A stretch of DNA of 64,000 nt. It comes from Marinobacter daqiaonensis (GTDB taxonomy: Bacteria > Pseudomonadota > Gammaproteobacteria > Pseudomonadales > Oleiphilaceae). The translations under genes were made by a program, and so were the position numbers. Positions 1 through 64,000 of the stretch are shown here, one piece after another. The notes beneath the pieces were generated by a model, which was not told where the DNA came from, did no database searches, and saw only the letters and a list, made by a program, of their open reading frames with translations. Position 1 is the first letter of the stretch. The number at the start of each line of letters is the position of its first letter. The stretch covers positions 2,515,272-2,579,271 of the forward strand of contig NZ_FOYW01000001.1 in the NCBI RefSeq assembly GCF_900115285.1. Direction: 5' to 3'.

Positions 1-1
1 G

Positions 2-553
2 GCGGTGTGCAATTTCTGTGATACGGATTTTGTCGGTACTGATGGCCAGAATGGCGGCCGGTTCGCCACGGCAGCAGAGCTGGCCGGTCATGTTGCCGCC
101 CTCTGGCCCGGTGACCCGATGGCGGATGTCGAGACCGGCATCCGGCCCTATGTGGTATGCACCGGGGGGGAGCCCCTGTTGCAACTCGACGAGGCGCTGA
201 TCAGGGCTTTTCACGAGCAGGGTTTTGAAGTCGGCGTGGAAACCAATGGCACGCTTCCCGCCCCGGCCGGGATTGACTGGCTCTGTGTCAGCCCGAAAGC
301 GGATGCGACTGTGGTGATCCGGGAGTGCGACGAGCTGAAGCTGGTCTATCCGCAGCCCCTGGCCCTTCCTGAACGCTTCCTTGAAATCCAGGCCCAACAC
401 TATTTTCTTTCGCCCATGGCATCGCCGTCGCTGCCGGAGGATGGGCGGGATCCGGTCAAGGCGAGCAATACCCGCAAGGCGGTGGACTATTGCCTGAAGC
501 ACCCTCGCTGGCGTCTGACCCTGCAGATGCACAAGATAGTCGGTATCGATTAA
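2..553 (+). CDS. queE: 7-carboxy-7-deazaguanine synthase QueE, 5'-truncated
   Basis: Radical SAM enzyme that ring-contracts 6-carboxytetrahydropterin to 7-carboxy-7-deazaguanine in queuosine/preQ0 biosynthesis. The window opens inside the gene: the frame is open from base 2 and the first residues (AVCNFCDTDF) carry the last two cysteines of the Cx3Cx2C cluster motif, so the true start lies upstream. TGGEPLLQ is the radical SAM GGE motif that contacts the methionine end of SAM, and ETNGT and CVSPKA follow as in QueE. The C-terminus is complete (QMHKIVGID). The apparent GTG at base 5 is internal, not a start. Confidence 0.9.
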   Translation, partial: AVCNFCDTDFVGTDGQNGGRFATAAELAGHVAALWPGDPMADVETGIRPYVVCTGGEPLLQLDEALIRAFHEQGFEVGVETNGTLPAPAGIDWLCVSPKADATVVIRECDELKLVYPQPLALPERFLEIQAQHYFLSPMASPSLPEDGRDPVKASNTRKAVDYCLKHPRWRLTLQMHKIVGID

Positions 554-567
554 GGCGTCCCGATCCG

Positions 568-589
568 GCGCCAGGTGGAAAACTGGCGC
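568..589. terminator. weak hairpin between convergent genes
   Basis: A 7-bp stem (GCGCCAG at 568-574, CTGGCGC at 583-589) with an 8-base loop lies between the convergent stops of queE and the nuclease gene. It has no T tract, so it is only a possible terminator or RNA-end protector. Confidence 0.35.
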
Positions 590-596
590 TCTCGCG

Positions 597-2321
597 TCAG
601 TCCAGCCGGAGGTCGGTGATTACCGGATCGTGGTCGGAGGCGCGCCAGGGCATACCTTCATGCCCGGCAGGCGGGCGGTCCTCCTGATAGCTCCACAGCC
701 TTGGCTCGTCGGCATTTGCTGACCAGATATGGCTGGCCAGTACGTGGGGCATCAACAACTCGTCGGCCAGATGATAATCCAGGGTTCCCGCCCGACCGTG
801 ATAGCGGTACGTGGCATTCCTCAGGCCGTGGAAGTGCCGGATCAGATCGGTGAATCCCTTCTTGCCGAGGACTTCCAGCGGATCCTCCCGGGCGTAGGCA
901 TTGAAATCACCCACCAGCAACCGCCGCGACACTCCCTTCGGCCACTGTGCAAGGGCCCTGGCCGCCTCAACCCTGGCGTCGGCGTAGCAGCCCTGACCAT
1001 CGCCCTGGTCCTGCTGGTCTGCAGGAGCCTTTGAGCAGCGCTTGGATTTCAGGTGCACGGCGACCAGTGTCAGGGTCTGCTTTCCATTCGCTAACCGGAA
1101 ATCCTGGGCCACAGGGGGCCGGTGCCAGCGCCGGAACGCGCCAGCGTCCAGGAGTACCGGCGATCCCTCCGGTCTTACACGGTCACTCCGGTATAGCAGG
1201 GCGTTGCGAATCTCATCGTTACCGGGACGCGCGGCGGTCTCCACGAACGCCCACTCCGGCCCAAGAGCGGTAGCCAGGTCCACGAGGGTACTATCGGCAC
1301 CATAACCGTCGTTCTCCAGCTCGGCTACCGCCAGGATGTCCGGCGCGATGGCCTTTATCTGGGTCGCGATCCGGCCCAGCTGGGCCCTGAATTGCGATGA
1401 CGAGGCAGCGCCCCGGGAGGAAGGAAAACCGCCACCGGAGCCGTCGCCATTGAACAGGTTGCCCAGGTTCAGCGACGCCACCCGCAGGTTGGCATCCGGA
1501 TGCCGTTCCGGAGCGGACTGTCGGGGGTTGGCGGTCTCGAATTCGGGTGTTCCGAGGGGCTGCAGTCGCCAGTCGCCGAAGCGGAAATCCATCACGCCAA
1601 CCAGATTGTGGACGCGATCGCCGATGCGAAGCGGGTTGTCCGGGGACAGCCCGCCAGGAGGGTAGGGCACGGGACGGGGCGCCCGTTTCCGATGCCCGTC
1701 ATCCACAAGCAGGCGCTCCAGTTCCTGCTGCTGGTATAGGGTCGCTATGCCGGGACCGGGCCGTTCAAGCTGGGTGGGGATGAACTGATGGCGTGGGGCC
1801 AGTGCCAGTTCTCCATACTTGCCGAGGTTCCAGGTATCGGTAACTTCCAGCGGTTCGCTCAGGGCCACCACCATACCCTCAAGGTGTTCCAGCAGGTCTC
1901 GGGAATCTGTCGGAAATGCCAGGGGGCGCGGTGCCGGCAGGCCGGGGTGGGCGCATACAGCCAGATTCTTAACGTCTGTCAGTCCGGTGAGTCCGTAGTA
2001 TTCGTTGACCCGGCCTTCGACACGCACCAGATCCCCCTGACTGCCCTCGCGGAAGTGGGTGTGAATAAAGAGGCCTTCGGAGGTTTCCGGGTTGTCGTCT
2101 TGGTGATCGGCGGATTGTTGCAGGTAGAAGCCCTGAAAGCCGCCCGCCTGACGCACATCGAGGGTGATGATGCCCTCCACGGCTACCACGGTACCGCTCA
2201 TGGGAGAGTGGTCGTTGCTGCCCTGAATGTCGGAAATGGGCGTGTGGGGCTCAGGGCAGGCGTCTCCCTGGACGATGGCCGGGAGGGAGAGCAGGATCAG
2301 TACAGCGGTGGTTTTAAGCAT
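597..2321 (-). CDS. ExeM/NucH-type extracellular endonuclease
   Basis: Predicted secreted DNase of the endonuclease/exonuclease/phosphatase (EEP) superfamily, 574 aa. A signal peptide (residues 1-20, hydrophobic LILLSLPAIVQG) precedes an OB-fold-like region (VAVEGIITLDV, FYLQQSAD) typical of ExeM/NucH N-termini. The C-terminal half is the EEP core: NLGNLFNGDG, AVAELENDGYG (metal-binding Glu), VGDFNAYAREDP and the terminal SDHDPV. The gene is convergent with queE, and the WYL regulator lies directly upstream on the same strand. By analogy with ExeM in Shewanella it may degrade extracellular or biofilm DNA. Family assignment is firm; biological role is inferred. Confidence 0.85.
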   Translation of the reverse strand: MLKTTAVLILLSLPAIVQGDACPEPHTPISDIQGSNDHSPMSGTVVAVEGIITLDVRQAGGFQGFYLQQSADHQDDNPETSEGLFIHTHFREGSQGDLVRVEGRVNEYYGLTGLTDVKNLAVCAHPGLPAPRPLAFPTDSRDLLEHLEGMVVALSEPLEVTDTWNLGKYGELALAPRHQFIPTQLERPGPGIATLYQQQELERLLVDDGHRKRAPRPVPYPPGGLSPDNPLRIGDRVHNLVGVMDFRFGDWRLQPLGTPEFETANPRQSAPERHPDANLRVASLNLGNLFNGDGSGGGFPSSRGAASSSQFRAQLGRIATQIKAIAPDILAVAELENDGYGADSTLVDLATALGPEWAFVETAARPGNDEIRNALLYRSDRVRPEGSPVLLDAGAFRRWHRPPVAQDFRLANGKQTLTLVAVHLKSKRCSKAPADQQDQGDGQGCYADARVEAARALAQWPKGVSRRLLVGDFNAYAREDPLEVLGKKGFTDLIRHFHGLRNATYRYHGRAGTLDYHLADELLMPHVLASHIWSANADEPRLWSYQEDRPPAGHEGMPWRASDHDPVITDLRLD

Positions 2322-2373
2322 ATACGGGGCAGCGGACTCCGTTGCTTCGTTATGGGCAGCCCCGGTGGTCAGG

Positions 2374-3282
2374 TCAGATCGTATCAGCGTGGGTTGCCGT
2401 CTGCTGGCGCGTCGACCTTTTCAGCCAGGCGGGCAGTGCCTCACCGTTTACCAGTTCCAGCGGCGTGCCGGGAATCTCGCCCTCGCGACCACCGGAGTCA
2501 AGGCCGAGCATGGGTAACAGCCAGGGTAGTATTGCCTCCCGGGCACGCACTTCCATGGGGCCATCTTCAAGTCCGAAATCGGCACAGACCAGTTTGCGCT
2601 GGGCAGCATTCAGGCCGGAGGTGGGCTGTAGCCGGAGGCTGATCATGCGGTTCCAGCGTTCGTCGTGTTCTTCCCGGTGACGGGATTTTTCACGGCACAC
2701 CTGCATTTTGCCGGCGATCCGGCTGAGGCGATAATCGCCGAATCCTTCCCGTTTGTCACTCCATGCCCGTACATGCCAGCCCTGACCGGTGAGCACGAGG
2801 GTGTGGGGCTCCAGTAAGAGGGACTCGCCGTCCGGGTTGTCGAGCGTCAGGTAACGGATGTCCAGCTTGCGTTTCTGCCGGCATGCGGTAATGACCGAGC
2901 GGGTAACCTCCGGGCTGGCCTGACGGCATGGGGCCCGCACCACGCAGCTGTCCGGCAGTCCGATATCGAGGTTCTCAAAACACTGGCTCAATGCCTGGTG
3001 CCTGCAGGCCAGCTCCAGGTATTCCTGGGGTTCACCGCGGGTCACCACGGGCTGGAAGTCCGGAGCGGGGATATAGCCTTTGAGGTGCCTGTCGTAGACG
3101 AGGTTGCCGGGGGCCAGTTCACGCAAATAGGTATTGATGTCCTTGGATGCCTGTTGGCGACCAATGCCGAAGCCATGGCAGATATGATTGGTTGTCAGAC
3201 GACCTTCCCAGAGGGCAACGATTTCTATCAGGCGGTAACGCAGCAGCAGATCCCAGCGAATGGGCCATTCCGTTTTTTTCAT
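2374..3282 (-). CDS. WYL-domain transcriptional regulator, BrxR/CapW-like
   Basis: 302-aa DNA-binding regulator. The N-terminal winged helix (residues ~10-60: LLRYRLIEIVALWEG, GIGRQQASKDIN) resembles BrxR/CapW regulators of phage-defence loci. The middle is a WYL ligand-sensing domain (DIRYLTLDNPDGE, GWHVRAWSDKREGFGDYRL), followed by a C-terminal dimerisation domain. Known relatives often repress BREX, CBASS or other anti-phage operons, but no such operon is visible here: the nuclease gene lies downstream and an MFS transporter is divergent. It may therefore be an orphan housekeeping regulator. Fold assignment is confident; targets are unknown. Confidence 0.8.
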   Translation of the reverse strand: MKKTEWPIRWDLLLRYRLIEIVALWEGRLTTNHICHGFGIGRQQASKDINTYLRELAPGNLVYDRHLKGYIPAPDFQPVVTRGEPQEYLELACRHQALSQCFENLDIGLPDSCVVRAPCRQASPEVTRSVITACRQKRKLDIRYLTLDNPDGESLLLEPHTLVLTGQGWHVRAWSDKREGFGDYRLSRIAGKMQVCREKSRHREEHDERWNRMISLRLQPTSGLNAAQRKLVCADFGLEDGPMEVRAREAILPWLLPMLGLDSGGREGEIPGTPLELVNGEALPAWLKRSTRQQTATHADTI

Positions 3283-3593
3283 GATGTCGGGCTCTTGATG
3301 ATGGCTAAAAGAGGTCAGGTCGACAATGACCGATCCATGATCACCCTACCGATGTTAGCAGCATTGCAACGGGTCGGTGTGTTACGGGCGATTAATGTAA
3401 AATTTTGTAAAACTCAGGCGGGGTGCGACCTGCAGCGGTGTTTTTATGATCAGATCCGATACCGTTTCGGCAACTGCGTAATGGCTGTCTAATCGATTGG
3501 ATGCTTAAATAAAGGTTTCTCTATCTGCAGTACCTCGGTTGCCGTTGCAGGCGTGGGCTCAGGGCATTTCTGAACAATCCCGGAGTACAATCG
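3283..3593. other. divergent intergenic region, WYL regulator / MFS
   Basis: 311 bases without a gene, between divergent starts. It has an AT-rich patch (around 3392-3414) and a GGAG ribosome-binding site 7 bases before the MFS start at 3594. I see no clear promoter pair or terminator. It may hold the WYL regulator's own operator. Confidence 0.4.
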
Positions 3594-4871
3594 ATGACCC
3601 GTATGGTGGCGTCACTGTCTGCGCTGATCATCAGCATTATCCTTCTGGTCAGCGGCAATGCCTTTCTGACGACTCTATTGGGTATCCGCCTCAGTATTGA
3701 GCAGATCGAGCCCTCCATTATCGGTTGGGTGCTGGTGTGCTACTCCATCGGTTTCGTGCTCGGCACTCTCTATGTCCAGAAAGTCATTGCCCGGGTCGGG
3801 CACATTCGGGCATTCGCGGTATTCGCGGCCCTGTCAGCGGTAGCGGCGCTGGTCTACCCGATCTCCGTGACTATGGGGCTCTGGGCCGTGCTAAGGGTGA
3901 TCTCGGGTTTCAGCATTGCCGGTGTGCTGGTTGTGATCGAAAGCTGGTTTTCCAGTCGCGCCACCAACACCAACCGGGGCGCACTCTTCGCCGTCTATCA
4001 GATCGTGTTCTACATCGCCGCGGCGGGCGGCCAGCTTGTCGTCAACCTGGGTAACCCGGCCAGCTTCATGCCATTTACCCTGGCGGCCATCCTGCTGACG
4101 CTGGCCCTCATTCCCCTTTCCCTGACCCGGATGGAGGCGCCGGTCATCGAGACCGCTGATCGCCTGTCCTTCTTTACCCTGGCAAGGGAGTCCTTCACCG
4201 GGGTTGCCGGCGCTCTGATCTGTGGTGTGCTTATTGGCGCCTTCTACGCCCTGGGGCCGGTCTATGCCACCATGGCGGGGCTGGACGTTACCCGGACATC
4301 CATTTTCATGGCGGCAGCCATTATTGCCGCGATGCTTCTGGCCTGGCCTCTGGGCCGGGTCTGCGACAGTTTTGACCGGCGTCGCGTGATGTTCGTCGTG
4401 TCGCTGGTTGCCGCCATCACGGCGGTTGCGGTAGCCATGATCGGCAGCACCAACATGACCCTGCTCATGCTGCTGGTGGGTCTGTTTACCGGCCTCTCCG
4501 CCACCCTTTACCCTATCGCTGTGGCGATCACCAATGACCGGATGGAAACCCACAGGATCGTGGCGGCCAGTGCTACGCTGTTACTCAGTTACGGCATCGG
4601 CAGTGTCATCGGGCCGGTGGTGATGGCGGAGCTGATGGGACGGCTGGGGCCGGCGGGTCTGTTCTGGGGCAGTGCGGGCTTTCTTCTGCTGCTGACGGTG
4701 GCAACCGGTTATCGGATCAGCAGCACCTGGGACGTTCCGGTGGAAGACCAGGAACACTTTGTTGCAACGATGCCCGAGGCATCTTCCGTGCTGGTGGAAA
4801 TCGATCCGCGAAACGAAGAATTTCATGCCTCCGACGTGGTGAAGGAGGAAACATTCAGACAGGCAAGCTGA
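3594..4871 (+). CDS. MFS transporter, YcaD-like
   Basis: 425-aa major facilitator with about 12 hydrophobic segments. The first spans residues ~5-30 (LSALIISIILLVSGNAFLTTLLG), and the conserved loop between helices 2 and 3 reads GTLYVQKVIARVGHIRAFA. The cytoplasmic tail after residue 380 is acidic. It resembles the YcaD/MFS_1 branch whose substrates are unknown. GGAG lies 7 bases before ATG. The MarR regulator 110 bases downstream is in the same orientation but has its own promoter. Substrate cannot be read from sequence. Confidence 0.8.
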   Translation: MTRMVASLSALIISIILLVSGNAFLTTLLGIRLSIEQIEPSIIGWVLVCYSIGFVLGTLYVQKVIARVGHIRAFAVFAALSAVAALVYPISVTMGLWAVLRVISGFSIAGVLVVIESWFSSRATNTNRGALFAVYQIVFYIAAAGGQLVVNLGNPASFMPFTLAAILLTLALIPLSLTRMEAPVIETADRLSFFTLARESFTGVAGALICGVLIGAFYALGPVYATMAGLDVTRTSIFMAAAIIAAMLLAWPLGRVCDSFDRRRVMFVVSLVAAITAVAVAMIGSTNMTLLMLLVGLFTGLSATLYPIAVAITNDRMETHRIVAASATLLLSYGIGSVIGPVVMAELMGRLGPAGLFWGSAGFLLLLTVATGYRISSTWDVPVEDQEHFVATMPEASSVLVEIDPRNEEFHASDVVKEETFRQAS

Positions 4872-4891
4872 TAAGTAATGCACAAATGCAT

Positions 4892-4915
4892 TTGATCTCA
4901 CGCAAATCTGATCAA
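4892..4915. promoter_or_regulatory. possible MarR operator (inverted repeat)
   Basis: TTGATC (4892-4897) and GATCAA (4910-4915) form inverted arms separated by 12 bases, with flanking GCAT/ATGC extending the symmetry. The site sits just upstream of the marR promoter, as expected for an autoregulatory MarR/SlyA site. Prediction only. Confidence 0.3.
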
Positions 4916-4923
4916 TGCGTAAC

Positions 4924-4953
4924 TTGTGATCGTCTCAATGATTAGCTTACTAT
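4924..4953 (+). promoter_or_regulatory. sigma-70 promoter of marR-family gene
   Basis: TTGTGA (4924-4929) and TACTAT (4948-4953) with an 18-bp spacer, 27 bases before the start codon at 4981. Confidence 0.5.
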
Positions 4954-4980
4954 TGCTGAATATCGGAAAAGGACAGGATC

Positions 4981-5424
4981 ATGGATCAGCAGAGTATCAG
5001 AGAACAGTTCCCGTTTGCTGTGGCACGGGTTACCCGACGCTGGCGGAAGTTGCTTGACGAGCGGCTGAAGGACCTGGGCGTGACCCAGGCACGCTGGTCA
5101 ACCATGGTATACCTCCAGCGCGGCGGCGAAGGCCTGACCCAGCGTGAGCTCGCTCACCTGATGGCCATTGAAAATCCGACCCTGGTGCGCCTGCTGGACA
5201 GCCTCGAGGAGCAGGGCCTTATCGAGCGGCGTCCCTGCAAGCGCGACCGCCGGGCCCGCAGGCTTTACCTGACTCCCGCCGGCGAGCGTTTCATGAGCGA
5301 TCTGAACGAGCGGGGCGATATCCTGCGGGACGAAATGCTGGAAGGCATCGACGACAAGGATCTGGAAGTGGCGTTGGGGGTGTTCAATCGCGTCATGGAA
5401 AATGCCGCAAAACTGAAGAAATAG
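4981..5424 (+). CDS. MarR/SlyA-family transcriptional regulator
   Basis: 147-aa winged-helix regulator. LGVTQARWSTMVYLQ, LTQRELAHLMAIENPTLVRL (recognition helix) and DRRARRLYLTPAGE (beta-wing) give the complete MarR fold and resemble SlyA. Such proteins dimerise on palindromes and are usually released by aromatic or oxidant signals. AAGGACAGG precedes the ATG. The gene has its own promoter. Possible targets are itself and the adjacent MFS gene, on location only. Confidence 0.88.
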   Translation: MDQQSIREQFPFAVARVTRRWRKLLDERLKDLGVTQARWSTMVYLQRGGEGLTQRELAHLMAIENPTLVRLLDSLEEQGLIERRPCKRDRRARRLYLTPAGERFMSDLNERGDILRDEMLEGIDDKDLEVALGVFNRVMENAAKLKK

Positions 5425-5438
5425 TCAGGGCACAGCGG

Positions 5439-5467
5439 TTGAGTTATCTGTTTCAACTCGCTATTCT
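5439..5467 (+). promoter_or_regulatory. sigma-70 promoter of the Mn riboswitch transcript
   Basis: TTGAGT (5439-5444), 17-bp spacer, TATTCT (5462-5467). Transcription would begin near 5474, just before the riboswitch core at 5481, leaving a leader of about 230 nt. Confidence 0.55.
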
Positions 5468-5473
5468 CTCACC

Positions 5474-5690
5474 TCCTTCAGGGGAGTAGTCTCCGCGACG
5501 TTCAGGGTTTTCGTGAGCGCCGCGGGTGATGGTCAACATACTTGGAGCACATCTCCATGGCCATCACGTTTCCGTTGTCATCCCTCACCTGGGCCGGTGA
5601 ATGACGACGGAATTGACAAGACCTGGGGTACATCCACTTTTCCATGGGCGGAGGGTGGTGGTACCTCATGTCTGGACACTCCGCCCTGGA
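5474..5690 (+). ncRNA. yybP-ykoY manganese riboswitch
   Basis: The leader holds the conserved pieces of the yybP-ykoY (Mn2+-sensing) riboswitch in order: GGGGAGTAG at 5481-5489, GGTCAACATACTTGG at 5531-5545 and GACAAGACCT at 5615-5624. These match the loops seen in the E. coli alx and mntP leaders. A 7-bp hairpin (GGCGGAG 5647-5653 with CTCCGCC 5679-5685) ends 16 bases before the ATG and has no T tract, suggesting translational control as the expression platform. The downstream gene is a UPF0016 Mn exporter, a usual partner. Confidence 0.88.
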
Positions 5691-5701
5691 ACATCAACCT
5701 T

Positions 5702-6271
5702 ATGGATGCTTTCCTCGCCTCTACCCTTTCCGTGGCTGTCGCCGAGATTGGTGACAAGACCCAGCTTCTCTCCCTCTTTCTGATTACCCGCTTTCATCAG
5801 CGCACCCCGATCATCTTCGGTATCCTCGTCGCAACCCTAGCCAATCATGGTCTTTCGGCGCTGCTCGGGGCCTGGGTAGCCAGCTGGCTGCCGGACACCT
5901 GGGTGCCCTGGCTGGTGGCCGGCAGTTTTGTCGCCATCGCCCTGTGGTTGCTGTTTCCGGACAAGGACGACAGCGAGGATTCACGACTGCTGGGGCTGGG
6001 GGCTTTTGGCGCAACCACGATGATGTTTTTTCTCGCCGAGGTTGGTGACAAGACACAAATTGCCACGGTTGTGCTGGCGGCACGCTACGATGAGACCTTC
6101 TGGGTGATTGTCGGCACAACCGTTGGTATGCTGGCGGCAAATATTCCGGTGATTATCGCGGGCAGGTGGCTGATGGAGCGGCTGCCGCTGGCGACCGCGA
6201 GAATCAGTGCCAGTGTGCTTTTCCTGATACTGGCCATTATCACGGTTTTCGCCGCAGTAAACGGGTTTTAA
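5702..6271 (+). CDS. UPF0016/GDT1 (TMEM165) family manganese exporter
   Basis: 189-aa membrane protein of the cation/Ca2+ exchanger superfamily, with two copies of the signature motif: AEIGDKTQL near residue 13 and AEVGDKTQI near residue 113. Each lies in a three-helix half, giving six helices. Bacterial members such as MneA of Vibrio and the cyanobacterial Mnx export Mn2+. ATG at 5702 is chosen because it begins the first helix (MDAFLASTLSV) directly after the riboswitch; longer in-frame starts fall inside the riboswitch. Expression is expected to rise with Mn2+. Confidence 0.88.
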   Translation: MDAFLASTLSVAVAEIGDKTQLLSLFLITRFHQRTPIIFGILVATLANHGLSALLGAWVASWLPDTWVPWLVAGSFVAIALWLLFPDKDDSEDSRLLGLGAFGATTMMFFLAEVGDKTQIATVVLAARYDETFWVIVGTTVGMLAANIPVIIAGRWLMERLPLATARISASVLFLILAIITVFAAVNGF

Positions 6272-6383
6272 CGACCGTCAATCAATGCGACAGGAAGGAA
6301 CTCCTGGACGTTTGACCAATCAGACACTCAATCATGACAGAGCTGTCCAGGGAACCGGACAATCAGGAAGCAGGAACACCAGA

Positions 6384-7508
6384 ATGGCAATATCCAGAGT
6401 TTTGACGGCGGGTCTTACCGCTTCGCTTTTGCTGGCGGGAACAGCCTTGATGCCGGCGATGGCGGCTGAACGAGCTGCCGAGGGAAGCCAGGCGGGCCAG
6501 GGCAGCGTGGTCAGGGCCGACGAAAGCGAGACCGGAGCTTCCGGGAAGGACAGTCGTGCCCGCTCACCGGTATGGGCACTGAAGGGAGATCTTGCGGGTA
6601 ACCTGCAGGTTGTGACAACCCGGTATGAGGATACCTTCGCGGAACTGGGCAATCGCCTCAGCCTCGGCTACCTTGAACTGGTAAAGGCCAATCCTGGCGT
6701 TGACCCCTGGCTGCCCGGCGATGGCAACCGCATCACCCTGCCCCGGCAGTATGTTCTCCCGGAGTCCCGGCGGGAGGGTATTGTGATCAATCTGGCCGAG
6801 TACCGGCTCTACTATTTTCGCGACGGGGGGGTCCAGGTCTTCCCGGTGGGCGTAGGAACAGAAGAGAATCCCTCGCCGATCACCGATGCCAAGGTAACCA
6901 TGGGACTTGAGTCACCCGCCTGGTATCCGCCGGCGAGCATCCGGGCGGAATTCGATGCCCGCGGCGAGTACCTGCCCCGGATGATTCCACCGGGGCCCGA
7001 GAATCCGCTGGGAACCCACGCCCTGGTGCTGAGCGAGGAAGGCTATCTGATCCACGGCACCAACAAGGGTTTCGGTGTCGGCATGCAGGTCAGTCACGGT
7101 TGTTTCCGTATGTACAACCAGGATATTTCCCGGTTTGTACATGAGGTTGCCAAGGGGACCCCGGTTCAGGTGGTTCACCAGCCGGTCAAAATCGGCATGC
7201 ACGAGGGCGAGGTCTGGCTGGAGGTTCACCGGGCGAAGGAAGAATACCCCAGCGAGGAGAAAGAGCGTCTCTGGGAGCAGGTCAGCGAGCAACTGGCCAG
7301 ATTTACTGACAGCGTAAAAGGTCTGGAGATCCAGCGCCAGGCGGTTGAGATGGCGGTGGACCAGGCGGACGGCATTCCCCGGAGAATCGGCGAGAAGGTA
7401 ACCCAGGTCGCGAGTCGGACCGAGCCTGCAAAACCCGAATCGGCGACGCCGGGTGTCAACCGGTCCGGTGCGACACAGACGGAGTCAGCGCCGCAGCAAT
7501 GGTTCTGA
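6384..7508 (+). CDS. L,D-transpeptidase with LysM-like N-terminus (ErfK/YbiS/YcfS type)
   Basis: 374-aa periplasmic peptidoglycan enzyme with signal peptide (residues 1-27, ending ALMPAMAAE). A LysM-like segment (residues ~80-115: LGNRLSLGYLELVKANPGVD, WLPGDGNRITLP) precedes the YkuD catalytic domain with IHGTNKG and SHGCFRM; the nucleophile is Cys240. E. coli relatives link meso-DAP to the C-terminal Lys of Lpp or make 3-3 cross-links. An Lpp-like lipoprotein ending in Lys is encoded 2.5 kb away. ATG 6384 was chosen over upstream starts because it begins the signal peptide and follows CAGGAA. The 70-residue C-terminal tail looks low-complexity. Confidence 0.87.
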   Translation: MAISRVLTAGLTASLLLAGTALMPAMAAERAAEGSQAGQGSVVRADESETGASGKDSRARSPVWALKGDLAGNLQVVTTRYEDTFAELGNRLSLGYLELVKANPGVDPWLPGDGNRITLPRQYVLPESRREGIVINLAEYRLYYFRDGGVQVFPVGVGTEENPSPITDAKVTMGLESPAWYPPASIRAEFDARGEYLPRMIPPGPENPLGTHALVLSEEGYLIHGTNKGFGVGMQVSHGCFRMYNQDISRFVHEVAKGTPVQVVHQPVKIGMHEGEVWLEVHRAKEEYPSEEKERLWEQVSEQLARFTDSVKGLEIQRQAVEMAVDQADGIPRRIGEKVTQVASRTEPAKPESATPGVNRSGATQTESAPQQWF

Positions 7509-7581
7509 TTTCCGCTCCTTGTGTTAAGGCACGCTAACAACCGGTTGCGGACACCGGTCTGACGGACGTAAGGAGTTGTCC

Positions 7582-9054
7582 ATGGCACGAGGTGAGGTCA
7601 GTCGTACCCCAAGACCCAGGCGTTACTGGTTATGGCTGGCGGTTCTGGTATCCGGACTGACGCTTTCGCTGATCCAGCTGGGGGCTGCCCAACAGAACGG
7701 CGGGCGTACAGCCGTTGTGCTTACCATAGACGGCGCCATCGGCCCGGCCACCATGGACTACGTGGTTCGGGGCATTGACCAGGCCCGTGAAGACGAGGCC
7801 GCGCTGGTAGTCCTGCGTCTGGACACGCCCGGCGGCCTGATGAGTTCCACCCGCGAGCTGATCAAGGCCATACTCGCGGCGGAAGTCCCGGTCGCCACCT
7901 GGGTCACACCGGGTGGCGCCCGTGCCGCCAGTGCCGGTACTTACATCATGTACGGCAGCCATATCGCGGCCATGGCCCCTTCCACCAACCTCGGTTCCGC
8001 CACCCCTGTTCAGATGGGCGGTATGCCCGGTACCAGTGAGCCCGCCAGTGAACCCGCTCCAGAACAGACCGATGGCGAGAAACCAGCGGAAGAAAAGTCC
8101 CCTGAGGCGGCGGATGAGCCTCGGCGGGGCGAGACATCCATGGAGCGCAAGGTTCTGGAGGACGCCGTCAGTTATATCCGGGAGCTTGCCGATCGCCACG
8201 GCCGCAATGCCGACTGGGCGGAACTGGCGGTCCGGGAGGGCGTCAACCTGGGCGCTGAGGAGGCCCTCGAAAAAAACGTCATCGACGTTATCGCGCGGGA
8301 CCTTGACGAACTGCTGGCAAAGATAGACGGACGCACCGTGGTAATGGCCTCGGGCGAGCGTGTGCTTCAGACTGAGAACCTCACCATAGTTCGCCTGGAT
8401 CCTGACTGGCGGACCAGCCTGCTTGCTGTCATTACCGATCCCAACATTGCCTATTTCCTGATGATCATCGGGTTTTACGGCATCATTTTCGAGCTGGCGA
8501 ATCCCGGCAGCGTCTATCCCGGGGTGATTGGCGCAATCTCCCTTCTGCTGGCCCTCTTCGCCTTCCAGGTGCTTTCCGTGAATTACGCGGGGCTTGCCCT
8601 TATCCTGCTGGGCCTCGCTTTCATTGTCGGCGAGGCGTTCATGCCGAGCTTCGGCATGCTGGGAATTGGCGGCATAGTGGCGTTTGTGCTGGGGTCCGTC
8701 ATACTGATGGACGGTACCCACCAGGATATTTCCCTCCCGATCATTGGGGGAACCGCGGCGGTGGCGGGCGGCTTTATTCTGTGGACCGTTACCCGGTTCA
8801 TGGGTCTGCGGGGAAAACCATCGTCCGTGGGCAAGGATCACATAAAGCATGGCCGTGCCCGGGCGCAGGATGATTTTACCGCAGACGGCGACGTATTCCG
8901 GGGCCATGTGCAGCTCGGGGGCGAACGCTGGAACGCCGTCAGCCAGGCACCCATCGAAAAGGGCCAGACGCTGAGGGTGGACGATGTGGAAGGACTGACC
9001 GTAAAAGTCAGCCCTGCGGGCAGTTCGCAGGGTAAGAATGAGGAGGCATTATGA
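7582..9054 (+). CDS. NfeD family membrane-bound serine protease (ClpP class)
   Basis: 490-aa membrane protease. After a signal anchor (residues ~17-36) comes a ClpP/SppA-like domain: [14 protein letters not shown], then [13 protein letters not shown], where Ser117 is the likely nucleophile paired with a downstream Lys as in the 1510-N protease. An acidic Pro/Glu-rich insert (residues ~150-185) is followed by a second half-domain, three or four membrane helices (~280-420) and a C-terminal NfeD OB-fold. ATG 7582 has AAGGAG 7 bases upstream. The stop overlaps the slipin start (ATGA), the usual NfeD-stomatin pairing in which the protease cleaves or regulates its SPFH partner. Confidence 0.88.
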
Positions 9055-9854
9055 TAGGTGAATTGATTCCCTGGGTTGCACCCTTGGTGGTGCTCCTGCT
9101 GATACTGGCTGCAGCCATCCGTATCCTGCCGGAGTATGAGCGGGGCGTGGTGTTCTTCCTTGGGCGGTTCCAGGGAGTAAAAGGGCCGGGGCTGATTATC
9201 ATCATTCCGGGTATACAACAGATAGTGCGGGTTGATCTGCGGGTGATTACCCTGGACGTTCCCAGTCAGGATGTGATTTCCAAGGACAACGTCACGGTCC
9301 GGGTCAACGCGGTGCTCTATTACCGCGTTGTTGATCCCGAGAAGGCCATCCTGCAGGTGGAGGACTTCGGTTCCGCCACCAGCCAGCTTTCCCAGACCAC
9401 GCTGAGATCGGTACTGGGCAAGCACGACCTCGATGAAATGCTGTCGGAGCGGGACAAGCTCAATGCGGATATCCAGGAAATCATTGATGCCCAGACGGAG
9501 GACTGGGGCGTCAAGGTAGCCAACGTCGAGATCAAGCACGTGGATCTTAACGAGTCCATGATCCGCGCCATTGCCCGGCAGGCTGAGGCAGAGCGGGAGC
9601 GGCGTGCCAAGGTCATTCACGCCGAGGGTGAGCTGCAGGCTTCCAAGAAACTGGTGGAAGCGGCGGAGGTCATGTCTTCGGAGTCCGGCGCGATGCAGTT
9701 GCGGTACCTGCAGACTCTTTCTGACATGAGTACCAACAACAACAACGCGTCGACGATTGTCTTCCCCCTGCCCATGGACCTGATGCGGGCGTTCATGAAA
9801 ACCATGGGTTCGGAAAATCCCCAGTCCGGCCCGTCAAAGAGGAGCGATGAGTAA
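9051..9854 (+). CDS. slipin (stomatin/SPFH family) partner of NfeD
   Basis: 267-aa SPFH protein with a single N-terminal membrane segment (residues ~8-25), then the stomatin core: [42 protein letters not shown] and the coiled-coil [19 protein letters not shown]. The C-terminus [15 protein letters not shown] is the hydrophobic tail that NfeD-type proteases cut in archaeal homologues. It overlaps the nfeD stop by 4 bases and is surely co-translated. Likely forms oligomers organising membrane microdomains. The operon ends at the hairpin at 9918. Confidence 0.9.
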
Positions 9855-9917
9855 TCCGGTGGCAGGGGCTGTACGGTAATGGCCACGGATGGCCGTAGAG
9901 GGCGGGAGATAAAAAAA

Positions 9918-9940
9918 GGCCGGCGGATGCCGGCCTTTTT
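9918..9940. terminator. bidirectional rho-independent terminator
   Basis: A 7-bp GC stem (GGCCGGC 9918-9924, GCCGGCC 9929-9935) with a GGAT loop, followed by TTTTT on plus and preceded by seven A (T tract on minus). It serves the convergent slipin and lipoprotein transcripts. Confidence 0.88.
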
Positions 9941-9961
9941 CTGGCAGCTGTAATCCAGCTT

Positions 9962-10243
9962 TTACTTCTGGCTGGAACGCTGAAGCATGCGACGAGCGCG
10001 CTCGTTTGCTTCGTCTGCCGCTTTTTGAGCTTCCTTGGCTTCAGCCAGGGCCTGCTCGGCGCGACGCAGGGCAGTGTTGGCCTTGCGGTCGGCGTTGTTG
10101 GCAGTGCTCAGGGCGTTGCTGGCAGTCTGCTCAGCGGAAGATGCAGTAGCCTGCGCCTCGTCAATGGCAGCCTGATCAGTGGTGGCACAGCCAGCAGTCA
10201 GAGCTGTGGCCAGTGCAAACCCTGCGATCGTCAACTTACGCAT
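9962..10243 (-). CDS. Lpp/OprI-type outer-membrane lipoprotein
   Basis: 93-aa lipoprotein: signal peptide with lipobox LTAGC (Cys19), then an alanine-zipper coiled coil (residues ~25-88) rich in A, E, N and Q, ending RSSQK. The C-terminal Lys is the residue that in Lpp is covalently joined to peptidoglycan by L,D-transpeptidases, two of which flank this gene. AAGGGGAA precedes the ATG. OprI of Pseudomonas is the closest remembered relative. Probably abundant and single-gene, ended by the 9918 terminator. Confidence 0.9.
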   Translation of the reverse strand: MRKLTIAGFALATALTAGCATTDQAAIDEAQATASSAEQTASNALSTANNADRKANTALRRAEQALAEAKEAQKAADEANERARRMLQRSSQK

Positions 10244-10322
10244 GTCTTAATTCCCCTTATTGGTCGTTATACTTCCTGTGGTACAGAAGTTTGGATTGAA
10301 TAACATCCTGTCAAAAATCAGC

Positions 10323-10344
10323 TCCGATGAACAAAATCATCGGA
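10323..10344. promoter_or_regulatory. palindrome upstream of the lipoprotein gene
   Basis: Perfect 8-bp arms (TCCGATGA 10323-10330, TCATCGGA 10337-10344) around ACAAAA in the AT-rich leader of the lpp-like gene. A smaller TTTAC-AGT-GTAAA dyad lies at 10349-10361. They could be an operator or a hairpin. A TTGACA on minus (10312-10307) is a -35 candidate, but I see no matching -10. Confidence 0.3.
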
Positions 10345-10470
10345 TTCGTTTACAGTGTAAAACACTAATGCCAAAAATGTTAACTTCGGATAGGTGAAAG
10401 TTCTTAGGGAATTACATAAACTTAAGACGTTTGTCAGGAACTTTCTGAAAACTCCCGGATTTTTCACCTG

Positions 10471-11022
10471 TCACGGCAGTATCCGGATAGGCGTTCCCAC
10501 ATCCACCAGCTGCCAGATTTCATCCATCTCTTCGTTGCTCACCGCTATACATCCGTTGGTCCAGTCCAGGCCAATATAGGCAAACGCCATATCGCCGACA
10601 TCGTTTGGCAGGCCATGAATCATGATATTGCCGCCTGGATTCAACCCCCAGGATTCCGCCTGGCGACGGTCCTTGTGATTGGGATAGGAAATCCGGATGG
10701 ACTTGTAAAAGTCGCTGTGAGGATTGCGGAAATCGAGGGTATAGCTACCTTCCGGCGTGCGGCTGTCCCCTTCATAGAGTTTGTGTCCCGTCGGGCTCTT
10801 GCCGAGGGAAATGCGGTAACTGCGAATCACCTCACCATGGGCCATCAGGTACAGCCGACGCTGCTCCTTTTTCACCACCACTTCACTGACCGCCGGCGGC
10901 GTGGCCATGGCCAGGGTGCGGAGCTCGGCGGCGGACAACCAGGGCGCCGCCAGGGAGAAAACCAGTGCCAGTATCGTGGCCAGCGTCAGTCTTTGGACGA
11001 GCGGGGTCATGGAAGCTCTCAT
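10471..11022 (-). CDS. short L,D-transpeptidase family protein (YafK/ErfK-like)
   Basis: 183-aa periplasmic YkuD-domain protein. Signal peptide residues ~1-31, then VVVKKEQRRLYLMAHGEV, GDSRTPEGSY, IMIHGLPND (His136) and DWTNGCIAVSNEEMDEIW (Cys158). No LysM domain. Length and the NGCIAV box resemble LdtF/YafK (DpaA), which in E. coli detaches Lpp from peptidoglycan, as well as small cross-linking LDTs; sequence alone cannot separate these. Lies next to the lpp-like gene on the same strand. Confidence 0.82.
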   Translation of the reverse strand: MRASMTPLVQRLTLATILALVFSLAAPWLSAAELRTLAMATPPAVSEVVVKKEQRRLYLMAHGEVIRSYRISLGKSPTGHKLYEGDSRTPEGSYTLDFRNPHSDFYKSIRISYPNHKDRRQAESWGLNPGGNIMIHGLPNDVGDMAFAYIGLDWTNGCIAVSNEEMDEIWQLVDVGTPIRILP

Positions 11023-11177
11023 GGATAGGTCAGAATTCCGCCGAAATGATCAATATTTCCTCATCTTATAGCATATTCCCGGACACGGGCGAAGCGAAGG
11101 TTTGTGGTGATATGTCACAAACGATGTCGGAATTTTCCCGAGCGTCATGTCAGCCGCCGTCGCTCACCCACGCCAGG

Positions 11178-12893
11178 TCAGGAGTCGGTCATCTTGAGTC
11201 CCACCTTGGTCACCCGGTCCGCCTCGGTGGCCCTTGCCACGAGTACCACCGGGCCCAGTTTCACCTTGTCGCCCACCACCGGATGGCCCTTGGTTCGCTT
11301 GGCGAAGCATTCGGCCAAGGACAGTTCCGGAGGCAGTTCGTCGAACTCGATGCCGTAGACCTGCTCCACGTCTCCAAGCAGGGCGTCACCATTGAGCACG
11401 AAGTCGCCAAAGAAGGTCCGTTCTGCCAGGTGCTCTGGCGTCGGCCTGCCTGAAAGGGCCTTGCCCAGTTCCGTGAGACTGTTGGAAACAGCGAATACCG
11501 CGACCACATCGTCCCTGCCGATGTGCAGGTCAGGTGCCGGGGCGAAGCATTCATGATTGCGGAAGATGCCGGCAATGGCTGTATTTTCCGGCAGCCTCAG
11601 CTGGCCCAGCGGGCGCGGCTCATTCCAGCGGTCGCCCCTGAGCGGGAACAGCATCAGTTCATGGTCACCGGCGGCGGATACGTCCAGGGGAAGGCGCCGA
11701 TAGGGCTCGCCCGTGGCCGGCACCTCCAGTTTGAGCTTCCTTGCCAGGGGCGCCAGGGAGGTGCCCTGCACCAGCAGGGAGACCAGCACGATAAAGAAGG
11801 CAAAGTGGAAGATCTGCGGGGCCTCCGGCACCCCCGCCATGATCGGGAAAAGCGCCAGCACGATGGGCACCGCGCCGCGAAGGCCCACCCAGCTGATAAA
11901 AAAGAGTTCACGTCGATTGAAGCCAAAGGGCCAGAGGGTGCTGAACACCGCCAGGGGCCGGATCACGAAGATCAGTGCCAACGCCAGAATCAGGCCGCTG
12001 CCGGCAAGGGACAGTAGCGACGACGGTGTGACCAGCAATCCCAGCATCAGGAAGAGGCACAACTGGGCGAGCCAGGCCAGGCCATCATGGACCTGCAGGA
12101 TCATCGGCATCATTCTGACCGGGCGGTTGCCGACGATAACCCCTGCCAGATAGATGGCCAGAAAGCCGCTGCCACTGAGGATGTTGGTCCCGGCGAAGAC
12201 AAAAAGCCCGGCCGCCACCACCATCAGGGGATAGAGTGCGGGTGTCAGGCGCACCCGGTTTGCCATCTCCACGATGATAAACCCACCTGCCACCCCGACG
12301 ACTGCCCCTATGCCGAATTGCCGGACCAGCATCATCAGGCCGTCGGCAAGGGTGGATGCCCCTTCCTGGCCAATAAGACTCACCAGCATCAGGGTCAGGA
12401 AGATGGCCATGGGGTCGTTGCTGCCGGATTCGATCTCCAGGGTGGCGCTGACCCGTTCGTTGAGGTGCAGGCCATGGCCCTGAAGCAGCGAGAACACCGC
12501 GGCGGCGTCGGTTGATGAAATGATGGCGCCGATCAGCAATGCGATCATCCAGTGCATATCAAACACCAGCCAGGCGCAGAGCCCCGCCAGCGCCGCGGTG
12601 ATGAACACGCCCAGCGTGGCCAGCACCAGAGCCGGCTTCAGGCCGACCCGAAAGGTCTCGGCCCTCGTCCGCATACCGCCATCCAGCAGGATTACCGCCA
12701 GGGCCAGATTGCCAATCACAAACGCCAGTTCGAAATTGTCGAAGCGGATACCTCCGGCGCCGTCCTCTCCCATGAGCATCCCCACCGCCAGGAATATCAG
12801 TAGCACCGGCATGCCCACCCGGCTGGAAAGCGGGCTGAGCAGAATGCTCGTGATGAGCATGGCGGCGCCGATGAGGATCACGTAAGGGTCCAT
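11178..12893 (-). CDS. nhaP2: K+/H+ antiporter NhaP2 (CvrA) with RCK-type and CorC-type C-terminus
   Basis: 571-aa CPA1 antiporter. About 13 helices cover residues 1-390; the ion path motifs include LDGGMRTR, SSTDAAAVFSLL and ESGSNDPMAIFLT (Asp in helix 6). A TrkA-C-like domain (~400-480: LMLFPLRGDRWNEPRPLGQL) and a CorC/HlyC-like transporter-associated domain (~490-571: FGDFVLNGDALLGDV) follow, as in NhaP2/CvrA. Expels K+ to limit cell volume or K+ toxicity at low osmolarity or alkaline pH, fitting a halophile that also makes ectoine. Full length, ATG at 12893. Confidence 0.9.
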   Translation of the reverse strand: MDPYVILIGAAMLITSILLSPLSSRVGMPVLLIFLAVGMLMGEDGAGGIRFDNFELAFVIGNLALAVILLDGGMRTRAETFRVGLKPALVLATLGVFITAALAGLCAWLVFDMHWMIALLIGAIISSTDAAAVFSLLQGHGLHLNERVSATLEIESGSNDPMAIFLTLMLVSLIGQEGASTLADGLMMLVRQFGIGAVVGVAGGFIIVEMANRVRLTPALYPLMVVAAGLFVFAGTNILSGSGFLAIYLAGVIVGNRPVRMMPMILQVHDGLAWLAQLCLFLMLGLLVTPSSLLSLAGSGLILALALIFVIRPLAVFSTLWPFGFNRRELFFISWVGLRGAVPIVLALFPIMAGVPEAPQIFHFAFFIVLVSLLVQGTSLAPLARKLKLEVPATGEPYRRLPLDVSAAGDHELMLFPLRGDRWNEPRPLGQLRLPENTAIAGIFRNHECFAPAPDLHIGRDDVVAVFAVSNSLTELGKALSGRPTPEHLAERTFFGDFVLNGDALLGDVEQVYGIEFDELPPELSLAECFAKRTKGHPVVGDKVKLGPVVLVARATEADRVTKVGLKMTDS

Positions 12894-12950
12894 GGAGTCT
12901 CCAGTGAGGTTGCCGTCTTAATACTAGCTGACCATGACGGCCGAGGGCAC

Positions 12951-12979
12951 TTGCCTGATTTGACTGGCAGGCCTATATT
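12951..12979 (+). promoter_or_regulatory. promoter of tRNA-Gly
   Basis: TTGCCT (12951-12956), 17-bp spacer, TATATT (12974-12979), followed by a GC-rich discriminator just before the tRNA at 12988, typical of stringently controlled stable RNA. Confidence 0.65.
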
Positions 12980-12987
12980 GGGCCTGC

Positions 12988-13061
12988 GCGGGTGTAGCTC
13001 AATGGTAGAGCAGAAGCTTCCCAAGCTTAAGACGAGGGTTCGATTCCCTTCACCCGCTCCA
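12988..13061 (+). tRNA. tRNA-Gly (anticodon CCC)
   Basis: 74 nt including an encoded CCA. Acceptor stem GCGGGTG/CACCCGC, D arm GCTCAATGGTAGAGC, anticodon loop TTCCCAA (CCC), T arm GAGGG-TTCGATT-CCCTT. Closely matches E. coli tRNA-Gly(CCC); the outer anticodon-stem pair (G-A) is not Watson-Crick. Stand-alone with its own promoter. Confidence 0.95.
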
Positions 13062-13257
13062 TACTGCTCGATTTGGAGCACCTTCCCAATGCAGCGGAGG
13101 AACCTGGTCCCACGCACTCTGAGGGTGGCTGACCCAGGGAAGAGTCAGTTCGAGCTGTGGAAGGGACCGGACCACCATGCCCTTTGATCTGAATTGAGTA
13201 TCCGAGGTCCCCTGACCGAGCGGTGGGCGGCCATGGGTCCATATCATGGTCAGAAGC

Positions 13258-13683
13258 TTAGCGCCCGGCCTCCTCGGCGCGCGTTTCCCAATACCTTGCC
13301 CTCTCGGGATCCTTTTGCACGCCTATACCTTTACGGTAGGCGTTCGCTGTCTCCTCCATGCCGGTCTGCACACCGGCTTCCGCCGCCGTTCGGTACCACC
13401 TGAAGGACTCACTGTCACTCTGTGCCACACCTTTGCCTTCCGCGTACATCTTGGCCGCATTCAGCATGCCCTGATGGTTTCCGTCCTTGGCGAGAGCGAG
13501 GTAGCGCTCGAACGCCAGGTCGTACTGGCCCATTTTGTAGACTGCGTAAGCCTCCAGGGTCCGGATGATGTCCCGGGCGACGCGGGTCTGGTCGTCTGAT
13601 GCCCGGACTGTCTCTGAATGAGTTGGCAGAACCATCAGCGCCGCGAGCATCATCGTATTGAGAACTTTCCTGTTGAAGAACAT
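13258..13683 (-). CDS. Sel1-like repeat (TPR-type) protein
   Basis: 141 aa. Signal peptide residues ~1-28, then one helical repeat (AYAVYKMGQYDLAFERYLAL) and two or three Sel1 repeats: GNHQGMLNAAKMYAEGKGV, SDSESFRWYRTAAEAGV, NAYRKGIGVQKDPERARYW. Such periplasmic repeat proteins act as protein-interaction scaffolds; the partner is unknown. Ends about 200 bp after the tRNA, convergent with it. Function not assignable beyond the fold. Confidence 0.78.
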   Translation of the reverse strand: MFFNRKVLNTMMLAALMVLPTHSETVRASDDQTRVARDIIRTLEAYAVYKMGQYDLAFERYLALAKDGNHQGMLNAAKMYAEGKGVAQSDSESFRWYRTAAEAGVQTGMEETANAYRKGIGVQKDPERARYWETRAEEAGR

Positions 13684-13907
13684 GTTAGCTTCCGCTCCCG
13701 GCCGCGTGAGTTAATCCTTGTCAGTCCAAGCTAGCAGGATCAGCTGGGAGGGGGGAACGGTACTAAAGTACCTTTCCGCACCCTGTTTCCTGAGAGGTCA
13801 GCTATTTCGGGTCAACCGGCGAGGAGTTACTCCCCTCGCTGCCTGCGGTGAGCGATACGTTGTCGATCAGGGCTGGCCGTCTGAATGGGGCAGGTGTCTG
13901 GTCCCGA

Positions 13908-15215
13908 TCAGTGCAGCTTCAGCCGCGGCTGCATGGCCCGGCTTACCCGGTCCATGGCCCAGATGATGGCCGTTCGCAGCGGTCCGTGCAGTGCGTTCTG
14001 GTGCATCCGATACAGCGAGGCGTAGAACAGCCTGGCCACTTTCCCCTCCACGTACATCGAACGACCTGACAGGTTGCCCATCAGGTTACCCACCGTGGTG
14101 TAACGGCTGAAGTTGATGAGCGAGCCGTGATCGCGATAGACGAAAGGCACCGCCTCGCCGCCCTGGATCCGGTGGCGCAGGGTCCTGAAGAGGGTGTCCG
14201 CCTGCTGGTGGGCTGCCTGGGCCCTGGGCGGAACGGGCCGCTCCGAGCCCGGCTGAGGACAGGCGGCGCAGTCGCCGAGGGCGAAGATATCGGGGTCGGT
14301 GATGGATTGCAGGGTCTGCCTGACCACCAGCTGGTTGCTGCGGTTGAGCTCCAGGTCCAGGGCGCGTAACCAGACCGGTGCCTTGATGCCCGCTGCCCAG
14401 ATGGTCATTTCCGAAGGCAGTTCGGTCCCGTCCTTCATGACGATGCCGCTATCACGGATCTCCGCCACCGGTTGTCCGGTAAGCACTTTCACATCCTGAC
14501 GTTCCAGTTCCCGGGTGGCGGCCAGTGACAGTCGGGGCGGCAACGCCGGCAGAATCCTGTCAGCCGCTTCGATCACCGAAATGTGGATGTCCTCAGGGGC
14601 CAGGTGGTTCATGCCATAGACGGGTAGCTCCCGCGAAGCCAGGCGCAGTTCCGCTGCCAGTTCCACGCCGGTGGCGCCCGCGCCGATGATGGTGATGGGT
14701 AACGGATGGGGGCGGCCTTCCCTGGCGTAGTGATTCTTGCGCAGGAAGGCATTGAGCATCAGGTTGTGGAATCGCCGGGCCTGGGGCAGGCTGTCGAGAA
14801 ACAGGCAGTGGTCCTGGGCACCCGGTGTGCCAAAGTCGTTGGCGGTGCTGCCGACGGCCAGCACCAGGGTGTCGTAGGGAATGCGGCGCTCGGGCACCAC
14901 CTCATCGCCGTCTCCGTCCAGAAACGGGGCAATAACGATCTCGCGCTCACTCCGGTCCAGCCCCGTCATCCTTCCGAGCTGGAATTCATAATGATGCTTG
15001 CGGGCATGGGCCCGGTAGTTAATCTCGTTGGCATTGGCATCCAGCGAGCCGGAGGCGACTTCATGAAGCAGGGGCTTCCAGACGTGGGTCAGGCCGGCAT
15101 CCACCAGGGTGATGCGGGCTTTGCCGCGACGGCCGAGTCTGTTGCCCAGGCGGGTCACCAGTTCAAGACCGCCGGCACCGCCGCCAACCACGACGATATG
15201 ATGTTTGTGATCCAT
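13908..15215 (-). CDS. ndh: type II NADH:quinone dehydrogenase (NDH-2)
   Basis: 435-aa flavoprotein passing electrons from NADH to quinone without proton pumping. FAD-binding HIVVVGGGAGGLELVTRLG at the N-terminus, second Rossmann motif ITIIGAGATGVELAAELR (~165-185), FAD-contact FALGDCAACPQPG (~320) and a C-terminal amphipathic region (KVARLFYASLYRMH) for membrane attachment, as in Ndh. GGAAG lies before the ATG. The strong hairpin at 15310 separates it from ilvD upstream on the same strand. Full length. Confidence 0.88.
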   Translation of the reverse strand: MDHKHHIVVVGGGAGGLELVTRLGNRLGRRGKARITLVDAGLTHVWKPLLHEVASGSLDANANEINYRAHARKHHYEFQLGRMTGLDRSEREIVIAPFLDGDGDEVVPERRIPYDTLVLAVGSTANDFGTPGAQDHCLFLDSLPQARRFHNLMLNAFLRKNHYAREGRPHPLPITIIGAGATGVELAAELRLASRELPVYGMNHLAPEDIHISVIEAADRILPALPPRLSLAATRELERQDVKVLTGQPVAEIRDSGIVMKDGTELPSEMTIWAAGIKAPVWLRALDLELNRSNQLVVRQTLQSITDPDIFALGDCAACPQPGSERPVPPRAQAAHQQADTLFRTLRHRIQGGEAVPFVYRDHGSLINFSRYTTVGNLMGNLSGRSMYVEGKVARLFYASLYRMHQNALHGPLRTAIIWAMDRVSRAMQPRLKLH

Positions 15216-15309
15216 TTCGGACTTCCAATCAGTGAGGACAGGCAGAAATCCTCACTGAAAAGGACGTCTGGCTCTCTTCCCTGGGCATGGACGAGGATAG
15301 CCGGGTTAT

Positions 15310-15336
15310 GGGCCCGGGCATGGCTTGCCCGGGCCC
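15310..15336. terminator. strong GC hairpin downstream of ilvD
   Basis: An 11-bp perfect stem (GGGCCCGGGCA 15310-15320, TGCCCGGGCCC 15326-15336) with a 5-base loop, 5 bases after the ilvD stop. No T tract on the minus side, so it is either an RNA 3'-end stabiliser or a non-canonical terminator between ilvD and ndh. Confidence 0.5.
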
Positions 15337-15340
15337 ATTG

Positions 15341-17017
15341 TTATGGCAGGTCGGTCACCGCCCCCTGGGAGGCAGAATTGACGGTGCGGGCGTACTTGGC
15401 AAGCACCCCCCGGGTCACCCTAGGTGCCGGCGGCTGCCAGGCATTGCGCCGACGCTCCATCTCCTCGTCGGAAATGTCGAGCTCAATGGTGTTGTCCACC
15501 GCATCGATGGTAATGGTGTCACCGTTCTCCACAAGTGCGATGGGGCCACCTTCAGCGGCTTCCGGCGTGATATGGCCCACCACGAAGCCGTGGCTGCCAC
15601 CGGAGAAGCGGCCGTCGGTAATCAGCGCCACATCGCTGCCCAGGCCCTTGCCCATGATGGCGGAGGTGGGACTGAGCATCTCCCGCATGCCGGGACCGCC
15701 CCGGGGACCTTCATAGCGTATCACCACCACGTCCCCGGCCACGACGGTACCGTCCAGGATGCGCTCCTGGGCTTCCTCCTCGGAGTGAAAGACCCGGGCC
15801 TTGCCGGTGAAGTGAGTACCTTCCTTGCCCGTGATCTTTGCCACGGCGCCGGTGGGTGACAGATTGCCATAGAGGATGCGGAGGTGGCTGTCCGATTTGA
15901 TGGGATTGTCAAAGGCGCGGATGATGTCCTGGTCTTCCGGATAGGGATCAACCGTTGCCAGGTTCTCCGCCAGGGTCTGGCCGGTCACGGTGAGGCAGTC
16001 ACCGTGCAGCAGGCCACGGTCCAGCAGCATCTTCATCAGCGGCTGGATGCCGCCAATGGCCACCAATTCCGACATCATGTAATGGCCCGACGGGCGCAGG
16101 TCCGCCAGTACCGGTACCTGTTTGCCGATACGGACAAAGTCGTCCAGGGTCAGCTCGACGCCCACGGTGCTGGCCATTCCCAGTAGGTGAAGGACGGCGT
16201 TGGTGGAGCCGCCCAGGGCGATGGTCACGGTGATGGCGTTCTCGAAGGCCTCCCGGGTCATGATGTCCGAAGGCTTGATGTCCCGCTCCAGCAGGGTCAG
16301 CACCGCCGCGCCGGCTGCTTCGCAGTCCTGGAGCTTGGTGTCGGAAACAGCGTTCTGGGCGGAACTGCCGGGCAGACTCATACCCATGGCCTCAATGGCG
16401 GAGGCCATGGTGTTCGCGGTGTACATGCCGCCGCAGGAACCGGGTCCGGGTATGGCGGTTTCCTCGATCTGCTTGACTTCGATCAGGTCCATGTTGCCCT
16501 GGGCATGGGCACCCACGGCTTCAAATACCGAGATGATGTCGGTGTGATTTTCGCCCGGTTTGATGGTGCCGCCATAAACGAACACCGAAGGCCGGTTCAG
16601 TCGTGCCAGGCCCATCAGGCAGCCGGGCATGTTCTTGTCGCAGCCGCCGATCGCCACCAGGCCGTCGAACCCCTCGCAGCCGGCGACGGTCTCAATGGAG
16701 TCGGCAATCACCTCCCGGGACACCAGGGAGTACTTCATGCCCTCTGTGCCGTTGGCGATGCCGTCAGAGACGGTGATGGTATTGAAGATCAGGCTCTTGC
16801 CACCGGCGCCATCGGCCCCCTTGGCGGCTTCCCGGGCCAGTACGTCAATGTGCATATTGCAGGGGGTAAGGTTGCTCCAGGTGGAGGCGATGCCCACCTG
16901 GGGCTTCTGGAAATCCTCGTCGGTAAAGCCCACGGCCCGCAGCATGGCGCGGCTGGCGGATTTGCCCAGGCCATCAACCACCACAGCGGAATGGCGACGC
17001 CGTTTGTCATTGTTCAT
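15341..17017 (-). CDS. ilvD: dihydroxy-acid dehydratase
   Basis: 558-aa Fe-S dehydratase converting 2,3-dihydroxy-isovalerate and -methylvalerate to the 2-keto acids in Val/Ile synthesis. Cluster cysteines lie in LTPCNMHID (Cys53), [10 protein letters not shown] (~125) and [12 protein letters not shown] (~195); the C-terminus has [15 protein letters not shown]. Its length fits the shorter IlvD class rather than the ~616-aa E. coli type. ATG 17017 is preferred over the in-frame ATG 18 bases upstream because AGAGGGAC lies 6 bases ahead. The tetR gene is just upstream on the same strand. Confidence 0.93.
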
Positions 17018-17053
17018 GGTGTGTCCCTCTGCCAAACGAATGGTTTCAAGAGA

Positions 17054-17665
17054 TTAGTGTGAGACAGGGTCCTGCGTAAAGGCGCCAAGGGCCGTGATGA
17101 TGTCTTCGGCCAGTATTTTGATGTCTTCCACGGCTATGTCCCGCTGGGCGAGGGAGCGCAGACCCATGATCTGGGCCTGGATGAGCCGTGCCAGCCGCCG
17201 GCAGTCCACGTCCGCTTTCAGTTCCCCCCGCTGATGGGCCTGTTCGAGCAGCCCGGTAAGGTGGTCTTCCACGGCCTGAAGGCGCTCGTTGACCAGGGCG
17301 CGCAGTTCCTGTTGGTCCTCGGTGACCTCCAGCAGGGTCTTTACCACCATGCAGGCCCGGGCCGGGGAATCGGGGGCGGTGATCTCGCCGGTAAGGGAGC
17401 GGAGGTAATTGAACACGCCACCCATGGTGCTGGGAGCGGTTGCCATCGCTTCCGCCAGTGACCGGGACATGCGCCCGGCATAGACATCCAGTGCCTCCCG
17501 GAACAGGCCGTCCTTGCTGCCGAAGGTGGCATAGATACTGCCAGGGCGCATATCCAGAGCCTGTTCGATCTGTTTCATGGAAGCACCGCCATAGCCCCGT
17601 TCCCAGAACAGGTTAACGGCGCTCTCCAGGGCCTTGTCGCGATCGTATTTGGCAATTCTCGGCAT
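17054..17665 (-). CDS. TetR/AcrR-family repressor
   Basis: 203-aa regulator with an N-terminal helix-turn-helix (residues ~10-55: ALESAVNLFWERGYGGASMK, SIYATFGSKDGLF) and a C-terminal ligand-binding domain (TetR_C_16/YsiA-like pattern MVKTLLEVTEDQQELRALVN). Divergent from the AhpD-like gene, with a perfect 16-bp palindrome between them, the standard arrangement for a TetR repressor and its target. It could also read through into ilvD downstream. The inducer is unknown. Confidence 0.88.
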   Translation of the reverse strand: MPRIAKYDRDKALESAVNLFWERGYGGASMKQIEQALDMRPGSIYATFGSKDGLFREALDVYAGRMSRSLAEAMATAPSTMGGVFNYLRSLTGEITAPDSPARACMVVKTLLEVTEDQQELRALVNERLQAVEDHLTGLLEQAHQRGELKADVDCRRLARLIQAQIMGLRSLAQRDIAVEDIKILAEDIITALGAFTQDPVSH

Positions 17666-17702
17666 GGCATTACTTCTTGATGAAATTCAGCCCAAGTATA
17701 AC

Positions 17703-17718
17703 TTGAGTGATCACTCAA
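17703..17718. promoter_or_regulatory. TetR operator O1 (perfect palindrome)
   Basis: TTGAGTGATCACTCAA, 8-bp arms, perfect symmetry, in the tetR/ahpD-like divergent promoter region 38 bases from the tetR start. Confidence 0.72.
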
Positions 17719-17741
17719 AAACAGCTAGAGTAGAGGTGAAT

Positions 17742-17757
17742 TTGAATGAATGCTCAA
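17742..17757. promoter_or_regulatory. TetR operator O2 (imperfect copy)
   Basis: TTGAATGAATGCTCAA, 24 bases beyond O1 and 13 bases before the downstream ATG. It keeps one good half-site and is 15/16 identical to the site at 29849. Confidence 0.5.
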
Positions 17758-17769
17758 AAAAGAGGACAT

Positions 17770-18324
17770 ATGACTGATTTCAAACTGCACGACATCGACT
17801 CGGCTCCGGAAGACTCGAAACCCCTGCTCGAGGGATCAAAGAAGAGGATGGGTATGATCCCCAGCCTTCACGCGGTCATGGCCGAGGCCCCGGGGGTCCT
17901 TGAGGGGTATCAGACCCTGCATGGCCTGTTTACCAAGACCAGCCTTGATGCCAACGAGCAGACCGTGGTCTGGCAGAGCATCAACGTGGAGCACGAATGC
18001 CACTACTGCGTACCTGCCCACACCGGCATCGCCCAGATGATGAAGGTGCCCGATGAAATCACCGAGGCTCTTCGCAACGAAACACCGCTGCCGGATGACA
18101 GGCTTGAGGCTTTACGTACCTTTACTCTTGCGGTGGTTCGCAAGCGTGGCAACGTCACCAGCGAGGACCTGAACGCCTTTTACGAGGCCGGCTATGGTCA
18201 GCGCCAGGTACTGGAGGTGATTCTCGGTGTGGCCCAGAAGACCATGAGTAACTATGTCAACCACATTGCCGAGACGCCCATCGACGAGCCGTTCAAAAAG
18301 TTCGCCTGGAAGAAAAATTCCTGA
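17770..18324 (+). CDS. carboxymuconolactone decarboxylase / AhpD-like protein
   Basis: 184-aa alkylhydroperoxidase-fold protein. The CMD motif EHECHYCVPAHTGIAQMM (~residues 74-91) carries the CxxC pair (CHYC) and following His used for peroxide or disulfide chemistry in AhpD-like proteins; the C-terminal NYVNHIAETPID is typical of the family. ATG 17770 is preferred over ATG 17746 because AGAGGAC lies ahead of it and it avoids starting inside operator O2. Likely repressed by the divergent TetR protein. Substrate unknown; some relatives respond to oxidative or electrophile stress. Confidence 0.85.
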   Translation: MTDFKLHDIDSAPEDSKPLLEGSKKRMGMIPSLHAVMAEAPGVLEGYQTLHGLFTKTSLDANEQTVVWQSINVEHECHYCVPAHTGIAQMMKVPDEITEALRNETPLPDDRLEALRTFTLAVVRKRGNVTSEDLNAFYEAGYGQRQVLEVILGVAQKTMSNYVNHIAETPIDEPFKKFAWKKNS

Positions 18325-18355
18325 TTTCCTGTAATTCCCGGGCAGCCCGGGGGTC

Positions 18356-18385
18356 CAACAGGTGAGGTCAGAGCCTCACTTGTTG
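18356..18385. terminator. hairpin after the AhpD-like gene
   Basis: A 12-bp stem with one wobble (CAACAGGTGAGG 18356-18367, CCTCACTTGTTG 18374-18385), 6-base loop, no T tract. Preceded by a CCCGGG-CAG-CCCGGG hairpin at 18338-18352. Probable transcript-end structure. Confidence 0.45.
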
Positions 18386-18460
18386 AACTCAGGGTTTACC
18401 CCTCCTTTGGCGCGTTACGGTATAGTGACGCGCCTTTTTTGTGCCAGGAGTGGATGTGCC

Positions 18461-19135
18461 TTGAGAACCCTGCAACGTCAGCAGCTGATAATCCGGTTGA
18501 TGGCCATCGCCGGCTTGACGTTATTGCTTGCCGGTATCTGGCTGACCCTGCTGGAGCTCGGTGCCCCGACGACCCTCTCCCCCGGCGATCTCGCTGCATG
18601 GCTTCGGGGCGAGGGGGCCCTGGGGCCGGTATTGCTGGTGCTGTTGATGGTACTCGCCGTGGTTGTTGGCCCGATTCCCACCCTGCCGGTCAGCGCCGCC
18701 GCCGGGCTGGCATTCGGCATGTTCTACGGAACGTTGATTGCCGTGACCGGTGCCGCGCTGGGTGCCCTGGTGGCGTTCTGGACCAGCCGCATCCTGGCGC
18801 GGGAATTCTTTCGCCAGAAGCTGAAGGACCACCCGATGTTCGCCCCCGATGCCTCTCAGCGAGCCCTGTTCTGGGGAATCCTCTTCACCCGCCTGGTGCC
18901 CGTGTTTTCCTTTGCCCTGATCAGCTATGCGGCGGGCCTTACCTCGGTGACGGTCACACGGTTCCTGCTGGCGTCGGTTATCGGCATGCTGCCAATGACC
19001 TTCGTGTTCGCGGGCCTTGGCAATACCTTTGAGTTGCACCCTTTATGGACCGTTTTTGCCGCAGGGCTGGTACTGGTCGTCATGACGGTAATGCCCTGGT
19101 TGTGGCACCAGCGTGGCCGCGCCTCCCGTCGCTGA
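18461..19135 (+). CDS. TVP38/TMEM64 family (DedA-like) membrane protein
   Basis: 224-aa inner-membrane protein with about five helices and the VTT/SNARE-associated domain: VVVGPIPTLPVSAAAGLAFG, GALVAFWTSRILAR and the FTRLVPVFSFALISYAAGLT re-entrant segment. Start uncertain: TTG 18461 has AGGAG ten bases ahead; ATG 18500 is another candidate, and upstream codons in this frame run into the hairpin and promoter-like TATAGT. DedA-superfamily members are implicated in lipid flipping. A second TVP38 domain occurs at 48291. Confidence 0.8.
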   Translation: MRTLQRQQLIIRLMAIAGLTLLLAGIWLTLLELGAPTTLSPGDLAAWLRGEGALGPVLLVLLMVLAVVVGPIPTLPVSAAAGLAFGMFYGTLIAVTGAALGALVAFWTSRILAREFFRQKLKDHPMFAPDASQRALFWGILFTRLVPVFSFALISYAAGLTSVTVTRFLLASVIGMLPMTFVFAGLGNTFELHPLWTVFAAGLVLVVMTVMPWLWHQRGRASRR

Positions 19136-19230
19136 GTGGTGCCCGTGAGTTAAGCCATCGATCTGGACAAATCCGGTGCGCAACTGCTAAAACCGGAAGA
19201 TCGGTCATTGAAAGCCAACAGGAGCAAGCC

Positions 19231-19854
19231 ATGAAAGTTCACGTCAATGGTATTGACGACGGAAAGCCGATCCCCGAGAAATTTGCATTTGGTGTGTACA
19301 GCGAAGAAAACCACATGAACTTCGGACCCAACCGCAACCCGGAGGTGTCCTGGCAGGACGCCCCCGAGGGCACCAGAAGCTTCGCGGTGGTCATGTTTGA
19401 CCCCGATGTTCCCAGCGAGGCGGACGACGTCAACCAGGAGGGCAAGACCGTCTCCAGGGACCTGCCCAGAGTGGATTTTTTTCACTGGTTGCTGGTGGAC
19501 GTTCCGGCCTCGACCAGCCGTATTCCAGAGGGAGAAGACAGTGACGGCGTCATCCCCAAGGGCAAGGACCCCGGTCCCGGTCCCATTGGCGTTCGCGGTG
19601 TCAACAATTTCACCCAGTTCCTTGCGGATAACCCCGACATGGCCGGCACCTACGGTGGCTATGACGGGCCCTGCCCGCCCTGGAACGACGAACTGATCCA
19701 CCACTATCATTTTGAGGTCTATGCCCTCGACGTCGAGACCCTGGGCCTGGAAGGTGAGTTCGATGGCGAGGCGGTGCGCGAGGCCATGGAAGGGCACATA
19801 CTGGCCAGCGACCGGGTGACCGGTACCTATACCCTCAACCCGGATCTGCGCTGA
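19231..19854 (+). CDS. YbhB/YbcL family Raf-kinase-inhibitor-like (PEBP) protein
   Basis: 207-aa cytoplasmic PEBP-fold protein. NPEVSWQDAPEGTRSFAVVM and FDPDVPS form the anion-binding pocket, FFHWLLVDVP and GPCPPWNDELIHHYHFEVYA complete the signature. Somewhat longer than the ~160-180-aa YbhB because of an insert at ~residues 60-75 and 95-115. Bacterial function is not established. ACAGGAGC lies before ATG 19231; the longer in-frame start overlaps the TVP38 gene. A HAD phosphatase gene follows 54 bases later, probably co-transcribed. Confidence 0.87.
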   Translation: MKVHVNGIDDGKPIPEKFAFGVYSEENHMNFGPNRNPEVSWQDAPEGTRSFAVVMFDPDVPSEADDVNQEGKTVSRDLPRVDFFHWLLVDVPASTSRIPEGEDSDGVIPKGKDPGPGPIGVRGVNNFTQFLADNPDMAGTYGGYDGPCPPWNDELIHHYHFEVYALDVETLGLEGEFDGEAVREAMEGHILASDRVTGTYTLNPDLR

Positions 19855-19908
19855 TGGTTCGGTTTTGCCTGTAACCTCTGCCAGGAGCGGAGCACGGAGA
19901 GTCAGTCC

Positions 19909-20571
19909 ATGAGCACCCGCGTGATCCTGTTCGATGTCATAGAGACGCTGTTTTCCCTGCGACCCCTGAAGGCCCGTCTGGAGGCGGAGGGTCTGCCAGA
20001 AGAGGCGGCTGACCTGTTCTTCGCCCAGATACTGCGGGACGCCTTTGCGCTATCCGCCGCGGGTGTGTTCAGACCCTTCCCGGAAATTGCCGCCGGCACC
20101 CTGCGCGTGCTTCTGGAAAGCCACTGGCAGCCGGTAACCGACGACGTGCTCCGTGACATTCTGGCGGTCTTCGGAAAGCTGCCGGCTCACTCCGACGTGC
20201 GGGGCGCGCTGGAAGCGGCGCGAACGGCCGGCGTGCGCTCTGTGCTTCTGACCAACGGGTCGCGGGCCAATACCGAGAAACTGGTGAGCAATGCCGGGCT
20301 GACGGACCTTGTGGACGATGTCATTTCCATTGAGGACTTCAAGGTCTGGAAACCCAAAGCCGACGTTTATAGGGAGGCGTCCCGGAGATGCGGAGTGGAG
20401 CCGGCAGACGCAACCCTGATCGCGGCTCATGCCTGGGACGTTCACGGAGCTTTGCAGGCGGGGCTTGGCGCCGTATGGGTGAAGCGGCAGGACGCCAGTT
20501 TCCATCCCCTGATGGGGCAGCCCCTGGCACTGGCGGATACGCTGCCTCAAGCCGTGGCGGCCGCCCTGTAA
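19909..20571 (+). CDS. HAD-superfamily hydrolase, haloacid-dehalogenase type II-like
   Basis: 220-aa HAD hydrolase. Motif I FDVIETLF (nucleophile Asp9), motif II LLTNGS, motif III KVWKPKADVY (Lys) and motif IV region AAHAWDVHGA, which matches L-2-haloacid dehalogenases better than phosphatases. Motif I lacks the usual DxDxT acid (Ile-Glu instead), also as in dehalogenases. Substrate unverified. It may equally be a general phosphatase-like enzyme. Same strand as the PEBP gene. Confidence 0.82.
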   Translation: MSTRVILFDVIETLFSLRPLKARLEAEGLPEEAADLFFAQILRDAFALSAAGVFRPFPEIAAGTLRVLLESHWQPVTDDVLRDILAVFGKLPAHSDVRGALEAARTAGVRSVLLTNGSRANTEKLVSNAGLTDLVDDVISIEDFKVWKPKADVYREASRRCGVEPADATLIAAHAWDVHGALQAGLGAVWVKRQDASFHPLMGQPLALADTLPQAVAAAL

Positions 20572-20591
20572 TATTGCTTCGGCCCCCGTGT

Positions 20592-20792
20592 CTTCCGGAG
20601 CTGGAAAAGGCTTCGAGTCCGTTGCGGGACACTATTGGTGGGCAGGTGGTCAGCGTTCATTACGATGCCGGGGTGCCCAATGCCTGGGTGACGGATTCCA
20701 TGGGGGAGGAGTTGGCGGCGACCCGGGCGTTCTGGTTCGCCTGGTATACCTTTTACCCGGAAACAACGATTTTTCAGGTCACTGATGAATAG
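20592..20792 (+). pseudogene. C-terminal remnant, DUF3179-like
   Basis: An open stretch without its own start directly after the HAD gene encodes GQVVSVHYDAGVPNAWV and AFWFAWYTFYPETTIF, resembling the C-terminal end of DUF3179 proteins as I remember them. The rest of the gene is absent; upstream codons in the same frame lie inside the HAD gene. Either a degraded remnant or a family I misremember. Confidence 0.4.
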
Positions 20793-20861
20793 GATCGGAT
20801 GGTCATGAAACCGGGCGATGCTGTCCGTTGGGTGGAAGTAACCGATCGAACCGACAAATAT

Positions 20862-20898
20862 GGGCCCCTGTGAAAAGAAGCCCACTCCCCAGGGGCCC
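20862..20898. terminator. hairpin downstream of the cytochrome gene
   Basis: 9-bp arms GGGCCCCTG (20862-20870) and CAGGGGCCC (20890-20898), 19-base loop, 30 bases after the stop of the minus-strand EG-tract cytochrome gene. No T tract. Possible end of that operon. Confidence 0.4.
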
Positions 20899-20927
20899 GG
20901 CAAGATCCGGGAGACAGGAGCCCGTTG

Positions 20928-21572
20928 TCATCGTTGCCTGAAATTCTCCTGCTCGACTCGCATGTATTCAGTCAGGGCGGCAAGTTCTTCGGAATCCCAT
21001 TCCAATGGCTGGGCTGCCATGGGAGCCACCATACAGACCTGAACCATTTCATCCAGGGTTACCTGGTCCAGTCCGAAGTCGGTCTTTGCCATCTCGACGG
21101 AGTGTGGGTAATCCTTCGAGAAAGTATCGGCGTAACCAGCGCCATTGGCATGACACGTCTGACAGGACAGGCCATTGGTGGAAAGCGAGGTGTCACTGAA
21201 CAGCGCCTTGCCTTTTTCAGCCAGGGCGCGGGCATCGCCTTCATGAGGCTGGTAATCCGAGGGCCGCTGGACAGCGGCTTTCATTTTTTCAGAAATGCCT
21301 TCCCCCTCACCCTCGGCCTCACCTTCACCTTGGGCTTCACCCTCACCTTCACCTTCTCCTTCGGATTTTCCTTCGGCTTCACCTTCAGCTTCGCTGTGGG
21401 CTTCCCCCTCGGCTTCACCCTGACCGGCTTCGGCCGAGGGAATCAGTCCCGGACCATGGTCTGAAACGGCCGTGGCGCCGGCCATTGCTACCACTGTCAT
21501 TACTGGCACCGAGATCATGAAGTTCCGGGACAGTTTTTGCAGAAGTTCCTTTCGATGATTGTCAGTGTTCAT
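20928..21572 (-). CDS. c-type cytochrome with Glu-Gly-rich tract
   Basis: 214 aa in three parts. N-terminal segment (1-40) with basic RKELLQKLSR then hydrophobic PVMTVVAMAGATA; a 43-residue acidic tract (50-92) built of GE, AE and GEGE units; and a mono-haem cytochrome c domain (~105-214) with CQTCH at 137-141 and a candidate axial Met near MVAPM (181-185). The N-terminal segment aligns with that of the 92-aa EG-tail protein at 22406 (shared LL-KL-R and PV-VV pattern). GGAGAG precedes ATG. Exported electron carrier; the EG tract is a candidate substrate for the TTL-like ligase upstream. The cytochrome call is sure, the modification is inference. Confidence 0.82.
   Translation of the reverse strand: MNTDNHRKELLQKLSRNFMISVPVMTVVAMAGATAVSDHGPGLIPSAEAGQGEAEGEAHSEAEGEAEGKSEGEGEGEGEAQGEGEAEGEGEGISEKMKAAVQRPSDYQPHEGDARALAEKGKALFSDTSLSTNGLSCQTCHANGAGYADTFSKDYPHSVEMAKTDFGLDQVTLDEMVQVCMVAPMAAQPLEWDSEELAALTEYMRVEQENFRQR
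21297..21425 (-). repeat. coding hexamer-type repeat (EG tract of cytochrome)
   Basis: Degenerate tandem repeat of GA(A/G)GG(C/T)-type hexamers on the minus strand, read as Glu-Gly/Glu-Ala. In frame, so gain or loss of units would change tract length without frameshift. Confidence 0.75.
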
Positions 21573-21695
21573 TTGATCGCTCTCCGGTAGTCATTGTTTT
21601 TTTGCCCTGTCAGGTATGATTCCGTTCCCACAAGGCGGTGACGCCTTTCTGCATTCTGTTACCTTGATCAGGCCGGCCTTTCTCCGGGCTCCGGC

Positions 21696-22259
21696 TCACG
21701 CACTCCTGGCCATCTGCATTTGCAACTGCTTCTGGTGCCGCAATGTGGACGGATGGACCCCGAACCCCTCCACGACCTCGACTTCACCCTGTTCGGCCAG
21801 CATTGCGATAATCGCCATGTGGTGAATGGTATGGCTGGTGAGAAATACGAGTTCCCGCTCAGCGGTCGTGGAGACCGGAACCCGCTGATCGCCGCTCACA
21901 TGTTCCATCCACAAGGGCGCGTTCCGGGGCGAAAGGGAAAGCCTGTCTAAAAAACGGGCAATCGCGAGGAGTCGGTTTCGGGCGGCGTGAATGTCCAGCT
22001 CAAGGCTTTCCTCACGCTGCCGGCTTTCATAATCCAGCGGCTTTGACGGATCTCCGCTGACAGCCTTCTGGAACGAGACGTAGTGGTCGATGATATGGCG
22101 CACGTGCTTGCCGATAACATGCTTTCCCCTGGCCCCGAAGGTTTGTCGGTACAGCTTCCCGGGCAATACGACGAGCAGATCCACAAGCTGTTGGATTGCG
22201 TGAAGGTTTTCGGCGACAAGGCCTTCACAACTAACTGGGTCGGAGCTTGATTTTGACAT
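21696..22259 (-). CDS. DinB-family (four-helix, metal-binding) protein
   Basis: 187-aa DinB/YfiT-like helical bundle. Metal-ligand His candidates lie in GKHVRHIIDHYVSF (~residues 55-68) and FLTSHTIHHMAII (~140-152), the two positions used by DinB-type thiol transferases. Start 22259 (MSKSSSD) is preferred over an upstream ATG that would give an unrelated basic extension. It sits between the EG-tail protein and the EG-tract cytochrome on the same strand, so it may belong to the same operon. Role there is unknown. Confidence 0.75.
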   Translation of the reverse strand: MSKSSSDPVSCEGLVAENLHAIQQLVDLLVVLPGKLYRQTFGARGKHVIGKHVRHIIDHYVSFQKAVSGDPSKPLDYESRQREESLELDIHAARNRLLAIARFLDRLSLSPRNAPLWMEHVSGDQRVPVSTTAERELVFLTSHTIHHMAIIAMLAEQGEVEVVEGFGVHPSTLRHQKQLQMQMARSA

Positions 22260-22405
22260 TTTTATCACCCGTGCTGACTGGGTAGATTCAGTACCTGAAA
22301 GCCGTAAATCAGGATGGCAGGCAGGCCCGGCGCGGGGGAGGGAAATCATGAATCAGATCCAACCCTGCCCCGGCCGCTGCCTTTGTAAGGAGCCAGGATT
22401 CAGGC

Positions 22406-22684
22406 TTAGCCTTCGGCTTCACCCTCACCCTCACCCTCACCTTCGCCCTCACCTTCGCCTTCGCCTTCACCTTCACCTTCGGCTTTACCCTTGGCTTCCC
22501 CCTCTGCCTCGCCATAAGCGAGCATCAGGTGGTCACGCTCCGCACTGTTTTCCACACTGACATCCGCAGTGGCGGCACCACTGAATGCGGAGGCGCCCAC
22601 AACAACAGCGAGTACTGGTCCGGTGTAGGTGATTCCTCTGGCAAGCTTTCGTAACAACTGTCTTTTCTGGGTATGTCTGGACAT
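22406..22684 (-). CDS. 92-aa protein with C-terminal Glu-Gly tail; candidate modification substrate
   Basis: Residues 1-18 are basic (KRQLLRKLAR), 19-40 hydrophobic (YTGPVLAVVVGASAFSGA), 41-57 a linker (NSAERDHLMLAY), and 58-92 an almost pure Glu-Gly tail ending EAEG. This layout resembles a leader plus modifiable core. The tail resembles the C-terminal tail of alpha-tubulin, the substrate of TTL and TTLL ligases, and the gene directly follows an 808-aa TTL-like ligase with a PqqD-like (leader-binding type) region. AGAGGAAATATC precedes ATG. The hydrophobic stretch may be a membrane anchor or export signal. No homologue recognised; function is inference. Confidence 0.68.
   Translation of the reverse strand: MSRHTQKRQLLRKLARGITYTGPVLAVVVGASAFSGAATADVSVENSAERDHLMLAYGEAEGEAKGKAEGEGEGEGEGEGEGEGEGEGEAEG
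22409..22513 (-). repeat. coding hexamer microsatellite (EG tail)
   Basis: Near-perfect tandem hexamers read GAG/GAA GGT/GGC on the minus strand (CTCACC units on plus), encoding the (EG)n tail. Repeat length can change in whole Glu-Gly units by slippage. Confidence 0.82.
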
Positions 22685-22843
22685 GATATTTCCTCTCTTG
22701 CCCGTTGCTTTGGTTAACGCCGGGCATGTGTGCCCGGGTCTTCAGCCGGGAGGTAAAAGCCGTTAACGGCACCCCATTACCACCCGGGGTTGCTGGCGAT
22801 GACCTGACGGCGGAGGCCAGCAAACACCCTCAATGTCTGTCAC

Positions 22844-25270
22844 TCAGCTGGCGTTCATGCCGCTGGTGTACCGCAGCGTCTCCCCTGGCTGTAGCTGAGG
22901 GATTACGGCGTCGAGGCTGCCGGCAACAACAAGGAAGCGGTTCGCACCTTCCAGCCATTCAGACAACCTTGAAAATCCGGAGGTATCCAGGGGCCTGCCC
23001 CCGGAGCCACAACAGGCGGAAATAAGATGCTTCAGGGTTTCGGTAACCGAGATCGCCCGGATACCGTCCTCTTCCTCCGGAAGTGTCTCCACCGGTATCA
23101 ATACCGTATTGATGTGGCAGTGCAGTCCCGCCACGCCAGCCGAGGCCGGTCGCAGCATGACCTCGCGATCGTTTGCCAGGGAATGCGTTGAAAAACGTTC
23201 TGACGACGTGGGATCGACGGTCCCTGTACCGGGCACCTGCGCTGGCAGGCCAAGGGCAAACATGGATGTGCCAGCATTGCCCGGAATCCGGAGGGCCCGG
23301 CCAAAGCTTGCTCCCAGCCGGCTGGCGAGCTCCAGCGCGGGCAGATCGCCGAGCCCGGAAGGACTGCTGGCAACCAGCACGGCGCTTCCCGGCTCATCTG
23401 CGGAGCAGACAAGGCCCGCGTCGACAATGATATCGCCTGGACCCGCCGAATGGTGGGTCAGGCAGGCCATTACAGCCAGTGCGACATGTGCGAGTCCCAG
23501 GCGCTCCCTGATCACCTTGCCGTCCAGAACCAGGGTGTACCCAGGGGTGCCACGCACGATTTCAAGCCGTGAGTGCTCCTTCTGGCGGGCAGTCGATGCA
23601 AGGGGGAGAAGCAGCGGGCCGATGCGACTGATCACGGTGGGGCTGTCGGTCAGGCACTCCACCTGGAAGCCCCCGCATCCGACCAGGCACGAGAAGGGCT
23701 CGGAAATCGGCGGGGGCTGGTGGTCCTCAGGCCTCGGCTTAATGGAGGTAACGCCCGGCGTGCCTGTCTGCACCAGGAGGCGGTTGTTGGTCCAGTTCGC
23801 CAGGGAGTTCCAGACATCCTGGCGAACTGCCCAGGCATCCGGTTCGTTGGCGGCGCCCTGCCGGGCGGACTGGAGCAGGGCATCGGCTATGTCATCCGGT
23901 GCGATTCCATCCGTGGCCATGAGCCAGATCAGCGAAGCGGTTTCATTCAGTTCGCTGAGGTGCCCCCGGCGGGTATCGTAAACGTACACCCGGTCCTCAC
24001 TGATCATATCCTCGGCGCAACGGCGCTGCAGGGTGGGTTGGGTTAATTCCCCACTGGCCAGGGCCCTTGAGACGATCCAGTCCTCGAGGCGGGGCAGGGT
24101 GTAAAATGGCAGATAGGCGGCCGGGTCTTCGGAGGGAAGCAGGCGCTTGAAGTTACCGGCCCGGGCCAGTTCCTGTTCGGTTTCCGCAAGCAGCTGCTCT
24201 TCCGGGGAAACACCCCCGTCAATCCCGGTTTGGTCGTTCAGCCCCACGAGATTGACCAGGTCCGCCACCATCGTGCCCTTGACGCCTTCTTCGATTGCTC
24301 CACCGCTCTCCGGCCCGGCACACACTTCCAGGGAAGGGCTGAGATTGCATTCCAGTACCCATGGCTTGAGTGTCTCGTCGATCAGGCAGTCGATGCCCAG
24401 CAGCTCGTAACATCCCCGGGTATCCGCACCGATCGTCCGGGACCGTTCACGCATGGACTCCAGTGCGGAAAGGCAAGTCAGGGCGACCATGTCCTCGACC
24501 CGGGCGAAGAGGATGGCATCGTCATGCCCCTGCTCCCGAAGCCAGGCCCGGTACCGCTCCAGGTCGACGAATTCGACCGGCACTTCGGCGTCCAGGTTCA
24601 GCGCATTCACGTCGGGATTGGTGAGGTAGCTGTAGGGGTTGTCCGCGTTTTCCGCGTCGTAGGGAGCCGAGGCGAGCTTGGCGAAGCCCTGACGGTACAG
24701 ATAGACCCGCAGGGGAGTCACGGATGATATGGCGACGTAAAGCCGCAGAACGTATTTGCGCCCATGCATGGTGTGGGGATTTTCAATGTACTCCTGCACC
24801 ATCCAGGAGGATTCCATGGGAACCCTGGCAGGATCCTTGACCAGCTGTATGCCCTTGCCCCGGGCTGCGTTCTTGGGCTTGAGTATCCAGCGCCGGGAGG
24901 GATTATCGAAGGCCGCCTGCTGGAAGGCGTGGTAGTCATCGGGCATGCTGTAAACCCGGGGAAAGAACTGCAGTCTGTCAGACAGTGCGGAGGCGCCGTT
25001 CTCCTGGACCGTCACCCGCTCCCGGAGAATTGCCAGGCTCTGGTAGAGCCGGCTTTTGACGGTCAGGGCATTGTTACCCGGGATGTGATTGATTTTCCTT
25101 CCGGGTCCCAGGTTCTGGAAAAAACCGGGGTCGGGCATGCCGGTGTACCAGCAGGCGTCCCATTCTTCCGCGCTGTCCGCTGCCTGCCAGTCAGTCTTAC
25201 TGAGAGAAGTTTCAAAAAAACGGTCCTGCTCGTAACTGCGGTTGCCACCCATCCAGTAGTGTCGCGTCAT
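22844..25270 (-). CDS. TTL-like ATP-grasp ligase fused to PqqD-like and HprK-like regions
   Basis: 808 aa, three regions. (1) Residues ~100-345: tubulin-tyrosine-ligase-family ATP-grasp with WILKPKNAARGKGIQLV, MVQEYIENPHTMHGRKYVLR, YSYLTNPDVN (cf. the TTLL HLTNxxxN motif) and ELLGIDCLIDETLKPWVLECN (metal-binding E and N). (2) ~415-500: PqqD-like, with YVYDTRRGHLSELNETASLIW. (3) ~525-800: resembles HprK-related domains beside PqqD proteins in RiPP loci, but its P-loop position reads SSPSGLGDLPA without GKS/T, so likely no kinase. Predicted to ligate amino acids to Glu side chains or C-termini of peptides held by the PqqD part. First gene of the minus-strand set including the EG-tail protein. 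Region 1 is firm, 2 probable, 3 tentative. Confidence 0.78.
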   Translation of the reverse strand: MTRHYWMGGNRSYEQDRFFETSLSKTDWQAADSAEEWDACWYTGMPDPGFFQNLGPGRKINHIPGNNALTVKSRLYQSLAILRERVTVQENGASALSDRLQFFPRVYSMPDDYHAFQQAAFDNPSRRWILKPKNAARGKGIQLVKDPARVPMESSWMVQEYIENPHTMHGRKYVLRLYVAISSVTPLRVYLYRQGFAKLASAPYDAENADNPYSYLTNPDVNALNLDAEVPVEFVDLERYRAWLREQGHDDAILFARVEDMVALTCLSALESMRERSRTIGADTRGCYELLGIDCLIDETLKPWVLECNLSPSLEVCAGPESGGAIEEGVKGTMVADLVNLVGLNDQTGIDGGVSPEEQLLAETEQELARAGNFKRLLPSEDPAAYLPFYTLPRLEDWIVSRALASGELTQPTLQRRCAEDMISEDRVYVYDTRRGHLSELNETASLIWLMATDGIAPDDIADALLQSARQGAANEPDAWAVRQDVWNSLANWTNNRLLVQTGTPGVTSIKPRPEDHQPPPISEPFSCLVGCGGFQVECLTDSPTVISRIGPLLLPLASTARQKEHSRLEIVRGTPGYTLVLDGKVIRERLGLAHVALAVMACLTHHSAGPGDIIVDAGLVCSADEPGSAVLVASSPSGLGDLPALELASRLGASFGRALRIPGNAGTSMFALGLPAQVPGTGTVDPTSSERFSTHSLANDREVMLRPASAGVAGLHCHINTVLIPVETLPEEEDGIRAISVTETLKHLISACCGSGGRPLDTSGFSRLSEWLEGANRFLVVAGSLDAVIPQLQPGETLRYTSGMNAS

Positions 25271-25575
25271 CTTTGCGCTTCCCCCCTCGGCCGGTTTTTT
25301 TTATTCTGTCTTGCCGCCGCCGGAGATCGAACCCGGAAAGAGCTGGCTCAACAGTTTTCGGTTTTTCTTCTATTGCAGACACACGGCTTGGGGAGTTGTT
25401 ACAGATAAATTTTGCTCGATCTGCGGCAATAAACAGTCTCTCATCCCTGGAGAGATCACTTTCGGTCACCGGGAGGGGGGCAGTCGCAGGTAGCAGTCTT
25501 GCGGCGAACTTTTGTTAAGAGGCATCAGGGGAAAACAGGCCCCGGACTTCCGGTGTCGGGGCGAAGTGGTGTCAT
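25271..25575. other. intergenic region upstream of the TTL-like gene
   Basis: 305 bases between the TTL-like start and the MFS stop, and so the likely promoter region of the minus-strand EG operon. It has a run of eight T (25303-25310) after CGGCCGG, and AT-rich stretches near 25357-25415. No convincing -35/-10 pair found. An 85-codon GTG-started frame crosses it without a ribosome-binding site and is not called. Confidence 0.4.
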
Positions 25576-26793
25576 TCAGGCGTCGCGGATGCCGGCTCCC
25601 GTGGTGGCGGGCCGGGGCGCGGAGTTCATTCGCAGCCAGATGATGGCAAGCAGGACCAGCGTGATGGGCGCCAGCATGATCAGGTTCAGTGTTTCCCAGC
25701 CAAGGTGGTGCAGCAGTGAGCCCGACATCAGAGAGCCCACGGCCACCAGGGAAAATATGGCCAGGTCGTTAATGCCCTGCACCTTCCCCCTCTCCCCTTC
25801 GGAATGGGTTGTGGATAGCAGCGTGCTGCCTCCCACAAACAGGAAGTTCCAGCCGATCCCCAGCAGGACAAGGGCAAGCCAGAAATGGACCAGGGTGTTA
25901 CCGAGGACCGCGACGCCCACCGTACCCGCCAGCAGTACGCTGCCAGCCAGCAGGATACGGCCCACACCGAAACGGGCAATCAGGCTGCCGGTTATGAAAG
26001 AGGGAACATACATGCCCAGCACATGCCATTGCATGATGAAGGCAATCTGCCCCATCTCGAAGCCCCGGGCCCGCATGGCCAATGGCGTGGCGGTCATGAC
26101 CAGTATCATGATCGCATAGCCGATGGCACCGGCGATCACCGCCACCTGAAAAGCCGGTTGGCGGGCGATGGCGGGCATGGGGCGGGTGGTTTCGCCGGGG
26201 CGCGGCTCACCGCCGGGCGGAACCCTCAACTGGCTCAGCAGGCCCATAGCCAGCAGGGCAAGGATGGCTATCACCAGATAGGGGCCACCGGAAGGGACGC
26301 CGGCAACCAGTCCGGTTGCCAGACTGGCGTTCCACGGTCCGAGGAACGCCGCCGCCACGCCGCCGGCCAGAACAAAGGAAATCGCCCGACTGCGGAAAGA
26401 CGGGCTGGCGACGTCCACCGCCGCAAACCGGTAATACATGGCAAAACCCTGGTAGAGCCCCAGCAATGCACTGCCGAGACAGAACAGCCAGAAAGACCCC
26501 AGTCCGATCGCGGTGAAACTCAGCAGGCCGCCGGCGACGCCGCCGAGACTGGCTCCTGTCATAAAGCCCCGGCGCCGGCCTACCCGCTTCATGTAGAGCG
26601 AAGCGGGGAGGGTGGACACCACCGTGCCCAGCATCATGACAGCGATCGGCAGAGTTGCCAGGCCGGGGTCGGGGCTCAGCTGCTGCCCCACCACGCCGCT
26701 CAGGGTCATGACGGTAATGGCGGCCACCATGAACAGGGTCTGGCTGACCACCAGAATGGCCACATTGCGCTTCTGGAGATGGTAGGGGTCCAT
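25576..26793 (-). CDS. MFS transporter
   Basis: 405-aa, 12-helix major facilitator: first helix AILVVSQTLFMVAAITVMTL, loop 2-3 YMKRVGRRRGFMTG, helix 4-5 region GLYQGFAMYYRFAAVD. Two six-helix halves are separated by a Pro-rich loop (PPGGEPRPGETTRPMP). It follows the DsrE-like gene by 27 bases on the same strand, so both are likely controlled by the ArsR-rhodanese protein. A role in exporting a sulfur species is only context inference; substrate unknown. Confidence 0.82.
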   Translation of the reverse strand: MDPYHLQKRNVAILVVSQTLFMVAAITVMTLSGVVGQQLSPDPGLATLPIAVMMLGTVVSTLPASLYMKRVGRRRGFMTGASLGGVAGGLLSFTAIGLGSFWLFCLGSALLGLYQGFAMYYRFAAVDVASPSFRSRAISFVLAGGVAAAFLGPWNASLATGLVAGVPSGGPYLVIAILALLAMGLLSQLRVPPGGEPRPGETTRPMPAIARQPAFQVAVIAGAIGYAIMILVMTATPLAMRARGFEMGQIAFIMQWHVLGMYVPSFITGSLIARFGVGRILLAGSVLLAGTVGVAVLGNTLVHFWLALVLLGIGWNFLFVGGSTLLSTTHSEGERGKVQGINDLAIFSLVAVGSLMSGSLLHHLGWETLNLIMLAPITLVLLAIIWLRMNSAPRPATTGAGIRDA

Positions 26794-26820
26794 GGACGGT
26801 TTGCTCCTCGGTAAGGCAGT

Positions 26821-27165
26821 TCAGAAAACCAGCACCCTGTCGGCACTGATGGTGGCATCGGCCAGGGCATCCATGGTGCTCCGCTCGGCTCCCTTCACTA
26901 TCTCATCCTCAGTAATGCCCCGGGCATCCATACAGGTCCCGCACAGCTGAACCTCCCCCTTGATGGCGACCCTTTTGACCATGCGTTCCGCGTTGTAAAA
27001 GCCATCAGGCGTCTTCTGACCGGACTTGGCTCCGGCAACCGCATCCCCCATCAGGAAAACAGTAACCTCGCACTCCTGCTTGAGCAGGGCATGGGCCAGT
27101 CGCAGTCCGTTATAGAGTCGCTCGGTGCCATAAGGCGGGTCATTGATTATGATCAGCGCTTTCAT
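26821..27165 (-). CDS. DsrE/DsrF-like sulfurtransferase-type protein
   Basis: 114-aa DsrE-fold protein (MKALIIINDPPYGTERLYNG, VTVFLMGDAVAGAK). Conserved Cys in VQLCGTCMDARG (two Cys, CxxC) could carry persulfide sulfur, as in DsrE/TusD-like carriers. ATG 27165 is chosen for GAGGCAGAG just ahead; the 9 extra upstream residues would fall into the operator region. Divergent from the ArsR-rhodanese gene, with a palindrome between. Confidence 0.86.
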   Translation of the reverse strand: MKALIIINDPPYGTERLYNGLRLAHALLKQECEVTVFLMGDAVAGAKSGQKTPDGFYNAERMVKRVAIKGEVQLCGTCMDARGITEDEIVKGAERSTMDALADATISADRVLVF

Positions 27166-27190
27166 GATTCTCTGCCTCAATCTTGCTAAC

Positions 27191-27210
27191 ATTCTATTAA
27201 TTGTTAGAAT
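27191..27210. promoter_or_regulatory. ArsR-type operator palindrome
   Basis: 20-bp imperfect palindrome ATTCTATTAATTGTTAGAAT (8 of 10 positions symmetric) between the divergent dsrE-like and arsR-rhodanese genes; AT-rich, typical of ArsR-family sites. Confidence 0.6.
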
Positions 27211-27285
27211 AAGAGAATATTGAAGTCTGTCAAGGTCGATTCAGGCATGGGTTTGCCATGACGTTTTCTGGAGAGGACTAAAGCG

Positions 27286-27942
27286 ATGACCGCCCGAGAG
27301 GATCTGTTCGACACCCTGTCCCAGATCGGCAAAGCCCTGGGACATGGGCACCGGCTTGCCCTGCTGGAGCGTCTGGCCCAGGGGGAAGCCGCTGTGGACG
27401 CGCTGGCGAAAACCGCTGACCTTACCGTTGGCAATGCCTCCGCCCATCTCCAGCATCTGCGCAGAGCCGGGTTGGTGACCGCCAGCCGTTCCGGCAAGCA
27501 GATGATCTATCGTTTGACTGACCAGCGGGTTGTCACCCTGCTGAGCCTGATGCGGGACGTGGCGGAAACCAATCTGGCGGAAATGGAGCGCCTGGTAAGC
27601 CGGCTGTTTGCCGACGACAATCCCGATGGCGCGCTGGAGGCTATCTCCCGGGATGAACTGCTGTCGGGGCTGAAGAGGGGGGCGGTAGCCCTGCTCGATG
27701 TACGCCCCGAAGACGAGTTCAGGGCCGGGCACCTGCCCGATGCCATCAATATTCCTCTCGACCAGCTGGAAATGATGCTGGAAGAGCTCCCCCGGGATCG
27801 GGAAATCGTGGCTTACTGCCGGGGGCCCTACTGCGTGCTCTCCCATGAAGCGGTCCAGCGGCTGCGGGCCCTGGGCTTTCGGATCCGGCGCTTTGATGAA
27901 GGCTTTCCCGAGTGGAAAGCCGCTGGCTTGCCCGTTCATTGA
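27286..27942 (+). CDS. ArsR-family regulator fused to rhodanese domain
   Basis: 218 aa: winged helix (residues ~10-90, LGHGHRLALLERLAQGE, TVGNASAHLQHLRRAGLVT) then a rhodanese domain (~120-215) with catalytic Cys178 in AYCRGPYCVLS and a second Cys183. No metal-site cysteines in the HTH part. Fused ArsR-rhodanese proteins are thought to sense reactive sulfur through Cys persulfidation; divergent DsrE and transporter genes fit a sulfur or sulfide response. The sterol-desaturase-like gene starts 14 bases after its stop and is probably co-transcribed. Confidence 0.88.
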   Translation: MTAREDLFDTLSQIGKALGHGHRLALLERLAQGEAAVDALAKTADLTVGNASAHLQHLRRAGLVTASRSGKQMIYRLTDQRVVTLLSLMRDVAETNLAEMERLVSRLFADDNPDGALEAISRDELLSGLKRGAVALLDVRPEDEFRAGHLPDAINIPLDQLEMMLEELPRDREIVAYCRGPYCVLSHEAVQRLRALGFRIRRFDEGFPEWKAAGLPVH

Positions 27943-27956
27943 AATGAGGCCGGGAC

Positions 27957-28793
27957 ATGACCGATACGTTCCTCGCCAATGAACCTCTGATCCGGGCCGG
28001 CTTTTTCCTCTCCGTTCTGGCCATCATGGCCCTGTGGGAAGTGTTCGCGGCTCGCCGCCCACAGGCCATTGGCCGCCGGGTCCGGTGGCCCGGCAACCTT
28101 CTGATTGTCCTTCTGGATACGCTGGCGGTCAGGGCGATATTCCCGTTCGCCGCGGTCGGCGTCGCTCTGGTGGCATCGGAGAATGGGTGGGGGTTGCTGA
28201 ACCTGGTGGCCCTGCCTGGATGGCTCTCCGTGCTTCTGGCCATTGTCGTGCTGGATGCTGCCATCTATTTCCAGCACCGGCTGTTTCACGCGGTGCCCTG
28301 GTTGTGGCGGCTGCACCGGATGCACCATGCGGACCTGGAGTTTGATGTCACCACGGGACTGCGCTTTCATCCGGTTGAAATCATCCTGTCCATGGGCATC
28401 AAGGTGGCGGTGGTTCTGCTGCTTGGGGCGCCCGCACTGGCCGTCCTGGTCTTCGAGGTTGTACTCAATGCCACCTCCATGTTCAATCATGGCAACGTTC
28501 GGTTACCGGGCTGGATCGACAGATGGTTACGGCTGCTTGTTGTGACACCGGAGATGCACCGGGTCCACCATTCGATCATACGGCGGGAAACCGACAGCAA
28601 TTTCGGCTTTAACCTTCCCTGGTGGGACCGTCTGTTCGGTACGTACCGGAATCAGCCCGAAAAGGGTCATCTGGGCATGACCATCGGTATCGAGGATTTC
28701 AGGACGGAACGGGACCTGAGGCTGGACCAGATGCTGATCCAGCCTCTCAGGAAAAACGTGCTATCAAGTGGCAGTAAGATGGGGCTGGGCTGA
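27957..28793 (+). CDS. sterol desaturase / fatty acid hydroxylase family protein
   Basis: 278-aa integral-membrane di-iron hydroxylase. Histidine boxes FQHRLFH (107-111), LHRMHH (120-124) and MHRVHHS (~200), with the helical pairs usual for the family before and after. Substrate in bacteria is uncertain (hopanoid, sterol-like or lipid hydroxylation). Linked to the ArsR-rhodanese gene by a 14-base gap. Convergent with the anti-sigma gene. Confidence 0.87.
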   Translation: MTDTFLANEPLIRAGFFLSVLAIMALWEVFAARRPQAIGRRVRWPGNLLIVLLDTLAVRAIFPFAAVGVALVASENGWGLLNLVALPGWLSVLLAIVVLDAAIYFQHRLFHAVPWLWRLHRMHHADLEFDVTTGLRFHPVEIILSMGIKVAVVLLLGAPALAVLVFEVVLNATSMFNHGNVRLPGWIDRWLRLLVVTPEMHRVHHSIIRRETDSNFGFNLPWWDRLFGTYRNQPEKGHLGMTIGIEDFRTERDLRLDQMLIQPLRKNVLSSGSKMGLG

Positions 28794-28824
28794 AAGACCG
28801 CACTCCCGGTATGCGGCAGTTGCC

Positions 28825-29061
28825 CTACTGTTCCTTCAGCGCCTTTTCGACCGCTGAATCGAGGCGATTCGCGTATTCCTCGTCGAGACGGAACCCGGAG
28901 TGCCCTTTCAGCAGTCGGACACTCTCACGCAGGTTGCCGATAAAGGAGCGGCAGTCCTTGCACATCAGTATGTGCATCTTTACGGAAAGGTTGTCCGCCG
29001 TGCCCAGGTTACCATCAATGTAATCGCTGCTAATTCTGGCCAGATCTCGACACATCAGCAT
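28825..29061 (-). CDS. zinc-finger anti-sigma factor (zf-HC2 type)
   Basis: 78 aa, soluble, no membrane helix. Cys4 followed by HILMCKDC gives the Hx3Cx2C anti-sigma zinc motif (residues ~30-37). The start overlaps the ECF sigma stop by 7 bases, so translation is coupled. The short C-terminal helix (DEEYANRLDSAVEKALKEQ) has no sensor domain, suggesting direct cytoplasmic sensing through the zinc site, as in ChrR/RsrA-type factors. Signal unknown. Confidence 0.83.
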   Translation of the reverse strand: MLMCRDLARISSDYIDGNLGTADNLSVKMHILMCKDCRSFIGNLRESVRLLKGHSGFRLDEEYANRLDSAVEKALKEQ

Positions 29062-29678
29062 TCGCCGGTCTCCTGGAAGCGTTCCACCATAAGGTAAATC
29101 TTCTGACGGGCACGATGAACCAGTACCCTCAGGTTAGACGCATTGATGTCCAGGATGTTACACACATCGTCCGCATTATGCTGGTGGGCTTCATACAGCA
29201 TGACCGCCGAACGCTGTTTCTCGGGAAGAGATGACAGGTGCTTGTCGAGGCACTCACTGAGGGCGTCGTTTTCCATCAGTGATTCGGCATGCTCCTCGAA
29301 GCGCAGCTTTGGGGGTGTCGCCCAGCGACCGCCCGACTCGAAGCGATCAGCGATTCCTGGCTCCAGCACTTCACCGAATTCGCTGGAAACCTCCCGGTTG
29401 GCGGTCCTCAGCCGGTTCTTGCAGCGATTGGCGACAATACGGTGCAGCCACGTCTTCAGCCCGGAGCGACCCTCGAACTTCTGTATCGCGTCGACAACGT
29501 TAACCCAGGTGTCCTGAACCACATCTTCGGCACTGGAGTGGTCCAGGTAGTAGCGTGCAACCGCCAGCATGTCTGGCGAGTATTCCCTGACGGCGATCCG
29601 GAACGCTTGCTGGTCTCCGGCTTTCAGGGCGTCAACGAGACCTGCTTCCTTTTGGGGGGTGTCTGAGAGTGTTGCCAT
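29055..29678 (-). CDS. ECF-type RNA polymerase sigma factor
   Basis: 207 aa. Region 2 (EDVVQDTWVNVVDAIQKFEG, GLKTWLHRIVANRCKNRLR) and region 4 (CLDKHLSSLPEKQRSAVMLY, DVCNILDINASNLRVLVHRA) are complete. Encoded with its anti-sigma factor in overlapping frames, and preceded 6 bases upstream by a small basic ORF. A TetR-type operator copy at 29849 lies upstream of this group. Confidence 0.9.
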   Translation of the reverse strand: MATLSDTPQKEAGLVDALKAGDQQAFRIAVREYSPDMLAVARYYLDHSSAEDVVQDTWVNVVDAIQKFEGRSGLKTWLHRIVANRCKNRLRTANREVSSEFGEVLEPGIADRFESGGRWATPPKLRFEEHAESLMENDALSECLDKHLSSLPEKQRSAVMLYEAHQHNADDVCNILDINASNLRVLVHRARQKIYLMVERFQETGEC

Positions 29679-29684
29679 GACTGA

Positions 29685-29825
29685 TTACTTCCCTTTCCGC
29701 TCAGGCTGCATTGCGAAACCCCAATCACCAGTATCCACCATTACCGGAGAACGAGTTGGTGCCGGGAGTTTTTTCAGTCCGTCCATGACGGCAGTGACAG
29801 TCCTTTTGACGGTACGACGGGCCAT
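29685..29825 (-). CDS. 46-aa basic small ORF leading the sigma operon
   Basis: Starts at ATG 29825 after GGAACC and stops 6 bases before the sigma start, a spacing that suggests translational coupling. Sequence begins MARRTVKRTV and is rich in Arg/Lys, with a tail GDWGFAMQPERKGK. No family recognised and no cysteine or membrane segment. Could be a leader peptide or a real small protein. Confidence 0.4.
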   Translation of the reverse strand: MARRTVKRTVTAVMDGLKKLPAPTRSPVMVDTGDWGFAMQPERKGK

Positions 29826-29848
29826 CGGTTCCAGCGTTCGGATTAATT

Positions 29849-29864
29849 TTGAGTGAATGCTCAA
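29849..29864. promoter_or_regulatory. TetR-type operator copy upstream of sigma operon
   Basis: TTGAGTGAATGCTCAA; 15/16 identical to O2 at 17742 and sharing the TTGAGTGA half of O1 at 17703. Lies 24 bases before the small ORF, next to a TATGAT -10 candidate on minus (29870-29865). Confidence 0.5.
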
Positions 29865-30117
29865 ATCATAGCAGACGGAAGATCTTAGCCACATCGGTAA
29901 GCTGGAACGATGGAGTATTCGGCCTTTTCTGTGATTGCCGGCCGGCAAGTCTCCGCTATCCTGTTAAGACCATCTCAGGTGTCCGGGGGCGGAGGTTTCC
30001 CCGTTGGTTGCCACCCGACGGGAAGGTCATGGTTCGCCGGCCAGGTGGAATCGTCGCCAGCAGACTGAGCGCCCATTTACTGCATCAACAGGCATCAGGA
30101 TCCGGAGGAGGACTGTC

Positions 30118-31293
30118 ATGACCAGCAAACCATCCACATCGCAACAGGCCCGTCTTGTAAACGCTCTGGCAGGTGGCTGGGTGGCCGACGCCGCTGCCCT
30201 GGGCCTGCACTGGGTATACAGCAGCCAGCGCATCGCGGAAGTGGGCGGGTCGGCGCCGGAATTCCTGCCACCCAAAGCCGAATATTACGCGCATGGCGTA
30301 GGCTATTTCGCCCATGAAGGCAAAGTAGTGGGCGATGTCAGCCATTACGGGGCGGCAACCGCAGTACTGACCGAAAGCCTCCTGTTCCGGGAAGGGCGTT
30401 TTGGCGTGCGGGACTACCAGCGCCGTTTCCGTGACTATTTCGGCCCGGGTGGTGGCTGGTGCGGCTATATCGACAACCCGACCCGCATCACCCTGGCCAA
30501 TCTGGACAGGATTGAGCAGGAGGCCATCGACCAGGGCCTGTCAGATGCGGGCTCATCCCTCAACGAAGAGCAACGCCGGATTCTGGTGCAGAAGGTGCTC
30601 CCCTACACCCGCCGCATGAGCGGTGACAGCCTGGCTGACCCCATCCGTCGGGCCATCAGCCTGACCTATACGGAAGAAGACGTGCAGGAAGCCGGCGTCC
30701 AGCTTGCTCTGGCCATAGATCGGCATCTGCGGGCTGACAGCGGGGCCGATGACCAGCAGTTACCGGCGGTTTCCAAGCTACCGCCGCTGGTTGCCTGCTA
30801 TCTGGACGATCCGGAACTGATGGAAGTCGTGGAATCTGCTGTCCGTGTCACCAACCATAACGACCGTGCAGTGGCCTGGGCAAGGTACTGCACCCGTCTG
30901 TTGGCCGCACTCTTTCAGGGAGAGGGCATTGAGACGGCTCTGGAAAAGGCCGGGCCGGAAGCGCCGGACCGGGAGGCCATCCGTCGGGCACAGCAGCTGG
31001 CTCCGCTGAACCCGGTCACCGTGGGGGACCAGTTCGGGCGTACCTGCTATCTTCACGAGGCGGTGCCGGTGATCGTCCATATTCTGACCCATGCCGAATC
31101 ATTCGCCGAGGCGGTTCGGGCCAACATCCTGTGCGGCGGGGACTCTTGCGGCCGGGCCTGGATCATCGGCCCGGCAATGGCCGCCATCCATGGCGCGGGA
31201 GGCGTGCGGGGTATTCCATTGAGCTGGCTGGCGCAAGTGAACGATGCGGCTGCCATTTTTTCTGATATCGAGAACCTGGTAGCGGAGGACTGA
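30118..31293 (+). CDS. ADP-ribosylglycohydrolase family protein
   Basis: 391 aa. N-terminal GGWVADAAALGLHWVYS is the GDA(L/A)G-type metal motif of the DraG/ARH fold, with further family signatures GDVSHYGAAT (~75), TNHNDRAVAWA (~245) and the C-terminal ILCGGDSCGRAWIIGPAMAA (~345), holding Asp residues for the two Mg/Mn ions. GGAGGAGG precedes ATG 30118; the longer in-frame start lacks one. Likely removes ADP-ribose from a protein or nucleic acid or acts on a related N-glycoside. No ADP-ribosyltransferase gene is nearby. Note the loss of the second Asp in several motifs relative to DraG. Confidence 0.82.
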   Translation: MTSKPSTSQQARLVNALAGGWVADAAALGLHWVYSSQRIAEVGGSAPEFLPPKAEYYAHGVGYFAHEGKVVGDVSHYGAATAVLTESLLFREGRFGVRDYQRRFRDYFGPGGGWCGYIDNPTRITLANLDRIEQEAIDQGLSDAGSSLNEEQRRILVQKVLPYTRRMSGDSLADPIRRAISLTYTEEDVQEAGVQLALAIDRHLRADSGADDQQLPAVSKLPPLVACYLDDPELMEVVESAVRVTNHNDRAVAWARYCTRLLAALFQGEGIETALEKAGPEAPDREAIRRAQQLAPLNPVTVGDQFGRTCYLHEAVPVIVHILTHAESFAEAVRANILCGGDSCGRAWIIGPAMAAIHGAGGVRGIPLSWLAQVNDAAAIFSDIENLVAED

Positions 31294-31337
31294 CCCGGAA
31301 GGGGCCGGGGTGGGCGCCGGCGAATGATCTGTGCGGC

Positions 31338-31353
31338 AACGTACTGACACGGT
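31338..31353. promoter_or_regulatory. shared 16-mer, copy 1
   Basis: AACGTACTGACACGGT, 63 bases before the hydrolase start at 31416; 15/16 identical to the copy at 35845, which also precedes a hydrolase gene. Confidence 0.4.
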
Positions 31354-31415
31354 GATCGTCATGTCTAACACTATGTGACGCTAGGGTGATCGCTCGGCGA
31401 TTCCGGAGGTATCCA

Positions 31416-32285
31416 ATGATCAGCAAGACGGCAATTGTGGACGGAATTACCATGAGGTGGGAGGAGACCGGCGAGGGCACGCCAGTTGTTCTTATCCACG
31501 GGATTCCCACATCCCCCGCCCTATGGCGGCATGTTGCGCCCCGAATTCCCAAGGCACGCTGCCTTGCCTGGGAAATGGTCGGTTATGGCGAGTCTATTCC
31601 AGAGGGTCGTGATCGGGACATATCCGTAGGTCGCCAGGCGGATTATCTCGCGAGCTGGCTTGAACATCTGGGAATCGAGCAGGCGATTCTCGTCGGCCAT
31701 GATCTTGGCGGGGGAGTCGCCCAGATTGCGGCTGTCCGGTACTCCGGGTTGTGTCGTGGCCTCTTTCTGACCAACGCGATTGGCTACGATTCCTGGCCAA
31801 TCCCGAGCGTGAAGGCTATGCGCATGGGCGGACCGCTACTTCGGCATTTGCCCGATCTCGCGTTCAAGCAGGTGATCCGGACTTTCCTTCAGCGAGGGCA
31901 CGACGACAGCACGCGGGCAAAGGAAGCCTTCGAAGCGCACTGGCCCCATTACAGGAAACATGATGGCGCGGCCGCCTTTGTCCGGCAGGCGAATTCCCTT
32001 GACGTGCAAGATACGATGGCAGTTGCAGGTGATCTACCCGGGCTGGGAATACCCGCCCGTATTGTCTGGGGCGCGGCGGATCAGTTCCAGAAAATGGAAT
32101 ACGGCGAACGCTTTGCGCACGACCTTTCTGCGCCGTTGCAGCGGATCGAAGGCGGGAAACACTTCACGCCAGAGGATCATCCGGAGATCATTGCTAACGG
32201 CATTAACCAGCTCATGGCAGACGCCGCCGACGCCGAGAGCACTACGGGCGCCGGTGGTGATAACGACATTGCCAGTGGTGTCTGA
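31416..32285 (+). CDS. alpha/beta hydrolase, haloalkane-dehalogenase-like
   Basis: 289 aa. Oxyanion region LIHGIPTSPALW, nucleophile elbow VGHDLGGG with Asp96 instead of Ser (as in haloalkane and fluoroacetate dehalogenases), catalytic His in GGKHFTPEDHPEII. The Asp nucleophile points to dehalogenase or epoxide-hydrolase-like chemistry; the substrate is unknown. GGAGG six bases ahead of ATG 31416. Carries the shared 16-mer upstream. Convergent with merR. Confidence 0.84.
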   Translation: MISKTAIVDGITMRWEETGEGTPVVLIHGIPTSPALWRHVAPRIPKARCLAWEMVGYGESIPEGRDRDISVGRQADYLASWLEHLGIEQAILVGHDLGGGVAQIAAVRYSGLCRGLFLTNAIGYDSWPIPSVKAMRMGGPLLRHLPDLAFKQVIRTFLQRGHDDSTRAKEAFEAHWPHYRKHDGAAAFVRQANSLDVQDTMAVAGDLPGLGIPARIVWGAADQFQKMEYGERFAHDLSAPLQRIEGGKHFTPEDHPEIIANGINQLMADAADAESTTGAGGDNDIASGV

Positions 32286-32406
32286 CGTGGCTGGTGATTC
32301 TTGCCGATTCCGCAGATCCCCGCCAAAGCCAGTTCAGGCGAGTGCAACGCAGCCCCAACGTCCACACAGGCCCGCCCTGCGGGCTCTGACAGCCGCAAAA
32401 CCTGTG

Positions 32407-32841
32407 TCAGGGGACGCGAGTCATTGTCCCGGTGATTCCTTCATGTAAGGACGCAATCAACGGGCAGCTGATGTCGCCTTGATGGGCGTGGCATCGCTTG
32501 ACCATTTCACCCAGCACCTTCTCGATTTTCTCCAGCCTGTCGATTTTTTCACGCACGTCCCGCAACTTGTGCTCGGCCAGAGCGCTGGCTTCCTGGCAGT
32601 GGGTGCCGTCTTCAAGCCTGAGCAGGTCGCTGATGTCATCGAGACTGAATCCCAACTGCTGCGCCGTTTTCACGAACGTCAACCGGGCGATATCGGCGGA
32701 ACCATAGCGTCGGACACCCCCTGGAGGACGTTGGGGTTCCCGTAACAGCCCTCGTCGCTGGTAGTAGCGGATCGTCTCGATATGAACGTTGGTCGCCTTT
32801 GCCAGGCCACCGATGGTCAGTGAATTCGCGTTAACTGGCAT
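32407..32841 (-). CDS. merR: mercury-responsive regulator MerR
   Basis: 144 aa. [23 protein letters not shown] and the three Hg(II)-binding cysteines at 82, 117 and 126, the same numbering as Tn501 MerR. Represses and, with Hg2+, activates the divergent merFA promoter by unwinding its 19-bp spacer. Classic layout. Confidence 0.94.
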
Positions 32842-32846
32842 ACGCC

Positions 32847-32877
32847 TTGACTCCGTAGCTGACTACGGAAGTAATCT
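32847..32877 (+). promoter_or_regulatory. mer promoter/operator (19-bp spacer)
   Basis: TTGACT (32847-32852) and TAATCT (32872-32877) with the over-long 19-bp spacer that MerR corrects. The dyad CCGTAGCTGACTACGG fills the spacer, closely matching Tn501/Tn21 merOP. Confidence 0.92.
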
Positions 32878-32933
32878 TATCTCAACGCGCGTCTTAATGC
32901 TTCGGCTCCATTTCCTCAAAAGGAGAGTTCCTG

Positions 32934-34587
<1,654 letters not shown>

Positions 34588-34725
34588 ACGATATCTTTGT
34601 GGTGGGCGCTGGTAGGTGCGCAAGTGGGCCTTACGGGTATTCCGCAGCGATTCCTGGATGGCCTCGATCGCTCGGAGGACATCCGGGAACTGGTCCAGGT
34701 TCTGACTTCACAGATGCCGGGCTAA
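34588..34725 (+). pseudogene. remnant resembling an ADP-ribosylglycohydrolase C-terminus
   Basis: An open frame right after merA, without start codon, reads ALVGAQVGLTGIPQRFLDG and ends at TAA 34723. The A-GA-vGl-GIP-wL pattern also occurs at the C-terminus of the intact gene at 30118. Probably a leftover from insertion of the mer genes or a deletion. The rest of 34588-34883 shows nothing else. Confidence 0.35.
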
Positions 34726-34883
34726 TCACCTCACCAATAGACCAATTCTCACGAGAACCCTCCCAGACCCTGCCGGTGCAGCATCCAAGTCAGGAAGAGG
34801 CGCGGAATAATCGCGTCTCCTCAGGACAGGAGTGTCTTCGTACTGCCAAATTCAGCCTCCCAGCACATCGGGACGGGCCTGAT

Positions 34884-35774
34884 TTAGCCAAGAGAATCGT
34901 GGGCGTGGGTGTCCTGGTTTTCGGTTTCCTGAAGGATGAGCCGCACGGTCTCTTCGGGCCGATCCCACATCGGGAAATGACCGCATGTGCCGAACCAGTG
35001 CAGCCTGGCGGATGGAAACGCCGCTTTCGCTCTGGCGGCCTGGCGCGGCAGACACAGGCGATCCTGGCGCCCCCATCCGATGACAAGGGGGCGGGATGTC
35101 TTTGCCGCCGGTCCCTCCTGTGCCGGCGCCGTGGCGAGGTCGCGCACGAGCGCATTAAAGGTCTTCGTCGCGGTAAAGCTCTTCAGTTCGGTCGCCACTG
35201 TATTGCCGTCCAGCTTCCAGGGCCGTGCTGACAGCTGCGCCAGCAGCATGCTGCGGGTCGCGGCAGACCGGGAGAGGGCCGGCAGTGCTGGCCCAAGGCC
35301 GCGAAGGAACCGGATCGACGCTGTGAGGGTGGCGCGGAAATACTTTCTTTCCCAGCCTTGCCAGAATCCGCCCGGATCGAGGGCGACCGTTGCGCCGACC
35401 TTGCCGCGGCGCGCCATCTCGAGCACGATCCTTGCGCCGAGCGAGCTGCCGACGATGTCGATGCCGTCAAGGCCCTGTTCGGTGATGAAGGCATCGACGC
35501 TGTCGGCGAGCCCCCTAAACGTGCCGCTGTCGGCAACCGCCGGCGTTTTGCCATGCCCCGGCAGGTCCAGGGCCACAACCTCGCGCGCTTCGGAAAGCGC
35601 GGGAAGGATCGTGGTCCAGGATCGCCACGAGCCGCCGAGGCCGTGCACGAGGAGAAGGGGCGGGCCTGCGCCCTGTCGAATGAAATTCAGCGTCGGTGCC
35701 TTTCCCGGTCCCGCGCCGGAACCGAGTCGCTCTAGTGTGCAAGTCATCAGGGGTTTTCTGCCCACGTGTGACAT
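34884..35774 (-). CDS. alpha/beta hydrolase
   Basis: 296 aa. LLLVHGLGGSWRSW oxyanion loop, nucleophile elbow VGSSLGAR (Ser), C-terminal GTCGHFPMWDRPEE (His). Cap domain ~155-215. Start 35774 (MSHVG) has AGGAG just ahead; 19 further upstream residues are possible but lack one. Esterase- or lactonase-like, substrate unknown. Shares the 16-mer motif at 35845 in the divergent region with the FMN reductase gene. Confidence 0.84.
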   Translation of the reverse strand: MSHVGRKPLMTCTLERLGSGAGPGKAPTLNFIRQGAGPPLLLVHGLGGSWRSWTTILPALSEAREVVALDLPGHGKTPAVADSGTFRGLADSVDAFITEQGLDGIDIVGSSLGARIVLEMARRGKVGATVALDPGGFWQGWERKYFRATLTASIRFLRGLGPALPALSRSAATRSMLLAQLSARPWKLDGNTVATELKSFTATKTFNALVRDLATAPAQEGPAAKTSRPLVIGWGRQDRLCLPRQAARAKAAFPSARLHWFGTCGHFPMWDRPEETVRLILQETENQDTHAHDSLG

Positions 35775-35844
35775 CACTGCTCCTGTTTCACGAATGTCGG
35801 CGATAAAAAAGGCTAACGCCATATCACCCAATGGTCTGTTTGGT

Positions 35845-35860
35845 AACGTACCGACACGGT
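35845..35860. promoter_or_regulatory. shared 16-mer, copy 2
   Basis: AACGTACCGACACGGT between divergent hydrolase and FMN reductase genes. Here it sits in a CCGAC-ACG-GTCGG dyad (35851-35863), suggesting a repressor site. Confidence 0.45.
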
Positions 35861-35990
35861 CGGCTAAGGCGAGTCCAATCTGGAGAGTCGTGACCGCTGG
35901 TTCGACATCGCCAGGGTACGCGAGCTTTTTTTAGGCAATGAGCGGACAGCGAAACCCGAAGACGAGACCCTGTCAAACGGAGGAATACGG

Positions 35991-36737
35991 ATGGAATCGA
36001 ATGAAAAACAGACCACGCTTTGCGACCGGAACGAGACCGATTTTTCAGATCTCCGGGCCGTTTACGTCAATTGTACCCTGCAGCATCCCGACAAGCCGTC
36101 CCACACCGCCCTGCTGATGGGCGCATCCGCCGGGATCATGCGCCGGAACGGCGTTGTCGTCGATGACATACGCGCCACCGCCCATCGCATCGCTTTCGGC
36201 GTACAGCCCGACATGCGCGAGCATGGCTGTGAGCATGACGACTGGCCCGACCTGTGGCAGCGGATCGAGGCCGCCGATATTCTGGTGATTGGCTCGCCGA
36301 TCTGGCTGGGCGAGCAATCCTCGGTCTGCCGTCTGGTGATTGAACGCCTGTACGCCATGTCGGGGCTTCTGAACGACAAGGGACAGTCCCTCTTTTACGG
36401 CAGGGTCGGGGGCGTTGTGGTCACCGGCAATGAGGATGGCGCCAAGCATGTTGCAATGAATGTGCTCTATTCGCTCTCGCACCTGGGCTACATGATCCCG
36501 CCGCAAGCCGACTGCGGCTGGCTTGGCGAGGCTGGCCCGGGCCCCGGCTATGGCGACGATGGCGCTGGCCTCGACAACGAATTCACGCAGCAGAATACGA
36601 CGGTCATGACCTGGAATCTCCTGCATGTGGCGCGGATGTTGAAGGACGCCGGAGGCCTCCCCAACCACGGCAATGATCGCAAAGCCTGGTCCGCCGGTTG
36701 CCGGTTCGATTACGAAAACCCCGAACGCCGAAGCTAA
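35991..36737 (+). CDS. NAD(P)H-dependent FMN reductase / flavodoxin-fold oxidoreductase
   Basis: 248 aa. Flavodoxin-like fold: VYVNCTLQHPDKPSHT (phosphate loop), ADILVIGSPIWLGEQSSVCR (FMN isoalloxazine loop), GGVVVTGNEDGAKHV. Longer than ~190-aa azoreductases because of N- and C-terminal extensions. Likely reduces quinones or other acceptors. Divergent from the hydrolase gene across the shared 16-mer. Confidence 0.84.
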   Translation: MESNEKQTTLCDRNETDFSDLRAVYVNCTLQHPDKPSHTALLMGASAGIMRRNGVVVDDIRATAHRIAFGVQPDMREHGCEHDDWPDLWQRIEAADILVIGSPIWLGEQSSVCRLVIERLYAMSGLLNDKGQSLFYGRVGGVVVTGNEDGAKHVAMNVLYSLSHLGYMIPPQADCGWLGEAGPGPGYGDDGAGLDNEFTQQNTTVMTWNLLHVARMLKDAGGLPNHGNDRKAWSAGCRFDYENPERRS

Positions 36738-36802
36738 AGTCGGGGCCAACATGGCGGAAACCGCCAGCGATTTTACAGTCAAGCGTCTGAAGGCCTGCCC
36801 GG

Positions 36803-37540
36803 TCAGAGCGGCTGTTTGGTAGGCCGGATGATGATCTCGTTGACATCGACCTCCGCCGGCTGTTCGATGGCGTAAGTAATCGCCCGCGCAATCGCATCGG
36901 CATCGATGGCGTTCTCGTACATCTCGTCCACACCTTTGGCAGTATCGGGGTCGCTGATTTTACTGGTCAGCTCAGTCGCTACGGCTCCCGGCGAGATATT
37001 GGTAGAGCGGATTTCGCCGTCACCTTCCTGGCGAAGGCCTTCAGAGATCGCCCTCACCGCATATTTGGTTGCAGAGTAGACTGCAGATGCGGGAAAGACC
37101 TTATGCCCAGCGACCGACGACAGATTGATGATGTGGCCAACATGCTGCTCGCGCATGGCGGGCAGCACCGCGGCGATGCCGTAGAGCACGCCCCTGATGT
37201 TGACGTCGATCATCTGGTCCCACTCGTCGACCTTGAGCTCATCAAGGGGCGACAGTGGCATCAGGCCGGCGTTATTGACCAGTACGTCGATGCGACCATA
37301 GGTTTCCTTCGCCACCCTGGCCAGCGACTCGAGCTGGGTGCGGTCAGTGACGTCTGTGACCTGGTAAATCGCTTCACCACCCTGCTCCGTGATCGCGTCA
37401 CGCAGCTCCACAAGGCGTTCCTCACGGCGGGCAGCAAGTACGAGCTTTGCCCCACCCTTGGCCAGCCGGTGGGCAGTGGCTTTGCCGAGGCCACTACTGG
37501 CACCGGTAATGATGACGACCTTGCCATTGATCTCTGACAT
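36803..37540 (-). CDS. SDR-family oxidoreductase (NADP-type, YdfG-like)
   Basis: 245 aa. Cofactor loop [26 protein letters not shown], catalytic Ser in NLSSVAG and [12 protein letters not shown] (Tyr-x3-Lys). Arg residues after the second strand (AARREERL) favour NADP. C-terminus [13 protein letters not shown] as in 3-hydroxy acid dehydrogenases (YdfG). Follows the aldehyde dehydrogenase on the same strand, so reductive and oxidative aldehyde/alcohol detoxification may be coupled. Confidence 0.88.
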
Positions 37541-37621
37541 GGGTTTTCTCCTGTGAACATGGAATGTTGGGGGCTGCGGGTTAAGCGCTCCGAGCCGGGT
37601 GTGACCCCGACAAAAGGATGA

Positions 37622-38998
37622 TCACGGCAGGAAAATCGACTTTACGTTGACGAATTCCTTCATGCCAAAGCCGCCGTGTTCCCGTCCGTATCCGGAATTC
37701 TTGACCCCGCCAAAGGGCATATTCGGATCAGCGGCCCCGAACGAGTTGATGCGGATCATGCCCGTATCGAAGTAATCCCGGGCCAGGTTCACGGCACGTT
37801 CCTCGTCTTTGGAAAATATCCCTCCGCCCAGACCATAACGGCTTTCATTAGCCAGGCGCATGGCGTCCTCGTCGTCCCGGGCACGGATGATCGACGCGAC
37901 AGGCCCGAAGATCTCATCGTCGTAGGCCGGCATTCCGGGCGCGAGCTCCGCCAGCACCGTGGAGGGATAGTAGGCGCCCGTGCGGTCAGGCACTTCACCA
38001 CCGCAGAGGATTTTTGCACCCTTGGCGACGCTGGCGTCCACCTGCTCCTTGACCGTGTCAAACTGGTCCTGGCTTGAAAGCGGGCCAAGCTGGGTATTCT
38101 TGTCTGTGGGATCGCCCATGGTGATGTTCTGCATCTGAGCGACGAAAGCTTCGACAAAAGCGTCATAGACCTTGTCGGTCACGATGAACCGCTTGGCGGA
38201 AATGCAGGTCTCTCCGTTGTTGTAAAGCCGCCCCATGACCGAAAATTTCACCGCGGTTTCAATGTCGGCGTCTTCCAGCACGAGGTAGGCGTCGTTCGAC
38301 CCCAGTTCGAGTACAGTCTTCTTCAGCGCCTTGGCGGCGACAGCGCCGACGTGCCGCCCGGCACCATCGCTGCCGGTCAGTGTGACACCACGAACCTTGG
38401 GATGGGCGATCAGCTTGTCGCTGGTGTCGTGGTCGATCACGATGACCTGAAACAGGTCCTCAGGCAGACCTGCTTCAATGCATAACTCCCGCAGCCGCAG
38501 GCCAGACCCCGTGCAGATGCTGGCGTGTTTCAGAACACAGCCGTTGCCTGCCATCAGATTTGCCGCCAGCACGCGAACCGGCTGGTAGATGGGGAAGTTC
38601 CAGGGCTGGATCGAATAGATGACGCCAATGGGCTGATAGCTGACAACGCCTCGCTTGCCGTTGAGACCCTGGGCACGTTCCTCATCGGCCAGCTCGCCGG
38701 GTCCGTTTTCAGCGGCGTAATCAAAGAGTGCCGCACAGAGCTCGACTTCACCCCGTCCGTCCTTCAGGAGCTTGCCGGTTTCATTGGTCATCAAGGCGGC
38801 CAGTTCATCGGCATTATCGCGCAACTTCTGCCCGATCTTCCTGAGATAGGGGGCCCGCTCCTGGTGGGTCAGTTCGCGCCATTCCAGGAACGCCCTGTGG
38901 CAGGCCTCGAGCCGCTCCGTGGCCTGCTTTTCCGTCATGACGTCGTAGCTTTGAATGGCTTTTTCCGTCGCGGGATTAAAGGTGGTGACTGTCGACAT
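37622..38998 (-). CDS. NAD(P)-dependent aldehyde dehydrogenase, succinate-semialdehyde type
   Basis: 458-aa ALDH. QPWNFPIYQPVR (cofactor and Asn), TLTGSDGAGRHVG, LELGSNDAYLVLEDAD (general-base Glu), NNGETCISAKRF (catalytic Cys), EIFGPVASI and the C-terminal MPFGGVKNSGYGREHGGFG. The short N-terminus (FNPATEKAIQSYD) matches GabD/Sad-like enzymes. Start 38998 has GGAGGGA ahead; the 49-residue upstream extension does not resemble the family. The SDR gene follows 80 bases later. Confidence 0.88.
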   Translation of the reverse strand: MSTVTTFNPATEKAIQSYDVMTEKQATERLEACHRAFLEWRELTHQERAPYLRKIGQKLRDNADELAALMTNETGKLLKDGRGEVELCAALFDYAAENGPGELADEERAQGLNGKRGVVSYQPIGVIYSIQPWNFPIYQPVRVLAANLMAGNGCVLKHASICTGSGLRLRELCIEAGLPEDLFQVIVIDHDTSDKLIAHPKVRGVTLTGSDGAGRHVGAVAAKALKKTVLELGSNDAYLVLEDADIETAVKFSVMGRLYNNGETCISAKRFIVTDKVYDAFVEAFVAQMQNITMGDPTDKNTQLGPLSSQDQFDTVKEQVDASVAKGAKILCGGEVPDRTGAYYPSTVLAELAPGMPAYDDEIFGPVASIIRARDDEDAMRLANESRYGLGGGIFSKDEERAVNLARDYFDTGMIRINSFGAADPNMPFGGVKNSGYGREHGGFGMKEFVNVKSIFLP

Positions 38999-39344
38999 GG
39001 TCGTTCCCTCCGGATCTGATAGGTGAATGCAGGGCGATGCCATGCATTTCTTTCCCACGTTGACGCTGGTGCTGTTGGTGGCCGTCGTTGAGGGCAGAGG
39101 AACGATTTTCACACCCTTGGCAGGGTCTGTCTGTTCGATAACCAACGCATGGGTGGCGATTGTTATTCTTTAAGCGGTCCATCTTCGCTTTCCACAAAGC
39201 CGTAGCCCGGCTGTCCGGGCGCTCAACTTCGCTGTACGTCCTCATCGACTCGCTCACGGAAAATCTGTTTACCGGCTCTGCATTGACCGCTAACGGGCAA
39301 ATCCCGCAGACTTCAAGGTAATCAGAGTCAGGAACTCGAGCTCT
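38999..39344. other. intergenic region, ALDH / 2OG oxygenase
   Basis: 346 bases between divergent genes. Only a small perfect hairpin (GCCCGG-CTGT-CCGGGC, 39205-39220) stands out. No promoter pair or ORF with a ribosome-binding site could be supported. Confidence 0.4.
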
Positions 39345-39647
39345 ATGCCAGCGAAAGTAAAAACCCGCGTTCTCTTCCGGTCCAGGTACCTGAACACCTA
39401 CCTCGTGCGTTACCCGGAAGGCCACAAAGTGGTGCCTCATCTGGATATGATTGCCGAAGGCCGCCTGTACAAACTCAATTGCCTTCTGATCAAGCCCCGA
39501 TCAGGCGGCGAGTTCGCCTGTGAGAAAAATATCTTCAACCTTTTCGGGCGGCTGATCCTGTTTCGGCCTGACCTCTACCAGCACCAGGTTTCGAGGATTG
39601 AGCGGGGGACCCGGTGGTTACTCAGTTTTGCTCTGACCACACCCTGA
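39345..39647 (+). CDS. minimal 2OG-Fe(II) oxygenase fold protein
   Basis: 100 aa holding just the double-stranded beta-helix core: HxD at His32/Asp34 (VVPHLD), distal His80 (LYQHQVSRI) and Arg90 (RGTRWLLSF), the ligands for Fe(II) and 2-oxoglutarate. Hydroxylase-type enzyme of unknown target; the family usually has 150-250 aa, so this may be a pared-down or N-truncated member. No clear ribosome-binding site before ATG 39345. Confidence 0.65.
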   Translation: MPAKVKTRVLFRSRYLNTYLVRYPEGHKVVPHLDMIAEGRLYKLNCLLIKPRSGGEFACEKNIFNLFGRLILFRPDLYQHQVSRIERGTRWLLSFALTTP

Positions 39648-39699
39648 GGCGACGGAGCGACTTGCGCCGGCGGGCAGGTTGAGGTTGAACGCTGCCGAG

Positions 39700-40024
39700 T
39701 TAAAGATACCGGCTGGACCAGGCTACCAGCATATTCGCAACGTATTCCGAATCCGCTGCCTGCGAGAGCAGGTGGTCGGCATTGTCCAGAGAGATGAAGC
39801 TCTTGGGATGCCTGGCGGCCTGATAGATTGCGGCCGCCTCCCCTATGTCCACGACCTGATCGACAGGCGAGTGGAAAATGATCAGTGCCTTGCGCAGCTT
39901 GCCAATATGATCCGGTGTGTTCCAGCGCTCCAGGTCCTCAAGCATTTGTGATTTCACATTGAACCGACGACCGGCCAGGGTTACTTCCGCCTCGCCGGCC
40001 CTGCTTGGAGCAGCAAGGGGCAGA
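39700..40024 (-). pseudogene. remnant of alpha/beta hydrolase-OsmC fusion
   Basis: An open stretch (GEAEVTLAGRRFNVKSQMLE ... HSPVDQVVDIGEAAAIYQAA ... DNADHLL) gives the C-terminal part of the hydrolase half of the bifunctional alpha/beta hydrolase/OsmC family, including the HSPVD acid and ADHLL His regions. The N-terminal half with the nucleophile is missing (in-frame stop upstream near 40025), and the OsmC half is cut by TAA after SSRYL. The ATG at 39957 is internal to the family alignment. Confidence 0.62.
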
Positions 40025-40099
40025 AACCGAAGCCATTACCGGACACCCGTTCGCTACGTCGACCGCCTGGAACGGATGCCAAGGGATGCGCTGAACCTG

Positions 40100-40798
40100 C
40101 TACCAGTTTTCTCCGAAGGGCCGGATGTCCAGCTCGAAGGTCCAGGCGGAGGAGTGCTGCTGGCACAGGTGCCAGATGGCATCGGCCACGGCGTCCGGTT
40201 TCACGAAGAAGTCGTCGTCCTTGTCCGGCAGCATTTCCCGGGTGCGGGGCAGATCCACCACGCCATCGATGATGACGTTGGCCACATGGATGCCCTCCGG
40301 CCCCAGCTGGCGGGCCAGTGACTGGGCCAGGCTCCGCTGGGCGGCCTTGGCGGACGCGAACGGGGCAGTATTGGCCCGGCCACGGGTCGCCGCGGAGGCG
40401 CTGGTCACCATAATGGCGGCCTGGTTGTGCTTTCTCAGTTGGGGCAGTACCGCCTTGGTGGCGGCTGCCAGGCCGAGAACGTTGACTCGCCAGTTCGCTT
40501 CGAAATCCTCCAGACTGGCGTCTTCCACGTTTTTGAAAACGCCGCCGCCGGCGTTGTAGATCAGCACCGAGACCGGCCCCAGCTGTTCCCGGATGTCCCG
40601 GAACGTTGAATCGATCTGCGTCGGGTCGGTCGCATCGCACGGAAACGCATGGGTGCCCGTTATGTCCTTCTCGAGTGACGACAGGTAATCCCGGCTGCGG
40701 GCCACCATGGCCACCTGATAGCCTTCGGCGCTGAAGCGCCGCACCAGGGCCTCGCCATTGCCTTCGCCCACACCAATTACCACGCAAACCTTGCTCAT
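40100..40798 (-). CDS. SDR-family protein with Phe in place of catalytic Tyr
   Basis: 232 aa. VVIGVGEGNGEALVRRF (nucleotide loop), YNAGGG, catalytic Ser region MVTSASA, then PFASAKAAQ where the SDR Tyr is Phe147 while Lys151 remains. Such FxxxK SDRs exist as a subgroup but may have altered or no classical dehydrogenase activity. C-terminus WTFELDIRPFGENW. Promoter side faces the 40899 palindrome. Confidence 0.82.
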   Translation of the reverse strand: MSKVCVVIGVGEGNGEALVRRFSAEGYQVAMVARSRDYLSSLEKDITGTHAFPCDATDPTQIDSTFRDIREQLGPVSVLIYNAGGGVFKNVEDASLEDFEANWRVNVLGLAAATKAVLPQLRKHNQAAIMVTSASAATRGRANTAPFASAKAAQRSLAQSLARQLGPEGIHVANVIIDGVVDLPRTREMLPDKDDDFFVKPDAVADAIWHLCQQHSSAWTFELDIRPFGENW

Positions 40799-41288
40799 CG
40801 GATGCCTCCTGCCGGTTAAAGACGGCTGTTATGGCTGTGCACTCGTCCCTAAGGTCTAGTTCTCCCGCTCTGATTTGACAACTTGAGCCAGGACTTCTGA
40901 TGTAAGGTTAATTGTTACATCCTCAACAAGCGACTTGGGGGAACGGCCGTTACGGTGCATGTCGATGGGATTCGCTGATGAAGGTTTAGATCATTGCTTT
41001 TGGTGTGCCGTCGCCAATGCCGGTTCGCTTACTTTCTGGCCGGGCTTCTGGTAAGCTTCGCGCCCCTTTTTCGCAGTCAACTGACTTTTATCAACGGAAC
41101 CAAGCTGCTCACCGTGACGATCACTCCACCCTAGTATTCCGATCCCCCCTTCCTGCCGGCCTGGACCGACATGCCGCGATGCTCCGCCGTGCCCCGACGA
41201 CGGACGATAGCCGTGACTCGTCCGCCCACTATGTCTGCTCTGCCGGCCTTCCGATTTTTACGTTGTAACGCATGGATACCCGAAACCT
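40799..41288. other. intergenic region, SDR / SulP
   Basis: 490 bases between divergent genes. Contains the palindrome at 40899-40921 and a TTGACA at 40875-40880. The rest (40990-41288) shows no ORF with a ribosome-binding site; the SulP start itself has a weak one. Confidence 0.4.
40899..40921. promoter_or_regulatory. operator-like palindrome GATGTAA-N9-TTACATC
   Basis: Perfect 7-bp arms (40899-40905, 40915-40921) around an AT-rich 9-base spacer in the SDR/SulP divergent region, about 100 bases upstream of the SDR start. Confidence 0.4.
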
Positions 41289-42776
41289 ATGGTGACTTCT
41301 CTGAAAGCCAACTGGCTCTCCAACATTCGTGGCGATGTGCTCGCCGGTATTGTCGTGGCCCTGGCCCTGATCCCGGAGGCCATTGCGTTCTCCATTATTG
41401 CCGGTGTCGACCCCAAGGTGGGGCTTTACGCGTCCTTCTGCATCGCCGTGATCATTGCCTTCGTGGGCGGCCGCCCCGGCATGATCTCCGCCGCCACAGG
41501 CGCCATGGCCCTGCTGATGGTGACCCTGGTGAAGGATCACGGCCTGGAATACCTGCTGGCCGCAACGCTGCTGACCGGTGTGTTGCAGATAGTGGCCGGC
41601 TACCTGAAGCTGGGTGGCCTGATGCGTTTTGTGTCCCGTTCGGTGGTTACCGGTTTTGTCAACGCCCTGGCGATTCTGATCTTCATGGCGCAGTTGCCGG
41701 AACTGACCAACGTCACCTGGCATGTGTACGCCATGACCGCCACAGGCCTGGGCATCATTTACCTGTTCCCGCTACTGCCGAAAATCGGCAGGCTGATTCC
41801 CTCGCCCCTGGTGTGCATTGTCGTTCTGACCGCCGTGGCCATGATTCTCGGGCTCGACATTCGCACCGTTGGCGACATGGGGGATCTGCCGGACACTCTG
41901 CCCATCTTCCTGTGGCCGGACGTGCCCCTGAACCTGGAAACCCTGATGATCATCCTGCCCTACTCCGTGGGTCTGGCGGTGGTGGGCCTGCTGGAGTCCA
42001 TGATGACCGCCACCATCGTGGACGACCTGACCGATACCACTTCGGACCGTAACCGCGAGTGCCGGGGGCAGGGCATTGCCAATATCGGTTCCGGCCTGCT
42101 GGGGGGTATGGCGGGCTGCGCCATGATCGGCCAGTCCATCATCAACGTTAAATCCGGGGGCCGGACACGACTGTCGACCCTGACAGCCGGTGTGTTTCTG
42201 CTGATCATGGTGCTGGTACTGGACCAGTGGCTGGTACAGATACCCATGGCCGCCCTGGTGGCAGTCATGATCATGGTGTCTATCGGTACCTTCAGCTGGG
42301 GGTCCATCAGGGACCTCAAGGATCATCCCCTGTCCACGAACATCGTGATGGTGGTGACTGTGGTGGTGGTTGTCGCCACCCACAACCTGGCGTTTGGCGT
42401 ATTGGCGGGCGTCCTGCTGGCGGCCCTGTTCTTTGCCAACAAGGTGGGCCACTACATGGCGGTCACCTCCGAATATGAAGAAGACACCGACACCCGCACC
42501 TACCGCGTGGTGGGTCAGGTTTTCTTCAGTTCGTCGGAAAAATTCACGGAATCCTTTGACTTCAAGGAAGCGCTGGATAAGGTGGTTATTGACCTGAGCC
42601 GGGCCCATTTCTGGGACATCACGGCCGTGGCGGCACTGGATAAGGCGGTGATCAAGTTCCGTCGTGAGGGCGCCGAGGTGGAAGTGATCGGACTGAACGA
42701 GGCGAGCGCCACCATCGTAGACAGGTTTGGCGTGCACGATAAGCCGGACGCCGTTGACCAGTTGATGGGGCACTGA
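41289..42776 (+). CDS. SulP family anion transporter with STAS domain
   Basis: 495 aa. SulP core [20 protein letters not shown] and [20 protein letters not shown], about 11-14 helices to ~residue 385, then a STAS domain (~395-490: [35 protein letters not shown]). May carry sulfate, bicarbonate or another anion, coupled to Na+ or H+. The USP gene starts 1 base after the stop, so co-translation is likely; SulP-USP pairs are seen in other bacteria. Confidence 0.9.
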
Positions 42777-42777
42777 A

Positions 42778-43704
42778 ATGACCACAGCTGGCGAAAACCC
42801 GGTCAACCCCGATCCTCCAGATAAACATAACAGACTGGAAAGCGAGACTGACATGTTACACGTAGTGGCCTGTATCGATGGTTCCCGTGCGGCTCCCGCG
42901 GTTTGTGACTACAGTGCCTGGGCAAGCCAGCACATGGACACCCCCATGATGCTGTTGCATGTATTGGATGAGGATCGCTATCCGGTGGCTCCGGACCTGG
43001 CGGGCAATATCGGTCTGGGCAGTCGCGAGCACCTGCTGGAAGAGCTGGCTCACCTTGACGAAAAACGCAGCAGGCTGGCCCTTGAACACGGCCATCATAT
43101 GCTGGATGAAGCTGAACGGCGGGTCCGGGAGGCTGGTGTCGGCGAGGTGGTCAAGCGCCAGCGCCATGGCAGCCTTACGGAGTCGCTGCTGGCCCTGGAG
43201 GATCAGACCCGGTTGCTGGTGATGGGGCTTCACGGCGAAAGCAGTTCGGATCGCGACCTGCACATAGGCAGCCAGCTGGAGACCGCGATCAGGAGCCTGC
43301 ACCGGCCGATTCTGCTGGTGCCGGACGAGTTCAGCCAGCCCAGAAGCGCCATGCTGGCCTTCGATGGCAGTGCCACGGCCTTCAAGAGCGTGGAACTGCT
43401 GGCAGGGAGCCAGGTGCTTGCCGGCATGCCCCTACACATCGTGATGGTGGGTCCGGATACCGCCGATCGCTGGGAACAGTTGAAGAAGGCCGAAGCCATG
43501 CTGGCAGGGCTGGGAGTGGAAATCCAGCTGGCCATTCGTGCCGGGGAGGTGGAACCCACCCTTCATGCCTATCAGGCGGAACACGATATCGACATCCTGG
43601 TGATGGGGGCCTACGGCCATTCCCGTATCCGTCAGTTCCTGGTGGGCAGCACCACCACCACCATGTTGAGAACCGCGGAAAAACCGCTGGTTATATTGCG
43701 CTAG
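42778..43704 (+). CDS. tandem universal stress protein (two Usp domains)
   Basis: 308 aa with two Usp folds: HVVACIDGSRAAPAVCDYSA ... LLVMGLHGESSSD (~residues 27-180) and AMLAFDGSATAFKSVELL ... LVMGAYGHSRIRQFLVGSTT (~190-308). The second has the G-x2-G-x9-G(S/T) ATP-binding signature; the first is degenerate. Start could instead be ATG 42853 (MLHVV), since the first 25 residues are polar and non-conserved. Coupled to the SulP gene; likely regulates it or senses ATP/AMP. Confidence 0.86.
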   Translation: MTTAGENPVNPDPPDKHNRLESETDMLHVVACIDGSRAAPAVCDYSAWASQHMDTPMMLLHVLDEDRYPVAPDLAGNIGLGSREHLLEELAHLDEKRSRLALEHGHHMLDEAERRVREAGVGEVVKRQRHGSLTESLLALEDQTRLLVMGLHGESSSDRDLHIGSQLETAIRSLHRPILLVPDEFSQPRSAMLAFDGSATAFKSVELLAGSQVLAGMPLHIVMVGPDTADRWEQLKKAEAMLAGLGVEIQLAIRAGEVEPTLHAYQAEHDIDILVMGAYGHSRIRQFLVGSTTTTMLRTAEKPLVILR

Positions 43705-43936
43705 CCCGGAGGGAATCAGGCGCCGTGGCCGCCAGCAGCAGCGGCCAGTGCGGTCTCCCGGGGTGCGGCGCGCCGCTTTGTACAGAAATCAGACGGGAAA
43801 ACAAGACTGGTTCGCTTGCTTATAAAGTGAAATAATTTTCGTTCAGGGTCACTCCCTCCTGCTTTGCATTCTACAGGCCGCGCCACGGCGCGCCTTTCCA
43901 GGGAGTGGGTTTCGGTCGTTGTCAGGGATTCACATT

Positions 43937-45040
43937 ATGCGCACGTTTCGCCGTTTTCTGGTGGTCATTGTCATCCTGGGTCTGGTGCTCGGGGGTATCT
44001 TTGGCTACAAGTTCTACCAGTTCGGGCAGATGAAAGAGCAGATGTCCCAGCCCCAGCCTCCGGCAGAGGTTTCGGCCACCACCGCGACCCTTGAACAGTG
44101 GACCCCAAGCGTCAAGGCCGTGGGCAGCATTGAGGCGGTCAATGGCATTCGGGTCGCCAATGAGGTGCCGGGGGTGATCGAGCAGATCGAGTTCGAGTCC
44201 GGGGATACGGTGGAAACCGGTGACGTGCTGATCAGGCTCGATTCCGAAATCGATGAAGCCGCGCTTCGGACACGGCGGGCCGAGGCCCAGCTGGCTGCCC
44301 AGGAATTCAAGCGGGTGGAAGACCTGTTGCCACGGCGCGCGGTATCCCAGTCCCAGTTTGATGAGGCCAAGGCCAATTATGACGCCGCCCGGGCCCGGGT
44401 CAATGAAGCTGAAGCACAGCTGAACAAGAAGGTCATACGGGCACCCTTCGACGGCAACCTCGGGCTGCGGCTGGTGGATCAGGGAGAATACATCGCCACC
44501 GGCACGCCCATCGTCGAGATCAACATGCTCGACCCCATCTATCTGGACTACACCCTGTCCGAAAAAGAGCTGCCCCGGGTCGATATCGGTTATCAGGTAA
44601 CCACGACGGTGGCGGCAGTGCCGGGGGAGACCTTCACCGGCGAGGTGACCGCCATCAACACCTCGGTCAATCCCCAGAGCCGCACCGTTCGCGTCCGCGC
44701 CACGCTGCCCAATCCGGAAGGCAAGCTCCGCCCCGGCATGTTCTCCACGGTCATGACCCGGCAGCCGGACCAGCGGGACGTCCTGACCCTGCCCCGCACC
44801 GCCATCTCCTACAACACTTACGGCGACTACGTGTTTCTGATCGAAGAGAACGATGAGGGGCAGAAGACCGTGACGCGGCGCTCGGTCACCACCGGGGAGG
44901 TTCAGGGTGACCGGGTGGCTATTGTCAGCGGACTGGAGGAAGGCGACCGGGTGGTCTCCAAGGCGCTGTTGCGCCTGAGGGCGGGCCAGCGGGTGGAAAT
45001 CCAGCAATCCGATGATGAATCGGCGGAGGCGTCTGACTGA
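43937..45040 (+). CDS. RND efflux periplasmic adaptor (MexA/AcrA-like)
   Basis: 367-aa membrane-fusion protein. N-terminal anchor FLVVIVILGLVLGGIFGYKF, lipoyl halves (SVKAVGSIEAVNGIRVANEV; VIRAPFDGNLGLRLVDQGEY), alpha-hairpin (AAQEFKRVEDLLPRRAVSQ), beta-barrel GEVTAINTSVNPQSRTVRV. No lipobox Cys, so membrane-anchored. Its TGA overlaps the permease ATG (TGATG). ATG 43937 is used because upstream residues are not conserved. Confidence 0.88.
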   Translation: MRTFRRFLVVIVILGLVLGGIFGYKFYQFGQMKEQMSQPQPPAEVSATTATLEQWTPSVKAVGSIEAVNGIRVANEVPGVIEQIEFESGDTVETGDVLIRLDSEIDEAALRTRRAEAQLAAQEFKRVEDLLPRRAVSQSQFDEAKANYDAARARVNEAEAQLNKKVIRAPFDGNLGLRLVDQGEYIATGTPIVEINMLDPIYLDYTLSEKELPRVDIGYQVTTTVAAVPGETFTGEVTAINTSVNPQSRTVRVRATLPNPEGKLRPGMFSTVMTRQPDQRDVLTLPRTAISYNTYGDYVFLIEENDEGQKTVTRRSVTTGEVQGDRVAIVSGLEEGDRVVSKALLRLRAGQRVEIQQSDDESAEASD

Positions 45041-48000
45041 TGCGCTTCACCGACATTTTCGTCCACCGGCCGGTCCTCGCCACGGTGGTCAGCCTGCTGA
45101 TTCTCCTGCTGGGTGCGCGGGCAGCCATGGAAATGGAGATTCGCCAGTACCCGAAGCTGGAAAGCACCACGGTCACGGTGACCACCGCCTACCCGGGCGC
45201 CAGCTCGGACCTGATCAAGGGCTTTATCACCACTCCGTTGCAACAGGCCATAGCGGAGGCCAGCGGTATTGATTACCTGACATCCACCAGCTCCCAGGGT
45301 GTGTCCACCATCCAGGCCAAGATGGAGCTGAACTACGATGCCAACGCAGCTCTGGCCGAGATCCAGGCCAAGGTGGCCAGCCAGAGGAACGTGCTGCCAC
45401 AGAATGCCCAGGACCCCGTCATTACCTCGGAGACCGGTGACTCCACGGCCCTGATGTACATTGCCTTCTACAGTGATGAGCTGGATGTACCCCAGATCAC
45501 CGACTACCTGACGCGGGTCGTGCAGCCTCGGCTGCAGGCCCTTCCCGGTGTTGGTAAGGCCGACCTGCTGGGCCGGCGGTTTGCCCTGCGCGCCTGGCTG
45601 GATCCGGAGCGACTGGCGGCGGTGGACATGACCCCCCAGGAAGTGGTCGGCGTACTGTTGCGCAACAACTACCAGGCAGCGGTTGGCAGCTCCAAGGGCA
45701 AGTACACCGAGATCAGCATGACCAGCAACACCGATGTGAGCGATCTGGAAGACTTCCGTGACCTGGTGGTGAAGGAAGTGGATGGCTCCATCATCCGGCT
45801 GCGGGATATCGCGCGGGTCGAACTGGGCTCGCAGACCTATGATCAGTTGGCTCTCTACAAGGGGCAGCCAGCCACCTACGTGGCCATCGAACTGGCGCCC
45901 GGTGCCAATCCCCTGACCGTGGCCGGCCTGGTCAAGGATGACCTGCCTGACATCGAGCGACAGCTGCCCTCCGGCCTGAATGTGAAGCTGGCCTATGACG
46001 CTTCCAGCTTCATTGAAGACTCCATATACGAGGTCATCAAGACCCTGCTGGAAGCGCTCGTCATCGTGCTGTTGGTGGTGTTCCTGTGCCTGGGGTCGAT
46101 ACGGGCCGCGGTCGTGCCTTCGGTGGCGGTTCCCCTGTCCCTGATCGGCGGCGCCTTCCTGATGCTGATAATGGGATTCTCCCTTAACCTGCTGACGCTT
46201 TTGTCCATGGTGCTGGCCATCGGCCTGGTGGTGGACGATGCCATTATCATGGTGGAAAACGTCCACCGCCACATCGAGCAGGGCGAGTCCCGGTTTGATG
46301 CTGCCCTTAACGGGGCCCGGGAAATGGCGGCCCCCATCATTGCCATGACCACCACCCTGGTGGCCGTTTACGCCCCCATCGGCTTCATGGGTGGGCTGGT
46401 TGGTTCACTGTTCACCGAATTTGCCTTTACGCTGGCGGGTACGGTGGTGATCTCGGGTATCGTTGCCCTCACCCTGTCACCCATGCTCTCCGGCAAGATC
46501 CTCAAGCCCCATGGCAACGCCGGCTGGTTCGAGGGCCGAGTGGAAAGTGCGTTCACCGGACTGGCCAATGGTTACAAGCGGGTTCTGGGCTCCCTGATGC
46601 AGACCATCTCCGTGGTGATCTTCTTCGCACTGGTGGTGCTGGCGTCCATTTACTTCATGGTGGCCATGAGTCAGAACGAACTTGCACCCACGGAGGATCA
46701 GGGCATCCTGTTCTATCAGGGCCAGGGCCCGCAAACGGCCACCCTTGATTACCTGCTGGAAGAGGGAAATGAAATCCAGCAACGGATGACCACGGTGCCG
46801 GGATACAACGAAGACTTCATGATTATCGGGATTACCGGGCCCAATACCGTTTTCGGGGGCTTCAAGATGGCCCCCTGGAGCGACCGTGACATCACCCAGT
46901 TCGAGGCCCAGCCCAAGCTCGATGCCGAACTGAAGAAAGTGACGGGCCTGCAGACAGCGGTATTCCCGCGGCCTTCCCTGCCGGGCTCCGGCGGAGGCCT
47001 GCTTTTCCAGTTCGTGATCACCACCGGCGACAGCTACGAGCGCCTGAACGATGTGGCCAACGAACTCCAGGGCAAGGCCATGCAGAGCGGCAACTTCATG
47101 TTCCTCCAGAAATCCATCGACTTCGACCGGCCGGTGACACGGGTCCTGGTGGACCGTGACCGGGTCGCAGACCTGGGTCTGTCGATGCAGGATGTGGGGC
47201 AGTCCCTCTCCAGCATGCTGGGTGGGGGTTATATCAACCGCTTCAGCATGGAGGGCCGGTCCTATGAGGTCATTCCCCAGGTGGAGCGGGATTTCCGTAC
47301 CAGCTCGGAGGCTCTGAACGACTACTACATTCGCACGGATACCGGCGAGCTGGTGCCCATGGGCAGCGTGGTCAGCTTCGAACGGGATGTGGAACCGTCC
47401 CAGCGCACCCAGTTCAACCAGCTCAACTCCCTGACCCTGCAGGGTGTGGTGATGCCCGGCGTCACCGACGGTGATGCCATGGCCTGGATGGAGCAGACCG
47501 CCGCGGAGGTCTTCCCCCAGGGTTTCAGCAACGATTACACCGGGCAGACTCGACAACTGGCGACCCAGGGCAGCGCCCTGATGGTAACTTTCTTCCTGTC
47601 GCTGCTGGTGATCTATCTGGTGCTAGCGGCCCAGTTCGAGAGCTGGCGGGACCCGTTCATCATCCTGGTATCGGTGCCCATGTCCGTGGCGGGAGCGATG
47701 GCCTTTATCGTCCTTGGGTTTGCCACCATGAATATCTACACCCAGGTGGGCCTGATCACCCTTATCGGCGTCGTCTCCAAGAACGGCATCCTGATTGTCG
47801 AGTTTGCCAACCAGTTGCAGGTCGACCGGGGCTACGACAAGCGCAAGGCAGTACTGGAAGCGGCCGCCATCCGCCTGCGGCCGATCATCATGACCTCCCT
47901 GGCACTGATCTTCGCCATGGTGCCGCTTCTGCTCGCCATGGGCCCGGGTGCCCAGAGCCGCTTCGCCATCGGCCTGACCATCAGTGCGGGGCTCGGCATC

Positions 48001-48093
48001 GGTACGCTCTTTACCGTCTTTGTCTTGCCGGCGTTCTACATTCTGCTGGCCCGGGACCACAACGCCGGGAAGGAAACGGAGGCGAGCGCCTGA
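45040..48093 (+). CDS. RND efflux permease, HAE1 family
   Basis: 1017-aa inner-membrane pump. FVHRPVLATVVSLLILLLG (helix 1), tandem porter domains, GLVVDDAIIMVENVHRH with the proton-relay Asp pair in helix 4, ALIFAMVPLLLAMGPGAQSR in helix 11. No outer-membrane TolC gene follows; the operon ends at the terminator at 48112. Probably exports lipophilic or amphiphilic toxins. Confidence 0.92.
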   Translation: MRFTDIFVHRPVLATVVSLLILLLGARAAMEMEIRQYPKLESTTVTVTTAYPGASSDLIKGFITTPLQQAIAEASGIDYLTSTSSQGVSTIQAKMELNYDANAALAEIQAKVASQRNVLPQNAQDPVITSETGDSTALMYIAFYSDELDVPQITDYLTRVVQPRLQALPGVGKADLLGRRFALRAWLDPERLAAVDMTPQEVVGVLLRNNYQAAVGSSKGKYTEISMTSNTDVSDLEDFRDLVVKEVDGSIIRLRDIARVELGSQTYDQLALYKGQPATYVAIELAPGANPLTVAGLVKDDLPDIERQLPSGLNVKLAYDASSFIEDSIYEVIKTLLEALVIVLLVVFLCLGSIRAAVVPSVAVPLSLIGGAFLMLIMGFSLNLLTLLSMVLAIGLVVDDAIIMVENVHRHIEQGESRFDAALNGAREMAAPIIAMTTTLVAVYAPIGFMGGLVGSLFTEFAFTLAGTVVISGIVALTLSPMLSGKILKPHGNAGWFEGRVESAFTGLANGYKRVLGSLMQTISVVIFFALVVLASIYFMVAMSQNELAPTEDQGILFYQGQGPQTATLDYLLEEGNEIQQRMTTVPGYNEDFMIIGITGPNTVFGGFKMAPWSDRDITQFEAQPKLDAELKKVTGLQTAVFPRPSLPGSGGGLLFQFVITTGDSYERLNDVANELQGKAMQSGNFMFLQKSIDFDRPVTRVLVDRDRVADLGLSMQDVGQSLSSMLGGGYINRFSMEGRSYEVIPQVERDFRTSSEALNDYYIRTDTGELVPMGSVVSFERDVEPSQRTQFNQLNSLTLQGVVMPGVTDGDAMAWMEQTAAEVFPQGFSNDYTGQTRQLATQGSALMVTFFLSLLVIYLVLAAQFESWRDPFIILVSVPMSVAGAMAFIVLGFATMNIYTQVGLITLIGVVSKNGILIVEFANQLQVDRGYDKRKAVLEAAAIRLRPIIMTSLALIFAMVPLLLAMGPGAQSRFAIGLTISAGLGIGTLFTVFVLPAFYILLARDHNAGKETEASA

Positions 48094-48111
48094 CGGTCGA
48101 AAATCCATAAG

Positions 48112-48132
48112 GGGGGCTGCGGCCCCCTTTTT
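48112..48132 (+). terminator. rho-independent terminator of RND operon
   Basis: GGGGGC (48112-48117), TGCG loop, GCCCCC (48122-48127), then TTTTT; 19 bases after the permease stop. Confidence 0.9.
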
Positions 48133-48290
48133 ACTGATGCGTTTTCCCTGCCACTGCGTATTTCCCTCCACCTTGGGTGCTTTCACCGACACCCCGTTAA
48201 CGTTTCGGGACATTTGCACGCTACCCTGTAACGGTACGGCGATCCCTGTGTCTGGTATCCGTCATTCTTATTCACTGGAAAGCGCGAATC

Positions 48291-50489
48291 ATGTCGAAAA
48301 AGAAACTGATTGTCGTAGTCCTGATCGCGGTTCTTGTCGGCGCCTTTCTGCTTCTCGGGGGGCCGGAAGTGTTGACGCTGGAGAATCTGAAACAGCACCA
48401 GGCGCAACTGGACCAATGGATCGCCGACAACCTGCTGCTTGCGGTGTCCGGGTATGCCCTGGTGTATGTGGTGGTCACTGCACTGTCGTTACCGGGAGCC
48501 ACCGTGATGACCCTGGCGGGTGGTGCTTTCTTTGGCAACCTGGTGGGACTGCTGACGGTTTCCCTGGCCTCCACCCTTGGCGCCACGCTCGCTTTTCTCG
48601 TGGCCCGATTCCTGTTGCGGGATACCCTGAAGCGGAAGTATGCCAAGACCGTCCGGCGTATTGACGAGGGTATCGAGAAAGACGGCGCCTTCTATCTGGC
48701 AACCCTGCGACTGGTGCCGGTGTTTCCCTTTTTCCTGATCAATCTGGCCATGGGCCTGACCGCCATGAAGCTGCGCACCTACGCGCTGGTGAGCTGGCTG
48801 GGGATGCTGCCGGGCACCTTTGTCTACGTGAATGCGGGTACCCAGCTTGCGGGGGTCAGTAGCCTGGGGGACGTTGTCTCCGCGGATCTGTTGTTGTCCT
48901 TCGCCCTGCTGGGACTGTTCCCGCTGATTGCCAAGTTCGTGGTGGACTTTATCCGCCGTCGCCGGGTTTACCGGGGTTTCAGCAAGCCCTCCTCGTTCGA
49001 TTACAACCTGCTGGTGATCGGTGGTGGTTCCGCCGGTCTGGTATCGGCCTATATCGCCGCAGCCGTCAAGGCGAAAGTGGTCCTCATCGAACGGAACAGG
49101 ATGGGGGGCGACTGTCTCAATACCGGCTGTGTGCCCTCAAAGGCGCTGATCAAAAGCGCCAAGGCGGCCGATACCATGCGCCATGCCGATCGCTATGGTC
49201 TGGACGCGGTGCCGGTGTCCGGTTCCTTCGCCAACATCATGGGCCGGGTGAAACGCATCATCGAGAAAGTGGAGCCCCACGACTCCCCGGAGCGCTACCG
49301 TAGCCTGGGTGTGGACTGCATTGCCGGCAGCGCGGCGTTCATCTCCCCATGGGAGGTGGAAGTAACCCACAACGACGGTGGCCGCGAGCGCCTGACCGCC
49401 CGCAGCATTATTGTGGCCACAGGCGGCAGGCCCTTTGTGCCGCCAATTCCGGGCCTGGAGCAAATGGAGCCGCTGACCTCCGAGAATCTGTGGTCATTGC
49501 AGGAGCAGCCGGAGCGCCTGTTGGTGATCGGCGGCGGTCCGATTGGGTGTGAGTTATCCCAGGCCTTTGCCCGCCTGGGCACCCGGGTGACCCAGGTGGA
49601 GACCGGTGACCGCATCCTGGTAAAGGAGGATGCGGACGTGTCGGAGTTACTGATGGAGCGGTTCCGGGATGAGGGCATTGACCTGCGGCTCAATCACCGG
49701 GCAGTCGAGTTCGCAGAGGACAACGGCGAGAAGGTGGCCTGGTGTGAGCACAATGACGAGCGTGTCGCCATTCCTTTCGACCGGGTGCTGATCGCGGTGG
49801 GCCGTGCCGGTAACACCGAGGGCCTTGACCTAGAGACCCTGGGCATCGAGCCCCGCGCCAACGGTACGGTGCCGGTTGCCGATGACCTGAGCATGCGCTA
49901 TCCCAACATCTTTGCCTGCGGCGACGTTGCAGGCCCCTATCAGTTCACCCATGCCGCCGCCCACCAGGCCTGGTACGCGGCGGTGAACGGTCTTTTCGGA
50001 CAGTTCCGCCGGTTCCGAGTCGATTACCGGGTGCTGCCCTGGGTGACCTTTACCTCGCCCGAAGTGGCCCGGGTCGGGCTCAGCGAGGATGAGGCCCGGG
50101 AGCAGGGCGTGGACTACGAAGTCACCCGGTATGACCTGGACGATCTGGACCGCGCCATCGCCGAAGACGAGGATCATGGGTTCATCAAGGTGCTGACCGT
50201 GCCCGGCAAGGATCGAATCCTTGGCGCCGTCGTTGCCGGCACCCACGGCGGCGAGATTCTGGCGGAATTCACCCTGGCCATGAAACACGGTATCGGACTC
50301 AACAAGATTCTCGGTACCATTCATCCCTATCCTACCTGGAACGAGTCCGCCAAGTTCGCCGCGGGTGGCTGGAAGCGGGCCCACGCGCCCGAGGGTGTGC
50401 TGGCATGGCTCGCCCGTTTTCACCGGTGGCGGCTTGGGGGTGGTCAATCCGAGCGCTCCCGGCGTAAACAGGGTGAGTCGGTAACATAA
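48291..50489 (+). CDS. TVP38/TMEM64 domain fused to disulfide oxidoreductase (MerA-like)
   Basis: 732 aa. Residues 1-225: VTT/TVP38 membrane domain (LSLPGATVMTLAGGAFFG, LRLVPVFPFFLINLAMGLTA). Residues ~235-720: FAD pyridine-nucleotide disulfide oxidoreductase with LVIGGGSAGLVSAYIA, redox [10 protein letters not shown] (Cys275/Cys280), second Rossmann VIGGGPIGCELSQAF and the C-terminal HPYPTWNESAKFA (catalytic His-Glu). Lacks MerA's C-terminal CC. Likely a membrane-tethered reductase of unknown acceptor; genome-wide this fusion is recurrent. Followed 49 bases later by the radical SAM gene. Confidence 0.88.
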   Translation: MSKKKLIVVVLIAVLVGAFLLLGGPEVLTLENLKQHQAQLDQWIADNLLLAVSGYALVYVVVTALSLPGATVMTLAGGAFFGNLVGLLTVSLASTLGATLAFLVARFLLRDTLKRKYAKTVRRIDEGIEKDGAFYLATLRLVPVFPFFLINLAMGLTAMKLRTYALVSWLGMLPGTFVYVNAGTQLAGVSSLGDVVSADLLLSFALLGLFPLIAKFVVDFIRRRRVYRGFSKPSSFDYNLLVIGGGSAGLVSAYIAAAVKAKVVLIERNRMGGDCLNTGCVPSKALIKSAKAADTMRHADRYGLDAVPVSGSFANIMGRVKRIIEKVEPHDSPERYRSLGVDCIAGSAAFISPWEVEVTHNDGGRERLTARSIIVATGGRPFVPPIPGLEQMEPLTSENLWSLQEQPERLLVIGGGPIGCELSQAFARLGTRVTQVETGDRILVKEDADVSELLMERFRDEGIDLRLNHRAVEFAEDNGEKVAWCEHNDERVAIPFDRVLIAVGRAGNTEGLDLETLGIEPRANGTVPVADDLSMRYPNIFACGDVAGPYQFTHAAAHQAWYAAVNGLFGQFRRFRVDYRVLPWVTFTSPEVARVGLSEDEAREQGVDYEVTRYDLDDLDRAIAEDEDHGFIKVLTVPGKDRILGAVVAGTHGGEILAEFTLAMKHGIGLNKILGTIHPYPTWNESAKFAAGGWKRAHAPEGVLAWLARFHRWRLGGGQSERSRRKQGESVT

Positions 50490-50538
50490 TCCCGCTGACT
50501 GTGTCTGACAGAACAAGATTGGTAACCATGGAGCGACT

Positions 50539-51495
50539 ATGCCCCTGACTGCAGAAAAGATGATACCGGTCACCGAACTGGTGGAACCCCGTGCCCGGGA
50601 CAGCTGGACCCACACCCGGGCGGGTGAGCCCCGCGGCTACATCGACCCGGACCGGCTCAAGGAGCTCTGGATCCACACCGGTACCGCCTGCAACCTTGCC
50701 TGCCCCTTCTGTCTGGAAGGATCCCACCCCGGCGATGGGCGTATTCCCGGCATGAAACTCAGCGACGTGAAGCCCTTTATTCACGAGGCCCTGGAGATGG
50801 GGGTGGAGCAGTTCTCCTTCACGGGAGGCGAGCCCTTCGTGATCCGGGATTTCATCAATATCCTGGATTACGCGAGCCAGCACCGCCCCTGCTTTGTGCT
50901 CACCAACGCCACCGACCCGCTGCTCAAGCGCCGTCACCAGGTCAGGCCGCTGCTGGATAACGCTCATCCGATCCACTTCCGGGTCAGCCTGGACTATCCC
51001 GATGCCATCCGCCATGACGTGGACCGGGGCGAGGGCAGTTTCGACAAGGCCCTGGAAGGCATCCGCTGGCTGGTGGATCAGGGCTTCAAGGTCTCCATCG
51101 CCCGCCAGAGTGATCCCGTGGAAGATCCCGAGCAGGTGGAGGCGTCCTTCCGGGCCATTCTCAGGGAGTGGAGCATTCCCGACTCCCTGGCATTTACCGC
51201 CTTTCCGGACCTTGGCACACCGGGCTCCGACGATGGCAGCCCGGAAATCACCGAAACCTGCATGGAGAAATATCCCACCCGGGAAAGCCGCGCCCACTTC
51301 ATGTGCACCCACACCCGCATGCTGGTGAAAAAGAACGATCAGGTCCGGGTCTACGCCTGCACCCTGGTGGACGACGACCCCCAATACGATCTGGGCGGCA
51401 CCCTGGCGGAGAGCATGGAAGAGCGCATCATGCTGCGGCATCACCGGTGCTTTGCCTGTTACCGGTTCGGGGCAAGCTGCGGGGCGCCTGAGTAA
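50539..51495 (+). CDS. radical SAM protein with C-terminal cysteine cluster
   Basis: 318 aa. Cx3Cx2C cluster at Cys51/55/58 (CNLACPFC), FTGGEPF, and a C-terminal Cys-rich part (FMCTHTRM, VYACTLVDDD, RCFACYRFGASCGAPE) that suggests an auxiliary Fe-S cluster (SPASM/twitch-like). Substrate unknown. It heads a run with a sodium symporter and a metallophosphatase that is otherwise unfamiliar to me. ATG 50539 was accepted, although GGAG lies 8 bases ahead inside a weak context. Confidence 0.84.
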   Translation: MPLTAEKMIPVTELVEPRARDSWTHTRAGEPRGYIDPDRLKELWIHTGTACNLACPFCLEGSHPGDGRIPGMKLSDVKPFIHEALEMGVEQFSFTGGEPFVIRDFINILDYASQHRPCFVLTNATDPLLKRRHQVRPLLDNAHPIHFRVSLDYPDAIRHDVDRGEGSFDKALEGIRWLVDQGFKVSIARQSDPVEDPEQVEASFRAILREWSIPDSLAFTAFPDLGTPGSDDGSPEITETCMEKYPTRESRAHFMCTHTRMLVKKNDQVRVYACTLVDDDPQYDLGGTLAESMEERIMLRHHRCFACYRFGASCGAPE

Positions 51496-51534
51496 GGTCT
51501 TGTTTTGCCGCGGAATCCGCGGAAAAAAGACGGA

Positions 51535-51570
51535 TTAGCCACGGAAACCACGGAAAGACACGGAAAAAAG
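51535..51570 (+). repeat. short tandem CCACGGAAA-type repeats
   Basis: Three imperfect copies of the (C/G)(A/C)CACGGAAA unit in the intergenic region after the radical SAM gene. Repeats of this kind occur in intergenic DNA of various marine and other bacteria; no function known. Confidence 0.6.
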
Positions 51571-51580
51571 AAACGAATGG

Positions 51581-51654
51581 GCCACGGACACTCACGGACA
51601 AAAAACAAAAGATCTTTTAGGCTTTTCAATCTTTTTGTCCGTGTCGTCCGTGGC
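51581..51654. repeat. long inverted repeat (GCCACGGAC...GTCCGTGGC)
   Basis: Left arm 51581-51604 and right arm 51632-51654 pair almost fully (GCCACGGAC, then a short mismatch, then ACGGACAAAAA) around a 27-base AT-rich loop. It lies between the radical SAM gene and the symporter, directly before the symporter ribosome-binding site, so it may form a stem in the mRNA that controls or terminates readthrough. Confidence 0.82.
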
Positions 51655-51672
51655 AAATAAAAAACGAGGAAA

Positions 51673-53088
51673 ATGAAAATGACAGGCACAGAAGCCACCC
51701 TGTTCTGGGGCTTTCTGGTGGTTTACGGCATTGTGATGTATGCGCTCTCGCCGAAGAGCCTTAACGCCGAATCTTTTTACAAGGGTGCCGATGATCAGGG
51801 CAGGCCGGTGGGGCAGTGGTCGCTGACCGCCTCCATTTTTATCAGCTGGATCTTCGCCAAATCGGTCACCAACGCCGCCAATCTTGGTGCCGCTTACGGG
51901 GTGACCGGAGGCCTTGCTTACGCGGCGTACTGGCTCTCCATTCCCGTGGCGGGTTACATCATCTACCTGATCCGCACCCAGACCGGCGCCGGCAGCCTCC
52001 AGGAGTTCCTCACTTCCCGTTTCGGCCGCCTGGCAGCGCTGAGTTTTTCCGCCGCCATCCTGATCCGGCTCTACAATGAGGTCTGGAGCAACACCGCGGT
52101 GGTGGGAGGGTACTTCGGCAGTCCCGGCGACTGGCCCTATTACACCGCGGCCATGGTCTTCACGGCATTCACCCTGGCCTACAGCCTGAAGGGTGGTCTT
52201 CGCAGCTCCATCTTCACGGATGTCATCCAGGCAGTGGTGTTCGTGTTCTTCGTTGCGGCGGTACTGTTCCTGATCATACCCGCCAACGACCCCAGGACCC
52301 TGCTCACCACCGGCGAGTTCCGCCTTGAGGCCGGTATGGATCTGCTGCTGGTGGCGGGGCTACAGCTGTTCAGCTATCCGTTCCACGACCCGGTGCTGAC
52401 CGACCGGGGCTTCGTGAATCGTGAGAAAACCATGCTCAAGAGCTTTGTGGTGGCAGGACTGCTGGGTTTTGTGGCGGTGTTTGTCTTCAGTCTGGTGGGC
52501 GTGCATGCCCAGATCAACGGCATCGCCGCCAACGGCAACGCGCCCGCGGCGGTGGGACAGGCCTTGGGTCTCACCGCCCTGTTCCTGATGAGTGTGGTGA
52601 TGATGACCTCGGCAGGCTCAACCCTCGACTCCACCTTTACCTCCTTCTCCAAGTCCATCGCGGTGGACCTGCCCCGGCTGGCCCGAAGGGCAGCGGAGCG
52701 ACTGCCGAGTATGAAAGTTGGGGCCGCGGTGATGATCATCTTCGCTATCCTCGGCAACCTTCCGATGTTTGCCGGTACCGACATTCTCAAGGCCACCACG
52801 ATCTCCGGCACCATGGTGATGGGGCTGGCGCCGGTATTCCTGTTCTACGGCTTCACCCGCTGGTCACCCTGGAGTTTCCACCTGAGCTTCTGGACCGGGC
52901 TGATTCTCGGACTGTTGCTGGCTCTGGGCCTGATCCCCCGGTCCTGGGCCATCGGTGAAGGGGCCTATGCCTTACTGCTGGGCACCAACGCCTGGGGTAT
53001 TCTTCTCTGCAGCGCCGGTTTCTTCGTGCCCCTGGTGTTGCGGCGCCTGCGGGGACGTGGATTGGCCACTACCGAGGCCGGGGGATGA
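51673..53088 (+). CDS. sodium:solute symporter family transporter
   Basis: 471 aa, about 13 helices, SSS family: GSLQEFLTSRFGRLAALSFS, EVWSNTAVVGGYFGSPGDWP, TSAGSTLDSTFTSFSKSIAVD (Na+-site region). More hydrophobic and shorter than PutP. GAGG lies ahead of ATG 51673; upstream is the long inverted repeat. Stop overlaps the next ATG by 4 bases. Substrate unknown. Confidence 0.86.
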   Translation: MKMTGTEATLFWGFLVVYGIVMYALSPKSLNAESFYKGADDQGRPVGQWSLTASIFISWIFAKSVTNAANLGAAYGVTGGLAYAAYWLSIPVAGYIIYLIRTQTGAGSLQEFLTSRFGRLAALSFSAAILIRLYNEVWSNTAVVGGYFGSPGDWPYYTAAMVFTAFTLAYSLKGGLRSSIFTDVIQAVVFVFFVAAVLFLIIPANDPRTLLTTGEFRLEAGMDLLLVAGLQLFSYPFHDPVLTDRGFVNREKTMLKSFVVAGLLGFVAVFVFSLVGVHAQINGIAANGNAPAAVGQALGLTALFLMSVVMMTSAGSTLDSTFTSFSKSIAVDLPRLARRAAERLPSMKVGAAVMIIFAILGNLPMFAGTDILKATTISGTMVMGLAPVFLFYGFTRWSPWSFHLSFWTGLILGLLLALGLIPRSWAIGEGAYALLLGTNAWGILLCSAGFFVPLVLRRLRGRGLATTEAGG

Positions 53089-54041
53089 GCGAAGGGCGCA
53101 GCTGCCCGCTGCACTATCGCTACCGGCCGGAAGCACTCACGCTGTTTCCGGAACCCTGTGATGCCGATGTGCTCTATGTTGTTGGCGGTCTCTACGGCAA
53201 CCCGTTCGCCCTCGACGAGATCGAGGCCATGGCTGCGCGGGAGCAGCAACAGGGCCATCGGGTCCGGCTGCTGTTCAACGGCGACTTCAATTGGTTCAAT
53301 GCCAGTGATGAGCTGTTCCGGGACATCAATGCCCGGGTACTGTCCCACTCCGCCATCACCGGTAACGTCGAGTACGAACTGGCCCGGCCGGGGGACGATA
53401 CGGGCTGTGGTTGCGCCTACCCGGATTTCGTGGATGACGCCGTTGTGGCGCGCTCAAACCGGATCATGGAACGGCTCCAGGGGGTCGCAGGTCGGCACCC
53501 GGATATCCAGGAGCAACTGGCCCGGCTCCCTCGCTTTCAGTGCCTGATCTTTGGTGGCCTAAAGGTTGTTGTTCTGCACGGCGATCCCGAGTCCCTGGCG
53601 GGCTGGGGGCTGTCCCACGAGGTGCTGAGCCACGATGGCGACGATCAGCTGGGGGAATGGTTCCGCCGGAGTGACGCCGATATCATCATCAGCACCCACA
53701 CCTGCCTGCCGGTAATGCGCAGTCTGGCGGTGGATGGTCGGCCCCGGGTCTTTCTCAACAACGGGTCGGCCGGAATGGGGAATCTGGCAGGGGGAAGCTC
53801 TGGTCTGGTGGCCCGCGTCGCCCGCTCACCGGCGTCACCGGCTGCTTTCCACCTGCCCTCGGAGCTTCCAGTTGACGCATCTCTGGAACCGGTGGTGTTC
53901 CCCCTGGCCCCATGGCTGCAGCGGTTCGACCAGCTCTGGCCATATGGCAGCGATGCCGCCCTGTCCTATCGCCAGCGTATTATCAATGGCACCAGCCTCT
54001 GCGGCCGGCACTTGCTGGCGACGTCTGCAACATTCCGGTAA
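53085..54041 (+). CDS. metallophosphoesterase (calcineurin-like) family protein
   Basis: 318 aa. YVVGGLYGNPFALDEIE (motif I, Asp-x-His replaced by GGLYGN), FNGDFNWFN (GD motif), TGNVEYEL (GNHE-like), VVLHGDPESLAGWG, ISTHTCLP (GHTH-like). The pattern resembles nonstandard members in which the first metal ligands are changed, so the dinuclear site may be altered. Co-translated with the symporter (ATGA overlap). Role with the radical SAM protein is unknown. Confidence 0.7.
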   Translation: MSEGRSCPLHYRYRPEALTLFPEPCDADVLYVVGGLYGNPFALDEIEAMAAREQQQGHRVRLLFNGDFNWFNASDELFRDINARVLSHSAITGNVEYELARPGDDTGCGCAYPDFVDDAVVARSNRIMERLQGVAGRHPDIQEQLARLPRFQCLIFGGLKVVVLHGDPESLAGWGLSHEVLSHDGDDQLGEWFRRSDADIIISTHTCLPVMRSLAVDGRPRVFLNNGSAGMGNLAGGSSGLVARVARSPASPAAFHLPSELPVDASLEPVVFPLAPWLQRFDQLWPYGSDAALSYRQRIINGTSLCGRHLLATSATFR

Positions 54042-54118
54042 CTGACCTAGTATTGAATCATGGAGCGTCGTCGCGGTTGCGGCGCCGTTGCCTGGCGCCT
54101 GCTGCAGGACCGCTCCGG

Positions 54119-54146
54119 TTGATTTTTCTTTTGTGGTCTATATAAT
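54119..54146 (+). promoter_or_regulatory. ectA promoter
   Basis: TTGATT (54119-54124), 16-bp spacer, TATAAT (54141-54146), 32 bases before the start codon. A near-consensus -10 fits a strongly expressed, likely osmotically induced operon. Confidence 0.62.
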
Positions 54147-54178
54147 TCACCACTAACGTTTGCAGCGAAGAGGTCGAT

Positions 54179-54694
54179 ATGACAGCCAAAGATGCCGATA
54201 CTGCTTCCGCCACCATCCGTAAACCAGTAAAGGATGATGGCTTCCGGCTCCACCAGCTGGTGGATGAGTGCCCGCCCCTTGATCCCAATTCCATCTACTG
54301 CAACCTCCTGCAGTGCAGTCACTTCGCTGACACGGGCGCCGCTGCGGAAATCGACGGCGACATGGTCGGTTTCGTCTCAGGATACATCCCCCCAAAGCAG
54401 CCAGAGACCATGTTCGTCTGGCAGGTAGCGGTCCATGAGAAAGGCCGCGGCCAGGGCCTCGCCAAGAGGATGCTCAAGGACATCGTGGCACGGGATGTCT
54501 GCAAGGGCGTGACCCACATGGAAACCACCATTACTGAAGACAACGAAGCGTCGTGGGCGCTTTTCCGCTCCTTTGCCCGGGACATGGGTGCCGAGGTGAC
54601 CTCTCACGAGCACTTCGAGAAAGAGAAGCACTTTGGCGGCAAGCACGATTCCGAGTTCCTGCTGCGTATCGGTCCCCTCGTCAACAAAGGCTGA
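54179..54694 (+). CDS. ectA: L-2,4-diaminobutyrate acetyltransferase EctA
   Basis: 171-aa GNAT. DECPPLDPNSIYCNLLQC is the family signature, WQVAVHEKGRGQGLAKRML the acetyl-CoA site, and METTITEDNEAS the substrate side. Makes N-gamma-acetyl-diaminobutyrate, the ectoine precursor. First gene after the promoter. Confidence 0.96.
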   Translation: MTAKDADTASATIRKPVKDDGFRLHQLVDECPPLDPNSIYCNLLQCSHFADTGAAAEIDGDMVGFVSGYIPPKQPETMFVWQVAVHEKGRGQGLAKRMLKDIVARDVCKGVTHMETTITEDNEASWALFRSFARDMGAEVTSHEHFEKEKHFGGKHDSEFLLRIGPLVNKG

Positions 54695-54842
54695 ATGCCA
54701 GCGAAGACTGAACCGACGATCAATTCTGCTTTAACGGGCCGGTGGAGGATAAGAGGAGCCTCCACCCCAGAGCCCCTGACACTGTGGAATGTACCGGTCG
54801 CGACCGAACCCCGTCCGGTACCCGCATCCCCTCGAACCTTAA

Positions 54843-56135
<1,293 letters not shown>

Positions 56136-56197
56136 GGCGCCAGTGGCACTCTGACCTCCTCTGGCCATTCATTCTGCAGGATAGCGACGGAAACACC

Positions 56198-57640
56198 ATG
56201 ACTAGCCAACAACATACTGTCGAGAAGATCGGCGGCACCTCCATGAGCAACTACGAGGCCGTTCGAGACAATATCATCATCGGCGGTCGCAAAAAGAGTG
56301 AACTCTACCAGCGTATCTTCGTGGTCTCCGCCTACGGCGGTGTCACCAACGAGCTTCTCGAGCACAAGAAGACCGGCGAGCCGGGTGTCTATGCCCTGTT
56401 CGCCGACGCCGAGTCCGACTGGGCCTGGGGTGATGATCTTACCAAGCTCGTGAAGTTCCTGACCGACCTGAACGGCGAACTCTTCCGCGACCCGATGCTC
56501 AAGCAGCAGGCCGACCAGTTCATCACCGACCGTGTCGAAGGGGTCCGCGGCTGCCTGATCGACCTCCAGCGCCTCTGCTCCTACGGCCAGTTCCAGCTGG
56601 AGGAGCACCTGCTCACCGTGCGGGAGATGCTGGCGGGCATCGGTGAGGCACACAGTGCCTTCAACACCGCCCTGAAGCTCCAGCAGGAGGGCATCAACGC
56701 CCGTTTCGTCGATCTCACGGGTTGGCGGGACAACGAACTGCTGCCCCTGGACGAGAAGCTCAAGCAGGCCTTCGATGCCGTTGACCTGAGTCGCGAGCTG
56801 CCTATCGTTACCGGTTATGCCCAGTGCAAGGAAGGTCTGATGCGGACCTTCGACCGGGGTTACAGCGAGATGACATTCAGCCGGGTGGCGGTGATCACCA
56901 ACGCCCGTGAAGCGGTGATCCACAAGGAATATCACCTGAGCTCCGCCGACCCGAACATTGTCGGCGCGGACAAGGTGGTACCCCTGGGTCGCACCAACTA
57001 TGACGTCGCGGACCAGCTGGCCAACCTGGGGATGGAGGCGATCCACCCCCGTGCGGGTAAGGGGCTGCGCCAGAATGAGATTCCGCTGCGGGTGATGAAC
57101 ACCTTCGAACCGGAGCACACCGGTACCCTGATCACCGGCGACTACGTCAGCGAGAAGGCCCGGGTGGAAATCATTGCCGGTGCAAAGGGCATCTTCGCCA
57201 TCGAGGTGTTCGACCAGGATATGCAGGGAGAGCCCGGTTCCGACCGCCGTATCCTCGATATCCTGACCCGGTTCAAGGTCCGCTTCGTGTCGAAGGACAC
57301 CAATGCCAATACCATTACCCACTACGTCAACAGCACTCTCAAGCATGTCAAACGGGTGGTGAAGGCGCTGCAGGAAGAGTTCCCGAACGCTGAGGTCAAT
57401 ACCCGCAAGGTGGCCCTGGTGTCAGCGGTTGGCAGTGACCTGAAGGTGCCCGGCATCCTGGCCCGTTCCGTCAAGGCCCTGGCGGACGAGGACATCAGCG
57501 TGCTGGCCATCCACCAGTGCATGCGCCAGGTGGACATCCAGTTTGTGGTGGACGAGGATGACTACGAGAAGGCCATCGTGGCCCTTCATGCCGTGCTGAT
57601 CGAGCCCCACAACCACGAATACGCCATCGTGGCGGCCTGA
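56198..57640 (+). CDS. ask: ectoine-type aspartokinase Ask_Ect
   Basis: 480 aa. VEKIGGTSMSNYEAVR (kinase start), FVVSAYGGVTNELLEHKK, Asp-binding TGYAQCKEGLMRTFDRGYSE, C-terminal ACT domains (~345-480) with VALVSAVGSDLKVPGILARS. This is the dedicated ectoine-cluster aspartokinase, largely free of Lys/Thr feedback in studied cases. It follows ectB by 62 bases, in the place where ectC usually stands. Confidence 0.93.
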   Translation: MTSQQHTVEKIGGTSMSNYEAVRDNIIIGGRKKSELYQRIFVVSAYGGVTNELLEHKKTGEPGVYALFADAESDWAWGDDLTKLVKFLTDLNGELFRDPMLKQQADQFITDRVEGVRGCLIDLQRLCSYGQFQLEEHLLTVREMLAGIGEAHSAFNTALKLQQEGINARFVDLTGWRDNELLPLDEKLKQAFDAVDLSRELPIVTGYAQCKEGLMRTFDRGYSEMTFSRVAVITNAREAVIHKEYHLSSADPNIVGADKVVPLGRTNYDVADQLANLGMEAIHPRAGKGLRQNEIPLRVMNTFEPEHTGTLITGDYVSEKARVEIIAGAKGIFAIEVFDQDMQGEPGSDRRILDILTRFKVRFVSKDTNANTITHYVNSTLKHVKRVVKALQEEFPNAEVNTRKVALVSAVGSDLKVPGILARSVKALADEDISVLAIHQCMRQVDIQFVVDEDDYEKAIVALHAVLIEPHNHEYAIVAA

Positions 57641-57667
57641 CGGGCAGAGTCCCGTTCAGGTAAACGG

Positions 57668-57708
57668 GTTACCTTCGGGTGAAACCGGTCGCTTCACCCG
57701 ACGGTAAC
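57668..57708. other. long imperfect hairpin after the ectoine cluster
   Basis: GTTACC/GGTAAC and TCGGGTGAA/TTCACCCGA arms (57668-57673 with 57703-57708, 57675-57683 with 57693-57701) give a 15-bp stem with one mismatch and a 9-base loop, 27 bases after the ask stop. No T tract follows, so it is a transcript-end structure or a structured RNA rather than a classical terminator. Confidence 0.62.
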
Positions 57709-57932
57709 GGAGGTTGTCTTGCCTCCTGATCGGCGGCATCCGGTGCGACTGCACCGGGTGCTGGCCGATCCCTTCCCACCCCTGTATTTCCCGCCTTTCC
57801 GAAACCTCCGATAACGTTCCTTTGCCCCATCAACCCGGGCAATCTGTGGGGCCTGCCGGTGCGTAAAAACAGATGTACGCACGGCCCGGCACCGCCGGGC
57901 ACAAGCATTCACTGGTAATAATCAGAGTGCCT

Positions 57933-58904
57933 ATGGCCAACGAAACCATGATCGATCAGCCCGAAACCCTGGTGTCCCGCTATTTCAGGGACGTCTCAGA
58001 ACACGACCTGTTGACGGATGCCCGTGAGAAACGGCTTTCGCGACAGCTGATGCGTTGTTTCAGAGTGCTGTCAGAGTCATCAGGCCTGCCGACCCCAACG
58101 ACGATACGGGAGGCGAGGGAATGCTATGACGAGGCTTCCGTGTCGATGCGCTTGCGCCGCGCCCGTGCCCTGATCGAAGGCAACAGGGAGCTGCTGATCC
58201 GCAGCAACCTGCGTCTGGCCGTACACATTGCAAGACGCCACAGCCAACAGGGCGGTATGGACATGACAGACCTTATCCAGGATGCCAACGTGGGTCTGAT
58301 CAAGGCGGTGGACCGTTTTGATCCGGCCCGGGGCTTCCGCTTTTCCACCTATGCCTACTGGTGGATCACCGAAGAGGTTCGGCGCAGCCTCAAGCGTGGA
58401 CAACGGGTGGTGCATACTCCGGACCACATCATCGACGAGATCCGCCGCCTGCAGGCCGCAACCATGAAGCTGCACCACCAGCTTGCCCGCCAGCCGAGAC
58501 AGAGTGAGCTGGCCCGGGAGCTGGAGGTAGAGCCGTCGCGCATCAGTGAGATCCGCGGATTCGCCCAGACCGAGCTGTCCACGGCGCTGCCCATTGGTGA
58601 CGACACCTCCGCCTCACTCGGCGACACCCTGGAGGACGATCAGTGGAACCCGGTGAAAGTTGCCCAGGGCAGTGATCACGGACAGGTTCTCAAGGGACTG
58701 CTGGCTCACCTCAGTGCCCGCGAGCAGGACGTGCTCAAACGGCGGTTCGGGCTCAACAGGCGGGAGGAAGAAACCCTTCAGGTCATCTCCGAGGACCTGG
58801 GCATCAGTCGCGAGCGTATACGTCAGATCGAAAAAGGTGCCATAAAAAAACTGCGCCAGCTGACGCAGGACCGGCCGGACGCAGATAACATTCTTTTCTC
58901 CTGA
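57933..58904 (+). CDS. group-2 sigma-70 factor (RpoS/RpoH-like)
   Basis: 323 aa. Regions 1.2-2.4 (PETLVSRYFRDVSEHDLLT; DMTDLIQDANVGLIKAVDRF; FRFSTYAYWWITEEVRRSL), region 3 (ELARELEVEPSRISEIRGFA), region 4.2 (TLQVISEDLGISRERIRQIE). Size and missing region 1.1 point to an RpoS-type or accessory group-2 factor. Start 57933 (MANET) is preferred, with GTG 57927 possible. Its place beyond the ectoine genes may mean osmotic-stress control, which is inference. Confidence 0.84.
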   Translation: MANETMIDQPETLVSRYFRDVSEHDLLTDAREKRLSRQLMRCFRVLSESSGLPTPTTIREARECYDEASVSMRLRRARALIEGNRELLIRSNLRLAVHIARRHSQQGGMDMTDLIQDANVGLIKAVDRFDPARGFRFSTYAYWWITEEVRRSLKRGQRVVHTPDHIIDEIRRLQAATMKLHHQLARQPRQSELARELEVEPSRISEIRGFAQTELSTALPIGDDTSASLGDTLEDDQWNPVKVAQGSDHGQVLKGLLAHLSAREQDVLKRRFGLNRREEETLQVISEDLGISRERIRQIEKGAIKKLRQLTQDRPDADNILFS

Positions 58905-58934
58905 GGAGTCATTCGGGAACGACAAAGGGGCTGG

Positions 58935-59381
58935 TCAGCGGAGATAGAGCCAGCCCATCACCACCGTCTGGCAAAGCACAACAATCAGCGTCAGGGTCAT
59001 ACGGAGCCGCCGATACCACCGGGGCCAGTAATTATAGAGCCAGCGTACATCGATCAGGCACAGGGCGAGGTAAGCAACGGGATAGACCAGAGTGCGCCAC
59101 TCAAGGGGAAGCAGCAGCGCAAGTCCTCCCACCAGGAAGAGCACCTGGCTGATGGCCAGGGTGACAATGGGTGACAGGGGGTAGCAGCGATTCTCCAGCT
59201 GCATGGCCACCGGCCAGTAGATCCCCGACATGAAGGCCAGGATGCCGGCACTGTAGATGTAGAACCAGCGGACCAGCCAATCGGCGTGGTCGGGCATGAC
59301 AAACAGGCCAATGGCGCCGGCCAGGAAGGGCAGCAGTCCGGCCAGGCCCACAAAGATGGCCAGTCTTTCCACCGATATCAC
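58935..59381 (-). CDS. DUF3429 membrane protein
   Basis: 148 aa, four or five helices (ERLAIFVGLAGLLPFLAGAI, YIYSAGILAFMSGIYWPVAM, VTLAISQVLFLVGGLALLLP). DUF3429 members are small membrane proteins of unknown function. Overlaps the DUF6482-like gene upstream by 4 bases, so co-translated. Convergent with the sigma gene. Confidence 0.8.
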   Translation of the reverse strand: MISVERLAIFVGLAGLLPFLAGAIGLFVMPDHADWLVRWFYIYSAGILAFMSGIYWPVAMQLENRCYPLSPIVTLAISQVLFLVGGLALLLPLEWRTLVYPVAYLALCLIDVRWLYNYWPRWYRRLRMTLTLIVVLCQTVVMGWLYLR

Positions 59382-59683
59382 TGTTTTCGCCCCTCAAGCC
59401 TGATCCTCAAGGGTTCCCTGTCATCCGGGTCGAGCCCGATCATTTCATCATAGGCGGATGGATGAACCAGCTCCGTTTTCCCGATATCCAGGTCACTCAG
59501 TTCGTTCTGGGCCTCATGGGCGCTTCGGAACAGTCTGCTCTGGCCATTCTCATCGGACAGGATGAGAGGCTCTCCTTGAATATGAAGCCTGGCCAGGTAG
59601 CCCTGCCCCTCGATGGACAGGATTTCCAGCAGCGTAACAGGCGCGATGTCAGCCTCGTGAAGCTCGGCAAGTGTAATGCGCAC
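59378..59683 (-). CDS. DUF6482-like small protein
   Basis: 101 aa from a GTG start at 59683, which has GGGGAA 7 bases ahead; an in-frame ATG at 59728 lacks one. LLEILSIEGQGYLARLHIQ and RSAHEAQNELSDL match the small cytoplasmic family I recall as DUF6482 (Pseudomonas/Marinobacter). Function unknown. Coupled to the DUF3429 gene by a 4-base overlap. Confidence 0.66.
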   Translation of the reverse strand: MRITLAELHEADIAPVTLLEILSIEGQGYLARLHIQGEPLILSDENGQSRLFRSAHEAQNELSDLDIGKTELVHPSAYDEMIGLDPDDREPLRIRLEGRKQ

Positions 59684-59752
59684 AGGAAATTCCCCGACTG
59701 ATGAACGTGGCAATGAGTACAAGGGCATTTACGCCCGCCAGAAGGGGTAAGA

Positions 59753-60370
59753 TCATCGGGGTGGTAAGAAAAATTGATCCCTGGAGCCCAGTTCACGGCA
59801 GGGTCCGTGAGAGGGACACTGCACCAGGTGGTCGTTGACCATGCCCGTGGCCTGCATGAAAGCATAGACAATGGTCGGGCCGACGAAATTGAAGCCATGC
59901 TTTTTCAGGGCCTTGGACATCGCTTCAGATTCGGGGGTGGTTACCGGAACCTCATGGAAGCTCTGCCACTGATTCTGTACCGGCCGGTAATCCACGAACG
60001 ACCACAGGAATTCGCTGAAGGATTCGCCCCGCTCACGAAAGTCCAGGAATCCCCTGGCATTCCGGATGATCGACTCCACTTTCAGGCGATTGCGGATGAT
60101 TCCCGGATTTTCCAGTAATTCCGCAATCTTTCTGTCGTCGTACCGGGCAATTTTTTCAGCGTCGAAGCCGTCGTAGGCCTGACGGTAGCTTTCCTGTTTG
60201 CGAAGGATGGTGATCCAGCTCAGGCCGGCCTGCTGACCATCCAGGCAGAGCTTTTCAAACAGGGCCTCCTCCCGGGTTTCCGGTCGCCCCCAGACTTCGT
60301 CATGATAGGCCACGTAGAGCGGATCGGTGCCACACCAGGGGCAGCGCTCCTCGGGAAGGGGCTGGTTCAT
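59753..60370 (-). CDS. tag: DNA-3-methyladenine glycosylase I
   Basis: 205 aa. CPWCGTDPLYVAYHDEVWG (zinc Cys10 and His23), WITILRKQESYRQAYDGFD, NRLKVESIIRNARGFLDF, and C-terminal zinc ligands in NDHLVQCPSH. Removes 3-methyladenine from alkylated DNA. Start overlaps the PPTase stop by 4 bases. Confidence 0.94.
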   Translation of the reverse strand: MNQPLPEERCPWCGTDPLYVAYHDEVWGRPETREEALFEKLCLDGQQAGLSWITILRKQESYRQAYDGFDAEKIARYDDRKIAELLENPGIIRNRLKVESIIRNARGFLDFRERGESFSEFLWSFVDYRPVQNQWQSFHEVPVTTPESEAMSKALKKHGFNFVGPTIVYAFMQATGMVNDHLVQCPSHGPCRELGSRDQFFLPPR

Positions 60371-61167
60371 GCCTCTCTCCGGCGATTGCTGTCCGCTCCG
60401 GATTCCCGGGGCTGGGGGTACTGGCGTAAGGGGCAGATCACCCAGGGCTGCTCTGACAGCGACTCCAGCTCCGCCGGATTCAGATGGGCTTCGTCACTGC
60501 CCCGTACCCGGTGCAGGGATGGCGCCGCATCGCCGGACTCGTCCTGCCAGACCGCGGCGATCATGTAGCCCTCGGCCTCGGTGAGGGCAGCATGCCAGTT
60601 CTCGTCAGGCCGGTCGCCAATGAGCTCCAGGTTGGCGCTTACCCTCAGGCTTCGCAGGTTGTTGGCGATCCCCCGTCCGGTGGCCTTGAGCCAGGCCTCC
60701 TTGAGGGTCCATACCTTGAGAAAGGCTTCATGGCTGCCCCGGGTGAGCAGCCAGTCCTGTTCCTCCTCGGTGAACCAGCGCCGGACGATGCGGCGCCAGT
60801 TGGTCTCCCGGTAGAGCGGCTCGATGTCGACGCCCAGGCCAGGGCGGGAGGATACCGCGCAGGCGGACATGCCGTGACTGTGGCTGAGGGAGAGGTGCCA
60901 ACCGGCTGGCTCGGCGGAGGCCACCGGCCGGCCATGGACCGGCCGGCACAGGTGCGGTGGCCGACCGCTGACCCCGTGCAGGGCCTGCCGGACCAGCCAG
61001 CGGCTGTGGACGAATTCCATCAGCCGGCCGGTGGCCATCCCCGAGGCCACCTCCTGCTCATAGGGACCCAGCCAGTCCGGGAAATCGTAGGGTTCCAGCG
61101 GCTGCCGGCCCAGCCAGACGGAGACCCGGGCGCGTTCAGGGTTGGAGTCGTTGGATGTTCCAGCCAT
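60367..61167 (-). CDS. 4'-phosphopantetheinyl transferase (Sfp type)
   Basis: 266 aa. WHLSLSHSHGMSACAV, GVDIEPLYRETNW (metal-binding Asp-Glu), WFTEEEQDW, FLKVWTLKEAWLKATGRG. Activates carrier proteins, which implies a PKS, NRPS or fatty acid synthase partner elsewhere. ATG 61167 follows AGGAG at 5 bases; it overlaps pdxH by 32 bases. The longer frame upstream is antisense to pdxH. Confidence 0.86.
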   Translation of the reverse strand: MAGTSNDSNPERARVSVWLGRQPLEPYDFPDWLGPYEQEVASGMATGRLMEFVHSRWLVRQALHGVSGRPPHLCRPVHGRPVASAEPAGWHLSLSHSHGMSACAVSSRPGLGVDIEPLYRETNWRRIVRRWFTEEEQDWLLTRGSHEAFLKVWTLKEAWLKATGRGIANNLRSLRVSANLELIGDRPDENWHAALTEAEGYMIAAVWQDESGDAAPSLHRVRGSDEAHLNPAELESLSEQPWVICPLRQYPQPRESGADSNRRREA

Positions 61168-61771
61168 CATGGCTCCTGAGGTATTCAAAACGGTCATGCA
61201 GGCGGCTGGGGCGCCCCTGCCAGAATTCGATCCGTTCCGGAATGACCCGGTAGCCACCCCAGAACGACGGCAAGGGTACCTCACCATCGCCGAATTTTCG
61301 CTTGATCTCGGCCACTTTCTGCTCGAGAAGGCCGCGGGAGCTGATCGCTTTGCTCTGTTCGGAGACCCAGGCCCCCAGCTGACTGCCCCTGGGTCGGCTG
61401 GCAAAGTAACGCATGGACTCGGTCTTGCTCACCTGGGCGACGGTGCCCTGGATAATCACCTGCCGATTGAGGCCCAGCCAGGGAAACAACAGCGCGGCCC
61501 GTGGATTTTCCTCCAGCTCCTTGGCCTTGCGACTGCCATAATTGGTATAGAATACGAAGCCCTGGTGGTCGAAATATTTCAGCAGTACCGTGCGCAGGTC
61601 CGGCTGCAGGTCCGAACCTGCGGTGGCCAGGGACATGGCATTGGGTTCGAGAATGCCAGCTTCCCGTGCGTCCTCGAACCATTTCTCGAACTGTTGGACC
61701 GGGTCGTTGTCCAGCTGCTCGCGATCAAGGCCTTCGCTCTCGAAATCGCGGCGCATATCACCTATATCCAT
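61136..61771 (-). CDS. pdxH: pyridoxamine 5'-phosphate oxidase
   Basis: 211-aa FMN enzyme making pyridoxal 5'-phosphate. DPVQQFEKWFEDARE, RTVLLKYFDHQGFVFYTNY, AALLFPWLGLNRQVIIQG, RPRGSQLGAWVSEQS, C-terminal WNIQRLQP (substrate Arg and FMN contact). Divergent from the DUF748 gene; overlapped by the PPTase gene. Confidence 0.95.
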   Translation of the reverse strand: MDIGDMRRDFESEGLDREQLDNDPVQQFEKWFEDAREAGILEPNAMSLATAGSDLQPDLRTVLLKYFDHQGFVFYTNYGSRKAKELEENPRAALLFPWLGLNRQVIIQGTVAQVSKTESMRYFASRPRGSQLGAWVSEQSKAISSRGLLEQKVAEIKRKFGDGEVPLPSFWGGYRVIPERIEFWQGRPSRLHDRFEYLRSHDGWNIQRLQP

Positions 61772-61864
61772 CGGAGTTTCCTGATATAAAGGTTGGGTTC
61801 GAATCTACGGTTCTATATTCTTTCAGGATCAAGCGCGATTTAGAACCGCAAAGGAGCCACTGCA

Positions 61865-64000
61865 GTGACCAAGACCGCCCGTCGTAAACCCGCCTACCGC
61901 CGATGGTGGTTCTGGCTGCTGGTTCTGGCGCTGGTTTATTGTGTGATTGGCTTCGGCCTGGTGCCGCTCTACCTCAACTCCGCCATTCCCGATCGGCTGG
62001 AACGTCACCTGGGCTGGTCCGCCAAGGCCCGTGAGATCACCTTCAACCCTTTTTCCTTCAGTGTCGGGATCGACCGGCTGGAAGCCACCGATGACGGCGG
62101 ACTTACGGTGATGTCGGTGCGTCAGGCCGATCTGAACCTTGGCCTGTTCCAGCTTGTGAAAGGGACGCTCCATCTCCAGCAACTGACCCTCGACGATCCT
62201 TACCTTCGACTGGACCTGAGGGCTGATGGTCAGGTGAATGTTCTGGAAGACTGGCGTAGCCACAGCGCGTCCAGGGAGAACGGCACGCCCGAAGAAACCG
62301 GGTACAGCGTGTTCCTGGGGGAGACCACTGTCAACAATGGAAGGGTCCTGGTACGGGACTTTAGCGAAACCGGCGAGCAGGATGAGCCCAGGGAGTTCCG
62401 GATTGAACCCCTGGGCCTGACCCTGAATGACGTCGCCACCTGGGCGCAGGAAGACCCGGGCGATTACTCGCTGCGCGCGGTCATGGGGGATCAGGTGATC
62501 GAGTGGGAAGGCACCCTGGGCCTGGCTCCGGTCTGGTCCAATGGCCGGATGTCCCTCAGCAATGTGAGCGGCGACACGCTCCGGGCTCTGGTTGAACCAT
62601 GGTTCCCCTACCGCATTGGCGCTGGTCGCCTGTCCGCCACCACCGCTTTTCAGTTTGCCTATGATGACCAGGGTGTGGCCCTGGCGACCCGTGAAGGCCA
62701 GGTGTCGGCCGAGGATGTCGAGCTCGCCACGAGGGGGGACAGCAGCACGGTCCTCGCTCGCGCCGGAACCCTCGACCTGGAGGCCGTTGCCTTCAACCTT
62801 GACGGCCCGGAGCTGGTGATTTCGGTGGTGAACGGCGCACAGCTCGAGCTGATGGCGACGGTGGATGCGGAGGGGGCGTTTAATCTCACGGCGCCCTTTC
62901 AGCCGGGCGCCGGAAGCAAATCGTCCCCGTCGACCCCGAACCCCGACGACTATGGCCTGAGGTGGTCCGTTGGCACCGTGAATCTCGGGGACAGTGTGAT
63001 CGACTGGCGGGATAATCGTCCCGACACGCCGGTTACCGCAAGTTTCCGGGACGTTAACCTGACCCTCGGAGCCATGACCGAACGTCTTGAGGAGCCGGTC
63101 ACCTACCAGCTGACTGCCACCCTCGCCAGGGGCGGTGCCTTCTCTGCCAATGGCCAGTTCACGCTGTCGCCTCTGACGTTCGAGGGGGGCGTCAACCTTG
63201 ACCAGGTGGTGCTGCCCCCCTTTAACGGTTACCTGCAGGAAATCAGTCGCCTCGACGTGCAGGAGGGCATTGTAAGTCTGTCTGGCAACGTCGATATCGA
63301 TGTCCAGGACGACCCCCTGACGGGCACCTTCAGCGGGCGTGGCAGCATCAGCCAGTTCAACGCCCGCCTGCAGAATAGCGAAGAGCCGCTGGTGAGCTGG
63401 CGGGAACTGCGGCTGGATCCCATCGAGTACAATTTCGCCCCTGCCCGCCTGGAGCTGGGCACGGTGGTGATTTCCGAGCCAGAGCTGAATATTGTCAACC
63501 GCCGCGACGCGGGCCATAACCTGGGCCAGGTTATGCGCTCCGGCGAAAGCCGGTCGGATGGCTCCGGAACAGCGCCGGACACGGCTGAGGATAGGCCCGA
63601 AATGATCTTCCGACTGCGTCAGCTGGAGTTGGAGAGCGCGGAACTTCATTATACCGACCAGACCCTGAGCCCCACCTTTACCACCCGCGTACACAATCTG
63701 CAGGCTGTCGTATCCGGGCTCAGCAATGTGACCCCCCAGGAAGGGCGGTTTACCCTCAATGGCCGAGTGAGTGATAACGCGACTCTTCAGGCGAACGGAA
63801 CCATTGCCACCCTGGGCACCGATGAACCCGCAGAGCTGGATCTGAAGCTGGCGGATCTGTCGATGCCGGTGGTCAATCCCTATTTCGTCCGGTACCTGGG
63901 TTACCGTGTCGACGGTGGACGCCTCGCTGTGGATGCCACCTATCGCCTGGAGGGCACGGTCATTGAGGGAACCAACACGGTCCGGCTTGACCGGCTGGAA
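61865..64000 (+). CDS. DUF748-family AsmA-like protein, 3'-truncated
   Basis: A GTG at 61865, with AGGAG 8 bases ahead, opens a frame free of stops to the window end (712 codons). It starts VTKTARRKPAYRRWWFWLLV, a single N-terminal membrane anchor, then a long beta-rich region (FSVGIDRLEATDDGGLTVMS, VNPYFVRYLGYRVDGGRLAV) typical of DUF748/AsmA-like proteins now linked to lipid transport across the periplasm. The gene continues past the window. The 621-aa minus-strand frame over it is spurious. Confidence 0.86.
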   Translation, partial: MTKTARRKPAYRRWWFWLLVLALVYCVIGFGLVPLYLNSAIPDRLERHLGWSAKAREITFNPFSFSVGIDRLEATDDGGLTVMSVRQADLNLGLFQLVKGTLHLQQLTLDDPYLRLDLRADGQVNVLEDWRSHSASRENGTPEETGYSVFLGETTVNNGRVLVRDFSETGEQDEPREFRIEPLGLTLNDVATWAQEDPGDYSLRAVMGDQVIEWEGTLGLAPVWSNGRMSLSNVSGDTLRALVEPWFPYRIGAGRLSATTAFQFAYDDQGVALATREGQVSAEDVELATRGDSSTVLARAGTLDLEAVAFNLDGPELVISVVNGAQLELMATVDAEGAFNLTAPFQPGAGSKSSPSTPNPDDYGLRWSVGTVNLGDSVIDWRDNRPDTPVTASFRDVNLTLGAMTERLEEPVTYQLTATLARGGAFSANGQFTLSPLTFEGGVNLDQVVLPPFNGYLQEISRLDVQEGIVSLSGNVDIDVQDDPLTGTFSGRGSISQFNARLQNSEEPLVSWRELRLDPIEYNFAPARLELGTVVISEPELNIVNRRDAGHNLGQVMRSGESRSDGSGTAPDTAEDRPEMIFRLRQLELESAELHYTDQTLSPTFTTRVHNLQAVVSGLSNVTPQEGRFTLNGRVSDNATLQANGTIATLGTDEPAELDLKLADLSMPVVNPYFVRYLGYRVDGGRLAVDATYRLEGTVIEGTNTVRLDRLE

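Follow-up and report, generated by a model that had tools for sequence, protein, structure and literature searches.

A putative leader-directed TTL-type ligase and its Glu-Gly-tailed candidate substrates in Marinobacter daqiaonensis and Halomonas-like bacteria

To our knowledge, tail modification by ligases of the TTL type is known only from eukaryotes, where tubulin and a few further acidic proteins are its targets. We know of no RiPP recognition element (RRE), Glu-Gly tail or dedicated leader-tagged substrate for RimK or Legionella SidJ, the bacterial precedents for protein glutamylation. Both are other enzyme types, and RimK poly-glutamylates a ribosomal protein. In human photoreceptors, TTLL5 adds glutamate to the Glu-Gly repeats of RPGR-ORF15, and docking involves a separate element, the RPGR basic domain with the TTLL5 CID (PMC13052805, in excerpt). 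Lasso-peptide RREs bind the leader motif [Y/W]xxPx[L/V/I/F/A], and an RRE fold with a YxxPx[L/V/I/F/A] leader motif is common to the lasso B1 proteins TbiB1 and TfuB1 and to LppB of the linear polyphosphorylated peptides (PMC13381572, in excerpt).

The locus described here lies in a 64,000-nucleotide stretch of the Marinobacter daqiaonensis genome (the window). On its minus strand, an 808-aa fusion of TTL, RRE and PEPCK/HprK-fold domains, a putative ligase recognized from its ORF, Pfam and PDB sequence matches and a structure model (positions 22844 to 25270), is adjacent to the ORF of a 92-aa candidate substrate with a leader and a Glu-Gly tail (22406 to 22684), both where an earlier note on this DNA had placed them. 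As in TTLL5/RPGR-ORF15, a TTL-family ligase is paired with a Glu-Gly repeat target and a separate docking element, but the pair is bacterial, docking is predicted to proceed via the RRE and an N-terminal leader, Glu residues alternate as Glu-x-Glu and seldom adjoin one another (2% in short tails), the substrates are apparently exported and the modification is itself a prediction. Unlike in the lasso B1 and LppB systems, the RRE is fused to a TTL ligase, the leader apparently doubles as a signal peptide and a full-size cytochrome is also tagged; on casual inspection, neither a lasso cyclase nor a B2 protease stood out in the vicinity. We consider it probable that the locus encodes a leader-directed protein-tail modification system. 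The earlier note knew of no described system of this composition, and in the open-access literature searched we likewise found no such counterpart and, among the matches listed, no work that connects TTL enzymes to RREs, to leader peptides or to Glu-Gly tails in bacteria.

By family, judged from its sequence, the fusion belongs with the TTL/TTLL-type ligases, as the earlier note had recognized. Residues 58 to 315 (24326 to 25099, minus strand) match PF03133 with an E value of 4.1e-55 (187.5 bits, model positions 9 to 262 of 292), and the closest solved relatives by sequence are the tubulin polyglutamylases TTLL6 and TTLL7 (8.1e-33 and 2.5e-31 among PDB sequences; 1.7e-42 and 2.7e-42 in profile matches), with far weaker profile matches to 5vlq, which we take to be the glycylase TTLL3 (1.6e-15), and to TTL (2e-14). 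A search of NCBIfam with the fusion gave no useful family. In the active-site alignment that had been suggested, the ATP-grasp catalytic positions are kept in 13 of 13 homologues and one TTLL motif residue is changed: K131 (presumably the ATP-grasp lysine), K172 and R176 (presumably the KxxxR pair) and D294, E307 and N309 (presumably the Mg-binding D/E/N) are unchanged and align with TTLL6/7, whereas the Asp of the TTLL6/7 KFDLR motif is replaced by Val174 in all 13. KYVLR was likewise present in 78 of 79 grouped fusion ORFs, from loci that overlap, and the remaining ORF gave no pattern match. Unlike TTLL6/7, the ligase is fused to RRE and PEPCK-fold domains, and it differs at two positions, Q180 and H362, that determine the reaction type of TTLL6 (PMC7970040, in excerpt). 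TTLL6 Q180 aligns with R137 of the fusion (Lys in some homologues) and H362 with L310; an engineered TTLL6 chain carries Arg and Ile at these positions, and the Arg137/Leu310 signature, as read from the alignment, is similar to the one described for enzymes that initiate gamma-linked chains at internal glutamates.

Structure prediction, also suggested earlier, matched the RRE and PEPCK-fold parts of the fusion but left the TTL part mostly at a pLDDT of <60 in two AlphaFold2 models. Foldseek recovered TTLL6 chains at an E value of 1.9e-4 and worse, and the structural matches of the model were mainly PEPCK entries. Of 398 genomes surveyed in the phylum, 48 match PF03133 at an E value of ≤0.001, but only three matches are near full length (from close to the first model position as far as about position 265 of 292; two in Marinobacter and one Halomonas-like), and a fourth (genome G772, E value of 8.5e-13) covers model positions 61 to 282. 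The remaining matches, of about 100 positions or fewer, were not counted as TTLs and probably represent other ATP-grasp proteins.

The middle of the fusion, according to structure model and sequence matches, is an RRE, a PqqD-like winged helix-turn-helix of the lasso-peptide B1 type (residues 413 to 502; 23765 to 24034, minus strand). The modeled domain superposes on TbiB1 over 84 of 84 residues (Z score of 11.3, rmsd of 1.8), and in a PDB sequence search TfuB1 (8e-4) and TbiB1 (1.2e-3) were its sole matches under an E value of 1. The earlier description of a PqqD-like middle was borne out when the domain was searched in isolation (25.2 bits; the PqqD Pfam model is matched by 10 of 10 members of the alignment at an E value of ≤0.01), but in the whole fusion the match stays below the Pfam cut-off (20.8 versus 23.4 bits), and the type is that of lasso B1. 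The proposed built-in leader-recognition domain is thus predicted to be a lasso-B1-type RRE, the known motif of which is present in the candidate substrates.

HprK shares the PEPCK fold, and the HprK-like C terminus claimed earlier holds at the level of fold: in the structure model, residues 520 to 808 (22847 to 23713, minus strand) match Escherichia coli PEPCK with a Z score of 14.0 and an rmsd of 4.7 over 268 residues. The Walker A P-loop of the HprK/PEPCK superfamily has been lost, with no GxxxxGK[ST] in 13 of 13 homologues, so that the domain is not a standard kinase. It is also poorly conserved, with 12 invariant columns of 289 versus 166 of 345 in fusion residues 1 to 345.

The tail of the 92-aa protein (22409 to 22513, minus strand), the probable modification site, is as nearly pure Glu-Gly as had been stated: its 35 residues comprise 15 Glu, 14 Gly, 4 Ala and 2 Lys. 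A DNA-level hexamer repeat was rejected as its origin because the Glu-Gly codons are mixed synonyms. Two other loci with a Glu-Gly codon pattern in the same genome (C6:29273 and C8:1943895) are pure GAGGGC repeats; at L084 the repeat encodes, in frame, a Glu-Gly linker in an unrelated 560-aa protein that lacks this leader, and at L081 the likelier gene runs through it on the opposite strand. Residues 1 to 40 of the 92-aa protein (22565 to 22684, minus strand), delimited by leader alignment (profile E value of 2.7e-19 in its own genome), form the leader and, by eye, probably also the signal peptide. They include YTGPVL, an instance of YxxPx[L] (residues 20 to 25; 22610 to 22627, minus strand) with the Tyr that is common at this place in short ORFs.

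The earlier note had identified this protein as the one Glu-Gly partner and missed a second, a 214-aa cytochrome c (20928 to 21572, minus strand) with a related leader (profile E value of 1.3e-16) and a SoxA/TsdA-type domain (PF21342, 1.9e-7), whose translation has a Glu-[Gly/Ala] region at residues 51 to 92 (21297 to 21422, minus strand) and which is a candidate second substrate. Between the two genes, according to the ORF list and Pfam, lies one for a DinB-superfamily protein (21696 to 22349, minus strand, true start maybe further in; PF12867, 2e-5), and a neighborhood survey within 10 kb found an ORF related to it in 13 of 14 loci, window included. In 8 to 11 of the 14 loci, mostly from one genus, further neighbors resemble, by eye, a flavoprotein reductase, an ECF sigma factor and its partner, a GGDEF/EAL protein and a DUF3179 protein.

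When ORFs were chosen by acidic repeat alone from 79 fusion-bearing stretches, some of which share a genome, a leader-like element was found in 91 of 92 distinct closed ORFs, and the one missed by the leader pattern (L156) has a leader by eye, giving 92/92. Leader statistics are taken from this repeat-chosen set because the other was preselected for the leader pattern. At the Tyr place of YxxP, 62 short repeat-chosen ORFs have Y (55), H (3), T (2), D (1) and K (1), the T and K rows being possibly misanchored, and 29 cytochromes have V (16), Y (9) and I (4). Val or Ile, the residues in the Marinobacter cytochromes, thus occupies this place in 20 of 29 cytochromes, and in 23 of 33 of the leader-pattern set. 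The latter (114 distinct closed ORFs, comprising 81 short ORFs and 33 cytochromes) admitted only Y, H, V, I and A at the Tyr place, and its short ORFs have Y in 77 cases and H in 4. In the leader alignment, L10, L14 and P23 are invariant partly through the pattern that collected its rows, and this invariance is not counted as evidence. Cytochromes truncated by locus ends were excluded from the short-ORF counts. By eye, the leaders resemble Sec signal peptides and contain AxA-like sites. Successive Glu residues are exactly two residues apart in 82% of cases in the 81 short tails and in 75.5% in cytochromes. Like dedicated precursors, the repeat-chosen ORFs join a conserved leader, bearing the RRE-binding motif, to a variable core, and they co-occur with the fusion.

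This co-occurrence, which had been proposed as a check, was seen in 78 of 79 fusion-bearing Halomonas-like genomes, 22 of 22 Marinobacter genomes with a nonfragmentary fusion and 4 of 4 class-sample genomes; all association statistics disregard phylogeny. Among 275 genomes of the Halomonas-like family, the fusion was found in 79, the leader in 83 and both in 78, i.e., the leader was absent from one fusion genome and present in 5 of 196 others (Fisher P = 2.5e-61, ignoring relatedness). Among 100 Marinobacter genomes, exactly the 22 with a nonfragmentary fusion have a cytochrome with leader and Glu-Gly, and no intact one was found in the other 78. In the class sample (369 genomes), the leader was present in 4 of 4 genomes with TTL plus RRE versus 1 marginal case of 365. 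A Glu-rich leader ORF lies within the fetched stretch at 39 of 41 fusion loci, the rows of which were read individually (L148, which is not a fusion, was left out); the leader ORF of the 40th (L175) is completed in L190, and the 41st (L177) has candidate substrates elsewhere in its genome. Where the fusion is decayed or missing in G372, G430 and G394, the related cytochrome copy is likewise decayed. Exceptions are G889 (100% complete), with an intact leader and Glu-rich cytochrome and no fusion detected, the other leader-only genomes (G929, G940 and G1101, 74 to 86% complete, and G1084, with an E value of 2.3e-4) and G843, with a fusion fragment and no leader match.

In the proposed mechanism, the RRE would bind, as we infer with good confidence, the hydrophobic motif, YxxPx[L]-like, that the short peptide, the cytochrome c and sometimes a further peptide carry in their N-terminal leaders, and would thereby hold the Glu-[Gly/Ala] repeat at the TTL domain. 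Using ATP, this domain would activate Glu side-chain carboxyls and ligate free amino acids there; the donor is most likely glutamate, with gamma-linked branches predicted to start on internal alternating glutamates. The leader would double as a Sec-type signal peptide, to be removed by signal peptidase upon export of the modified protein, and the periplasm would thereby gain a peptide of dense negative charge and a cytochrome whose N-terminal arm is likewise anionic. The fuller reading, to which we give an even chance, is that of a self-contained prokaryotic "tail code," in which a TTL-type ligase addressed by leaders, and common across two families of marine/halophilic bacteria, would attach branched (poly)glutamate to the alternating Glu-Gly/Ala tails that exported peptides and a cytochrome c bear.

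TTL itself adds Tyr to a C terminus, and the TTL domain could instead add a residue to the backbone C terminus in a tyrosination-like or PEARL-like reaction, with Glu-Gly as a flexible spacer or anionic brush. Three of the 81 short candidate substrates indeed end in GY, a little like the tyrosinated tubulin tail, but the C termini vary (EG, AG, AS, KG, EA, SA, GY, GT and others), the closest relatives of the ligase are the glutamylases TTLL6/7 rather than TTL, and the cytochromes, although leader-tagged and co-occurring, end in the cytochrome domain with the Glu-rich region internal; we regard this reaction as unlikely. The combination of ATP-grasp ligase, leader and Glu-rich core also recalls graspetides (microviridin-like), whose ATP-grasp ligases make intramolecular ester or amide cross-links. 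Lys, which could serve such links, occurs in many tails (3.5% of short-tail residues), whereas 14 of the 81 short candidates have no Lys, Ser, Thr or Tyr in their last 40 residues, so that partner residues are not a general feature of the core. Graspetide enzymes are moreover RimK-like, whereas this ligase matches PF03133, and cross-linking of the tail is accordingly highly improbable.

A further alternative is that the true substrate of the RRE and ligase is a different one, not yet seen, and that the Glu-Gly proteins have no more than the operon and a signal peptide in common. This would fit with operons that contain unrelated genes, with the plain Glu-Gly linker at L084 and with the tagged cytochrome of the complete, fusion-less G889. 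Against this, the short peptide co-occurs with the fusion even when it is on another contig or >1 Mb away (G874, G885 and G917), the leader profile is rare in fusion-less genomes (the 5/196 and 1/365 given above), and in fusion-less Marinobacter Cys-rich repeats replace leader and Glu-Gly in 8 of 8 cytochromes read, out of 22 such genomes, and we consider such a substrate very unlikely. The least probable alternative, with only a slight chance, is that the tail is a LysW-like amino-group carrier and that the ligase loads a small molecule onto Glu for biosynthesis. LysX-type ATP-grasp enzymes do load an acidic carrier, but the substrates here look exported, one is a c-type cytochrome, and by eye no recurrent neighbor within 10 kb in the 14 loci resembles an amino acid pathway enzyme.

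If leader-directed tail modification is true, leader-guided peptide modification would gain a new class, tubulin/RPGR polyglutamylation would have its counterpart in bacteria, and RRE-guided chemistry would extend to long acidic tails and whole proteins, e.g., cytochromes. A bacterial form with its own substrates, targeting module and short, portable leader would be a simple, soluble two-component system that would help in studying how TTL enzymes select internal glutamates, and it would bear on the direction in which TTL ligases were transferred, from bacteria to eukaryotes or the reverse. In Marinobacter the system would stand in for a Cys-rich repeat on a related cytochrome, a hint that metal handling or electron transfer at the cell envelope is what the tails are for. 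Some salt-loving and marine bacteria seem to possess a form of the tubulin-tail-modifying enzymes, fused to a module that probably recognizes targets by a short address tag.

The locus lies on the minus strand. Its first gene encodes the 808-aa fusion protein (25270-22844), followed by the gene for the 92-aa Glu-Gly-tailed protein (22684-22406). Next come genes for a DinB-like protein of the DinB superfamily (22349-21696) and for a cytochrome c of 214 aa (21572-20928), which harbours a second Glu-[Gly/Ala] region. The first two form the pair described in the earlier note, and both are present in the window; the DinB-like protein and the cytochrome are further members, and the former is conserved in the operon at 13 of 14 loci. 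Beside the cytochrome, an apparent C-terminal remnant of a DUF3179-like gene (20388-20792, plus strand; by eye) resembles intact DUF3179 genes of relatives (loci L076 and L002). In the Marinobacter genome G372 (locus L066), the DinB-like frame continues into the tail end of a decayed cytochrome. A DoxX-family gene lies between the fusion and the Glu-rich peptide at two other loci (L041:5183-5602, Pfam; L013:12377-12811, by eye).

Residues 58-315 of the fusion belong to the TTL family (Pfam search, PF03133, E=4.1e-55), and the TTL motifs claimed earlier are borne out. All positions aligned with ATP-grasp catalytic residues are conserved among 13 homologues. With a 10-member profile, the nearest solved relatives by sequence are TTLL6 (1.7e-42) and TTLL7 (2.7e-42), with 5vlq (1.6e-15), which we take to be TTLL3, and TTL (2e-14) far behind. 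Unlike TTLL6 and TTLL7, the fusion and its 13 homologues have Val in place of the KFDLR Asp. According to a review, Q180 and H362 of TTLL6 determine elongation over initiation, and Arg and Ile at these positions shift the enzyme towards gamma-linked glutamylation (PMC7970040). In the alignment, the engineered TTLL6 chain has Arg and Ile and the window enzyme Arg and Leu at these positions; across 79 ORFs from overlapping loci, the first position holds Arg or Lys, while Leu is constant at the second. By analogy at these two residues, the Arg/Leu signature points to initiation on internal glutamates.

Residues 413-502, the probable targeting module, form a RiPP recognition element (RRE) of the lasso B1 type. 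They are well modelled (pLDDT mostly 70-90), and the model superposes on TbiB1 with Z 11.3 and an rmsd of 1.8 across 84 residues; TbiB1 is a lasso-peptide B1 protein of known structure in complex with its leader. A PDB profile search with this segment returned only TfuB1 (8e-4) and TbiB1 (1.2e-3) below E=1. The leader motif of lasso RREs is given as [Y/W]xxPx[L/V/I/F/A] (PMC13381572), with hydrophobic variants such as LxxP (PMC12710340). Residues 20-25 of the 92-aa protein read YTGPVL. Against circularity, ORFs were gathered by their acidic repeat alone from 79 stretches that contain the fusion, several genomes contributing more than one stretch. A heptad-like Leu element followed by Pro was found in 91 of the 92 distinct closed ORFs, and in the remaining one (L156) the leader element is visible by eye. 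The Tyr place is occupied by Y (55), H (3), T (2), D (1) or K (1) in 62 short ORFs and by V (16), Y (9) or I (4) in 29 cytochromes. The two kinds of ORF thus have visibly related leaders. A stand-alone TTL protein without an RRE also occurs (L044:7759-8862, PF03133 6.5e-44); the adjoining 248-aa, probably exported protein (L044:9058-9804) has a leader-like stretch, WTRPLVESVVLPAHAQTS, which likewise matches [Y/W]xxPx[V].

The HprK-like C-terminus of the earlier note stands as to fold: residues 520-808 fold like PEPCK, with Z 14.0 and an rmsd of 4.7 across 268 residues, but a Walker A motif is absent from this domain in 13 of 13 homologues. Only 12 of its 289 columns are invariant among these homologues, versus 166 of 345 in residues 1-345. 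At loci L064 and L012/L065, the fusion is encoded in two overlapping reading frames, with the break, either a natural split or a frameshift, between the RRE and this domain. The domain is treated here as a structural or regulatory part.

Among 100 Marinobacter genomes, 24 match the fusion, two with fragments only (G372 and G430); two of the 22 non-fragmentary fusions are in two frames (G459 and G463). The cytochrome search matched 47 genomes. Cytochromes with both leader and Glu-Gly region occur in 22, exactly those with a non-fragmentary fusion (the copy in G428 is cut by a contig end); another 22 match only from about residue 100 onward, and G372, G394 and G430 hold decayed copies. Cys-rich NPC[A/S/T]K repeats replace the leader and Glu-Gly region in all eight read of the 22 fusion-less cytochromes. 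These eight related cytochromes c (loci L072-L079) carry long NPC[A/S/T]KNPC repeats; that of L076 lies beside a DUF3179 gene (Pfam) and an ECF sigma factor gene (by eye), and L079 has the same layout by eye.

In the Halomonas-like family, the fusion occurs in 79 of 275 genomes, the leader profile in 83 and both in 78 (Fisher p=2.5e-61, uncorrected for relatedness of the genomes). The exceptions are G843, with a fusion fragment and no leader; G889, a complete genome with an intact tagged cytochrome in which the fusion was not found; and the leader-only genomes G929, G940 and G1101, which are 74-86% complete, and G1084, with a weak leader match. The short peptide is present though unlinked (on another contig or >1 Mb off) in G874, G885 and G917. 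In a class-wide control, eight of 369 genomes matched the fusion query. The match runs past the RRE and enters the C-terminal domain in G000, G155 and G266, and it reaches residue 470 in G362; G194 has a TTL alone, and three genomes give weak partial matches. The leader profile was found in G000, G155, G266, G362 and one marginal genome. The co-occurrence of fusion and tailed substrates expected from the earlier note thus holds in 22/22 Marinobacter genomes with a non-fragmentary fusion, in 78/79 Halomonas-like fusion genomes and in 3/3 genomes of a third family. Such co-inheritance speaks for an enzyme with its substrates and against chance adjacency.

The acidic stretch of 81 short substrates contains 40% Glu, 25% Gly and 25% Ala, and successive Glu residues are exactly two residues apart in 82% of cases and adjacent in 2%; the two-residue spacing reaches 75.5% in 33 cytochromes. 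Two Halomonas-like loci (L169 and L170) encode peptides with Glu-Ala-Ser-Pro variants. A further leader-tagged Glu-rich type in some Halomonas-like genomes (L193, from ~5402, and L194-L199) has the leader YAVPVL/YTVPVI and the sequence GYYMMAEAEGEAEG... Addition at the C-terminus would be one use of such tails, but the C-termini of the 81 short substrates are variable; cross-linking would be another, but 14 of the 81 lack Lys, Ser, Thr and Tyr in their last 40 residues. Both observations argue against these reactions as general rules. A Glu-Gly run alone is no mark of the system, because the window's own genome encodes a leader-less 560-aa protein (L084:1270-2952) with an in-frame Glu-Gly run of pure GAGGGC repeat; by eye, this is a lipoyl-domain acyltransferase and the run a plain linker.

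In the most likely mechanism, side-chain ligation, the leader would bring the substrate to the RRE, and the tethered TTL domain would proceed through the repeat and attach amino acids to the side chains of its glutamates. Afterwards the leader would act as signal peptide; modification would precede translocation, because c-type cytochromes require export for heme attachment. Glu is favoured as the donor amino acid, since the nearest relatives are glutamylases, and Gly is possible. The closest functional parallel is RPGR-ORF15, whose Glu-Gly repeats are glutamylated by TTLL5, another TTL-type enzyme, docking elsewhere on RPGR (PMC13052805).

No described counterpart was found among the open-access papers searched. 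The modules are of known kinds; their union and the dedicated leader-tagged substrate family are, as far as seen, new; the system is filed as leader-guided (RiPP-type) modification by a TTL-type ligase, outside every described class. The host organisms are halophilic or marine. The exchange between Cys-rich repeats and Glu-Gly on a related cytochrome suggests, speculatively, that the tails may help to handle metals or to transfer electrons at the cell envelope.
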